From contig NZ_MUFB01000001.1 in the NCBI RefSeq assembly GCF_001996005.1, positions 239,354 through 288,997 on the forward strand: 49,644 bases of DNA, read 5' to 3'. A program made the translations under genes and the position numbers. Below the pieces are notes generated by a model that searched no databases, was not told the DNA's origin, and saw only the letters and a list, made by a program, of their open reading frames with translations. Positions 1 to 49,644 of the stretch are shown piece by piece. Within the stretch, counting starts at the first letter, position 1; each line of letters opens with the position of its first letter. The stretch is from Salinivibrio siamensis. GTDB taxonomy: Bacteria; Pseudomonadota; Gammaproteobacteria; Enterobacterales; Vibrionaceae.

Positions 1-191
<191 letters not shown>

Positions 192-213
192 CCACTGACT
201 CACCTTAGTAATG

Positions 214-241
214 AGGCCGCTCGGATTGAGCGGCCTTTTTT
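214..241 (+). terminator. Intrinsic terminator of nadC
   Basis: A perfect 9-bp stem (AGGCCGCTC at 214-222 with GAGCGGCCT at 228-236) has a 5-base loop and is followed by a run of T. It directly follows the nadC stop codon. Confidence 0.92.
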
Positions 242-438
242 ATACCCAGTTTATGACAAAAAATTTGTTGTCAGTCGAATACTACAGTAGAAAAAAACAC
301 CATTACATCCGGCTTTTACCCTTCACTCTCAAACTCATATTTGCCCTCTTTTTTGCGTCACACACGAGCGTAAAGTGCTGGCACTGATTGTTGCCCACTC
401 ACTTTGCGGCAGACCATGATTGAGAGGAGATAAATAGG
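242..438 (+). promoter_or_regulatory. pilA upstream region
   Basis: This AT-rich non-coding stretch lies between the nadC terminator and pilA. It holds a 20-base inverted repeat, TGACAA-N8-TTGTCA (254-273), which could be an operator. It also holds a sigma-54-like pair, TGGCAC (379-384) and TTGC (391-394). The GG and GC elements there are 11 bases apart instead of the 10 that sigma-54 normally requires, so I do not call a promoter. A good ribosome site, GAGAGGAGAT (422-431), precedes the pilA ATG at 439. The true promoter is not assigned. Confidence 0.4.
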
Positions 439-876
439 ATGCAAAAGCAACAAGGGTTTAGCTTGATTGAGTTACTGATCGTCGTCGGCATTATCGCAGC
501 CCTGTCTGCCATCGCCGTTCCCGCTTATGTTAATAAACAAAAAATTGCTGAATTTAATTCAGGGTTAGCATCAGGCCGTGCTCTTCTTACACGGTTAGAT
601 CTTTATTTGGATGAAAATAGTGGCTCGACAGCGAGTAAATTTGGAGAAAAATTAGGTGACGCTACGAATCTCGGAGAACTGGCAACAGTCACCGTCTCAG
701 GGGCTGGTAATGACGAAAATGCCACACCGGCTAAGCTTGAAGTCACGTTTGGTGACAAGAGCTCGATTAGCGAAACAGTAATTATTTTTGAGAAAAACGA
801 CTTTGCTTGGGTATGTAAATACACAACGAAAGAAACTTTCGAAGATGGTGATATTAAAGGATGTAAAAAAGCATAA
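439..876 (+). CDS. pilA: Type IV major pilin PilA
   Basis: This 145-residue prepilin is the structural subunit of a type IVa pilus. It has a short leader, MQKQQG, followed by the processed N-terminus FSLIELLIVVGIIAALS. Cleavage would be after Gly6, with Phe as mature residue 1 and the conserved Glu at mature position 5. The hydrophobic alpha-helix (about residues 7-30) anchors the subunit in the inner membrane before assembly. Two cysteines near the C-terminus (in AWVCKY and KGCKKA) would form the disulfide-bonded D-region. The rest has no strong similarity that I can name, as expected for a fast-evolving pilin. pilB, pilC and pilD follow immediately, so cleavage and assembly are encoded in the same cluster. 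In Vibrio this locus makes the chitin-regulated competence pilus; the same role here is inference. Confidence 0.93.
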   Translation: MQKQQGFSLIELLIVVGIIAALSAIAVPAYVNKQKIAEFNSGLASGRALLTRLDLYLDENSGSTASKFGEKLGDATNLGELATVTVSGAGNDENATPAKLEVTFGDKSSISETVIIFEKNDFAWVCKYTTKETFEDGDIKGCKKA

Positions 877-883
877 GCAGCCA

Positions 884-2566
884 ATGATCCCAACCGCTCC
901 GTTGTATCAATCTGGTTTGTTGACTGATGCCCAACGCGATGTGCTGGGCATTGGCGACAATGCGTCGCTCAGTCTCGCGCATTTACTCAATGCAGGCGTT
1001 GACCCCACCGCGCTCGCCCACACCCTCGCGAGTCAGCATCACCTTCCGTTCGTGGAGAGCCATCAGTACCCGTTTAAAGACACCTGTTATGCCCTAGATA
1101 GGCGCGATTTGATTCAGCGTCATCAAGTGTTGCCGCTTGCCCAGCAAGGCCAAGAGCTACTGCTCGGCGTCAGTGACCCAGATAACACAGAGGCGGTCGC
1201 CGACTTTCGCTTTTCTACTGGGCTCAACGTTCGTTTGGTGGTGCTCAGTCAGCCGGATTTGGATGCCGCTCTGCGTCACTTGTACGGCGCAGATATCGAT
1301 GGCACCGGCGATGGCATGACTATCAGCGATCAGGACTTAGCGACCCTGACCGTCACCGATAGCCCACAAGAGGACAGCGCCGAGCTACAAAGCGATCAGG
1401 CACCGATCAGCCGGTATATTCAACAAATCTTGGTGGATGCGGTGCGTAAAAACGCCTCCGACGTGCACTTTGAGCCCTTTGAGCAGCACTACCAAATTCG
1501 CTTTCGCCAAGACGGTTTATTACACACCTATGCTCACCCTCCAGCGGGGGTCTCGCGGCGGCTGTCGACCCGACTCAAAATCTTAGCCCAACTTAATATT
1601 GCCGAACGGCGTTTGCCACAGGACGGGCGCATTAAGCTAACCCTCACTGCCGATCACACCGTCGATATGCGCGTATCCACCTTACCGACCGTTTGGGGAG
1701 AGAAGGTGGTGGTGCGCTTGTTAAATAATGGCCAGCAGCAACTGACGCTGCATGATTTAGGCTTAACCGAGTGGCAACGCCAGCACTATCAAGAGGCACT
1801 GGATAGACCGCAAGGGATGATTTTGTTTACCGGCCCAACCGGAAGCGGCAAAACCGTCTCTTTGTATAGCGGGCTAAGGTATCTCAATCAGCCCGAGCGT
1901 AATATTGCCACCGTCGAAGATCCGGTTGAGATCCAGCTAGAAGGCGTCAACCAAGTCAACGTCAACCCGACCATTGGTTTAGACTTTGCCACCGCACTCC
2001 GTGCCTTTTTACGCCAAGATCCCGATGTGGTGATGGTGGGGGAAATTCGCGATCTCGACACCGCTGAAATCGGGATCAAGGCCGCGCAAACCGGTCATCT
2101 GGTGTTATCAACCCTGCATACCAATTCAGCGGCCGAGAGCATCACCCGTTTAGCCCATATGGGCATTGCGTCCTACAATCTTGCTAGCTCTCTGAGCTTG
2201 GTAGTGGCCCAGCGTTTAGTACGCCGTTTATGCCCTATTTGCAAACAACCGCATCCGTCTGGTGACCCTCGCCTTCAGTACTTGGCTAACCTCTATCCGT
2301 CTCTAACCCCAAGTACTCTGTACCAAGCTAACCCCCACGGCTGTTATCAGTGCTATCAGGGCTATCAAGGCCGCACAGGGGTATACGAGGTGCTTCCCGT
2401 GACCGAAGCCATTGCTGGCGCCATTTACCGCAATGCCAGTGCCATTGAACTGACCCAACTGGCTACCGAAGAAGGCATGTGGCGGTTGGCCGACTCTGGC
2501 GTTGCCAAACTCAACCAAGGGAGCACCAGTATTCAAGAACTTACCCGCGTTATTCAACTTGCCTAA
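884..2566 (+). CDS. pilB: Type IV pilus assembly ATPase PilB
   Basis: This is the cytoplasmic hexameric GspE/PilB-family ATPase that powers pilus extension. Order of parts: an N-terminal MshEN-like domain; a linker; a nucleotide-binding core with Walker A GPTGSGKT (about residues 317-324), Asp box and Walker B region DPDVVMVGEIRD, and a His box around GHLVLSTLHTN; then a C-terminal zinc-type pair of CxxC motifs (CPIC and CYQC). The frame stays open upstream to 788 inside pilA. I chose ATG 884 (MIPTAPLYQS, 560 residues) because it falls just after the pilA stop. ATG 845 (MVILKDVKK), overlapping pilA, is an alternative, and neither has a strong ribosome site. pilC follows after 9 bases. Residues needed for ATP hydrolysis look intact. 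Confidence 0.92.
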   Translation: MIPTAPLYQSGLLTDAQRDVLGIGDNASLSLAHLLNAGVDPTALAHTLASQHHLPFVESHQYPFKDTCYALDRRDLIQRHQVLPLAQQGQELLLGVSDPDNTEAVADFRFSTGLNVRLVVLSQPDLDAALRHLYGADIDGTGDGMTISDQDLATLTVTDSPQEDSAELQSDQAPISRYIQQILVDAVRKNASDVHFEPFEQHYQIRFRQDGLLHTYAHPPAGVSRRLSTRLKILAQLNIAERRLPQDGRIKLTLTADHTVDMRVSTLPTVWGEKVVVRLLNNGQQQLTLHDLGLTEWQRQHYQEALDRPQGMILFTGPTGSGKTVSLYSGLRYLNQPERNIATVEDPVEIQLEGVNQVNVNPTIGLDFATALRAFLRQDPDVVMVGEIRDLDTAEIGIKAAQTGHLVLSTLHTNSAAESITRLAHMGIASYNLASSLSLVVAQRLVRRLCPICKQPHPSGDPRLQYLANLYPSLTPSTLYQANPHGCYQCYQGYQGRTGVYEVLPVTEAIAGAIYRNASAIELTQLATEEGMWRLADSGVAKLNQGSTSIQELTRVIQLA

Positions 2567-2575
2567 GGAGTCGTC

Positions 2576-3790
2576 ATGGCCAAACCCACCCTGTTCCTCT
2601 TTCATTGGCGCCAAGCCGCCGCAAGTGGTGAAAAACAAGGGCAAGTGTTCGCCTATACCGAGCGAGATGCACGCCAAGAGCTGGCCAACCAATCTATCGT
2701 CCCCAGCCGCCTTATTCGCCGCCGACTATCGAGCTTTCAGCAGCGTCGTCATAAAGCCAAAGCAGCAGATATCACCCAATTTTCCCGCGATCTCACCACC
2801 TTGCTTGAGTCTGGCATCCCTATCGTGCAAGCCCTCAACCTCATCGCGCTCAATCAGGTCAAAGCCGAAATGCGCTTGCTGGTGCGTCATATCCGCCAGC
2901 AACTGGAGGCGGGTACCAATTTGAGTGATGCGTTGGCGCACGCAAGTCCCTTGTTTGATCGCTTTTATTGCGATCTGGTCGCAACGGGCGAGCAAACCGG
3001 GCAACTGCCGGAGATCTTTGCTCGCCTGACTCTATACCGTGAAAAGCAGGCGTTGCTTCGCAGTAAAGTGATTAAAGCCATGATCTATCCCACCATCGTG
3101 ATCAGCGTGGCATTAGGCGTCAGTGCCTACCTGCTGGTATTCGTGATCCCGAAGTTTAAACATATTTTTGACTCCTTCGGGGCAGAACTGCCTTGGCTCA
3201 CCCAACAAGTGCTCGCCTTGTCTGATATCGTCAGTCAGCACGCCTTAACCATGACTGTTGTCGTAGCGGGCCTTGCCGCTGCGCATCAATTACTGCAGCG
3301 TAAAAACGCGACCTACCGATATCACTATGACCGCTGGCTGCTCAAATTCCCCGTCATTGGTGAAGTGATTGGCAAAGCCTGCATTGCCAAATTTTCTCGC
3401 ACCTTAGCCACCACCTTTAGTGCCGGTATTCCGTTACTCTCTGGCTTGCAAGCCGCGACGAAATCCATGACCAACGCTTATTATGTTCACGCGCTTAACG
3501 GCGTGTATCAGCACACGGCCACTGGTATTCCGCTTTACCAAGCCTTGCGCGACAGTAATAGCTTCCCTGTGATGGTGACGCAAATGGTGATGATTGGCGA
3601 AGAGTCGGGATCGCTCGATGATATGCTCAATCGCATCGCACAAATCTATGGAGCCGAGGTCGACAACACCGTGGACAATCTCGGCAAAATCATCGAGCCC
3701 CTGTTAATTTTAGTGCTAGGGCTATTAATTGGCGGCTTAGTGGTGGCCATGTATCTACCCATTTTTAATCTGATGTCTGTTCTTGGCTAG
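2576..3790 (+). CDS. pilC: Type IV pilus inner-membrane platform protein PilC
   Basis: This 404-residue polytopic protein of the GspF/PilC family forms the inner-membrane platform on which PilB acts to feed pilins into the fibre. It contains two T2SSF domains. The first, about residues 70-195, begins DITQFSRDLTTLLESGIPI. The second, about 270-395, begins KFSRTLATTFSAGIPL. Membrane segments lie after the first domain (IYPTIVISVALGVSAYLLVF), in the middle (about 215-233), and at the C-terminus (LLILVLGLLIGGLVVAMYLP). Conserved GE(Q/E)(T/S)G signatures (ATGEQTGQL, MIGEESGSL) occur in both halves. The length fits the family. AAGGAG lies just before the ATG, and the spacing from pilB is 9 bases. 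Confidence 0.94.
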   Translation: MAKPTLFLFHWRQAAASGEKQGQVFAYTERDARQELANQSIVPSRLIRRRLSSFQQRRHKAKAADITQFSRDLTTLLESGIPIVQALNLIALNQVKAEMRLLVRHIRQQLEAGTNLSDALAHASPLFDRFYCDLVATGEQTGQLPEIFARLTLYREKQALLRSKVIKAMIYPTIVISVALGVSAYLLVFVIPKFKHIFDSFGAELPWLTQQVLALSDIVSQHALTMTVVVAGLAAAHQLLQRKNATYRYHYDRWLLKFPVIGEVIGKACIAKFSRTLATTFSAGIPLLSGLQAATKSMTNAYYVHALNGVYQHTATGIPLYQALRDSNSFPVMVTQMVMIGEESGSLDDMLNRIAQIYGAEVDNTVDNLGKIIEPLLILVLGLLIGGLVVAMYLPIFNLMSVLG

Positions 3791-3854
3791 CCAAGATAGA
3801 GTCTCTCGCGACAAGGCGCTATGATGCGCACAAGGTTCATGCCCAGAAGGTACC

Positions 3855-4724
3855 ATGTTGATATTCTCATCACCGTTATTCATTTTTTTTGCTGGCTTAT
3901 TTGGTCTGATTGTCGGTAGCTTTTTAAATGTGGTCATCGCGCGCGTGCCAATCATGATGGCGCGGCGTTGGCGGCAAGAATGCTTGGCCACGTTTCCCGA
4001 TGCTAATATTGACGCCCCTAGCGCGCAGCGCTTTGATTTGTGTCTTCCCGCCTCACACTGCCCAGATTGTCAGCAGCCGATTGCGTGGTACGATAATATT
4101 CCTTTGCTCAGTTGGCTGATGTTAAAAGGCCGCTGCCGTCAGTGTGGCACGATGATTAGTCCGCGCTACCCACTGGTCGAGGTCACCAGTGCTATTGTCT
4201 GTGTGTTACCGGCATGGCTTATTTCCTCACCGGCGTGGGCCGTCGCGGTGATGGCGGCCAGCCTCACTTTGCTGGCGCTGACCCTCATTGATTGGGAAAC
4301 CCTGTTGCTGCCCGATCAGCTTACCCTGCCACTCCTTTGGGCTGGGATCGCTCTCGCACTCTTGGGGATCAGCCCTGTCTCACTCACAGACAGTGTCATC
4401 GGCGCCATGACAGGCTACCTCAGCCTATGGAGCCTCTTTTGGGCATTCAAGCTCACCACTGGCAAAGAAGGCATGGGCTATGGTGATTTTAAACTGTTTG
4501 CTGCACTGGGCGCTTGGGTCGGTTGGCAAGCCTTACCGCTACTGATTTTACTCGCCTCACTGAGTGGCGCCATCGTCGGGGCACTATTACTGCGCCAACA
4601 ACAAAAAAGTCTGCAACACGCGTTTGCCTTTGGCCCCTTTATTGCTGTCGCAGGCTGGCTAAGTCTGCTTTGGGGCGATAGCCTGTTACACTGGTACCTT
4701 TCACAAATTCTAGGAGTGCGCTAA
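3855..4724 (+). CDS. pilD: Prepilin peptidase / N-methyltransferase PilD
   Basis: This 289-residue inner-membrane aspartyl protease removes prepilin leaders and N-methylates the new Phe. It would process PilA here and probably type II secretion pseudopilins encoded elsewhere. The N-terminal membrane segment is followed by a cytoplasmic loop with the zinc-type cysteines C69-x2-C72 and C94-x2-C97, then a row of hydrophobic helices. The catalytic aspartates are visible as Asp147 (LTLIDWETLLLPD) and Asp211 in GMGYGDFK, the family signature. The gene sits 64 bases after pilC, and its stop overlaps the coaE start in TAATG, which implies coupled translation. The length is normal for GspO/PilD. Confidence 0.95.
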   Translation: MLIFSSPLFIFFAGLFGLIVGSFLNVVIARVPIMMARRWRQECLATFPDANIDAPSAQRFDLCLPASHCPDCQQPIAWYDNIPLLSWLMLKGRCRQCGTMISPRYPLVEVTSAIVCVLPAWLISSPAWAVAVMAASLTLLALTLIDWETLLLPDQLTLPLLWAGIALALLGISPVSLTDSVIGAMTGYLSLWSLFWAFKLTTGKEGMGYGDFKLFAALGAWVGWQALPLLILLASLSGAIVGALLLRQQQKSLQHAFAFGPFIAVAGWLSLLWGDSLLHWYLSQILGVR

Positions 4725-5338
4725 TGGCCGTTGTGGTCGGGTTAACCGGAGGGATTGGCAGTGGTAAAAGCACGGTTGCCAACCGTTTTGCCGCCAAGGG
4801 CATTGATATTATTGATGCCGATGTGATCGCCCGTGAGGTGGTTGCTCCCGGTAGTGATGGTCTGGCCGCGATTGTCGCGCGTTTTGGCACGCCGGCATTA
4901 ACCCCAGATGGCAGCCTAGATCGTGCCTGGCTTCGTGAGCGAGTGTTTAGTCATCCAGACGACAAGCAATGGCTCGATAACCTGCTTCATCCCATGATCC
5001 GCCAACGCATGATCCAAGCCTGTGCGCAGGCCAGTTCAGCGTATTGTTTGCTTGTGGTGCCCTTGTTAGTAGAGAATAACCTGACGTCATTGGCGCAACG
5101 GGTGTTGGTCGTCGATGTTGACGAGCAAACACAAATCGCGCGCACGCTCGCGCGTGATCACGTGAGCGAACAACAAGTTCACGCGATTTTGGCCGCACAA
5201 GCCAGTCGCTCACAACGCCTCGCCGTCGCCGATGATGTGATCGATAATACGCAAACCGAAGCGGAACTTGATCGGCAAGTTGATGCCTTACATCACACGT
5301 ATTTAACCTTGGCAACCCAGGCAAACGTCGACCCATAG
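4724..5338 (+). CDS. coaE: Dephospho-CoA kinase
   Basis: This 204-residue cytoplasmic kinase phosphorylates the ribose 3'-OH of dephospho-CoA with ATP, the last step of coenzyme A synthesis. The P-loop is GGIGSGKST (residues 9-17). The following DIIDADVIARE carries the substrate-side Asp, and the LID-like region DVDEQTQIARTLARDH contains the conserved arginines. The length matches the E. coli enzyme. The start codon overlaps the pilD stop by one base, and AGGAG (4712-4716) precedes it. pilD-coaE-zapD-yacG is a conserved gammaproteobacterial string, so co-transcription with the pilus genes probably reflects inherited gene order and not a shared function. Confidence 0.95.
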   Translation: MAVVVGLTGGIGSGKSTVANRFAAKGIDIIDADVIAREVVAPGSDGLAAIVARFGTPALTPDGSLDRAWLRERVFSHPDDKQWLDNLLHPMIRQRMIQACAQASSAYCLLVVPLLVENNLTSLAQRVLVVDVDEQTQIARTLARDHVSEQQVHAILAAQASRSQRLAVADDVIDNTQTEAELDRQVDALHHTYLTLATQANVDP

Positions 5339-5361
5339 TCGGACAGGACAGCTAAACGCTT

Positions 5362-6102
5362 ATGACCAGCCTCACTTTGTATGAACACCCACTCAATGAA
5401 CAGGTGCGAATTTACTTGCGCCTGGAGTACCTGCTCTCTCAACTGGACGAAGTGAGCGGGCTTTCTGCGCCCTGCCACCATATTCAATTTTTCCGCAGCC
5501 TGTTTGACCTACAGGAGATTTTAGAGCAGGTGCAAGTGAAAGCGGATCTCGCCAAGGATTTGGACAAACTCAAGAAAAAACTCAAAGCCTGGGCTGACGT
5601 CCCCCAGGTCGATCAGACACAGCTCAACCAGCTACTCGATCAACTCGCCGCACACCAACGCGCGGTATTGCAAGCCAAACGCTTCGGCCAAGCGTTAAAA
5701 GAAGATCGCTTTTTAACCAGCATCAAGCAGCGCTTTTCGATTCCAGGGGGGAGCTGTAGCTTTGATCTCCCCAATTTCCATTACTGGCTCCATCAACCGC
5801 TTGCCGCACGGCAAAGTGCGATTCAGGCCTGGATGGAAACCCTGGCACCATTACGCCACGCTTTGGCGTTCTGGCTGCAGCTCACGCGTGAAAGCGCACA
5901 CGGGGGAACCGCCAACGTCCAACAAGGCTTTTACCAGCAAGAGGCGGATGGAGCCTGCTTAATTCGGCTTAAGATATCCCCTGATCTCGGGGTTTACCCG
6001 TTAGTGTCTGGGCACAAAAACCGCTTCGCGATCCGCTTTATGCCATTTGACGACGATCACGAGGTCGCCGACAATATGTCTGTTCATATCAGTGTTTGTT
6101 AA
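5362..6102 (+). CDS. zapD: Cell division protein ZapD (FtsZ-bundling factor)
   Basis: This 246-residue protein matches ZapD (formerly YacF, DUF1342), which crosslinks FtsZ filaments and stabilises the Z-ring. The N-terminus, with [19 protein letters not shown], and the region [14 protein letters not shown] are close to the E. coli protein (247 residues). It has no signal peptide or membrane segment and would act in the cytoplasm on the FtsZ C-terminal tail. The FtsZ of this genome, encoded at 11631-12806, ends in the usual [14 protein letters not shown] tail. The stop codon overlaps the AAGGAG ribosome site of yacG, so the two genes are tightly linked. Confidence 0.93.
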
Positions 6103-6112
6103 GGAGATCCAC

Positions 6113-6313
6113 GTGAGTGATGCCCCTACCGTTGTCAAATGCCCAACATGCCAACAGCCTGTGGTTTGGGGAGAGGTCAGCCCACATCGTCCATTTTGCA
6201 GTAAACGCTGTCAGTTGATTGATTTGGGAGAATGGGCCAGTGAAGAAAAAGCCATCCCCGGGGCCCCTGACCTTTCTGATGATGATCTCTGGTCAGAAGG
6301 GCAGCACGATTAA
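6113..6313 (+). CDS. yacG: DNA gyrase inhibitor YacG (zinc protein)
   Basis: This 66-residue protein carries four zinc ligands: C10-x2-C13 in KCPTCQQPV, and C29-x3-C33 in FCSKRCQ. After them comes the conserved [10 protein letters not shown] segment and an acidic tail. In E. coli YacG binds GyrB and blocks gyrase activity. I chose the GTG at 6113 because AAGGAG (6101-6106) sits 6 bases upstream and the family starts here; the frame is open further upstream but inside zapD. It is the last gene of the pil-coaE-zapD-yacG unit and is followed by a terminator. Confidence 0.92.
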
Positions 6314-6350
6314 ACGCTCTGCCCCTATTCACTTTTCTACAACGCCTCTC

Positions 6351-6379
6351 TCGCGCTCAGAACCGAGCGCGAATTTTTT
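6351..6379 (+). terminator. Terminator of the pil-yacG unit, embedded in the mutT 3' end
   Basis: An 8-bp stem, TCGCGCTC (6351-6358) with GAGCGCGA (6365-6372), has a 6-base loop and is followed by a T run. It overlaps the last codons and stop of mutT on the opposite strand, so the two units share these bases. Confidence 0.85.
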
Positions 6380-6752
6380 CTAATACCGCATCGTTGGCCT
6401 CGGGAAACGGATAGTTATCCAATTCGGCAATCGGTGCCCAAATACCCTCTTGCCCCTCACAGCCTTGGGGCTCACCCTCAAAGTCACAGACCAAGAAAAA
6501 ATCCAAACTTAATGCTTTGTCGGGAAAGTCAAAGTCCAACGATATAAAGGGGCTGACCGCTTTTGCAGTAATCCCGACTTCTTCGTTTAATTCACGCAGC
6601 AGTGCCCGTTGCGGGGTTTCACTCCCCTCAATTTTTCCGCCAGGAAATTCCCACTTTCCCCCTTGATGCGCGTGAGCATGGCGGCGAGTGATAAAGACTT
6701 TATCTTGTGTCGGATTAACAATAATGCCAGCGGCAATACTTATCCGTTTCAT
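6357..6752 (-). CDS. mutT: 8-oxo-dGTP diphosphatase MutT
   Basis: This 131-residue Nudix hydrolase removes oxidised dGTP from the nucleotide pool, preventing A:T to C:G transversions. The Nudix box GX5EX7REUXEEXGU is complete from Gly39 (GKIEGSETP, then LLRELNEEVGI) to Ile61. The N-terminus MKRISIAAGIIVN and the WEFPGGK segment match the E. coli enzyme (129 residues). AGGAGAG lies 3 to 9 bases upstream of the ATG on this strand. It follows secA as in E. coli, but a terminator hairpin stands between them, so read-through or a weak local promoter must supply mutT transcripts. Its 3' end doubles as the terminator of the opposing pilus unit. Confidence 0.94.
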   Translation of the reverse strand: MKRISIAAGIIVNPTQDKVFITRRHAHAHQGGKWEFPGGKIEGSETPQRALLRELNEEVGITAKAVSPFISLDFDFPDKALSLDFFLVCDFEGEPQGCEGQEGIWAPIAELDNYPFPEANDAVLEKIRARF

Positions 6753-6768
6753 GGTCTCTCCTGATAAT

Positions 6769-6797
6769 AAAAAAAGGCCGATAAACGGCCTTTTTGA
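6769..6797 (-). terminator. Intrinsic terminator after secA
   Basis: AAAAAGGCCG (6771-6780) pairs perfectly with CGGCCTTTTT (6786-6795) around a 5-base loop. On the minus strand this forms a stem ending in a T run, 20 bases after the secA stop and before mutT. Confidence 0.85.
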
Positions 6798-6814
6798 TAA
6801 TGCATGGTCAGGGC

Positions 6815-9547
6815 TTAGATTCTACCGTGACATTGCTTAAATTTCTTCCCTGATCCACAAGGACAAGGCTCATTACGACCAACTTTACGTCCATCACGCA
6901 CCACGGTTTCGTTGCCGTTGCCACTCTGTTCGGCGCTGTCGCTATCATCAAACTGGTTATCAGCTTGCGCATGGTTAACTTGCTGCTTTTGCGCGGCCTG
7001 CTCTGCGCGCGCTTTGCGCTCGGCTTCCATACGCTCAACGTCATCCGGCTGCTGAACACGCACTCGGCTAAGCGTTGTCACCACATCGGTTTTCAGCGCT
7101 TCTAGCATGCCCTCAAACAGCTCAAACGATTCGCGCTTGTACTCTTGTTTCGGGTTCTTCTGCGCATAGCCACGTAAGTGAATACCTTGACGGAGGTGAT
7201 CCATCGCCGCGAGGTGCTCTTTCCAAAGCGTATCCAAGGTTTGCAGCATCACTGCTTTTTCAAAGTTACGCAGGGTTTCTGCCCCTACCGCCTCTTCTTT
7301 GCCTTTATAAACCTCGATCAAGGCCGTCAGAATGCGCTCGCGCAACAACTCTTCATACAGCTTGTCGTCTTCATCTAGCCATTGCTGAATCGGCAATTCG
7401 AGATCAAAATCCGCTTTAAGGCGCTTTTCAAGGCCAGCAATATCCCACATTTCTTCTAGCGATTGTGGCGGAATGTACTGGTTCACAATGTTATTAACCA
7501 CATCCTCGCGGTTGTGCTCGATCATTTCGCTGATATCTTCTGACACCAGTAACGCGTCACGCAGCTCGTACACCACTTTGCGCTGATCGTTGGCGACATC
7601 ATCAAATTCGAGCAGTTGCTTACGGATGTCAAAGTTACGCCCTTCTACTTTTCGTTGTGCGTTTTCAATGGCTTTATTGACCCATGGGTGCTCAATGGCT
7701 TCGCCTTCGGCCATCCCTAATCGTTTCATCATGTTAGAGACTTTTTCTGAGGCGAAGATCCGCATCAAAGAATCTTCCATCGACAAATAGAAACGGGTTG
7801 AGCCTGGGTCACCTTGACGACCAGCACGACCACGCAGCTGGTTATCGATACGACGAGATTCATGACGCTCAGTACCAATGATATGCAGGCCACCCGCTTC
7901 AACGACCTGGTCATGAAGCTGCTGCCATTTTTCTTTCGCCGCTTCTACTTGCGCATCGGTCGGGTTTTCAACATCACCCAGCACTTGTTTCCAGCTACCA
8001 CCCAACACGATATCGGTACCACGACCGGCCATGTTAGTGGCGATCGTTACCGTGCCTGGGTAACCGGCTTGCTCAACAATATCGGCTTCATGGGCGTGGA
8101 ATTTGGCGTTGAGCACTTGGTGCTTGATGCCATCTTTTTTCAAGGCATTCGATAACAATTCAGATTTTTCAATCGATACCGTTCCGACCAATACCGGTTG
8201 ACCGGCTTTGGCACGTGTTTTGATGTCTTCCGCAATAGCGGCAAACTTTTCTTTTTCGGTCATGTAGACCTGATCGGCGTGATCTTTACGCACCATTGGG
8301 CGGTTAGTCGGGATAACCACGGTGTCTAGGCCATAGATAGACTGGAATTCAAACGCCTCGGTGTCCGCGGTCCCTGTCATGCCTGAGAGTTTGTCATACA
8401 AACGGAAGAAGTTTTGGAAGGTGATCGAGGCCAGCGTTTGGTTCTCGTTTTGAATTTTCACCCCTTCTTTGGCTTCCACCGCCTGGTGTAAGCCTTCTGA
8501 CCAACGACGTCCCGGCATGGTACGTCCAGTGTGCTCATCCACGATGATGACTTCATCGTCTTTAACGATGTAATCAACGTCGCGCTCAAACAAGACGTGC
8601 GCGCGTAATGCGGCATTAATATGATGAATCAGGCTGATATTTGCCGGTGAGTACAGCGTATCGCCGTCTTCCATCAAGCCGTTTTTCTTGAGCAAGTCTT
8701 CGACAAACTCTTGACCATTTTCGGTCATGTACACTTGCTTGGCTTTTTCATCGACCGTGAAGTGGCCATCACCTTGATAGTCTTCGGTATCTTCTTGCTC
8801 TTGCTGTTTCAGGCTTGGGATCAAGGCATTGATACGCTGATACATTTCCGAGCTGTCTTCTGCTGGCCCAGAAATAATCAGAGGCGTACGCGCCTCATCA
8901 ATGAGGATCGAGTCAACCTCATCGACAATCGAGAAATAGCGATCGCGTTGCACACGGTCTTCTGCTCGAAACGCCATGTTGTCACGCAAATAGTCAAAGC
9001 CGAACTCGTTATTGGTACCGTAAAGTACATCACACGTATAAGCGGCTTTTTTCGCCTCCGGCGGCATGTTGGGGACATTGACGCCCACCGTCATTCCTAA
9101 AAACTCAAACAACGGACGGTTGGTTTCGGCATCACGTTCCGCCAAATAATCATTCACCGTCACAATGTGAACCGCTTTTCCGGTCAGGGCGTTCAAATAA
9201 GAAGGTAGCGTCGCGGTCAGGGTTTTACCTTCACCGGTGCGCATTTCCGCAATCTGACCATTGTGGAGTACGATACCGCCGACCATTTGCACGTCAAAGT
9301 GGCGCAGGCCAAATACACGCTTAGAGGCTTCTCGTACAGTGGCAAAGGCTTCAGGAAGGAGGTCATCAAGCTCGGCACCTTGATCAAGGCGCTCGCGGAA
9401 TTCAACGGTTTTCGCTTTCAGCGCATCATCATTCAATGCTTCAAATTGGGGTTCGAGTTTGTTGATTTCATCAACAACTTTTCTCAGCCGACGCAAGGTG
9501 CGGTCATTACGGCTTCCGATAACTTTAGTCAGGACTTTCGATAACAT
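6815..9547 (-). CDS. secA: Preprotein translocase ATPase SecA
   Basis: This 910-residue motor ATPase drives unfolded preproteins through SecYEG and cycles between cytosol and inner membrane. Visible parts in order: N-terminal helix [19 protein letters not shown]1 with Walker A MRTGEGKT and DEAD-type [14 protein letters not shown]; the preprotein-binding domain; NBD2 with MAGRGTDI and [11 protein letters not shown]; the helical scaffold; and a C-terminal linker ending in the zinc motif [17 protein letters not shown], which binds SecB and lipids. The length is close to E. coli (901). The ATG at 9547 is preceded by AAAGAG only at a distance, so the ribosome site is weak. No SecM arrest peptide gene precedes it, unlike in enterobacteria. 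Confidence 0.97.
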
Positions 9548-10031
9548 GGCGTTGCCGGTACTCTTTTTAATGGTTTTCCCACATGGGCGGCCGCTACACT
9601 GCCTCTATGCTGGCGTGTTTCAGTTCAAACGCGGGTTGGCTTAAGCTCATCGATTCAACACAAGATGCCAAAACGCATCTACCTTAAGTGGAGCCAAATC
9701 GGACAGAATTCAAGGGCGATGACGCCACTTCACAACGATTTCCACGTGACTGAATGTAAATGTGGTAGATGGCACGGAAAAAATACGCCGCCATCGCCTT
9801 ACCCATGCGACACTTACCTGTGAATGGTTTTTTCACTCTACGGTGATCACCTCAGGACATACCGATATATCAACCCGGTAGGCTACATGCCGAGGTGGAG
9901 CATGTATGATAAGGTAAATTACTTTCACATCCTATGACAAATCCAACACTCAAGGGATCAATTAGCGAAAATTAGACGCTGTGCGCCCGTTCAGGCGCCG
10001 AATTGATGACAAAAAAGGCAGTTATTGCGCG
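9548..10031. promoter_or_regulatory. Long secA-dciA divergent intergenic region
   Basis: These 484 bases hold no recognised gene. Visible elements are a 7-bp inverted repeat TACATGC-N9-GCATGTA (9884-9906), overlapping a -10-like TATGAT (9905-9910) that could serve dciA; a 10-base palindrome GGTGATCACC (9842-9851); and a small hairpin around 9823-9838. On the minus strand a 40-codon frame runs from 9806 to 9684 (beginning MGKAMAAYFF) ahead of secA. It lacks a SecM-like arrest motif and I do not call it a gene. Promoters for both genes must lie here, but I could not fix the secA one. Confidence 0.5.
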
Positions 10032-10490
10032 ATGAGAGACCACCGTCCCCGCTCTACCCTCCATCTGTTGGAGAGCGACCCCAATAATATTGCTCAGCGA
10101 GCGGTTGAGCTCGCCAAGCTAAACAAGCTGATCTTAGCCTTGTTACCCGGTGAGACATCAAAAGCTTGCCGCGTCGCCAATTATCGTGATGGCGTATTGG
10201 TGGTAGAAGCCGGTAGCGCCGCCTGGGCGATGCGACTGAACTACGAACGACAGCATTTATTGTCGGTATTACGTCAAAAAGGGCTGGCAAGCCTAACAAC
10301 CATTGAAGTGAAAATTAACCCGGCACTCGCCGCCGCCGATCGAGAAGACAAAGAAACCGCGCCGTCCCGCCACCTTAGTCAAGCCTCGGGTGAGTTACTG
10401 CGTGCACTAGGTGACAATGCCTCTCCCAAACTAAAAGCACGGTTCGAGGCGTTGGCCAAACTCGCCGAGGATCAAAAAAAGCCAGAGTGA
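10032..10490 (+). CDS. dciA: Replicative helicase loader DciA (DUF721)
   Basis: This 152-residue protein of the DUF721/DciA family is the ancestral partner that loads DnaB helicase in bacteria without a phage-derived DnaC. The N-terminal half carries the KH-like fold segment: LNKLILALLPGETSKACRVA, then DGVLVVEAGSAAWAMRLNYE with the conserved Trp. The C-terminal half is polar and probably flexible, ending in a short helix. I chose ATG 10032 (MRDHRPRST) because Vibrio members begin with this motif; an in-frame GTG at 9981 would add 17 residues. It lies divergent from secA and convergent with lpxC, separated from the latter by a two-way terminator. A DciA here implies that the genome has no dnaC. 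Confidence 0.88.
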   Translation: MRDHRPRSTLHLLESDPNNIAQRAVELAKLNKLILALLPGETSKACRVANYRDGVLVVEAGSAAWAMRLNYERQHLLSVLRQKGLASLTTIEVKINPALAAADREDKETAPSRHLSQASGELLRALGDNASPKLKARFEALAKLAEDQKKPE

Positions 10491-10503
10491 GCTCTGGCTT
10501 TTT
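10474..10503. terminator. Bidirectional terminator between dciA and lpxC
   Basis: GCCAGAG (10481-10487) pairs with CTCTGGC (10492-10498), extended by A/T pairs. T runs appear on both strands, so it can end dciA (plus) and the dcw/lpxC transcript (minus). The stem contains the dciA stop codon region. Confidence 0.88.
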
Positions 10504-10595
10504 ATCTATCAATCTCTGGGTATTAGCGGTTTATTCCGCCTCAGTATGGTGCATTGCGCTTTTACCGTGCAACCGCCTACCGCATCAGACAGGGC

Positions 10596-11513
10596 TTAGG
10601 CCAAGACCATCCCCGGCTCAGCAAATGCGACCGGTGAGGTGTCGGTTTCTTCAAACGTGACCCACTCCCAAGCTTCTTGATCGGCCAAGACCGCGCGCAA
10701 CAGTTTGTTGTTCAGTGCATGGCCCGATTTGTACGCGCGCATCTCACCGAGGATACTGTGGCCACACATGTAAAGGTCACCGATAGCGTCCAACACCTTA
10801 TGCTTGACTAGTTCGTTGTCAAAGCGCAAGCCTTCTTCATTCAAGATACGATAATCGTCCAGCACGATGGCACAGTCAAAGCTGCCGCCCAGACACAAAT
10901 TTTGTGACTGCAGGTACTCGATGTCACGCATAAAACCGAAGGTACGAGCCCGGCTCAAGTCTTTAATAAAAGACTGGCTTGAAAAGTCTAATACCAGGTT
11001 TTGTTGCTCAGATTCAATCGCGGGGTGGTCGAATTCGATAGCAAAATCAAGACGGAAGCCGTTATACGGCAGCAACTCCGCCCATTTGTCATCGTCTTCA
11101 ATGCGAACAGGCTTTTTAATGCGAATGAACCGTTTTGGCGCGTTTTGGACGTCGATACCCGCAGACTGCAGCAAAAAGATGAACGGGCTTGAACTGCCAT
11201 CCATAATTGGAATTTCTGGCGCGTCCACTTCGATAATAATGTTATCGATCCCCATGCCTGCAATCGCTGCACTGAGATGCTCAACGGTTGAGATGCGAAC
11301 ACCCGCGTCATTGACTAAGGCGGTGCACAACATGGTGTCGCGCACATCCTCAGGGTTAGCCGGAAAATCGACCGGTGGCTCCATGTCTGTGCGACGGTAA
11401 ATCACACCGGTATTGGCAGGAGCCGGACGCAGAGTAAGCGTAACCTTACGCCCAGAGTGGAGACCCACACCAGTCGTTTGGACCATACTTTTCAATGTTC
11501 GCTGTCTAATCAT
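10596..11513 (-). CDS. lpxC: UDP-3-O-acyl-N-acetylglucosamine deacetylase LpxC
   Basis: This 305-residue zinc amidase catalyses the first committed step of lipid A synthesis in the cytoplasm. The zinc ligands and catalytic residues fall at the E. coli positions: Glu78-His79 in STVEHL, His238 and Asp242 in [11 protein letters not shown], and His265 in KSGHALN. It lies last in the dcw cluster, 117 bases after ftsZ. Within that gap a possible promoter is visible on this strand (TTGGTT, 17 bases, TACCAT), so lpxC may also be transcribed alone. In enterobacteria LpxC is degraded by FtsH through its C-terminal tail. The tail here ends [10 protein letters not shown], hydrophobic as expected for that degron. 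Confidence 0.97.
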
Positions 11514-11630
11514 CGGCTTATCTCAACTTTTTCTCAAAAAAGTGTGCTCTGCGTCACTCATTACCCTGTCACCTTAGACAAGGGGAGCGTGATGGTAGCA
11601 CATCACTGGCTACAAACCAAGCAATTGCGA

Positions 11631-12806
11631 TTAGTCAGCTTGTTTACGCAAAAACGCAGGAATATCGAGATAATCATGCTCGGTCTGCGATTTTGGTGCT
11701 GCATTCGAAGACGATGCAGCAGGCTGCTCTTTCGCCGCAGGGTTTGCACTTGCCGCCTGAGGTTTCTCTTGCAAAGGCTGTGCCTTTTTCGGCTCTGCCT
11801 GTGCTTGCCCAGACTGTGAGTTGGTCACCAAGGTGATATCTGGCTTACGCTCATTACCAATTCCGGTGGCCACGACAGTCACACGCAGCTCGTCGCTCAT
11901 CTCTGGGTCCATCGATGTCCCAATCACCACAGTCGCATTGTCTGATGCAAACGCTTTGACGGTGTTACCCACGGTCTCAAATTCATCAAGACGCATATCA
12001 AAGCCCGCGGTAATATTCACCAGCACACCGCGCGCACCGGCTAAATCGATGTCCTCAAGAAGCGGGCTAGAAATGGCCATTTCTGCTGCCTCTTCCGCGC
12101 GATCTTCGCCGGTTGCCACGCCGCTGCCCATCATCGCGTGTCCCATCTCTGACATCACAGTGCGGACATCCGCAAAGTCGACGTTGATGTGACCTGGGCG
12201 CGTGATTAACTCGGCGATCCCTTGCACGGCGTTGCGTAGCACGTCGTTTGCTTTGGCAAAGGCATCGAGTAATGTAATCCCGCGACCTAGCACTTTAAGC
12301 AGTTTTTCGTTCGGGATCGTAATCAGCGAGTCAACATGTTTTGACAGCTCTTCGATACCTTGCTCTGCAAAAGCGAGTCGCTTTTTACCCTCAAAGCTGA
12401 ATGGTTTAGTGACCACAGCAACGGTCAGGATTCCCATTTCTTTCGCGATTTCCGCAATAATGGGGGCTCCGCCGGTTCCTGTACCACCGCCCATTCCGGC
12501 TGCGATAAATACCATATCGGCACCTTCGAGCTCAGCTTTAATCGCATCGCGATCTTCAAGGGCAGAATCTCGACCTACTTGTGGGTTAGCCCCCGCACCT
12601 AGGCCTTTAGTGATATCACCACCAATTTGAATGACCGTGCCTACGCTGCTTTTACGTAGTGCTTGGGCATCCGTGTTAATGCTAATAAAGTCAACCCCTT
12701 CGATTGACTCACGCACCATATGCTCAACGGCGTTACCACCGCCACCGCCAATGCCGACGACCTTAATCACCGCATCGTCAGACATTTCCATCATCGGTTC
12801 AAACAT
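11631..12806 (-). CDS. ftsZ: Cell division GTPase FtsZ
   Basis: This 391-residue tubulin homologue forms the Z-ring. The tubulin signature GGGTGTG is at 106-112, the T7 synergy loop is [11 protein letters not shown], and an Ala/Gln/Pro-rich linker (about 320-375) leads to the C-terminal peptide [14 protein letters not shown]. That peptide is the docking site for FtsA, ZipA and ZapD (zapD is at 5362-6102). The length is a little over E. coli's 383. It follows ftsA by 33 bases and belongs to the ftsQAZ sub-operon, for which a separate promoter is visible before ftsQ. Confidence 0.98.
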
Positions 12807-12839
12807 GAGTTCTCTCCGTCCTTCCTGTTCGCATCAGGG

Positions 12840-14096
12840 TTAAAATTCTTTCTTAAACCAGCTACTCAGCTTGTTTATCCAGCTAGCCACAGCCCGCTTT
12901 TGTTCTGGTTCACTCGTTTCTGTCAGCAAGCTTTCTTTGCCGTAGTGTAAAAGCCCAACCGCGGTTGCATAACAAGGCGCTTGCACATAGTCGGTCAATC
13001 CGGTGACATTCACAGGTTGCCCCACTCTTACTTGGTTTTGGAATACGCGTTCTGCACATTCCACCAAGCCATGCATTTGTGATGCGCCCCCAGTGAGCAC
13101 AATTCCCGCTGCCATTTGATGTTTAACACCATCGCTACGCAGCTTTTCTTGGATAGCGACCAGCTTTTGGTTCACCAGACCCAAAAGCTCTGAGCAACGC
13201 GGCTCAATCACCTCTGACAAGGTTTGTCGCTGCAATGTCCTTGATGGGCGTCCTCCCACACTTGGGACATTCACTTTGGCATCCTTGTTCACCAACTCAC
13301 TCAATGCACAGCCATATTTCACTTTAATGTCTTCTGCATCGGCCAGTGGTGTGCCAAAGGCATAGGCAATATCACTGGTAATCACATTGCCCGCATAGGG
13401 GATCACTTCGGCATGGCGGAGGGCACCTCCTGTCCACACGGCAAGATCCATGGTGCCGCCGCCGATATCGACGACACAGACACCTAGCTCTCGCTCATCC
13501 GGTGTGATCACGGCATGACTTGCTGAAAGCCCGGAGAAAATCAGTTGATCAACGCTAAGACCACAACGTTCGACTGCTTTCTCAATATTTTTTGCGGTGT
13601 CATTGTGACATGTGATGAGGTGCACACTCGCTTCCATCCTCACCCCGGATAACCCGAGCGGATTTTTGATCCCTTCTTGATAATCAATTTTGTATTCTTG
13701 TGGGATCACATGCAGCACGCGCTGCTCATCACTGATTTTGACCGACTTCGCGGTATGAATCACATTGTCTATGTCGTCTTGGGTAACATCTTCATCCGAT
13801 ATTGTCCCCATCCCTCTCTCAGTTTGGCAGTGAATATGCTTCCCTGACAAAGAAAGATAGACAGAGCTGATTTGGCAATCTGCCATCATCTCGGCTTCAT
13901 TCACCGCACGCTGAACAGATTTAACCACAGACTCTAAGTCGTTAACGCCACCTTTATCCATGCCGCGAGAGGGACTACTTCCCACACCCAGCACGTTGAT
14001 CGTGCCATCTGGCAGCACTTCACTGACCAGGGTAGACACTTTGGACGTCCCTATATCGAGCCCAACTATCAGTGACTTGTCTGTCGTTTTATTCAT
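12840..14096 (-). CDS. ftsA: Cell division actin-like ATPase FtsA
   Basis: This 418-residue protein tethers FtsZ to the membrane and recruits later division proteins. The phosphate-1 motif is VGLDIGTSKV near the N-terminus, the phosphate-2 motif is VVDIGGGTMDLAV, and an adenosine motif VLTGGASQMHG lies in the C-terminal half. The last residues, SWINKLSSWFKKEF, form the amphipathic membrane-targeting helix. The SHS2/1C domain lies between about residues 85 and 165. The length matches E. coli (420). ftsQ ends 11 bases upstream, so the pair is probably translated from one transcript. Confidence 0.97.
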   Translation of the reverse strand: MNKTTDKSLIVGLDIGTSKVSTLVSEVLPDGTINVLGVGSSPSRGMDKGGVNDLESVVKSVQRAVNEAEMMADCQISSVYLSLSGKHIHCQTERGMGTISDEDVTQDDIDNVIHTAKSVKISDEQRVLHVIPQEYKIDYQEGIKNPLGLSGVRMEASVHLITCHNDTAKNIEKAVERCGLSVDQLIFSGLSASHAVITPDERELGVCVVDIGGGTMDLAVWTGGALRHAEVIPYAGNVITSDIAYAFGTPLADAEDIKVKYGCALSELVNKDAKVNVPSVGGRPSRTLQRQTLSEVIEPRCSELLGLVNQKLVAIQEKLRSDGVKHQMAAGIVLTGGASQMHGLVECAERVFQNQVRVGQPVNVTGLTDYVQAPCYATAVGLLHYGKESLLTETSEPEQKRAVASWINKLSSWFKKEF

Positions 14097-14107
14097 TCAA
14101 CCATCTC

Positions 14108-14878
14108 TTAATTTTGGCGATTCGCGTCGTCTGCCTCTGTTTTCCAGCCTACCGCAGCCCCGGTGTCATAACGTAAATCGACATACGCAATGGCTTTGTC
14201 TTGTGCCTTTATCCGCGGATATAAACGAACCAATCGCGCTAGCCTTTCTTGTCGCGCCTTTCGCCCTAACTCAATCCGTACGCCATCTCGTGTCACGATA
14301 CGCCATGAGCGCCGTTTATTGAGTGATAACGCCTGAATCGATAAGCCAATTCGCTGTAATTTACGTTCGAGCTCTCGACTCGTATGCAATACTTCTTCCG
14401 ACGTGCCGGTATTGCCGTGTAGCGACACCAGCTTTTTATCGGCGACATCTTGCGGGGCGCCATTGAATACCGTCCCGTCTGGCGTCAGCAACTTTTGCCC
14501 ATTCCAAATCGCGCTCGCCCGGTATTCAGTAATATGTACCTTTAAGGTGTCGGGCCACTGCTTTCTTACCGCAACCTGTTTCACCCATGGGAGCGCCTCA
14601 ATGTTCGCTTGGATGCGATTTACATCCTGCAGCATAAAGCTTTTTAGCTCGCCGCCTGACAACACCGCTTGGCGAACTTGATCAACACTGACATGTGTTT
14701 GGTCACCTTCCATCACCAGTTGTGACAAGGGGAGCTGCTGCTCATCACTCATCCAATCAATCACACGGACGATCCCTAGCAACATCAGGGTGATCACCCC
14801 AACCAGGAACGCGAGTGAGGCGCCTGTTTGCCGATCCAGTTTTATCACTGCTTGTACGCGTGTCAGGGCATTGACCAT
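14108..14878 (-). CDS. ftsQ: Cell division protein FtsQ
   Basis: This bitopic inner-membrane protein links the early and late divisome through FtsB and FtsL. After a short cytoplasmic N-terminus comes one membrane segment, SLAFLVGVITLMLLGIVRVI, then a POTRA domain (starting about QLVMEGDQTHVSVDQVRQAV) and the beta domain (LPWVKQVAVRKQWPDTLKV onward). The frame is open upstream to 15019, but that part would cover a good promoter (14943-14972). I therefore start at ATG 14878 (256 residues), which has AGG with 7-base spacing; ATG 14884, two codons earlier, is possible. ddlB, which lies between murC and ftsQ in E. coli, is absent, as in other Vibrio. Confidence 0.9.
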   Translation of the reverse strand: MVNALTRVQAVIKLDRQTGASLAFLVGVITLMLLGIVRVIDWMSDEQQLPLSQLVMEGDQTHVSVDQVRQAVLSGGELKSFMLQDVNRIQANIEALPWVKQVAVRKQWPDTLKVHITEYRASAIWNGQKLLTPDGTVFNGAPQDVADKKLVSLHGNTGTSEEVLHTSRELERKLQRIGLSIQALSLNKRRSWRIVTRDGVRIELGRKARQERLARLVRLYPRIKAQDKAIAYVDLRYDTGAAVGWKTEADDANRQN

Positions 14879-14942
14879 GCTCATACCTATCTTATCGCCT
14901 TGTGTCGATGCGACTTGACACTCACAGCGAAAAAACCGACTG

Positions 14943-14972
14943 ATTATAGCGATCCCGCGTGACGCTCTCCAA
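14943..14972 (-). promoter_or_regulatory. Probable sigma-70 promoter of ftsQ-ftsA-ftsZ
   Basis: On the minus strand TTGGAG (14972-14967) and a consensus TATAAT (14948-14943) are 18 bases apart. Transcription would start near 14936, about 58 bases ahead of the ftsQ start. It sits in the 217-base non-coding gap after murC. Confidence 0.7.
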
Positions 14973-15039
14973 CCTAGAGATGCACTTTCATCAATAAGCT
15001 GGGATCGATTGCGCGTCAATTTCCCACAAAGACGATAAA

Positions 15040-15071
15040 AACCGATGTTTATTCTCGCAACAACCGATGTT
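15040..15071 (-). repeat. Twin direct repeat AACATCGGTT in the murC-ftsQ gap
   Basis: On the minus strand the 10-mer AACATCGGTT occurs twice, at 15071-15062 and 15049-15040, exactly 22 bases apart (about two helical turns). They lie upstream of the ftsQ promoter and just after the murC stop. This could be a protein-binding site; no regulator is known to me. Confidence 0.5.
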
Positions 15072-15101
15072 GACCGCTATTTTTATCTCGCCAGCTACTT
15101 T

Positions 15102-16559
15102 TTATTGCGCCATTTTAGCCTTGTCTAGCTGCTTTGCCGCTAAATTTTTTGCTACTTTACCAATATCACCCGCGCCTTGTGTTAAAACCAAGTCATTAGG
15201 TTGCAGCACGTTGGCTAACGCCGGGGGTAATGCCTCAGCATTAGGCACAAAAATAGGATCCAGCTTCCCGCGCGCGCGAATGCTACGACACAAGCTTCTA
15301 CCGTCAGCCCCCGCAATCGGCGTTTCACCCGCTGAGTACACATCCAGCATCAGCAAAACATCCACTTTTTCCAACACATTGGCAAAGTCATCATAAAGAT
15401 CGCGCGTACGGCTGTAACGGTGTGGCTGAAAAATCATCACTAAACGATGGTCTTGCCAGCCAGCGCGTGCCGCTTTGATGGTCACGTCCACTTCACTGGG
15501 GTGATGACCATAATCATCCACCAGCAAGGCGGTGCCATCCTCCACGGCAAACTCACCGAGTTGGTCAAAACGCCGCCCTGTACCCGCAAAATTGGCTAAA
15601 GCACGTAAAATAGCCTCATCGTCGACACCATCTTCTGTGGCGACAGCAATCGCCGCTGCCGCGTTGAGCGCATTGTGCTGGCCTGGCGTATTTAAACGAA
15701 TCGTCAGTGTCTCGCGGTGAGGGCGTGTGATTTTAAACACGCCACACTGCCCATGCTGTTGGTAATCATGTAAACATACATCGGCATCTTGCGAGAACCC
15801 GTAAGTGATCACTTGCCGTCCAATCGACGGGATCAGCTCACGAACGACCGGATCATCAATGCACACCACCGCCAATCCGTAAAAAGGCAGATTATGGAGA
15901 AAGTCGATAAACGTCTGCTGCAACTTCGCGAAGCTACCACCATAAGTGTCCATGTGGTCCGCTTCTATGTTGGTCACAATGGCGACCATTGGCTGCAAGT
16001 GTAAAAAGGAAGCATCACTTTCATCTGCTTCGGCAATCAAATAGCGACTGCTACCTAACCGCGCATTGGTGCCTGCACTTTTTACCAACCCTCCATTGAC
16101 GAAAGTGGGATCTAACCCTGCCTCAGAGAAAATTTGTGTGACCATCGCGGTGGTGGTGGTTTTGCCGTGTGTACCGGCAACGGCAATGCCGTGCCGGTAG
16201 CGCATTAACTCGGCAAGCATTTCCGCCCGACGCACCACAGGAATACGCGCCGCCTTTGCCGCTTCCACCTCTGGGTTATCCGGCTTGATGGCCGTCGATA
16301 CCACCACGACACTGGCTTGTTCAATATGGCTGGCTTGATGACCGATAAAAATCTGCGCCCCCATGGATGCCAATCGCTCTGTGACGATATTCTGTGCAAG
16401 ATCCGAGCCGGTTATTTGGTAACCTTCATTAATCAGCACTTCAGCAATACCACACATGCCTGCACCGCCGATCCCCACAAAGTGGATCCGCTTAACCCGG
16501 CGCATTTCCGGGATCATGGTGCGAATTTTTTCCAGCTGCTGATTATCCAATTTACCCAT
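15102..16559 (-). CDS. murC: UDP-N-acetylmuramate-L-alanine ligase MurC
   Basis: This 485-residue cytoplasmic ligase adds L-Ala to UDP-MurNAc using ATP, starting the peptide stem. The N-terminal Rossmann motif is GIGGAGMCG (residues 29-37), and the ATP loop is GTHGKTTTT (129-137). The central domain shows [12 protein letters not shown] and the C-terminal domain [10 protein letters not shown] chose ATG 16559 ([10 protein letters not shown]) because it lies 10 bases after murG and aligns with the family start. The frame extends upstream to 16622, but that would overlap murG by 50 bases. The next gene downstream is ftsQ, after a gap with regulatory-looking features. Confidence 0.96.
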
Positions 16560-16569
16560 TCTCTGTTCT

Positions 16570-17631
16570 CTATTTGTTGGCGTGCGTGACGATGACGTCC
16601 GCGACACGGGCATCTGCATCAATAATGGCCGCCTCTCGCGCTGCCGTCGCCATCGCTAACAAGCGCGGACGGTCAAGCTGATTGATTGTCTCAGCCAATG
16701 TGCTTGCTGTCAGTGATGGCTGTTCAATCATTAAAGCCGCACCGCGGGCGACTAAATAATCACCGTTAAGTGCTTGTTGCCTATCGGCATGCATAAAGGG
16801 GACGAAAATCGCCCCAACGCCAGCCGCCGCCAGCTCAGAAACCGTCAATGCCCCGCTGCGGCAAATCACTACATCGGCCCACGCATAGGCCTCGGCAACA
16901 TCGTCAATAAATTCGCTGACAACCACATCGCTAACACCGGTTTGCTGATAAGCATCCCGTGTCAGGTCGGCGTTATGCTTGCCTGCTTGGTGGCGAACCG
17001 TCACCGCTTGCTCGGTGAGCGCGACCGCCTCGGGGACCGTTTGGTTAAGAATACGCGCCCCTTGGCTGCCTCCCATCACCAAAATCCGCAACGGCCCTGC
17101 TCGTTCATGCAAACGGTGTTCAGGCGCCGGAATATCACACACATCTCGGCGCACCGGATTACCCACCACTGTCTTGCCATCGAATGCGCCAGGAAACGCT
17201 TGTAACACCTGTTTGGCGACCTTCGCCAACCAGCGGTTGGTTAACCCCGCGACCGCATTTTGTTCATGTAAGATAACGGGCACACCGCTTAACCACGCCG
17301 CAATGCCACCTGGACCACTCACATAACCGCCCATGCCTAACACAGCATCCGGTTTAACCCGTTTAATGACTTGTCGCGCTTGCCAAATCGCACTGACAAT
17401 CATCCAAGGGGCTCGTAGCTTGCGCATCAGCCCTGAACCAATCAAGCCTTTAACGCGAATAAATGCGATCTCGATGCCATATTTAGGCACCAAATCGGCC
17501 TCCATGCGATCCGCAGTGCCCAACCAACAAACGTCCCAGCCTTGTTTCTCTAAATACTTGGCGACGGCGAGCCCCGGAAAAACATGCCCACCGGTGCCAC
17601 CTGCCATCACTAATAATCGTTTTTTACGCAT
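16570..17631 (-). CDS. murG: Lipid II synthase MurG (GlcNAc transferase)
   Basis: This 353-residue glycosyltransferase (GT28 family) adds GlcNAc from UDP-GlcNAc to lipid I on the inner face of the membrane, giving lipid II. The N-terminal [12 protein letters not shown] is the lipid I/phosphate-binding loop. The second domain shows [13 protein letters not shown], then [21 protein letters not shown], the UDP-GlcNAc-binding stretch. The length matches E. coli (355). The start overlaps the ftsW end by 8 bases, and murC follows 10 bases later. Confidence 0.97.
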
Positions 17632-18829
17632 TGTTAGGGTCTTTATCTTGATAAGGGTTTCTTTGATGTGCTTGCGATGTGGCTAAGCGATATTCATGAT
17701 CAATGCGCAATAACAGCGCCACGGCCACCGCCATGATCACCAAGCTGGAGCCCCCGTAACTGATCAACGGCAAGGTCAAGCCTTTAGTCGGAAGCATACC
17801 AGCAGCAGCCCCCACATTGACCATGGTTTGGAACGCAAACCAGATCCCAATCCCGAAGGCAAGAAAGCCACCAAATAGTTGGTTTTGCTCGAGGCAACGC
17901 TTACCAATAAACAAGGCTTTAAACACCAAGTAAAAAATCAAACACAAAATGACGCTGACGCCCACCAAGCCAAGCTCTTCGGCAATCACCGCAAACACGA
18001 AATCAGTATGGGCTTCTGGCAGATATTCCAGTTTTTGGATGGAGTTACCGAGCCCTTGTCCAAACCAATCTCCGCGACCAAATGCCATCAAAGACTGGGT
18101 TAGCTGATAACCACTGCCAAACGGGTCTTGCCATGGGTCTAAAAAGGCAGTGACACGGCGCACTCGGTAAGGCTCAGCGACAATCAAGCCGCCTACCAAG
18201 GTCAACCCGGTGATCAGCAGCGCAATAAACTGCCACAGCTTGGCCCCTGCAATAAACAACATGCCCACAGTGGTGACAAACATCACCACCACCGAGCCTA
18301 AATCAGGTTGTGCCAACAGCAAGCTCGCAAACAGCAACAAGACAGCCAACGGTTTGGCAAAGCCGCGGAAATGCTCACGCACCTCACCATGACGACGCAC
18401 CAGATAACCGGCTAAAAAGACAAACAAAGATAACTTGGCGATCTCCGCAGGCTGAATATTGATCCCAGCCACAGAGATCCAGCGCGCGGCACCATTGACA
18501 GACCGACCCACAGCAAGCACCGCCAGTAACAATAGCGACGAGAGCAATAACATGTAGCCGCTATAGCGCTGCCACCAATGCACGGGAATGTACATCACTA
18601 CCACTGCGGCGACGATGGCGACGGTCAGATAAAAAGCATGACGCTTGGCAAACAAAAAAGGCGCATCCGCCAGCCTAAGCCCCACAGGCAAAGACGCCGA
18701 CGTCACCATGACTAACCCGATGACCATCAACAGCAACGACGTCCACACTAACTGGCGGTCGTATAACACGCCAGGAGACGGTGTCCGAAGCCACTGCCAG
18801 CAGTATTGAGGAAGTCTGCGCACGGTCAT
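17624..18829 (-). CDS. ftsW: Septal peptidoglycan polymerase FtsW (SEDS)
   Basis: This 401-residue multi-pass membrane protein of the SEDS family polymerises lipid II at the septum together with the transpeptidase FtsI (24104-25870). About ten hydrophobic segments are visible. The loop with [19 protein letters not shown] contains the conserved region around the catalytic-site residues, and [20 protein letters not shown] and [18 protein letters not shown] are FtsW/RodA signatures. The C-terminal segment [16 protein letters not shown] is typical. The start overlaps the murD stop by 4 bases (ATGA), and the end overlaps murG by 8. Confidence 0.97.
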
Positions 18830-20196
18830 ATCTGCCTCGCAATCATCGATTCTACGCCCGCGATAAAAGCGTCACCACGGGCAGCAAAATTAGCAAATTG
18901 ATCCAGACTCGAGCAGGCGGGCGATAACAACACCATATCACCGGCTGTCACTTGATTAGCAGCGGCCGTCATCGCTTGTTGCAGAGTATCGACACAGTGC
19001 GCCTGCTTATCGAGCTGTGCTAACTGGGCTTTATCCTTGCCAAAGCAATAAAGCGATACCGAGAGTTTCGCCAACGCCGGTTGTAAAGCGCGAAAGTCGG
19101 CGCCTTTACCATCGCCACCCACCAAAAGGTGTAACCGCCCGTCGAGATCCAAACCATCAAGCGCCGCCAGGGTACTGGCCACATTGGTGGCTTTTGAATC
19201 ATTGACCCATAGCACGCCCTGATGCTCGGCGACTTTTTGACAACGGTGCGGGAGGCCAGCGTACGTACTGAGTGCTGCTTTTTGCCCTTGCTGACTAATG
19301 CCGACACTGTCAGCCAGCGCCATGGCCGCCAGCCCATTCGCCACGTTATGACGGCCCACCAGTCCCAGTGAAGAGACGGGAAGCAGTGGCTGGCCGTGTG
19401 CCGCTAACCAAGCTTCACCTTGGTGGCTGATAAGGCAATAATCGCCTTGGTGGAAACCAAACAGACGCATGGAGGAGGCGCTGTTCGTTTGCAGCGCATG
19501 GCGCGTTTGCAGATCATCGTGCGTTTGCGGATCATCGGCATTGGCAATCAGGGTAGTCGCATGGGTGAAAATACGGCACTTGGCGGCACGATAATCGGCC
19601 AAGCTGTCGTATCTATCCATGTGATCTTCTGAGAAATTCAAAAAGGCCGCGCCATCTAAAACCAGCGACTCGGTGGTTTCGAGTTGAAAGCTCGACAACT
19701 CCAATACATACAGCTCGTGACCGCGGTCGAGCAAGTCTAACGCCGCCACACCAATATTGCCGCCGACGCCAACATTCATACCTGCGGCTCGAGCCATTTC
19801 GCCCACTAGTGCCGTAACAGTACTTTTGCCGTTGGAGCCGGTGATCGCCACCACGGGCTGGTCGCAATACCAAGCAAACAACTCAATATCCCCCACAACA
19901 GGGGTGCCCGCTGCATGGACTGGCAGCAAGGCGGGTGTGCGCAGCGATATTCCAGGGTTAGTGACCACCAAGTCGGCGTCCGCTAACCACGTGGGTTGCC
20001 AGCTGCCTGTGTGCAACTCGACGTTATCCGGCAGTTGGTCTTGCCCCGGAGGCTGCGTGCGAGAGTCCATCACGCGAATGCATGCCTTGGGATGATGGCG
20101 GGCAATAAAGCGCACCACTGACAATCCGGTCACGCCCAAGCCCATCACCACGATATGATGAAATTCGGTTAGTGAACGCTGGCTCGCGGCTGGCAT
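18826..20196 (-). CDS. murD: UDP-MurNAc-L-Ala:D-Glu ligase MurD
   Basis: This 456-residue cytoplasmic ligase adds D-glutamate to the muropeptide precursor. The Rossmann motif is [14 protein letters not shown], the ATP loop is [12 protein letters not shown], and the central domain has [10 protein letters not shown] and [11 protein letters not shown]. The C-terminal domain shows WVNDSKATN and [12 protein letters not shown]. It is slightly longer than E. coli MurD (438), mainly through a longer N-terminus ([14 protein letters not shown]). The start is 2 bases after the mraY stop. Confidence 0.96.
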
Positions 20197-20198
20197 GA

Positions 20199-21281
20199 TT
20201 AGCGTACCTTAAGTGTGGCCAGTGCAATGAGCACTAGCATCAACGAAATGATCCAAAAGCGCACGATTACCCGCGGCTCCGGCCAGCCTTTTAGCTCATA
20301 GTGATGATGAATCGGTGCCATACGGAAAATACGTTGGCCGCGCAATTTATAGGAGCCAACCTGCAAGATCACCGACACCGTCTCCATCACGAACACCCCG
20401 CCCATGATGATCAGCAACAGCTCTTGACGCACCAGTACCGCAATCGTGCCTAGCGCACCGCCTAATGCCAGCGAGCCCACATCCCCCATAAACACTTGAG
20501 CTGGGTAAGTGTTGAACCACAAAAAGCCAAGGCCAGCCCCAACAATCGCGGCGCAAACAACCACCAGCTCACTGCTGTATTGGATATACGGAATATGCAG
20601 GTAGCTGGCAAAGTTCACATTTCCTGTCGCCCAAGCAATAAAGGCAAACCCACCGGCGACCATCACGGTGGGCAAAATCGCTAACCCATCGAGACCATCC
20701 GTCAGGTTGACCGCATTGCTGGTCCCCACAATCACAAAGTAGGTAAAGACCACATAGAACAAGCCAAGTTGCGGCATCACATCTTTGAAAAACGGTACCA
20801 CCAACTGAGTGGCTGCGGTGTCCTTGCCGTGCGCATAGAGGGCAAACGCCACCCCTAACGCAATGGCGGATTGCCAGAAATACTTCCAGCGCGCAACCAG
20901 CCCATCCGTATTCTTGCGTACCACTTTGCGGTAATCATCAACAAATCCCACCGCGCCATAGCCAAGCAGGACCACCATCACCGCCCATACATATGGGTTG
21001 GCCAAGTCCGCCCACAAAAAGACCGTCAGACTGATGGCCGCGACGATCAGTACCCCGCCCATGGTCGGTGTACCGCGCTTGCTAAAATGAGATTCAGGGC
21101 CTTCTTCACGGACCACTTGGCCAATTTGCATCGATTGTAGGCGTTTAATCAAACGCGGCCCGGCCCATAGCGAGAACAATAGTGCGGTTAATGCACTCAC
21201 AATCGCTCGGAACGTCAGGTATTCAAACAACCGCATCGAGGGTAAAAGGTTTTGTAGCGCTTCCGCTAACCATAAAAGCAT
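20199..21281 (-). CDS. mraY: Phospho-MurNAc-pentapeptide transferase MraY
   Basis: This 360-residue integral membrane enzyme transfers phospho-MurNAc-pentapeptide to undecaprenyl phosphate, forming lipid I. The Asp-rich motif FVDDYRK and [10 protein letters not shown] are the catalytic/Mg signatures, and [14 protein letters not shown] is the conserved His-rich loop. The start is ATG 21281: GGAGG lies 7 bases upstream, and the ATG overlaps the murF stop in TAATG. An in-frame TTG two codons earlier gives a longer but less likely start. The length equals that of the E. coli enzyme (360). Confidence 0.97.
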
Positions 21282-22648
21282 TAGCAAGCCTCCTTGATGG
21301 CGGCAACAACGGCTTCCATCGCCATCCCGCGAGCGCCTTTAATAAGAATGGTGTTAGGTGTCTGTGTATTTATCATGGCTACGACATGCGCAATGAGCGC
21401 CTCTTTACTATCAAAATGGTTACCGCCACAGCATTCGCTGATCACACGGCTATCGTTTCCAGTCGTGAAAACTTGGTGTAACTGCGCTTGCGCGGCATGC
21501 TCTCCCACTTCACGATGCATTTGTTCACTGTATTGCCCAAGCTCAGCCATATCGCCCACAATGAGCCACTTTTCGCCTGGGTAGCTGGCCAGCACATCAA
21601 TCGCGGATTTCATTGCCGGCACACTGGCGTTGTAGGTGTCATCAATCAACCTCAAGCCTGGTCGAGGCTCAGTGACCTGAGTGCGTCCCGCAGCATTTTC
21701 CATCGCCGCTAAGCCACTCACCACATCGTCCAACGCCACGCCTGGTAATTGCATGGCCGCACAGCCTGCCATCAGCGCATTGGTAATATTGTGCAATCCG
21801 GGCAGAGGCAAGGTCACGGTTCTTTGTATCTGGCCGTCACTCAAGGTCATGTGATAACAGCCCGAATCAGTGAGCGTGCTATCTAGCAACCTCAGTGGTG
21901 CCGCCTCAGTGTCAGTGACGGTGATCACCTGCTTGTCAGCCAAGACCGCTTGCCACTTTTCGCCGCCGTGGCTGTGCTGATTGACCAGAGCAATGCCACC
22001 TTCTGGTAAGCCTTGGTAGATCTCTCCTTTGGCAATCGCCACTCCTTCCAATGAGCCAAATCCCTCAAGATGTGCCGCGGCCAAGTTAGTCACCATAGCA
22101 ATATCGGGTTTAACCAACGCGGTGGTATAAGCGATTTCGCCAATATGATTCGCGCCCAGCTCAATCACCGCATACTGGTGCTCAGGCGTCAGTCGAAACA
22201 GGGTCAGTGGCACACCGATATCATTATTGAAATTACCCGCAGTGGCTAACGTGGGTCCTTTTTGCGCGAGGATCGCCGCCAACATCTGCTTCACGGTGGT
22301 TTTACCGCAGCTGCCGGTAATGGCAATGGTGGACACCTGACACTGGCTTTTCACCCACGCCCCGAGTTGGCCAAGGGCAATACGCGTGTCCTCCACCAGC
22401 AATTGAGGGATCGCCACATCCAGCGGACGATCGACCACTATCGCCGCCGCACCGGCCTCTTTGGCTTGAGCCGCAAAGTCATGGCCATCAAAGCGCTCCC
22501 CTTTCAGGGCAACAAACATCGCCCCTTCGCCAAGCTCGCGGGTATCCGTGGTAATGGCATCAACTTGCGGGCTCGCCGGTATCAACTCACGTTGTAAAAT
22601 CGTCGCGTTCACCGCGTGCGCGAGGGTATCGAGTGAGGTCCGAATCAT
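21281..22648 (-). CDS. murF: UDP-MurNAc-tripeptide:D-Ala-D-Ala ligase MurF
   Basis: This 455-residue cytoplasmic ligase adds the D-Ala-D-Ala dipeptide and completes the UDP-MurNAc-pentapeptide. The N-terminal domain has [21 protein letters not shown], the ATP loop is [15 protein letters not shown], and later come [10 protein letters not shown] and [14 protein letters not shown]. The start overlaps the murE stop by 4 bases, and the end overlaps mraY by one. The D-Ala-D-Ala ligase that feeds it is not in this cluster, so a ddl gene must lie elsewhere. Confidence 0.96.
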
Positions 22649-24111
22649 GATAACTCCTTGAGTTGCGCCGCCACCGTCTCTCGGTCGGAATAGTGCACCT
22701 TGCCGTGCGCCAACACTTGATAATCTTCATGGCCCTTGCCTGCGACCAAAACAATGTCCTCGGCTTTCGCTTGGCGAATAACCTGGCTCACCGCGTCGGC
22801 GCGATCATGTTTTACCCATGCGCGCTCTGGCGCCTCCATGCCCGCAAGCATGTCTTGAGTAATGGCTTCAGGCGCTTCGCTGCGAGGGTTATCATTGGTT
22901 AACACCGTATGATCGGCATGCTGTTCGGCGAGGCGGGCCATTAACGGCCGCTTGCGTGTATCACGGTCTCCGCCACAGCCAAATATGCACCACAGCGCGC
23001 CTTTACAATGACGTCGCAACGCAAGCAGCGCTTTCTCCAGCGCATCGGGCGTGTGAGCATAGTCAACCACGACTGTCGGTTTGTCAGCGGCGAGAAAAAC
23101 CTCCATCCGCCCTGTGACAGCTTGCAGCTGCGGGCTCACGGCCAATAACGGCGCTAACGGATAGCCCAGCCCCAATAAGGTGGCCAAGCTCACCAGCAAA
23201 TTGCTGACATTAAAATCTCCCACTAATGCCGCTTGGATCTCGCCTTGCCCCCACGATGAGTCGACCTGTACCCGCACACCGTCGCTGGCATAGGCGACCG
23301 AGGTTGCGCGCACAAACGGGCCTGTATGTCCATCTAATGAGGAGGTGGTCATGGCGACAGCGATAGCGTCTGGCCATTGCTTGAGCCAAGTGCGACCCAC
23401 CGTATCATCCGCATTGATGACTTTAAGTGGCGAGCCTAACTCAAACAGTTGCTTTTTCGCCTCGGCGTAGGCGTCGAGGGTGCCGTGATAATCAAGGTGA
23501 TCATGACTTAAATTTGTAAACACCGCGGCATCAAAGGCAAGGCTGGCCACGCGCCCTTGCACCAAGCCGTGCGATGACACTTCCATCGCCACATGCCGGG
23601 CACCTTGCTCAACGAAATCGGCTAATTGGGCTTGAATGCTAATCGCGTCCCCAGTGGTGTTGTCAGCGGCTTTAAGCGCGCCAATAAAGCCGTTCCCCGT
23701 GGTGCCCATCACGGCTGTGCGTTGATCTAAAGCGTCTAGCCATTGGGCAATCAGTTGCGACACCGTGGTTTTGCCGTTGGTTCCGGTGATACCAATCAAC
23801 CCGAGGTGTTGCTGAGGATCCTGATAAAAGCGCGCCGCCATCGCCGAGAGGGCATGAGGTAACGCGCGCAAGCTGATCACTGGCACCTGATCGCGCCAGG
23901 CTATCTGGTCGTTTTCACCTTGTTGCACCACGGCCGCCGCGCCTGCCTCAATCGCTGCTTGAATAAACTGGCGACCGTCAACCTGGTGACCTTGAACCGC
24001 CACAAATACATCACCGGCACCGACTTGGCGACTGTCTAATGTCATTTGCTGGACCGAGAGGCTGGGCACATCCGCCAGCCACGGGCTCAGCCATTGGTTT
24101 AAATCATTCAT
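22645..24111 (-). CDS. murE: UDP-MurNAc-L-Ala-D-Glu:meso-DAP ligase MurE
   Basis: This 488-residue ligase adds the third stem residue. The ATP loop is GITGTNGKTTVSQL, the substrate region is MEVSSHGL and FTNLSHDHLDYHGT, and the C-terminal domain contains TNDNPRSEAPE. DNPR is the signature for meso-diaminopimelate (lysine enzymes differ), so the wall is of the usual Gram-negative DAP type. The conserved lysine that is carbamylated in Mur ligases lies in the AEAKKQLF segment. It overlaps ftsI by 8 bases and murF by 4. Confidence 0.97.
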   Translation of the reverse strand: MNDLNQWLSPWLADVPSLSVQQMTLDSRQVGAGDVFVAVQGHQVDGRQFIQAAIEAGAAAVVQQGENDQIAWRDQVPVISLRALPHALSAMAARFYQDPQQHLGLIGITGTNGKTTVSQLIAQWLDALDQRTAVMGTTGNGFIGALKAADNTTGDAISIQAQLADFVEQGARHVAMEVSSHGLVQGRVASLAFDAAVFTNLSHDHLDYHGTLDAYAEAKKQLFELGSPLKVINADDTVGRTWLKQWPDAIAVAMTTSSLDGHTGPFVRATSVAYASDGVRVQVDSSWGQGEIQAALVGDFNVSNLLVSLATLLGLGYPLAPLLAVSPQLQAVTGRMEVFLAADKPTVVVDYAHTPDALEKALLALRRHCKGALWCIFGCGGDRDTRKRPLMARLAEQHADHTVLTNDNPRSEAPEAITQDMLAGMEAPERAWVKHDRADAVSQVIRQAKAEDIVLVAGKGHEDYQVLAHGKVHYSDRETVAAQLKELS

Positions 24112-25870
24112 TCCGGTTCACTTCACTTGCATATTTTGCCACTTGCAGCCCAGGGCCTGTGCCCTTGTCCGGCGCAATGTTTAAGATCTGGAGCGCACTT
24201 TTCATCACATCCGAAAACACCGGCGCCGCCACTTGGCCACCGTAATACTTGTCACCTTGTGGCTCGTTGATCACCACCACCATCGCTAGCCTTGGGTTGC
24301 TGATCGGCGCAAGGCCCGCGGTATAGCCGATATACTCATCGCCATAACCGCCCGCTACCGCCACTTTGGCCGTACCGGTTTTCGCCCCGACTCGGTAACC
24401 GTCCACCGCAGCACGGCGCGCACTTCCGCCCTCTTGCGTCACGCCTTCTAACATTTGCAGCACTTTATAAACGTTCTCACGCGACGCAACCTGCTTGCCT
24501 TCGGTCACCCCTTCACGCTTTAAAATACTCAGCGGTCGATTGATACCCAAGGCGCCGAGGGTAGCGTAAGCGCGTGCAAGCTGCGTCGGGGTCACCGACA
24601 GGCCATAACCAAAGGCCAAGGTGGCTCGTTCAAAATCGGACCAACGACGGCGAGAAGGAAAATGGCCCACCGACTCACCCACAAGCTCGACACCGGTACT
24701 GGCTCCCAAGCCAAAGCTGCCGTACTCGCCCAACAGGGTCTCCACTGGCATCGCTAAGGACAGCTTACTCACACCAATGTTGCTCGACTTTTTGAGGATC
24801 CGCGCGAGATTGGCTTTACCCACTTTGGACACATCCCGCACGCGGCTTCCGCCGATTTGCATGATGCCATTGCCGGTATCAATTACGGTGTCCATATCCG
24901 CGACACCGTTTTCCAACGCGGTAAGCACCACAAAGGGCTTCATGGTTGATCCAGGCTCAAACACATCGGTGATCGCGCGGTTGCGCATATTAAAACTTTT
25001 CAGCGAGCTGCGATTATTAGGGTTATAAGAGGGGGCGTTAACCATCGCCATCACTTCGCCGGTTTTCACATCCACCATCACCAACGAGCCAGACGTGGCG
25101 CGATAGTCGGCCACCGCTTGCTTAATCGCCCGGTAGGCGATGGCTTGCAAACGCTGGTCGATACTAAGCGTGAGTGATTGGCCTTCTTTTTTGTCTTCAG
25201 TGGCAATATGTTCAACCACACGACCAAACCTGTCTTTACGCACGGTACGTTTGCCATGCTCACCGGCCAACCAGTCGTCAAACCGGCGTTCAATGCCTTC
25301 CAGGCCATGGCCGTCAATCCCCGTCATTCCCACTAAGTGGGCACTCACCTCCGCACTAGGATAAAAACGGCGAGACTCGGCTTTCAGTCCCACGCCGGGC
25401 AAGTCGAGCTTGTTTACATACGAGGCCATTGCTGGACGCACTTGACGCTGTAAATAAATAAAACGCCGTTTGCGGTTCGCTTGAATCTTGTCAATCAACG
25501 CCTGGCGGTCTAGACCCAGCACGTCGGCCAACGCATACCAGCGCTCAACGTTGTTCAGTCCTTGGTGTTTAAACACAGTCACCGGATCGGCCCACACCGC
25601 TTGCACGGGAACACTGACCGCCAACGGCTCACCTTGTCGGTCTTCAATCATCCCACGCGCGGAATGCACCTGCTCCACGCGCACTGAGCGTAAATCCCCT
25701 TCATGACGCAGCCTGTCTGGCTCAATCACTTGGATATACGCCGCACGCGCCACCAACGCCACTAAGGCAAACGCAATAAACACGCAAATAAGGCCAAAGC
25801 GCCACTGGATGAGCACAGGTGGCGCTTTTGGCGTACGGCGATTGGCTGGCTTACTAGAACGTTTTTTCAC
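24104..25870 (-). CDS. ftsI: Septal transpeptidase FtsI (PBP3)
   Basis: This 588-residue class B penicillin-binding protein crosslinks septal peptidoglycan and is the partner of FtsW. A short basic N-terminus is followed by one membrane segment (about 25-45) and the pedestal domain with RGMIEDRQGEPLAVS. The transpeptidase domain has active-site Ser308 in STMK (308-311), SSN at 362-364, and KTGT at 497-500. All three penicillin-binding motifs are intact. E. coli FtsI has the same length (588). It overlaps ftsL by 4 bases. Confidence 0.98.
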   Translation of the reverse strand: MKKRSSKPANRRTPKAPPVLIQWRFGLICVFIAFALVALVARAAYIQVIEPDRLRHEGDLRSVRVEQVHSARGMIEDRQGEPLAVSVPVQAVWADPVTVFKHQGLNNVERWYALADVLGLDRQALIDKIQANRKRRFIYLQRQVRPAMASYVNKLDLPGVGLKAESRRFYPSAEVSAHLVGMTGIDGHGLEGIERRFDDWLAGEHGKRTVRKDRFGRVVEHIATEDKKEGQSLTLSIDQRLQAIAYRAIKQAVADYRATSGSLVMVDVKTGEVMAMVNAPSYNPNNRSSLKSFNMRNRAITDVFEPGSTMKPFVVLTALENGVADMDTVIDTGNGIMQIGGSRVRDVSKVGKANLARILKKSSNIGVSKLSLAMPVETLLGEYGSFGLGASTGVELVGESVGHFPSRRRWSDFERATLAFGYGLSVTPTQLARAYATLGALGINRPLSILKREGVTEGKQVASRENVYKVLQMLEGVTQEGGSARRAAVDGYRVGAKTGTAKVAVAGGYGDEYIGYTAGLAPISNPRLAMVVVINEPQGDKYYGGQVAAPVFSDVMKSALQILNIAPDKGTGPGLQVAKYASEVNRNE

Positions 25871-26196
25871 CGGCTATTACTCAAAGACCGTTTTACGATC
25901 ACTTCGTTATCACTGGTTGGTCGAATCATGCCAAAATCCTCACGCGCGACCGACTCAACATGGCTGTGCTCAGACAACGCATTTTCTTCCAGCAACTGAT
26001 TTCGCCACTCCACTTCAAGCGTTTCGCGCTGCTCAAGCAGTGCATCTTGTTTGGCAATCAAACTGCGCGTCGATTGCGTCATTGACACCACAGCGATCGC
26101 TGATATCAGCACCGCGACCAACAAACCCAACGGCAACTTACCGATGGCCAGCACGTCCTGACGAATTTGTTTGGCGAGGCTGGGGCGCGGCTCCAT
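25867..26196 (-). CDS. ftsL: Cell division protein FtsL
   Basis: This 109-residue bitopic protein forms the FtsQLB complex that activates FtsWI. The cytoplasmic N-terminus (MEPRPSLAKQIRQDVLAIG) is followed by one membrane helix (LPLGLLVAVLISAIAVVSM) and then a periplasmic coiled coil (SLIAKQDALLEQRETLEVEW). The C-terminal part ESVAREDFGMIRP is the usual end region of the family. Sequence conservation is low, as is normal for FtsL, but the position between rsmH and ftsI, the size and the topology make the call firm. rsmH ends 3 bases upstream. Confidence 0.94.
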   Translation of the reverse strand: MEPRPSLAKQIRQDVLAIGKLPLGLLVAVLISAIAVVSMTQSTRSLIAKQDALLEQRETLEVEWRNQLLEENALSEHSHVESVAREDFGMIRPTSDNEVIVKRSLSNSR

Positions 26197-26199
26197 GAT

Positions 26200-27150
26200 T
26201 TACCCTAATTTCTCCGCCACGCGTAACACCGAGCTACGCGCACGCGCATTGTGTTCCACCTCTTTCGCAGAGGGCTTAACCGCCTTACCAATCGGTTTCA
26301 TCGCGGCTGAGCCCATCTCGGCAATTTGTGCTTCGGTTAAAGGCACCCCTTTAGGCACGTCTGGGCCTTTGCTTTGTTTGCGAATAAAGCGCTTCACCAT
26401 CCGATCTTCTAACGAGTGAAAGCTGATCACAGACAAACGGCCACCGGGGGCGAGGCTTGCCAACGCGCCTTGCAGCGCGTGCTCAATCTCATCGAGCTCG
26501 CTGTTGATATAAATGCGGATCGCTTGGAAACTGCGCGTTGCCGGGTGTTTTTTCTTTTCTCGAAACGGCACCGCATTATCAATCAACTTGGCCAGTTGGT
26601 TGGTAGTAGACAGCGCCGGCGCCTCCTCGTCCTCGCGATGGCGGACAATCGCATTAGCAATCCGGCGAGCAAAACGCTCTTCGCCAAACACTTTTAACAC
26701 CCAAGCAATGTCATCTGGGCTGGCAGTTTCTAACCACTGCGCCGCTGACTGACCAGAACTCGGATCCATGCGCATATCCAAAGGGCCGTCATGCATAAAG
26801 CTGAATCCGCGGCTAGGATCATCCAACTGCGGAGACGACACGCCAAGATCGAGCAAGATCCCATCGACTTTTTCACTCAAGCCACGTTCACTCAAGTAAG
26901 TTTCAATGTCAGAAAACGGCCCATGGATAATATGAAAGCGGGGATCGTCGATGGTGTTGGCTTCTTCAATCGCACGAGGGTCGCGATCAATGGCGTATAA
27001 GCGCCCGTTCTCACCCAGTTGAGACAAAATATGACGGGAGTGACCGCCGCGACCAAAGGTACCATCGACATAAATGCCGTCTGGCTTTATCGCAAGGCCG
27101 TCTACCGATTCGTTCAATAGGACGGAAACATGGGTATATTGTTCTGACAT
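26200..27150 (-). CDS. rsmH: 16S rRNA m4C1402 methyltransferase RsmH
   Basis: This 316-residue SAM-dependent enzyme (formerly MraW) methylates N4 of C1402 in 16S rRNA, working with RsmI. Both are encoded in this window (rsmI at 28313-29170). The SAM-binding motif is [16 protein letters not shown], followed by [21 protein letters not shown] in two conserved blocks, and then the C-terminal signature around [13 protein letters not shown]. It is the second gene of the dcw cluster, 16 bases after mraZ. Confidence 0.97.
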
Positions 27151-27166
27151 AAGTTCACTTCATTAT

Positions 27167-27625
27167 TTACAGAGAGAGGTCTGCTAACCGCTCACTGATC
27201 ATCGGGGTTGATTCCGCCTGTGTGTCCATATCCTGGCGAATTTGTGCCTGCCATGTTTGCTCATCCCAAATCTCAAACTTGTTGAGTTGGCCCACCAGCA
27301 TCGCTTTGCCCTCAAGCCCCGCATATTGACGCAACGCCGCAGACAGCAAGAGTCGCCCTTGGCTATCCATCTCACAATCAAACGCATGACCGAGTAGCAA
27401 CCGCTGTAAACGCCGTTCTGCTGGCTGAAAGCTCGATAGCTGTGCAAGCTTATCTTCTATCACTTCCCACTCAGGCACAGGATACAAGGCCAAACAAGGG
27501 AGCTGATGATCGATCGTGCACACAAACTGGCCGTCACAATGGTTAATTAAGCCATCGCGATAGCGAGTGGGTAGGGCGAGTCGCCCTTTCTTGTCGACCG
27601 ATATGGCACTGACGCCGCGTAGCAT
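27167..27625 (-). CDS. mraZ: Transcriptional regulator MraZ
   Basis: This 152-residue protein has two SpoVT-AbrB-like half domains, each with the DxxxR signature: [14 protein letters not shown] near residue 10 and [14 protein letters not shown] near residue 85. It forms a ring oligomer that binds rows of TGGG-type boxes 10 bp apart and represses its own cluster in E. coli. Just such a row lies directly ahead of this gene (27635-27679). It is the first gene of the dcw operon, with a good promoter upstream. The length equals E. coli MraZ (152). Confidence 0.96.
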
Positions 27626-27634
27626 GGCGCTATT

Positions 27635-27679
27635 TTCCCTTTTTCACCAAGATTATCCACTTTACACCACATTTTCCCA
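27635..27679 (-). promoter_or_regulatory. MraZ operator: five boxes at 10-bp period
   Basis: On the minus strand, boxes TGGGA, TGGTG, TGGAT, TGGTG and GGGAA start every 10 bases (27679, 27669, 27659, 27649, 27639) with 5-base spacers. Spacing and core agree with the known MraZ target (TGGGN repeats with N5 spacers). The row begins at the predicted transcription start and runs to 10 bases before the mraZ ATG. Confidence 0.75.
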
Positions 27680-27685
27680 CCCAGA

Positions 27686-27715
27686 AGTGTACGTAGCAGG
27701 TAAAAAGAAAGTCAA
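27686..27715 (-). promoter_or_regulatory. mraZ (dcw) promoter
   Basis: TTGACT (27715-27710) and TACACT (27691-27686) on the minus strand are 18 bases apart. Transcription would begin about 27679, at the first MraZ box. Confidence 0.7.
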
Positions 27716-27727
27716 GCAAGCCATGAC

Positions 27728-27743
27728 AGTGACAAAGATCACA
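27728..27743 (-). promoter_or_regulatory. Possible CRP site upstream of mraZ
   Basis: TGTGATCTTTGTCACT matches the CRP consensus TGTGA-N6-TCACA at 9 of 10 core positions. Its centre is about 56 bases upstream of the predicted start. The site is plausible but untested. Confidence 0.4.
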
Positions 27744-27837
27744 CTTAGGAAGATTAAACAAGATATTTCAGCGGGTTAATCCTTGAGTTAGCCAATCTGC
27801 TACATGAGGTTATAACCAAATCGTCTGACTCAAACGC

Positions 27838-27871
27838 TGAAAAAGAGAGGGCGAGCCCAAAAGGCTCGCCC
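27838..27871 (-). terminator. Intrinsic terminator of RNase P RNA
   Basis: On the minus strand a perfect 9-bp stem, GGGCGAGCC/GGCTCGCCC (27871-27863 with 27857-27849), is followed by TCTCTTTTTC. It lies 7 bases after the mature 3' end of rnpB. Confidence 0.88.
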
Positions 27872-27878
27872 GATAATG

Positions 27879-28258
<380 letters not shown>

Positions 28259-28266
28259 AGCGGGGG

Positions 28267-28272
28267 AGTATA
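28267..28272 (-). promoter_or_regulatory. -10 element of rnpB promoter
   Basis: TATACT on the minus strand ends 8 bases before the RNA 5' end, the right distance for a -10 box. The -35 element is not clear. Confidence 0.55.
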
Positions 28273-28312
28273 TAGAAGAATACCCACGCAAGCCAGGGTA
28301 AATCACGCTCAG

Positions 28313-29170
28313 CTACAAATTCTCTAGGCCCCATTTGTAGAGTGCGTTCTTTTTAACCGAATACAATTCCGCCACCAATGCCGCTGCTTTTTTGAGTGGT
28401 AACTCAGCTGCTAACAAACTCAGCGCGTGACAGGCAGCTGACGGCAAGGCGTTTTTATCGGCGCGGTGGCCCGCGACCAGTAACACCATTTCACCGCGAA
28501 GCCGATTGGCATCTTCGTTTAACCACTCAATCAGTTCGCCCAATGGCGCCCCATGAATGGTCTCAAAGGTTTTGGTCAACTCACGCGCCAATACCACGCG
28601 GCGCGCCTCACCCAGCACTTCACGCATATCCGCCAAACTATCGCGAATCCGGTGCGGCGATTCATAGAAAATCAAGGTGCGAGGATCATCGGCCAACGCG
28701 CGGAACGTATCTTGACGTGCTTTTGTTTTCGGGGGCAGGAACCCTTCAAAACTAAAGCGGTCTGAAGGCAAACCAGAGGCACTTAATGCGGTGACCACCG
28801 CGCAAGCGCCAGGTAAAGGCACCACTCTCACGCCAGCTTCACGGCACTGCGTGACAAGGTGGTAGCCTGGGTCGCTAATCAGTGGTGTCCCCGCGTCCGA
28901 GACTAGTGCGACCGACTGACCTTGTTGTAAACGCGCTAATAACGCTGCCGCTTTTTGCTGTTCATTATGCTCATGTAAGGCAAACGTTTTGGCATTAATA
29001 GAAAAATGCGAAAGCAATCGTGCAGTATGCCGTGTATCTTCGGCGGCAACCAGATCCACGCTGGCTAATACATCGAGAGCACGCTGGGTAATATCCGCCA
29101 AGTTGCCTATCGGTGTCGGCACAATGTACAGCGTGGGGTGAGCATGGTCGGATAGATTTGCATCAGTCAT
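28313..29170 (-). CDS. rsmI: 16S rRNA 2'-O-ribose C1402 methyltransferase RsmI
   Basis: This 285-residue SAM-dependent enzyme (formerly YraL) adds the 2'-O-methyl group at C1402 of 16S rRNA, the same nucleotide modified by RsmH. The tetrapyrrole-methylase fold is clear from [19 protein letters not shown], then [27 protein letters not shown] and [18 protein letters not shown] and [12 protein letters not shown] follow. The length and the divergent placement next to lpoA match E. coli. The promoters of rsmI and lpoA must lie in the 55-base gap 29171-29225. Confidence 0.96.
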
Positions 29171-29225
29171 TTGTTTAACAACCCTTCGGCGATTAAGATA
29201 GGGGCAACGTTGTCACGGTTGAAAC

Positions 29226-31082
29226 ATGTTCATGGTTAAACTTACCCAGAAGCGTCAAAGTGTAACACGACTTATCACCCCTGTAGCCCTAGCGTTAGCG
29301 CTGGCTGCATGTAGTGCGCCGTCCACCACGCCAACCGCGCGTGATGTCATCAGTCAGCCAGCAACAGAGAACTCGACATTTTACCTGTTGCAAGCGGAAA
29401 CCAGCCAAGGCGAGAAGCAAAACGACTGGTATCTACTGGCGATCAAAGCGCTGATTAACGAGCAGCAGTTTAACCAAGCGGACGTGCTATTGCAGCGCTT
29501 GTCAGAACGCCAACTCAATACCGAGCAGCGTATTGAGTGGACACTGGCTCGGGCGCGCTTTTACGCACAAACCGGCCAACTTGCCGACGCCAATCAGGTG
29601 CTGGCGCTTTCACCTGACTGGCAACTTAACGACAGTCAGTATGTCCGCTTTTACCAGCAAAAGGCCAAGATTGCCCGCCAGCAAGATCAGGCGCTCGACG
29701 CGGTAAAAAACCAGTACCAATTAGCGAATTATGCCAACGCCGATGACGCGCAGCAGGCATGGAATACCTTGTGGCAAGATTTACAGCTACTGAGTCAAAG
29801 TGAAATCAAACAGTTGCAAAGCAGCGACGATGACATCCTCGCCGGCTGGGTTGATTTACTTGATATCGCTCGCCGTTACACCGGCGATGTGGCTGAGATG
29901 CAAAACCAACTGGATGCGTATTTAGCGTCGCATCCTGCGCATCCAGCAAACCAATATCTCCCTGATAACTTGGCCGATATCCAAGCATTGACTATCACCC
30001 AACCAACACGTGTTGGTGTGATGCTGCCATTGACCGACAAATTCTCTGAGCAAGGGGATGCGATTCGCGATGGTTTTGTCGAAGCCATGCTAGATGCTGA
30101 TAGCGAGCAACGCCCTGAAGTCCGTTTTTACGACACCAACGCCCTAGACGTTAACACGCTCACCCAACGCATTACCCATGACGGCGTTGATTTTGTGGTT
30201 GGGCCGCTGCAAAAACATAAAGTCGCCGCCGTCAGCAACGCCATTGCTGGGCAAGTGCCTTTGTTAGCACTGAATGAACCCACGGATGACAACTATCAGC
30301 AAGGGGTATGCTATTTTACCTTGTCGCCCGAACAAGAGGCGGCGCAAGCGGCTGATCGCTTGTACCAGCAAGGGTATCAATTCCCACTGGTGCTCTATCC
30401 TGACTCTGCCTTTGGTCAGCGGATGCGTGATGCTTTCTCCGCGCGCTGGCAATCATTGACGGATACAGACGTAGAGCGCGCACCGCTGGGTGATCGTGAT
30501 AAGATGCAAGCACGCATCCGTGATATTTTCGGCTTAGACGCGAGCCAGCGCCGAATCGCCCAAATGAAACAGCTCACCGACTTGCCTTTGCAATCGCAAG
30601 CGCGCAGTCGGCGTGACATTGATGCGGTTTATATGGTCGCCGGCGCCGCTGAGCTCACCTTGCTCAAGCCATTTATCGAAGTCGCTATCAACCCAGATGT
30701 CCAGCCACCCAAGCTGTACGCGAGCTCGCGCAGCAACAACCGTGCAGACGGCATGGGACAACTAGCCGAACTGCAAGGCATAGAGTTTAGTGATATTCCG
30801 CTGCTTATTAGCCCGCAAAGCGCAGCGTACCAGCGTTACCAACAGCGCCACCCATCGCCGAGCAATAACACCACACGTTTACACGCGCTTGGGATGGACG
30901 CATACGGCCTACTAAAAGGGTTGCCACAGATGCAGGCACAGCCCGGTTATCAGTTTAGCGGCCAGACCGGTCAGCTCTCACTCGCTGAGCACTGTGTTAT
31001 TCATCGACAACTAGACTGGGCGCGCTTTGGTAAAACAGACATTGAGCCGGTTAACCACCAAACGAGACAGGACGGGCAGTGA
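29226..31082 (+). CDS. lpoA: Outer-membrane lipoprotein LpoA, activator of PBP1A
   Basis: This 618-residue outer-membrane lipoprotein (formerly LppC/YraM) reaches through the periplasm to stimulate PBP1A. The signal peptide ends in the lipobox LAAC with Cys29 as lipidation site. The N-terminal half is a helical TPR-like domain (about 45-250). The C-terminal half has a periplasmic-binding-protein-like fold, starting near [21 protein letters not shown]. coli LpoA is longer (678); the difference seems to lie in linker regions. Start ATG 29226 was taken, though ATG 29232 two codons later is equally possible, and neither has a clear ribosome site. The stop overlaps the yraN start (GTGA). The mrcA target is not in the window. 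Confidence 0.94.
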
Positions 31083-31444
31083 CAGGTTCGCCGACTAGGG
31101 CAACAGGGCAGGCTTACGAAGCACAAGCTTGTCAATACCTCGCTCGTCATGGGCTCCGTGTTTTAGATAAAAACGCGCACAGTCGCCGCGGGGAAATCGA
31201 TCTGGTGATGCAAGACGGTACCTGCTTGGTGTTTGTTGAGGTTCGTTTTCGCCGCGGACGTGGTTTTGGTGGCGCAGCGGCCAGTATTACCGCTGCTAAG
31301 CAAAAGCGTTTAATTCTCGCGGCAGAGCGCTGGATGCAGTGCCACGGGGTGAAAAGTACACAAACAGAATTTCGCTTTGACGCCGTCACCTTTGATGGCA
31401 GTGTTGAGGCGGTTAACTGGATTAAAAACATTGTTCAAGGGTAA
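31079..31444 (+). CDS. yraN: UPF0102 family nuclease-like protein YraN
   Basis: This 121-residue protein of the UPF0102 family has a restriction-endonuclease-like fold. The core shows [11 protein letters not shown], then [12 protein letters not shown] with the Asp and Glu of the D-ExK-type centre; the ExK lysine is replaced by Arg, as also in E. coli YraN. The downstream segment [20 protein letters not shown] is the usual helix. The cellular role is not established. The start is the GTG at 31079, overlapping the lpoA stop by 4 bases. diaA follows after 3 bases, so the four-gene lpoA-yraN-diaA-dolP unit is tightly packed. Confidence 0.93.
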
Positions 31445-32038
<594 letters not shown>

Positions 32039-32041
32039 ATC

Positions 32042-32587
32042 ATGCGCCTGATAGTCACCTTGATGTTTGCGCTTGCCTTGCAAGCGTGTTCCACCGTGTA
32101 TTCTTCCGATCCACGCACCACTGGCGAGGAGTGGCAGGACACGCAAATTGGCCTAAACACCGCTGGGATTGTCAACAAGCCACCGTTTAGGAACAAAATT
32201 CGAGCAAAAGCGGCCGCTTTTCAAGGGCAAGCGCTGTTGGTGGGGCAAAGCACCGATCCGGCACTTACCGAGCAACTGGTTGAGCGCATTCGCGCGTTAG
32301 ATAATGTCGACGTGGTCTATAACGAAGTGCGCGACGCACCGATGATTGGCCTTGCCGATATCAGCACCGATGGCTGGCTCACAACCCGCGTCAAAGCAGC
32401 ATTCGTGGCTGATGATCAGTTGCGTTCGGTCAACATCAAGGTGATCACTGAAGCCAGAGAAGTGTTTTTAATGGGGGCAGTGACCCAAGCGCAAGCGGAC
32501 AAAGCGGTGGACATCGCCCGCAATGTGCGTGGCGTTGAGCGCGTGATCAAAGCTTTCCAATATGTGGGTGACGACAACTCGCCATAA
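32042..32587 (+). CDS. dolP: Outer-membrane lipoprotein DolP with two BON domains
   Basis: This 181-residue lipoprotein (formerly YraP) has a short signal peptide with lipobox LQAC and lipidation at Cys16. Two BON domains follow. The first is about residues 43-105 (IRAKAAAFQGQALLVGQSTD). The second is about 112-178 (LTTRVKAAFVADDQLRSVNI, with GVERVIKAFQYV at the end). In E. coli DolP binds anionic phospholipids at division sites and supports outer-membrane integrity. It is the last gene of the lpoA unit, starts 3 bases after the diaA stop, and is followed by a terminator. Confidence 0.94.
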   Translation: MRLIVTLMFALALQACSTVYSSDPRTTGEEWQDTQIGLNTAGIVNKPPFRNKIRAKAAAFQGQALLVGQSTDPALTEQLVERIRALDNVDVVYNEVRDAPMIGLADISTDGWLTTRVKAAFVADDQLRSVNIKVITEAREVFLMGAVTQAQADKAVDIARNVRGVERVIKAFQYVGDDNSP

Positions 32588-32624
32588 GGCGCGCCTCACA
32601 CTCACGATAAACGATCTATCTATC

Positions 32625-32651
32625 AGCCGGCCTCTTGTTGCCGGCTTTTTT
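32625..32651 (+). terminator. Terminator of lpoA-yraN-diaA-dolP
   Basis: A 7-bp stem AGCCGGC/GCCGGCT (32625-32631 with 32640-32646) has an 8-base loop and a T6 run. Confidence 0.85.
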
Positions 32652-32822
32652 ACGCCGGGACGTTTTCTACTGCTGCGTCACTCGCACTCCCCCACTCGTT
32701 ATCTTGTTTGTCGTCAACCGCGTTGCTTTCTCTTTACTCTTTTCTTTCTTTTTTATCTTCAAGAAAAAACATCAGCGCTACATCTCTTCCCTAATCACAT
32801 ACAAAACAGTTACAAACACTAA

Positions 32823-32837
32823 TGATAATGGTTGTTA
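32823..32837 (+). promoter_or_regulatory. Fur box 1
   Basis: TGATAATGGTTGTTA matches the 15-base Fur core TGATAAT-N-ATTATCA at 11 to 12 positions. It lies about 100 bases before the receptor start. Confidence 0.65.
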
Positions 32838-32894
32838 TTAGAATTTTTGATAGTGAATCCTATTTGCGCCTGATATAGTCCCGTCACAAACAAA

Positions 32895-32909
32895 TGAGAA
32901 CTATTTGCA
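32895..32909 (+). promoter_or_regulatory. Fur box 2 (weaker)
   Basis: TGAGAACTATTTGCA matches about 10 to 11 of 15 Fur core positions. It lies just before the ribosome site of the receptor. It may extend Fur coverage or be chance. Confidence 0.4.
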
Positions 32910-32921
32910 TAGGAGTATGAC

Positions 32922-34874
32922 ATGCATTTACGTTTAAACCCGCTTACCCTTGCGCTCATCACGGCAGGCACGCTAAGCCTCCCCACACACGCCCAAGACG
33001 CACAGCCCGTGGAAACGGTGACGGTCACCGCCGATAGCCTACAGGGCAAGATGGCGGTCAGTGCTGAAGAGCTAGAAGCCCGTCAGGCACAAGATCTGGA
33101 AGACATGTTTCGCGACAACGCCAGCATCAACGTCGGTGGTGGTGTAGGTGCCGGACAGAAGGTCTATTTGAGGGGTGTTGAAGACACTAACCTCAACATC
33201 ACCGTCGATGGTGCCGCACAAGGGGGTTACTTATTCCACCACCAAGGACGTTTAAGTATTGAGCCCGAGCTTCTCAAACGAGTCGGGGTCGAGTCAGGTC
33301 CAGCGAGTGCCGACAGTGGCCCCGGCGCGCTGGGCGGCAGTGTACGTTTTGAAACCAAAGACGCACAAGATATGCTGCGCGCCGGCCAAACTATCGGTGC
33401 CCGACTTTCAGGTGGTCTTGAAAGTGCAGCCAATGCCACCTCTGGCAGCTCTGCCGTCTATGGTCGCTTGGGAGAGTCGCTCGGTATTCTTGCCTACATG
33501 AAAGGCCGTAATAGTGATGACTATCGCCACGGCGGCGGCGATCTGCAGCCGGCAACGGCGAGCCAACAACGTAGCTACCTAGTTAAGTTATCACTGTTAA
33601 ATCACGGCGATCACGATGTCCGTGTCAGTGCCGAGCGTCGTACCGATCAGGGCGATTACTTTGTCCGTGCTCATATGCCCTACTTCAGCCGCCAGTCTCG
33701 CAGCTATCAAGAGACCGAGCGCGAAACCCTCTCTTTTCAACATCGCTGGGCACCGGATTCTGACTGGATTGAATTGACCACCAAGTTGTATCAAAACACC
33801 TTAGATCTGGATCGGATTGAAAGCGAAACCTTTAGCCGGGCCCGTCAAATCGGCGGCGATATTCGTAACCAAATGCGCTTTGATACCGGCGCGGTACAAC
33901 ATGCGCTCACCGCGGGTATCGATATGTTCGAGCAAAAAACCGAAAACCTCGATTACGATGAAGCCAGCGGCGCTAATAACCAAGATAAAGCGCGCAATAT
34001 CGGCCTGTTTTTACAAGATAGAATGACAGTCGGCGATCTTGGCATTGCATGGGGCGCACGCTTTGATGACTACCACACCGATTATGGCCAAGCGGGCGAA
34101 GTCGATGGCAGTGAGGTTTCACCTAACGTGCAACTGAGCTATCAAGCGACGGACAACCTACGCCTCCATGCTGGCTACGGTGAAGCCGTGCGCGGTGCCA
34201 AAACGCGGGAAGTGTTGCTGATTGGCGGTGCCGTTGAAGTAGATAAAGATTTACAGCCCGAGCACGCTAAACAAGCTGAAATCGGTGTTGAGTGGCAAGG
34301 CTATGGCATGTTGACCAAGCAAGACACCCTGAATCTGGCGGTCACCGGCTTTAATACCCGCATAGAAAACTTCCAGGCGTATGATCGCGGCAGCGACCCG
34401 CACTACCTTTACAACCTCGAGGATGAGGTCACGAGCCAAGGTATCGAGGCGCGCGTGGGTTGGGCGCTCAATCAGTTCGATACGCAGCTTAGCTATAGCC
34501 ATGTCAACATGGAAGATGAAAACGGCGATCCTCTAGGCGACGAAATGGCAGTCGGCGCATCAGTCGGTAATACTTGGGTGTGGGATACGCAATATCAATT
34601 GGTCGATACGGATGTCAGCTTAGGTTATACCCTGACAGGCGTTGAGCGCTTAACTGATGTGCAAGACGGCGATCACGAGAAGCCTGGCTATGTAGTACAT
34701 GACGTGCGCGCGCAGTGGCAACCGGCGGCCTACCAAGGGCTCACGGTTTCATTGGCGGTCAACAACCTGCTCGACAAGGAATACAGCGAGCACAGCTCGT
34801 TCACCTTAAGCAGTGGCAGTAGCATGCCTGAGCCAGGACGAGACCTACGTTTAGGCATGAGCTACAGCTTCTAA
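32922..34874 (+). CDS. TonB-dependent outer-membrane receptor (iron/siderophore type)
   Basis: This 650-residue protein has a signal peptide (cleavage after THA), a TonB-box-like VETVTVTA, and a plug domain (about 35-150) with VYLRGVEDTNLNITVDGA and GPGALGGSVRFET. A 22-strand-type barrel follows, ending in the outer-membrane signature with terminal Phe (LRLGMSYSF). The plug segment around GYLFHHQGRLSIEPELLKRV resembles FrpB/FetA receptors for ferric enterobactin-type siderophores, so iron uptake is likely. The exact ligand is not known; haem or another siderophore cannot be excluded. Two Fur boxes upstream support iron control. No TonB-ExbBD, ABC transporter or siderophore genes are nearby. 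It sits alone between conserved blocks, which suggests insertion there. Confidence 0.88.
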   Translation: MHLRLNPLTLALITAGTLSLPTHAQDAQPVETVTVTADSLQGKMAVSAEELEARQAQDLEDMFRDNASINVGGGVGAGQKVYLRGVEDTNLNITVDGAAQGGYLFHHQGRLSIEPELLKRVGVESGPASADSGPGALGGSVRFETKDAQDMLRAGQTIGARLSGGLESAANATSGSSAVYGRLGESLGILAYMKGRNSDDYRHGGGDLQPATASQQRSYLVKLSLLNHGDHDVRVSAERRTDQGDYFVRAHMPYFSRQSRSYQETERETLSFQHRWAPDSDWIELTTKLYQNTLDLDRIESETFSRARQIGGDIRNQMRFDTGAVQHALTAGIDMFEQKTENLDYDEASGANNQDKARNIGLFLQDRMTVGDLGIAWGARFDDYHTDYGQAGEVDGSEVSPNVQLSYQATDNLRLHAGYGEAVRGAKTREVLLIGGAVEVDKDLQPEHAKQAEIGVEWQGYGMLTKQDTLNLAVTGFNTRIENFQAYDRGSDPHYLYNLEDEVTSQGIEARVGWALNQFDTQLSYSHVNMEDENGDPLGDEMAVGASVGNTWVWDTQYQLVDTDVSLGYTLTGVERLTDVQDGDHEKPGYVVHDVRAQWQPAAYQGLTVSLAVNNLLDKEYSEHSSFTLSSGSSMPEPGRDLRLGMSYSF

Positions 34875-34901
34875 GCATTGACTCTCCTATCCGTGATACA
34901 C

Positions 34902-34930
34902 AAAGGGCCGACAGCATGTCGGCCCTTTTT
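34902..34930 (+). terminator. Terminator of the receptor gene
   Basis: A perfect 12-bp stem AAAGGGCCGACA/TGTCGGCCCTTT has a 3-base loop and is followed by T residues. The opposing lptG ends at 34980; on its strand the T run is weak. Confidence 0.88.
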
Positions 34931-34979
34931 AGATCCTTTTCGATGGCTCACTGCCAAGCGACAATTTGCACCTGACCAG

Positions 34980-36053
34980 TTACAGTTTACGCCGGAGCAG
35001 CAGTAAGGTGATCACTAAGAAAATCACACTTGGGGTAATGGCACCAATCGCTGGCGGTAATTTGTATACCAAGCTCATTGGCCCAAAGACCTCATTGGCA
35101 ATATAAAAGCCAAAGCCAAAGATCACCCCAGAGAGCACACGTGCCCCCATGGTAACGCTCCGCAGTGGGCCAAACACAAAGCTGAGCGCCAGCAACATCA
35201 TGACCGCAATCGACAAGGGTTGGACGGCTTTTCGCCATAAGGCGAGCTCATAGCGCGAGGCATCTTGCTGAGAAGCTCGTAAGTAAGTCACATAACTGTA
35301 CAAGCCTGATAAGGATAACTCCTCGGGTTTTACCGTCACGACCGCCAGTTTGTCTGGCGTGAGAGTCGTTTTCCACACCAGTTGATCTTGCTGCACGTTA
35401 GAAATCGCTTCGCGCTTTTGCATCCGAGTAATGGTGACGTCTTTGAGCATCCAGCTATCTTGGTTGAGATAATCGGCACTTTCAGCAAACACCACATTGG
35501 TCATGTTTTGCTGATCGTCAAACTTCCAGATGCTCACACCCGTGAGATTATCTTGCTCATCGGCACGAGCGATATAAATAAAGTCATTGCCGTCTTTCGC
35601 CCATACGCCGCGCCGTACCGACATCACATTGCCGCCTGATTTAGCGATGGCACGTAACTCACGCGCGGCTTTTTGCGCATCGGGCGCGCCCCATTGGCCC
35701 AGCACCATCACGATTAGCATCAAGGGAATCGCCGTTTTGAGCACCGACATGCCAATCTGCAGTTTAGAGATCCCCGCTGCCTGCATCACCACCAGCTCGG
35801 AGCTGGATGCCAGCATCCCCAAGCCAATCAAGGCGCCCAGCAATACGGCCATCGGGAAGAACATTTCAATATCACGCGGCATGCTCAATGCCACGTATAA
35901 AATCGCCTTGCCCATGGTGTAAGTACCATCTCCCACCGAGCGCAGCTGCTCAACAAATTTAATGATGGCTGATAATCCCACCAGTGTCGCCAAGCACAAG
36001 GAGGAGGTGCCAATCAGGGTGCGACCAATATACCAATCAAGAATGCGAAACAT
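34980..36053 (-). CDS. lptG: LPS export permease LptG
   Basis: This 357-residue inner-membrane protein of the LptF/LptG (YjgP/YjgQ) family forms the LptB2FG transporter that extracts LPS from the inner membrane. The N-terminus has MFRILDWYIGRTLIGTSSL, and three membrane segments precede a periplasmic beta-jellyroll (about 130-265, including WAKDGNDFIYIARAD). Three more membrane segments end in VIFLVITLLLLRRKL. The start overlaps the lptF stop by one base (TGATG). lptB lies elsewhere. Confidence 0.96.
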   Translation of the reverse strand: MFRILDWYIGRTLIGTSSLCLATLVGLSAIIKFVEQLRSVGDGTYTMGKAILYVALSMPRDIEMFFPMAVLLGALIGLGMLASSSELVVMQAAGISKLQIGMSVLKTAIPLMLIVMVLGQWGAPDAQKAARELRAIAKSGGNVMSVRRGVWAKDGNDFIYIARADEQDNLTGVSIWKFDDQQNMTNVVFAESADYLNQDSWMLKDVTITRMQKREAISNVQQDQLVWKTTLTPDKLAVVTVKPEELSLSGLYSYVTYLRASQQDASRYELALWRKAVQPLSIAVMMLLALSFVFGPLRSVTMGARVLSGVIFGFGFYIANEVFGPMSLVYKLPPAIGAITPSVIFLVITLLLLRRKL

Positions 36054-37153
36054 CAGGCAGATCCTTTTACGCTAGCTTTGAGTTTTCGCACCGGTAGCGA
36101 GTCCCAACCGGCAAGCACGACGGCCAATAACAAGGCGGCGACATTAACACTCCAAAGCCCAATTTGTGCCGGGAGATCGCCGTCTTCGACCGCTGATTTA
36201 GCCGCACTGATCGACAAAAAGTACGCCAAGTAAATCAAAATAGCGGGGAAGAGCTTGGCAAATCGTCCCTGACGCGGATTCACCGCCGACAATGGCACCA
36301 CAATCATGGTCATCAATGGAATACACAGTACCAAGGAAATACGCCACTGTAGCTCAGCGCGTGCTTTCAAGCTCGACTCACCAAACAGCTGCAAGGTAGG
36401 CACCGCGTCCCAATCGCGGCTTTTCTCGCGCACCTCGCGTTGACCAATTAAGACCTGATAGTTCTCGTAGGTGGTCACGCCATAGTTAAGCTGGGTCGGC
36501 AGCCCCTCAGTACGGGTGCCATCGACCAAGTCCAGTACTTGGCGGCCATCGTCGAGCTCAGAAACATAGCCTTTATCCGCCACCACCACGTTGGGCAACA
36601 AGGAGTCACGCGGCACGGGCTGGGCAACAAATACCTGATTCAGGGTTTGGCCATCATCTTCAATATTATCAACAAAAATCACCGCCTCGCCCGAGGGGGC
36701 GCTTTGAAACTGTCCTTGCACCAGCAACTCAAGCCCTGATTTAGCTTCCAGCTGCTCCATGACTTCTAACTCTTGGTTATTGGCCCACGGTGTTAGCCAG
36801 AGTGCGTTAAAAGCGGCCACCGAGCCGGTAATGATGGCCAAGTAAAGCGCCGCGCGGATCAGAAACTCATTGCCGATCCCGGTGGCATTCATCACGGTGA
36901 TCTCACTCTCAGCATACAGACGACCAAAAGTGATCAAGATCCCGATATACAAACTAAGCGGCAACATCAACATTGCCATGGACGGCATGTACAAACCCAC
37001 TAAGGTAATAATTTGATCACTGGGGATCGATCCTTCTGTGGCATTGGCCAGCACACGGATGAACTTTTGGCTGAAAAAGACCAGAAATAACACAAATAAG
37101 ACTGCAACTTGCGTCTTAACCGTCTCCCGGATCAAATATCGAACAATTATCAA
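36053..37153 (-). CDS. lptF: LPS export permease LptF
   Basis: This 366-residue partner of LptG has the same six-helix plus jellyroll layout. The N-terminus MIIVRYLIRETVKTQVAVLF matches E. coli LptF, and the coupling-helix region is RLYAESEITVMNATGIG. The jellyroll has VIFVDNIEDDGQTLNQVFVA. The start is a TTG at 37153, fixed by similarity and by AGGTG about 9 bases upstream; no in-frame ATG fits. It is divergent from pepA, and the 191-base gap must hold both promoters. The use of TTG may keep translation low. Confidence 0.95.
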   Translation of the reverse strand: MIIVRYLIRETVKTQVAVLFVLFLVFFSQKFIRVLANATEGSIPSDQIITLVGLYMPSMAMLMLPLSLYIGILITFGRLYAESEITVMNATGIGNEFLIRAALYLAIITGSVAAFNALWLTPWANNQELEVMEQLEAKSGLELLVQGQFQSAPSGEAVIFVDNIEDDGQTLNQVFVAQPVPRDSLLPNVVVADKGYVSELDDGRQVLDLVDGTRTEGLPTQLNYGVTTYENYQVLIGQREVREKSRDWDAVPTLQLFGESSLKARAELQWRISLVLCIPLMTMIVVPLSAVNPRQGRFAKLFPAILIYLAYFLSISAAKSAVEDGDLPAQIGLWSVNVAALLLAVVLAGWDSLPVRKLKASVKGSA

Positions 37154-37344
37154 AGCGAAGGCACCTATGGAAAACTTGTTTTTTTACTCGAATAACTATA
37201 GTTTCTGGTTTAATTAGTTGTTTTCTAATCTTTCGGCCATTTGTTGACCGCCGGCTAATCCGGGCGCATCTAGAGCGTTCAACAACATAGAGGCGGCATT
37301 ATCCAACATTTGGTCTCAATTGTCTTTAGGATCTAGGAGTACAA

Positions 37345-38856
37345 ATGGAGTTCAGTGTAAAGAGCGGTAGCCCCGAAAAGCAACGCAGTGCCTGTATTGT
37401 CGTCGGTGTGTTTGAGCCTCGCCGCCTCTCCCCAGTGGCCGAGCAGCTTGATAAAATCAGCGACGGCTACATCAGTGCCCTGCTGCGCCGCGGTGATCTG
37501 GAAGGTAAACCCGGCCAGGTGCTCCTGCTGCACCATGTCCCGAATGTCCTATCAGAGCGCGTATTGTTGGTCGGCTGCGGCAAAGAGCGTGAGCTCGGTG
37601 AACGTCAGTATAAAGAAATCATCAAGAAAACCATCAGCACCCTCAATGAAACCGGTTCAATGGAAGCGGTCTGCTTCTTAACCGAGCTGCATGTTAAAGG
37701 CCGTGACACTTATTGGAAGGTGCGCCAAGCGGTTGAAAGCACCAGAGACAGCCTGTACACCTTTAACCAATTCAAAAGCGTTAAGCCAGAAATTCGCCGC
37801 CCACTGCGCAAAATGGTGTTCAATGTGCCAACGCGTCGTGAGCTGAACCTGGGTGAGCGCGCCATCGCGCACGGTTTGGCGGTTGCCTCTGGTGTTAACG
37901 CCTGTAAAGACTTGGGTAACATGCCACCAAACGTGGCCAACCCGGCATACCTTGCCTCGCAAGCGCGTCGCCTTGCCGACGACTATGAAACGGTCACAAC
38001 CCGTATCATCGGCGAGCAAGAAATGGAAAAACTGGGCATGCATTCGTACTTGGCGGTTGGCCGAGGCTCAAAAAATGAGTCGATGATGTCGATCATGGAG
38101 TACAAAAATAACCCTGACCCAGACGCCAAACCGATTGTATTGGTGGGTAAAGGCCTAACCTTTGACTCGGGCGGCATTTCTATCAAGCCTGGCGCCAACA
38201 TGGACGAAATGAAGTACGACATGGGTGGCGCTGCCTCCGTGTTTGGGGTAATGCGCGCGCTGGCCGAGCTCAACCTACCGATTAACGTTGTTGGGGTGCT
38301 GGCAGGCTGCGAAAACATGCCAGACGGCCAAGCCTATCGTCCGGGTGATATTCTTACCACCATGTCAGGCCAGACAGTAGAAGTGCTCAACACCGACGCC
38401 GAAGGCCGCTTGGTACTGTGTGACGCCCTCACCTATGTCGAGCGTTATGAGCCAGAGTGTGTGATCGATGTGGCGACCTTAACGGGCGCGTGCATCATGG
38501 CCTTGAGCCACCACATCAGCGCCTTGATTGCCAACCAAAACCCATTGGCGCACGATATTATTAACGCCTCAGAGCAAGCCGGTGACCGAGCGTGGCGTCT
38601 GCCAATGACTGACGAGTTCCAAGAGCAGCTCGACAGCCCGTTTGCCGATATGGCCAATATTGGCGGTAAAGGTGGCGGCACCATCACCGCCGGGTGCTTC
38701 TTGTCACGCTTTGCCAAGAAATACAACTGGGCGCACCTGGATATCGCGGGTACCGCATGGAAAAGCGGCGGTAAAGAAAAAGGCTCAACCGGCCGCCCCG
38801 TGCCATTGTTGGTGCAATTCCTACTTAACCGCTCTGGCCTAGAAGTGGAAGAGTAA
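37345..38856 (+). CDS. pepA: Leucyl aminopeptidase PepA
   Basis: This 503-residue M17 dinuclear metalloaminopeptidase removes N-terminal residues from peptides in the cytosol. In E. coli it also binds DNA as an accessory factor (XerC/D recombination and carAB control). The N-terminal DNA-binding-type domain (about 1-165) is followed by the catalytic domain with [17 protein letters not shown] (catalytic Lys and metal Asp) and the signature [10 protein letters not shown] (metal Asp and Glu, catalytic Arg). The length equals E. coli PepA (503). AGGAG precedes the ATG. It is divergent from lptFG as in enterobacteria, and a terminator separates it from holC. Confidence 0.97.
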
Positions 38857-38863
38857 CGAACAC

Positions 38864-38890
38864 AAGGAGGCCAACCGGCCTCCTTTTTTT
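38864..38890 (+). terminator. Terminator of pepA
   Basis: A 9-bp stem AAGGAGGCC/GGCCTCCTT (38864-38872 with 38877-38885) has loop AACC and is followed by T residues. Confidence 0.9.
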
Positions 38891-39007
38891 GTTCACGCTT
38901 TATTCAATACTGGTGTCAGTGCGCACAATCGGCTATGTTGTTGGGCTCGCGCTACCCGGACACCCTGCTTTTGGGACGGAGGCCGTTTCTCATATTTAGG
39001 AGCGTAT

Positions 39008-39538
39008 ATGCCCACCGCCACCTTTTATTTGCTATCGCCGACTGATTCAGCCGACGATACCGAACGCCCGGGGCTAACACCCGAACAGCAAGCGCGTGAA
39101 AGCAAAGACAGTGACACGCAACAACGTGACACACAAATCATAGTAGCAACCGCTATCGAATTGGCTTTTTACTACTATCAACAAGGGCAACGCATTTACC
39201 TGGCCGCGCACGACCAAGCCCAAGCGCATCAACTCGATGATCTACTGTGGCAACGTGACCCGGATGTATTTTTGCCCCATAACTTGGTCGGTGAAGGGCC
39301 GCGAGGCGGCGCACCGGTGGAAATAGGCTGGCCAGGCGTACGTCATACGGGTCATCGCAGCGTGCTTATCAATTTGGCGACAGAGCCATCAAATTTTGCG
39401 CCTTCGTTTGCACAAGTGGTAGACTTCGTCCCTTGCGATGAGACGCTCAAACAGCACGCGCGTCACCGATATAAAGCATACCGACTGGCAGGCCTGCAAC
39501 TTCATACCCTGGCCATCGACCAATCGCCCAAACCTTGA
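39008..39538 (+). CDS. holC: DNA polymerase III chi subunit HolC
   Basis: This 176-residue protein links the clamp loader to single-strand-binding protein. The N-terminus MPTATFYLLSP and the parts LPHNLVGEGPRGGAPVEIGWPG and VVDFVPCDETLKQHARHRYKAYRLAG match E. coli HolC (147 residues) well in two blocks. Between them, residues about 14-40 carry a polar, charged insert (ERPGLTPEQQARESKDSD and on) that the E. coli protein lacks and that accounts for most of the extra length. The insert is in frame and reads as a flexible loop. valS follows 18 bases later, as in E. coli. Confidence 0.92.
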   Translation: MPTATFYLLSPTDSADDTERPGLTPEQQARESKDSDTQQRDTQIIVATAIELAFYYYQQGQRIYLAAHDQAQAHQLDDLLWQRDPDVFLPHNLVGEGPRGGAPVEIGWPGVRHTGHRSVLINLATEPSNFAPSFAQVVDFVPCDETLKQHARHRYKAYRLAGLQLHTLAIDQSPKP

Positions 39539-39556
39539 CGATCTTTCAAGAGCGCT

Positions 39557-42415
39557 ATGGAAAAGACATATAATCCACAATCAATCGAAAAAGCGCTGTA
39601 TCAGCGCTGGGAAGAGGCGGGCTATTTCCGACCTCATGGTGATACCAGCAAAGATGCATTCAGCATCATGATCCCGCCTCCAAACGTGACCGGTAGCCTG
39701 CATATGGGCCACGCGTTCCAGGATACCATTATGGATACCCTGACCCGTGCCGCACGGATGAAGGGCAAAAATACCCTATGGCAAGTGGGAACGGACCACG
39801 CCGGTATCGCGACGCAGATGGTCGTGGAGCGCAAGATCGCCGCCGAAGAAGGCAAAACCAAACACGATTACGGTCGTGAGGCCTTTGTTGACAAAATTTG
39901 GCAATGGAAAGGCGAATCTGGTGGCACCATTACCCAACAATTGCGCCGCTTAGGGGCCTCTGTCGACTGGGATCGCGAACGCTTCACCATGGATGAAGGC
40001 TTTTCCAATGCCGTCAAAGAAGTGTTTGTTCGCCTGCACCAAGAAGACTTGATTTACCGCGGTAAACGCCTGGTGAACTGGGATCCTAAGCTGCACACGG
40101 CCATTTCTGACTTAGAAGTGGAAAACAAAGACAAGAAAGGCCACATGTGGCATTTCCGTTATCCACTTGCTGATGGCGCCCAAACCGCCGAAGGCAAAGA
40201 CTACATCGTGGTGGCCACCACTCGCCCAGAAACCATGCTGGGCGATACCGGTGTTGCGGTCAACCCAGAAGACCCGCGCTATAAAGACCTGATTGGCAAG
40301 CACGTATTGCTGCCTGTGGTCAATCGTCGCATCCCAATTGTGGGCGATGAGCACGCCGACATGGAAAAAGGCACCGGCTGTGTGAAAATCACCCCTGCGC
40401 ACGACTTTAACGACTACGAAGTCGGCCAGCGCCACCAGCTACCGATGATCAACATCCTGACCTTGAACGCCGACATTCGCGATCAGGCTGAAGTATTTGA
40501 CCATAAAGGCCAGCCAAGTGATGCGTTCGATAGTGCCCTGCCAGAAAACTACCAAGGCCTGGAGCGTTTTGCCGCACGTAAAGCGATCGTGGCCGAATTT
40601 GATGCGCTGGGCTTATTGGATGAAATTAAAGATCACGATCTGACCGTGCCGTATGGCGATCGCGGCGGCGTAGTGATTGAGCCAATGCTGACCGACCAGT
40701 GGTATGTGCGCACCGCGCCATTAGCAGAGCCGGCGGTAAAAGCTGTTGAAGACGGCGATATCCAATTTGTGCCTAAGCAGTACGAGAACATGTACTTCGC
40801 GTGGATGCGTGATGTGCAAGATTGGTGTATTTCACGTCAGCTTTGGTGGGGTCACCGCATTCCTGCGTGGTACGACGATCAAGGCAATGTCTATGTGGGC
40901 CGTGACGAAGACGAAGTGCGTCGCGATAACCAGATTGGCGACGACGTCGCGCTACGCCAAGACGAAGACGTGTTGGATACTTGGTTCTCCTCCGCGCTTT
41001 GGACGTTCGGCACCCTAGGCTGGCCAGAAAATACCGATGCACTGAAAACCTTCCACCCCACCGATGTGTTGGTATCAGGCTTTGATATCATTTTCTTCTG
41101 GGTGGCGCGCATGATCATGATGACCATGCACTTCATCAAAGATGAAAACGGCAAGCCACAAGTGCCGTTTAAGACCATTTACATGACCGGTCTTATCCGC
41201 GATGAAAGTGGCGCCAAGATGTCAAAATCCAAGGGTAACGTACTCGACCCGCTCGATATGATTGACGGCATCAGTGTTGATGACTTGGTTGCCAAGCGCA
41301 CCGGCAACATGATGCAGCCGAAGCTGGCAGAAAAGATTGAAAAGGCGACCCGTAAAACCTTCGAGAATGGCATCGAAGCCCACGGCACCGACGCACTGCG
41401 CTTTACCCTCGCGGCATTGGCCTCAACCGGCCGTGACATCAACTGGGATATGAAGCGCCTTGAAGGGTATCGCAACTTCTGTAACAAGCTGTGGAACGCC
41501 AGCCGTTACGTGCTGATGAACACCGAAGAGCAAGATTGCGGCATGAGCGGCGGCGAGATGCAATTCTCACTGGCCGATCAGTGGATCGAGTCTCAGTTCC
41601 AGCAAGCGGCGAAAGACTTCAATACTCACCTCGACAACTATCGTCTCGATATGGCGGCCGGTGTCTTGTATGAGTTTATCTGGCACCAGTTCTGTGACTG
41701 GTACTTAGAGCTCACCAAGCCCGTACTGTGGAAAGGTGACGACGCACAGCAACGTGCGACCCGTTACACCCTGATCACCGTCTTGGAAAAAACCTTGCGT
41801 CTAGCGCACCCTGTGATCCCTTACATCACGGAAGCGATTTGGCAGAGCGTCAAACCACTGGTTGACGGTGTCGACGGCGACACCATTATGAACCAGCCGT
41901 TGCCGCAATTTGATGCCAGCCGTGTTAACGCGCAAGCCTCAGAAGACATTGAGTGGGTGAAGCAGTTTATTGTCAGCATCCGTAACCTGCGCGCAGAATA
42001 CGACATTGCGCCAAGCCAGCCGCTTGAAGTGATGCTAAAAGCCGCGGATAGCCGTGATGCTGAGCGTGCCACCCGCAACCGCACCACCTTGAATGCCTTG
42101 GCAAAACTCGGCAACTTCACCGTGCTTGACGGTAGCGAAACCTTGCCTGCGTGTGCCTCTGCGTTGGTCGGCAGCTCGGAGATCTTGATCCCGATGGCGG
42201 GCTTGATTGATAAAGACGCCGAGTTAGCACGTCTGGATAAAGAAATCGCCAGAGTCGAAGGTGAAATCAAGCGTGTTGAAGGCAAGCTGGGCAACGAAAG
42301 TTTCGTCGCCAAAGCACCTGAAGCCGTGGTGGCGAAAGAGCGTGAAAAGCTCGACGGCTACCGTGAGAGCCTCACCAAGCTTGGCGAGCAAAAAGCGACG
42401 ATCGCCGCGCTATAA
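39557..42415 (+). CDS. valS: Valyl-tRNA synthetase
   Basis: This 952-residue class I synthetase charges tRNA-Val. The HIGH-type motif is in [14 protein letters not shown], and the KMSKS loop is [13 protein letters not shown]. Between them lies the large CP1 editing domain (about 185-325, including [18 protein letters not shown]), which removes mischarged threonine. The anticodon-binding helical domain follows, and the C-terminal coiled-coil arm (about 880-950, [20 protein letters not shown]) ends the protein. The length matches E. coli (951). holC lies just upstream and a strong terminator just downstream. Confidence 0.98.
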
Positions 42416-42437
42416 TCCTCGGCTCACTCAGCCTATC

Positions 42438-42467
42438 AAGCCACACCGCTCGGTGTGGCTTTTTTTA
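42438..42467 (+). terminator. Terminator of holC-valS
   Basis: A 9-bp stem AGCCACACC/GGTGTGGCT (42439-42447 with 42452-42460) is followed by T7. Confidence 0.92.
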
Positions 42468-42648
42468 TATCCCACCTCAGCGCAACCTTGGCTTGGTCAG
42501 CTTTTAAACGCTTGTTATCCCTAGCACTGATCGCCGTTGATAGCTCTGCTCTATGTAAAAGATAGTGAGAACCGTTTTTATTTATCGACAAAGACACGAC
42601 ATACTGTCAGTGTTGATTAAACGCGTGTTGCCAATAAGGAGCTACACC

Positions 42649-43032
42649 ATGAAGAAGACACTCAGTTTTGCGGCTATCCACTTTTCTATCGCCTTTACCG
42701 TGGCCTATGTGCTAACCGGCGATATCATCATTGGCAGCCTGATTGCGATGACCGAGCCCACCGTCAATACTGGCGCGTTTTATCTTCATGAAAAACTCTG
42801 GCAGCTTAGCCGCCAAGCGCGCCCAGCGGTCAAAACGGCCAGCTTTGCGGTGATACACTTTAACGTTGCCTTTTTGGTGGGCTATTTAATCAGTGGCGAT
42901 TGGCTAGTCGGTGGCGCACTGGCGCTGGTTGAGCCGAGCATCAACACCTTGGCGTACTTCTTCCATGAAAAGGTGTGGCAGCGTCGCCATGCGGTAAAAC
43001 CGGCACCGCTTCACTTGGGGCATCATCATTAA
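42649..43032 (+). CDS. Small membrane protein with two tandem DUF2061 units
   Basis: This 127-residue protein consists of one module repeated twice. Unit 1 (about residues 5-50) reads FAAIHFSIAFTVAYVLTGD, ending in YLHEKLW. Unit 2 (about 64-110) reads FAVIHFNVAFLVGYLISGD, ending in FFHEKVW. Each unit has two hydrophobic stretches, a conserved HF near the start, an EP(T/S)(V/I)NT motif between the stretches, and a final HEK-W. This matches DUF2061, a family of predicted membrane proteins of unknown role. The C-terminus is His-rich (LHLGHHH). ATG 42649 was chosen for its AAGGAG 7 bases upstream; the frame is open earlier. I cannot assign a function. The gene stands alone between valS and the M48 gene, with its own terminator. 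Confidence 0.85.
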   Translation: MKKTLSFAAIHFSIAFTVAYVLTGDIIIGSLIAMTEPTVNTGAFYLHEKLWQLSRQARPAVKTASFAVIHFNVAFLVGYLISGDWLVGGALALVEPSINTLAYFFHEKVWQRRHAVKPAPLHLGHHH

Positions 43033-43070
43033 AAAAACCACCGGCACGCTGAAGGTGCCGATGGTTTTTT
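43032..43070. terminator. Shared terminator between the DUF2061 gene and the M48 protease gene
   Basis: AAAAAACCA-C-CGGCAC pairs with GTGCCG-A-TGGTTTTTT (one mismatch), loop 7 bases. There are T runs on both strands, and the two convergent genes end at 43032 and 43096. Confidence 0.82.
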
Positions 43071-43095
43071 ATTGTTTACGCTTGCTCACGAGCAT

Positions 43096-44097
43096 TTAAC
43101 GCGCGTTTTCAATCGCCTCAATCCGCGCTTTCATGCCAGGGTGCGTACTTAACCACTCTAGCTGTTTACCCGTATTATTTGCCTCACCGAGCCGCTCAAA
43201 CATCACCTTCATCACATTCGCATTCCCATAGATAGCCGTCATATGTTGCTGGGCATACGCATCGGCTTCTCGCTCATCGTCGCGTGAGTAGCCTTGCGTC
43301 AGCAAAAACACGCCACCTCCCAATAAGTTGTCAGCTAACCCCGTGCTTTCACCGGTTAGCAAGGCAACGGTGGTCGAGATCAGGGCGGCACGCACCAGGG
43401 ACTTCAGCGAGTGTTGGTATGCCAAATGCCCCACCTCGTGCAACAAGATGCTATTCAGTTGTGCGGGGGTATCCGCTAACGCGACAAGCGCATCGGTCAC
43501 AATAATAGTGCCATCAGAGAGTGCTAACGCATTCGCAGTGCCTTCCCACTGCCGAAACTCGAGCCTTGGCTCAACAGGAAGCGTCGGCAACTGCCCGACC
43601 AAAGCGTCAAACTGTTGCTGCACCTGCACCTGCGTTGCCTGACTCAACTCAGTCGGCGCTAGCATATGCTCATCCAAGGTCTCCTGAGTTTGCTGACCAA
43701 TCTGGCGGGAGACCTCATCAGGCACCCAGGGCACCAAGCTACGACTCAGAGCAGGCAAACCATGGCTAAACAGCAGCACCACCAATAACACTACCACCAG
43801 CAAGCTTGCCAGAATCGCTAACTTGTGCTGCTCCAACCAATGCAACCACTTTCCGCGCCGCGAAGGTCCAAGCGCAGTGGCCAGAGACTGACTCTCATCA
43901 GGGATGAATGTTTGCCCGTCAGGAAAGGTCAGTACCAATGGCAGATTCCCCACCGGTACCGACACATCCATGTCTACAAGTGGCCAAGCATGTTCACCCT
44001 GCTCAGTGGTGATATACACATGGCGATCAGCCAGCGTTAGCTCAGCATCGAGCTTTGTCGCACTGTGGGGAGGGTGATAGATGCCTCGCCAACTCAT
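43096..44097 (-). CDS. Membrane-anchored M48 family metallopeptidase
   Basis: This 333-residue protein has a hydrophilic N-terminal region of about 90 residues, one strong membrane segment (about 93-110, LAILASLLVVVLLVVLLF), and a zinc peptidase domain. The zinc motif HEVGH is at 220-224, with the catalytic Glu at 221. The third ligand is probably Glu277 in EREADAYA. The domain would lie on the periplasmic side if the basic segment before the helix stays inside. Substrates are unknown; envelope protein quality control is a fair guess by analogy with the BepA/HtpX-type M48 enzymes. It overlaps the upstream yjgN by 4 bases (ATGA), so the two are likely co-translated and may work together. Confidence 0.88.
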   Translation of the reverse strand: MSWRGIYHPPHSATKLDAELTLADRHVYITTEQGEHAWPLVDMDVSVPVGNLPLVLTFPDGQTFIPDESQSLATALGPSRRGKWLHWLEQHKLAILASLLVVVLLVVLLFSHGLPALSRSLVPWVPDEVSRQIGQQTQETLDEHMLAPTELSQATQVQVQQQFDALVGQLPTLPVEPRLEFRQWEGTANALALSDGTIIVTDALVALADTPAQLNSILLHEVGHLAYQHSLKSLVRAALISTTVALLTGESTGLADNLLGGGVFLLTQGYSRDDEREADAYAQQHMTAIYGNANVMKVMFERLGEANNTGKQLEWLSTHPGMKARIEAIENAR

Positions 44098-45224
44098 CCA
44101 ATACCTACACCTAAATCAAAGGCATTAGCCACCTCGTCAGCCACGGCATTGTTATTGGTCACCGCCTCGCCTTCAGCGTGCAGCTGAGACAAATCACCGA
44201 TAACAAAGGTCACATTGGCAAGATAGGCCGCAGTGCGCACTTTTACCCATGGTGTGGCAATACCAATGGTGACAATCAGCAACGCCAAGTTCGTCATCAG
44301 TAAGTACAAAAGCCCCCCCACTGTCATGCGAGACGCCAATTGATAAGCAGGGCTATCGCCGACTTCGACTTGACCAAAGAGATAGTTGCGGATCCTAGTA
44401 CGAATAAAAGCGTTAATAATGATGACCGTCAGCGCTAAGAATAGGTAGGCCCCGATGATTAGTAACTGGAAGCTGCCGCTGCTTGGCGATGTGAAGGCAC
44501 TGACATCGGTTCCCATCACAATGGCCACTGCGATCCCAGCCACCGCCGAAAGGCCAAACCAAATAAGGCCGGCTTGCAGATAGGTTTTGGCAAATATTTT
44601 CCAGCTTACCTCAGCCTTAAATTTTTGATTTCCATAGGTAGAGTGATTGAGGTAATAACGTGCGACTTGCGAGGCAATCCATGCATAAGACAAAAAGCCA
44701 ACCACAATGGCAAGTAAAAGGAGTGTGATGCCAAAGCCAAAATGGCCACCAGTCAGTTGCGAGCCGCCAAAGAACGACACCACGCCTATGCTGAGGTAGC
44801 ACAATACCGGCAGCCCCAAGAAAACCAGGTACGCGGTTGACAGTTTGCCCGTAAAGTCGAACCGAACATTACGGTAGCTGGTCATTCTGGCATCAAAGCG
44901 CATATTGTTGCGAATTAACCAGGGCATCAAGGCTACCCCTATCGCTAGCAAAGCCAGTGATGCAATGGGGAAAAGCTGATTAGCAATCACCCAAACCAAT
45001 ACACACACCGCTGCGATAATCCGGCCAATCAAAATTTGTTTAGGTAAGGCGTGATAACCAAAACGATCGCCCGCAATGTCTGTATTACCGTAAAAATATT
45101 GATTGGTTCGTACTTTTGCCCATGCCGAGTAAATCCCCAAAGTCACACAAGACAACAATATATTTACAATCCATATGCCGAAGAACTCTTTCCCCTGACC
45201 ATGAAATTTAACCTGATTTTCCAT
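44094..45224 (-). CDS. yjgN: DUF898 family inner-membrane protein YjgN
   Basis: This 376-residue multi-pass membrane protein matches E. coli YjgN (398 residues, DUF898). The signature start FHGQGKEFFGIWIVNILLSC is followed by YSAWAKVRTNQYFYGNT. The same FxGxxxEfF-W pattern recurs weakly in the middle (YRNVRFDFTGKLSTAYLVF), and PWVKVRTAAYLANVTFV stands near the C-terminus. About eight to nine hydrophobic segments are visible. The function is unknown. The pairing with an M48 protease downstream, overlapping by 4 bases, suggests the membrane protein delivers or guards the peptidase. Its position between valS and yjgM corresponds to the E. coli order. Confidence 0.9.
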   Translation of the reverse strand: MENQVKFHGQGKEFFGIWIVNILLSCVTLGIYSAWAKVRTNQYFYGNTDIAGDRFGYHALPKQILIGRIIAAVCVLVWVIANQLFPIASLALLAIGVALMPWLIRNNMRFDARMTSYRNVRFDFTGKLSTAYLVFLGLPVLCYLSIGVVSFFGGSQLTGGHFGFGITLLLLAIVVGFLSYAWIASQVARYYLNHSTYGNQKFKAEVSWKIFAKTYLQAGLIWFGLSAVAGIAVAIVMGTDVSAFTSPSSGSFQLLIIGAYLFLALTVIIINAFIRTRIRNYLFGQVEVGDSPAYQLASRMTVGGLLYLLMTNLALLIVTIGIATPWVKVRTAAYLANVTFVIGDLSQLHAEGEAVTNNNAVADEVANAFDLGVGIG

Positions 45225-45519
45225 TCACTTATCTCTTAATCAATAATAAATGCTAATTAACATTACAACGTCCAAAAAACCGGCAGGAATTATGGCACAA
45301 GCTTGAGTGTTTTGGTTAAAAAAATAGACAGAAATACAACCAATATCCCGCAACGGGGGGAGAACAAGAGAGCACTGAAAAAATAACACAAGGCAATCTT
45401 AAGAATGAGGCGGAATAATAAAAGACGACCATAAACGCATCTTGCTGCGGCGGCACTCAGTTGTGAAAAGCCATCTGGTGAGGTAATTTATTGATACATA
45501 TATAATTCGGAGTGTATTC
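45225..45519. promoter_or_regulatory. yjgN-yjgM divergent region
   Basis: These 295 AT-rich bases have no gene. A consensus TATAAT (45501-45506) lies only 14 bases before the yjgM start, with CGGAGTG (45508-45514) as ribosome site. If it is the -10, the message would have an almost absent leader. A -35 partner is unclear. I see nothing else definite. Confidence 0.45.
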
Positions 45520-46044
45520 ATGGCCCAGGATAGGCCCCAAGACTTACACGAGCCAAGCTCACACGCACCTTTAACCGTGCGTTTAATGACACCAAACGAT
45601 AACCCTGCGATTGCCGATGTGATTCGTCGCGTCTCTGCCGAGCATGGTCTCAGTGCCGATGCCGGGTTTAGCGTCGCTGATCCCACCCTTGACTGCCTTA
45701 GCGAGCAATATACGCACCCGCAAGCGGCCTATTGGGTGATTGAAGCCGATGGGGAGATCCTCGGCGGTGGCGGTATTGCCCCTTTGCCTGGACACGATAG
45801 CGTGTGCGAGCTACAAAAAATGTATTTTTTGCCAGCACTGCGAGGTAAAGGGATGGCGAAACAATTAGCGATTCAGGCGATGGAAACAGCGCGTGCATGG
45901 GGCTATCAACGCTGTTATCTCGAGACCACCGCCAACCTCACCGCCGCCATTGCCTTGTATCAATCACTCGGCTTTACCCCGTGTGCGCGCATGGGCAACA
46001 CCGGTCACGATAGCTGTGAAGTCACCATGATAAAGACGCTCTAA
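45520..46044 (+). CDS. yjgM: GNAT family N-acetyltransferase YjgM
   Basis: This 174-residue acetyltransferase is very close to E. coli YjgM: NPAIADVIRRVSAEHGLSAD, ELQKMYFLPALRGKGMAKQL and RCYLETTANLTAAIALYQSL all align. The acetyl-CoA-binding motif is RGKGMAKQL (R/Q-x-x-G-x-A type), and the C-terminal part ends CEVTMIKTL. The physiological substrate is not established here. The first 18 residues (MAQDRPQDLHEPSSHAPL) are more than the E. coli start; a GTG at 45577 is an alternative start. The gene lies between yjgN and rraB as in E. coli, and divergent from yjgN. Confidence 0.9.
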   Translation: MAQDRPQDLHEPSSHAPLTVRLMTPNDNPAIADVIRRVSAEHGLSADAGFSVADPTLDCLSEQYTHPQAAYWVIEADGEILGGGGIAPLPGHDSVCELQKMYFLPALRGKGMAKQLAIQAMETARAWGYQRCYLETTANLTAAIALYQSLGFTPCARMGNTGHDSCEVTMIKTL

Positions 46045-46057
46045 CCCCACTAGGCAC

Positions 46058-46083
46058 AAAAAAAGCCACGTTAACGTGGCTTT
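46058..46083 (-). terminator. Terminator of rraB
   Basis: The palindrome AAAGCCACG-TTAA-CGTGGCTTT (46062-46083) gives a 9-bp stem. On the minus strand a seven-T run follows, 31 bases after rraB. The T run on the plus side is short, so it may only partly stop yjgM. Confidence 0.85.
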
Positions 46084-46113
46084 AATCAGTATGTTTTATT
46101 CGGCGATCGCGCG

Positions 46114-46494
46114 TTACTCGCTCTCGGGAGCGTCGTCTTCATCCGATTCGAAGTAAGTGCCCCAGCCGTCGTAATCAATGTTGTGCTTATCCGCTAACGC
46201 CACCAACTTTTCAACTTGCTCATCAATGCGCTCAGCATTCAAGGCCGTTTCCATCACTGCATCAAAGCAAACAATAGTGCCGCCCTCTTCCAGCTCAAGC
46301 TCTTCAGCCTCGGCCACTTCAAAGCCCATTTTAAAGGCTTCTACCGCCGCATCTTCCAGCGCTTCAAAGGTATCGGCACACAGGTGGTGCTCAATGGTAT
46401 ACAGCGCATCAGGATCACTGCCATCGGCGAGAAGCTCCTCGATGATCATCCGCGTTTCTTGGTGTTGTTGTTCGATAAGTTCAGCCTGTGACAT
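46114..46494 (-). CDS. rraB: Regulator of RNase E activity RraB
   Basis: This 126-residue acidic protein matches RraB, which binds RNase E and changes its cleavage pattern. The aligned blocks are [40 protein letters not shown] and [17 protein letters not shown]. The acidic C-terminus is typical. I start at ATG 46494 ([10 protein letters not shown]), since E. coli starts at the same place and GGAG lies 9 bases upstream on this strand; the open frame goes on to 46545. E. coli RraB is slightly longer (138) at the acidic tail. In E. coli rraB lies next to argI; here the next gene is arcA. Confidence 0.93.
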
Positions 46495-46821
46495 AGACGC
46501 GACTCCAGAAAATGAATACGGGCGCAATATGGCACGGTTTAGCAAAAAATGCCACGTTCCATCATAGTGTCACTGATGAGAAAACCGCCAAGTTAATGAA
46601 ATTTCTGTGACCTTGCTAGTCCGGCGAGATTGTTAGTGATTTGTAACATTGACCTCCCCCGAGAAGGTTGTCATTATTCGAGCATCCAAGGAGGAGATGA
46701 GACACGCCCACCCTGTGCAAACGGCCTGCATTCCCACCTAACCGGTGAGTACACCTCCCGTGTGTGCAAAGCGCTGTTTGTCTCATTACCTGGCCCGTAT
46801 TAAGGAAAAAGAGGACCTACC
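46495..46821 (+). promoter_or_regulatory. rraB-arcA intergenic region with structured arcA leader
   Basis: These 327 bases contain no established gene. A promoter for arcA may be TTGACC (46649-46654) with a -10-like CATTAT, but this is weak. From 46681 onward there is a purine-rich ribosome-like site GGAGG (46690-46694), a possible 14-codon leader ORF, an 8-bp long-range inverted repeat ATGAGACA/TGTCTCAT (46697-46704 with 46779-46786), and competing short stems built from CACC and GGTG. The arcA ribosome site AGAGGA is just before the start. No intrinsic terminator is present in the leader. Confidence 0.45.
46697..46741 (+). CDS. Possible 14-residue leader peptide ahead of arcA
   Basis: ATG 46697 to TAA 46741 encodes MRHAHPVQTACIPT, preceded by AAGGAGG (46688-46694), a strong ribosome site somewhat close to the ATG. 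The start region can pair with 46779-46786, and the last codons (CACC at 46735-46738) can pair with GGTG (46744-46747), which can alternatively pair with CACC (46752-46755). This resembles the logic of a translation-controlled leader. It is too short to recognise by similarity and may not be translated. Confidence 0.3.
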   Translation: MRHAHPVQTACIPT

Positions 46822-48042
46822 ATGAGTGAGTTTTACGTTGGATCCGAAGTTGGGCAACTGAAGCGTGTGCTGCTTCACCGCCCTGAACGAGCGTTGAACC
46901 ACCTGACGCCATCTAACTGCCATGAACTGCTGTTTGATGATGTATTGGCCGTTGAGCGCGCAGGCGAAGAGCATGATATGTTCGCCCGCACACTGACCGA
47001 CCAAGGCGTACACGTTTACCTACTTCACGATTTACTGGTCGAAACCCTCGCGGTGCCAGAAGCCAAGCAATGGCTGCTCGACACCCAACTCAATCAATAT
47101 CGTCTCGGTTATCAGTTCGCCAGTGATGTACGCGCTTATATGGCGGACATTGACCACAACACCCTCGCTGACATTCTACTTGGCGGTTTAAGCTATATCG
47201 ACTTGCCCGTGCAATCATCCTCGATGATGCAGGCCATGCATGATAAGACCGACTTTGTAATTGAGCCGCTGCCTAACCACCTATTTACCCGCGACACCTC
47301 GTGCTGGGTGTATGGCGGCGTATCACTCAACCCCATGGCCAAATCGGCGCGCCAACGTGAAACCAACCACCTACGTGCCATTTACCGCTGGCACCCTGAA
47401 TTTGCCGATAGCCCGTTTATTAATTACCTCGGCGATGAAGTACGTGACTACGACAACGCCATGATTGAAGGCGGCGATGTGCTGGTTATTGGCCGCGGCG
47501 CGGTATTAATTGGCATGTCCGAGCGCACCACCCCACAAGGGGTTGAGCAGCTGGCACGCAGCCTGCTGTTTAGTGGCCAAGCCAAAGAAGTGATTGCCGT
47601 GCAACTGCCGAAAAACCGCTCGTGCATGCACCTAGATACGGTGATGACCCACATGGACGTGCATACCTTCTCGGTTTACCCCACTGTGATGCGCCCCGAC
47701 TTGCCATGCTGGCGCCTAACCCGCAAAGGCGAAGATAGCCTTAACGTGGAAGCGCAGTCTTGCTACCTCACCGCGATTGAAAAAGCGCTCGACGTTGGCC
47801 CGCTGAACATCATTACCACCGGCGGTGACAGCTATGCTGCCGAGCGCGAACAATGGAACGATGCCAACAACGTGCTCACGGTCAAACCTGGGGTGGTGAT
47901 TGGTTATGAAGGCAACACCTACACCAACGAGAAATACGACAAAGCCGGAATCAAGGTGCTCTCGATCCCGGGTGACCAACTAGGTCGTGGCCGCGGTGGC
48001 GCGCGCTGTATGAGCTGCCCACTCGAACGCGACGGCATTTAA
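46822..48042 (+). CDS. arcA: Arginine deiminase ArcA
   Basis: This 406-residue enzyme hydrolyses arginine to citrulline and ammonia, the first step of the ADI pathway, useful for ATP under low oxygen and for acid resistance. Catalytic features are the catalytic Cys396 ([17 protein letters not shown]), GGD motif [23 protein letters not shown], and the His/Asp motif [13 protein letters not shown]. The length matches bacterial ADI. arcB and arcC (ornithine carbamoyltransferase, carbamate kinase) do not follow within the window; instead a terminator and an unrelated gene do, so the pathway partners must be elsewhere. The symbol arcA here means arginine deiminase, not the ArcAB response regulator. 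Confidence 0.96.
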
Positions 48043-48061
48043 CCTCACGCCTTTTCGCTTT

Positions 48062-48092
48062 AACGCCCGGCCACTTGGCCGGGCGTTTTTTT
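48062..48092 (+). terminator. Terminator of arcA
   Basis: A perfect 11-bp stem AACGCCCGGCC/GGCCGGGCGTT (48062-48072 with 48077-48087), loop ACTT, is followed by T7. Confidence 0.93.
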
Positions 48093-48270
48093 GCTACTCG
48101 CACACTTTGGTACCAAAAGTGACTAATTTCATGCCGCAGTTGCGCCTTTTTTATGAACTCGGCTCACATCACATTATTTTCTAAATAGCATTATTTCTCA
48201 TTTACGTCGCATGATGGCCTTAGTCAGCATCCGCTGGCGTCAGTTGGAAACACAACAAAAAGGAAACGCG

Positions 48271-49401
48271 ATGAAGAAAAATACGCTCATTGCCCTATTA
48301 TTGGCTGGCATCACCCAAGCTTTGACTCCCGCTTTTGCGGCCAATGCCGATAATTCAGTGGTTGATATAAAACGCGACACCGCCAAACAACTGAGTCAAG
48401 ATTATGCGCTATTAGCGCCTGTGCTCCACCGTAGCATTAATGCCTATGGCCTGAATGCGTCGCTACAAAGTCTCACCCAAACGCGTGCACATCAGCTTAA
48501 TGATCAACTGCGCGCGGCCGACCGCGCCTTGCGAGAGGCACAAGGGGTCGAAGAGGTCGCCGAACAGTTGCTTGAAGTGCGTCTGGCAGACCCCAGCATG
48601 CTCGCACGCTGGCAAGCTGGCCAAGCGCCACTGTTTGCCTTTGAGCCAGCAGGCGATGATAAAACCTGGACCCAGATTGAAGCCTACGACACCAACGGCA
48701 AGGTACACTGGCTAGACGTTCATCAGTTGCCTGACCGTCCTATTTTGGTAGTGGATGCCAATGGTGAAGCCTCACTTAAAGCTGGCCTAGAAGTGATGCG
48801 CCGCACCCTGGCCGAGCAAGCCCCAGCGTCCCGCATGCGTCGTCACGCGCCAATGATGGCACAAGGACCAGCCGAGCCCATTGACACCACAGTGCTCAAA
48901 TCAATCCGCCTTGAAGACGACCAAGAGCCTTGGATCTCCGGCGCGGCCGAGATATACGCGATTGTCACCGGCGTGAATCCTAGCCGTGACGAACCAACGC
49001 TCGACATTGTCGATATGCCCTATTTGGATTACGACCAAACCACCTATCACCCTAATCAAGTGATGATCCACTGGGAGCGTTATCGCTGGGGCGCGGCGGA
49101 CGTGATCTTGATGGAGCAAGACGACGGCACCAACTACAAAGAATTGGCCTTGAAACTTAACGAGGTGGCGAGCGACATCATTGCCGCCATTCCAGATTTA
49201 GAGGTGCAAGCCTATGGCGTGATCACCAAGATCACCGGCAAAATCATTGAAGCCATCCCCGACGGCTGGCTCACCAACGATGATGACTTTGTGGACGTGT
49301 ACTACACCCTACTCAAAGACCGCGAATACCGCGACCACCCCAGCGCCGGCGGCAACACCATCGCCACCTGGCAACCACTGACCATTGAACCGACAGAATA
49401 A
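48271..49401 (+). CDS. Secreted protein of unknown function, probably DUF3103
   Basis: This 376-residue protein starts with a typical Sec signal peptide (MKKNTLIALLLAGITQ, cleavage likely after AFA). The mature part has a helical, polar N-terminal third, and a more conserved C-terminal half with GAAEIYAIVTGVNPSRDEP, VDMPYLDYDQTTYHPNQVMI and MEQDDGTNYKELALKLNEVA. It resembles the DUF3103 family, known from Vibrio relatives and without assigned function. No membrane helix or known catalytic motif is visible. ATG 48271 was chosen over an upstream in-frame start at 48211 because AAGGAAA precedes it and the signal peptide begins here. It follows arcA's terminator, so it has its own promoter. The acidic clusters (DDDFVD and others) may bind a metal; that is speculative. 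Confidence 0.7.
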   Translation: MKKNTLIALLLAGITQALTPAFAANADNSVVDIKRDTAKQLSQDYALLAPVLHRSINAYGLNASLQSLTQTRAHQLNDQLRAADRALREAQGVEEVAEQLLEVRLADPSMLARWQAGQAPLFAFEPAGDDKTWTQIEAYDTNGKVHWLDVHQLPDRPILVVDANGEASLKAGLEVMRRTLAEQAPASRMRRHAPMMAQGPAEPIDTTVLKSIRLEDDQEPWISGAAEIYAIVTGVNPSRDEPTLDIVDMPYLDYDQTTYHPNQVMIHWERYRWGAADVILMEQDDGTNYKELALKLNEVASDIIAAIPDLEVQAYGVITKITGKIIEAIPDGWLTNDDDFVDVYYTLLKDREYRDHPSAGGNTIATWQPLTIEPTE

Positions 49402-49644
49402 TCTTGGACTGGGGATAGAAAGCCAAAACGCAGCCATAGGGCTGCGTTCAGATTGCTGACGAACCCCGCCTTTTTAGGCGGGGTTCTTTTTGATAAGCGG
49501 CCGTAGGCCGCGATCGCGATATTTTTTGTTAGAGAGTGGTCGCTACCGACCAACGCCCAAATTGGCGGATAGAAGCCAATTTGCCTTATATCCGCCATGT
49601 TAAAGCCGCATTTTCTTAGATAGCTCACCACTAACGCTATCTTC
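49402..49644. repeat. Hairpin-dense region, likely edge of a repeated or mobile element
   Basis: No gene is called here. In about 220 bases there are at least six inverted repeats: AACGCAGCC/GGCTGCGTT (49427-49448), GAACCCCGCC/GGCGGGGTTC (49461-49486), GCGGCC/GGCCGC (49497-49511), TGGTCG/CGACCA (49537-49552), AAATTGGC/GCCAATTT (49559-49582) with the overlapping alternative GGCGGATA/TATCCGCC (49564-49596), and AGATAGC/GCTATCT (49618-49642). The minus strand has a 109-codon frame (49631-49302) that runs antisense into the DUF3103 gene and is not credible as a protein. Its GSDHSLTKNIAIAAYGRL stretch recalls small ORFs often predicted in repeated elements of marine Vibrionaceae. The element is cut by the window end, so its identity is open. 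Confidence 0.45.
49461..49491 (+). terminator. Intrinsic terminator in the right-end region
   Basis: A perfect 10-bp stem GAACCCCGCC/GGCGGGGTTC has loop TTTTTA and is followed by TTTTT. It lies 60 bases after the DUF3103 stop and could end that message. Confidence 0.85.

Follow-up and report, generated by a model that had tools for sequence, protein, structure and literature searches.

A probable MraZ operator at the mraZ promoter of Salinivibrio siamensis: phase, conservation and co-loss with mraZ

In Escherichia coli, MraZ is said to be the repressor of Pmra, a role reportedly described in a 2014 study by Eraso. Read from its sequence, the E. coli row consists of three GTGGG units followed by GGGGTG in register 4. 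In excerpts of the work on B. cenocepacia, MraZ binds one half of the region upstream of mraZ, namely the half with four repeats placed downstream of the -10 and over the start site, and a gel shift with MraZ was obtained on a 250-bp fragment of PmraBc (PMC7761207). In Mollicutes, sections of two reports describe the MraZ site as AAAGTG[T/G] direct repeats in series (PMC8475190, PMC5138195), and in M. genitalium the sole site with these repeats is, according to part of the former report, in the region of the mraZ promoter (PMC8475190). Extracts of a further study describe a sigma-70-dependent backtracked pause with a 14-15-nt RNA at the E. coli mraZ promoter (PMC7876045); by our count, the pause position falls within the MraZ row. 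No report of an MraZ operator in Salinivibrio was found in the literature searched. Like E. coli Pmra, the mraZ promoter of Salinivibrio siamensis has an 18-bp spacer and a row of units with a 10-bp period directly after the -10.

Promoter, box row and gene context in Salinivibrio

The row lies between rnpB and mraZ in the window, that is, the whole stretch of 49,644 nucleotides that was analysed. The features of the locus are as follows.

27878 to 28258, minus strand: rnpB (RNase P RNA), the upstream neighbour, from an RNA match
27871-27849, minus strand: terminator-like hairpin at the rnpB end, from a hairpin scan
27728 to 27743, minus strand: CRP-like palindrome TGTGATCTTTGTCACT (TGTGA-N6-TCACT, 9/10), starting 63 nt before box 1
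27710 to 27715, minus strand: -35 hexamer TTGACT of the mraZ/dcw promoter, from a promoter scan and conserved in relatives
27686 to 27691, minus strand: -10 hexamer TACACT, spacer 18 bp, from the promoter scan
27678 to 27680, minus strand: probable transcription start within box 1, placed 6-8 nt past the -10
27677 to 27680, minus strand: predicted MraZ box 1, GTGG core of the unit GTGGGAAAAT, from sequence and locus comparison
27667 to 27670, minus strand: predicted MraZ box 2, GTGG core of the unit GTGGTGTAAA, from sequence and locus comparison
27657 to 27660, minus strand: predicted MraZ box 3, GTGG core of the unit GTGGATAATC, from sequence and locus comparison
27647 to 27650, minus strand: predicted weak MraZ box 4, TTGG of the unit TTGGTGAAAA, its TGG invariant in the nearest genera
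27636 to 27640, minus strand: AGGGA, likely Shine-Dalgarno of mraZ, the sole purine-rich candidate before the ATG at 27625
27167 to 27625, minus strand: mraZ, 152 aa, start at 27625 (TIGR00242, PF02381)
26200 to 27150, minus strand: rsmH (mraW), the next gene of the dcw cluster, from a gene search

An earlier reading of the sequence alone had described a TTGACT-18-TACACT promoter followed by units every 10 bases on the minus strand, and direct reading confirmed these letters: TGGGA at 27679, TGGTG at 27669, TGGAT at 27659, TGGTG at 27649 and GGGAA at 27639 follow each other in 10-base steps. Read with a GTGG core, the units GTGGG, GTGGT, GTGGA and TTGGT begin at 27680, 27670, 27660 and 27650 on the same strand. 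Box 1 lies 5 nt from the -10, and the placing of the operator at the transcription start also stood, the row beginning at the inferred start. The promoter is the single sigma-70-type match in 27100-28200; since 0.7 matches are expected there by chance, its support comes from conservation in relatives and not from the scan. TTGACT or TTGACA is kept as the -35 in relatives, also after loss of mraZ.

The window contains a single TGG-N7-TGG-N7-TGG-N7-TGG, where 0.01 would be expected, and in the 3.44-Mb genome this pattern is found in the row and in one (CTTGG)n microsatellite, which accounts for nine other overlapping matches. The stricter pattern GTGG-N6-GTGG-N6-GTGG has a single occurrence in the genome, which is this row. 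No further MraZ target was found in the genome with these GTGG and TGG patterns, which are blind to degenerate or two-box sites. The microsatellite itself (G000:C6:62678-62750) has about 14 copies and is possibly a phase-variable tract.

The protein encoded downstream belongs to the MraZ family: it scores 169.1 bits against TIGR00242, over the curated cut-off of 98.35, a profile search found two PF02381 domains, and the D..GR of both repeats aligns with solved MraZ chains. Its nearest named loci are those of S. sharmensis, S. costicola, S. proteolyticus, S. socompensis and Salinivibrio sp. ES.052, with 89-99% identity.

The CRP-like palindrome (9/10) upstream of the promoter is shared by all six Salinivibrio upstreams in the comparison and by Photobacterium sp. 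JCM 19050 (L071). Weaker palindromes (7-8/10) stand at equal distance in 9/15 listed upstreams of genus g3, and no CRP-like palindrome was found at the 63-nt distance in the upstreams of g8 (g8, g10 and g12 are probably Photobacterium, Aliivibrio and Vibrio, respectively). With its centre some 56 bp ahead of the inferred start, the palindrome does not fall at the class I or class II CRP activator positions, and CRP activation is therefore not claimed. E. coli K-12 has a 9/10 match to the CRP-type pattern, TGTGACTGGCTTGACA, that overlaps the Pmra -35.

The row is conserved in loci encoding MraZ

We compared 210 MraZ-encoding loci, comprising the window, 80 named best matches, 49 loci from the same family, E. 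coli K-12 and 79 loci from the order, class and phylum. The order, class and phylum searches gave best-scoring matches only; the loci are not a random sample, and Gammaproteobacteria and good matches are over-represented among them. Removal of 27/210 loci as duplicates in the row region left 183 distinct loci. A row was called at a three-unit score of at least 10 of 12.75, and a threshold of 11 was used in the tree analyses. A threshold of 8 was dropped: all 210/210 loci pass it and the shuffle mean is 7.6, so that it is uninformative and counts are given at 10 or 11.

The three-unit row was present in 179/183 distinct loci, compared with 5/915 dinucleotide shuffles. Periodicity in relatives was the check that the sequence-only reading had put forward for a 10-bp-phased MraZ operator, and its conservation in these loci supports that proposal. 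The MraZ operator of E. coli and Burkholderia would thus be near-universal among the sampled MraZ-encoding proteobacterial loci. Four of the 183 loci fall below the threshold (L119, L234, L249 and L270, of which L119 retains two boxes), and the full row is therefore not strictly needed. A promoter-like match was found in 175/183 loci, with an 18-bp spacer in 130 of the 175 and a distance of 5-9 nt from the -10 to box 1 in 141 of them.

Position by position, the conservation follows the TGG of the boxes. Among 20 distinct sequences from the three nearest genera (g1, g3 and g7), invariant columns in units 1-4 comprise 11/12 of the TGG positions vs 8/28 of the others (Fisher p 0.0003), and box 1 follows the -10 at a distance of 4 to 6 nt while the box spacing is fixed at 10. 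In the same 20 sequences, unit 4 has an invariant TGG behind a variable first base (0.50); unit 5 is kept there as AGGG, not as TGG, its second position being G and not T in 0.95. The fifth box of the earlier reading was not upheld: in the window this unit also reads AGGG, with 2/4 matches to GTGG where at least 3/4 was asked of a fifth in-register unit, it is likely the Shine-Dalgarno, and an in-register unit 5 in 14/170 loci is nothing special. With the pattern broken at this unit, the sequence supports a row of four and not of five.

An in-register unit 4 (at least 3/4 to GTGG) occurs in 70/173 loci, vs about 4-5% at neighbouring off-register offsets; by group, the counts are 21/37, 33/71, 7/26, 9/26 and 7/19. 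With a fourth unit this frequent, with GGGGTG in register 4 of E. coli, and with four repeats over the start site already published for B. cenocepacia (PMC7761207), the suggestion that the Salinivibrio row is specially long did not survive. Nor is it specially degenerate, as had also been proposed: its boxes match GTGGG x3 at 13/15 positions, a common class that holds 72/179 loci, while E. coli, with 15/15, is among 10/179 loci and is the extreme one. The graded response that the same reading drew from degenerate boxes would be conjecture.

Boxes 1 and 2 are the strongest and most constant of the row, and box strength declines away from the start site in the sampled gammaproteobacterial groups. 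GTGG is followed by G in 0.73 of loci at unit 1, in 0.57 at unit 2 and in 0.27 at unit 3. The family, relatives, order and class sets all show this trend and the phylum set shows the reverse, and we did not accept a fifth-base gradient as a rule for MraZ rows in general. As a motif, TGGGN is better replaced by a GTGG core with a relaxed fifth base, an A/T-rich spacer and often a weak fourth unit. An in-register unit ahead of box 1 (at least 3/4 match) was found in 31/179 loci. In class-level loci such as L224-L227, L230 and L232, the -10, TATAGTGT, holds a GTG in register one unit ahead of box 1, and the row therefore starts within the -10.

Many relatives that encode Dam have the sequence GTGGATC at one of the boxes, usually box 3, which places a Dam site inside the predicted operator. 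Of the 166 third boxes with a GTGG core, 72 have this heptamer, where the base frequencies taken separately predict 28.2. TGGATC was found in register in 22/40 loci with dam above the cut-off vs 1/39 without dam. Inside the order it is present in 18/31 loci, dam being found in every sampled genome, and outside the order in 4/9 dam-positive vs 1/39 dam-negative loci (p 0.003); GATC further upstream shows no difference (15/40 vs 16/39). Such rows might be tuned elements that also carry a replication signal, the Dam methylation state altering MraZ binding, in which case methylation after fork passage could couple dcw transcription to replication. We consider this reading improbable: the association of TGGATC with dam is concentrated in lineages related to each other, and the phylum-wide set shows no fifth-base gradient, both of which count against it. 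The Salinivibrio row is without GATC though the genome encodes Dam, the sole nearby GATC lying within the CRP-like palindrome. In the literature searched, nothing was found on a link between mraZ and GATC or Dam methylation. As a separate observation, GATC is dense in the mraZ leaders of many relatives, among them L023, L024 and L040 (179 in 16.6 kb vs 153 in 33.8 kb further upstream), and is often inside box 3; the leader of Rheinheimera riviphila (L023) has 8 sites within 144 nt.

Boxes are lost together with mraZ

In the same family, an MraZ match was found in 51/150 genomes, including one weak and broken match (G002), and was missing in 99/150, with rsmH present in 150/150. None of the sampled g10 and g12 genomes has an MraZ match, and g8 is split. 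The region upstream of rsmH was examined in 50 of the 99 genomes without an MraZ match and in G002, and the two loci with mraZ remnants (L132 and L133) were counted apart from the mraZ-less ones. Among the same-family upstreams without MraZ or a remnant, 1/49 reaches a score of 10 (L144, with two intact boxes). Outside the family, elsewhere in the phylum, the figure is 1/22 (L283); this set came from 32 genomes, of which 9 without an rsmH match and L295, with a partial rsmH, were dropped. The remnant loci score 7.25 (L132, G002) and 8.5 (L133, G021). Both belong to reduced g3 genomes, of 2.1 Mb (G002) and 2.6 Mb (G021); one of the two mraZ remnants contains stop codons, and the boxes have decayed in both.

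The split in g8 allows a comparison within one group. Twenty distinct mraZ-less segments retain TTGACA-N17/18-TACACT, and their boxes score 5-10 of 12; the 31 distinct mraZ-bearing segments score 7, 11, 11 and, 28 times, 12 (rank test p 4e-10, on sequences that are not independent). On an rsmH tree, mraZ changed state at least 5 times, and 4/4 supported independent pairs were concordant with the row (p 0.125). A wider rsmH tree (139 tree rows, 17 changes), for which the states of 23 same-family tree rows were carried over by hand from the first tree, gave 6/6 concordant supported pairs (p 0.031); on it, 6 mraZ-bearing entries lack the box row at the threshold of 11. Part of the co-loss could come from one deletion removing gene and row together, but in g8 the promoter persists while the boxes decay. 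Across genomes, these sequence comparisons suggest that the row depends on MraZ. Vibrionaceae relatives without mraZ offer a natural experiment in which boxes decay and the promoter persists, and which ties the boxes to the protein without bench work.

Predicted mode of action and comparison with known systems

Judged from the sequence, the row is very probably an MraZ operator, and it is likely that it serves for MraZ autorepression at the promoter of mraZ and the dcw cluster; binding and repression at the row would follow by analogy with the literature on other species. An MraZ oligomer would contact successive GTGG boxes on one helix face, one per 10 bp, with three strong boxes and one weak fourth as contacts. 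The row runs from the inferred start to about +34, and bound MraZ would occupy DNA that the polymerase needs for opening and leaving the promoter. mraZ, rsmH and the following genes would be turned down in proportion to MraZ, as in negative autoregulation. The start site, the steric exclusion and the binding of the Salinivibrio MraZ to the row are what we infer.

By the geometry, RNA polymerase would cover boxes 1-2 and end before boxes 3-4, which makes steric exclusion the likeliest main mechanism, on which we place moderate confidence, and a downstream roadblock possible. In a roadblock, the mechanism put forward in the sequence-only reading, the polymerase would start and then be halted by MraZ on boxes 3-4 (about +21 to +34), which lie past the usual open-complex edge if the start is where we place it. 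The E. coli mraZ promoter is moreover already slow in early elongation through the sigma-70-dependent pause, as described in part of one report (PMC7876045). We nevertheless regard a roadblock as unlikely: boxes 1-2, the strongest and most constant, sit where the polymerase must sit, which favours exclusion, and unit 4 is absent in 103/173 loci at the 3-of-4 threshold.

Two other views take MraZ out of the explanation of the row, and both appear very improbable. The row might be no more than the initially transcribed sequence, its form set by promoter escape and by the ribosome-binding site, as its beginning at the inferred start and the probable Shine-Dalgarno in place of a fifth unit would allow. 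Yet 20 distinct mraZ-less segments keep the promoter without the boxes, so that the promoter does not need them, and in g8 the row sits about 90 nt upstream of the mraZ start codon, away from any ribosome-binding site. The G-rich row might instead be a G-quadruplex element in the mraZ leader: Staphylococcus aureus has one downstream of its mraZ promoter, and such motifs are conserved in various bacteria, according to sections of one report (PMC11796246). For the Salinivibrio DNA we rejected this candidate, as there are three GGG runs only and no four-run motif; moreover, what is conserved is GTGG repeated at exactly 10 bp, and the boxes with their G-runs decay upon mraZ loss while the promoter persists. 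The G-richness of such mraZ promoters may often be that of MraZ boxes.

Among the described systems, as far as the cited extracts go, PmraBc of B. cenocepacia resembles the Salinivibrio promoter in its four repeats of 10-bp period after the -10, each made in PmraBc of 7 nt and a 3-nt spacer. The repeats overlap the mapped start in PmraBc, and the Salinivibrio row overlaps an inferred one; the fourth unit of Salinivibrio is weaker. The Mollicutes site, in the parts of the reports consulted, likewise lies in the region of the mraZ promoter and is made of direct repeats that have GTG as their core, but it differs in its consensus, AAAGTG[T/G], and belongs to a far phylum. The Salinivibrio row is a good example of a published kind of control element and not a new one, to which this analysis adds the co-loss of gene and row, the relaxed motif and the Dam GATC inside the boxes of relatives.
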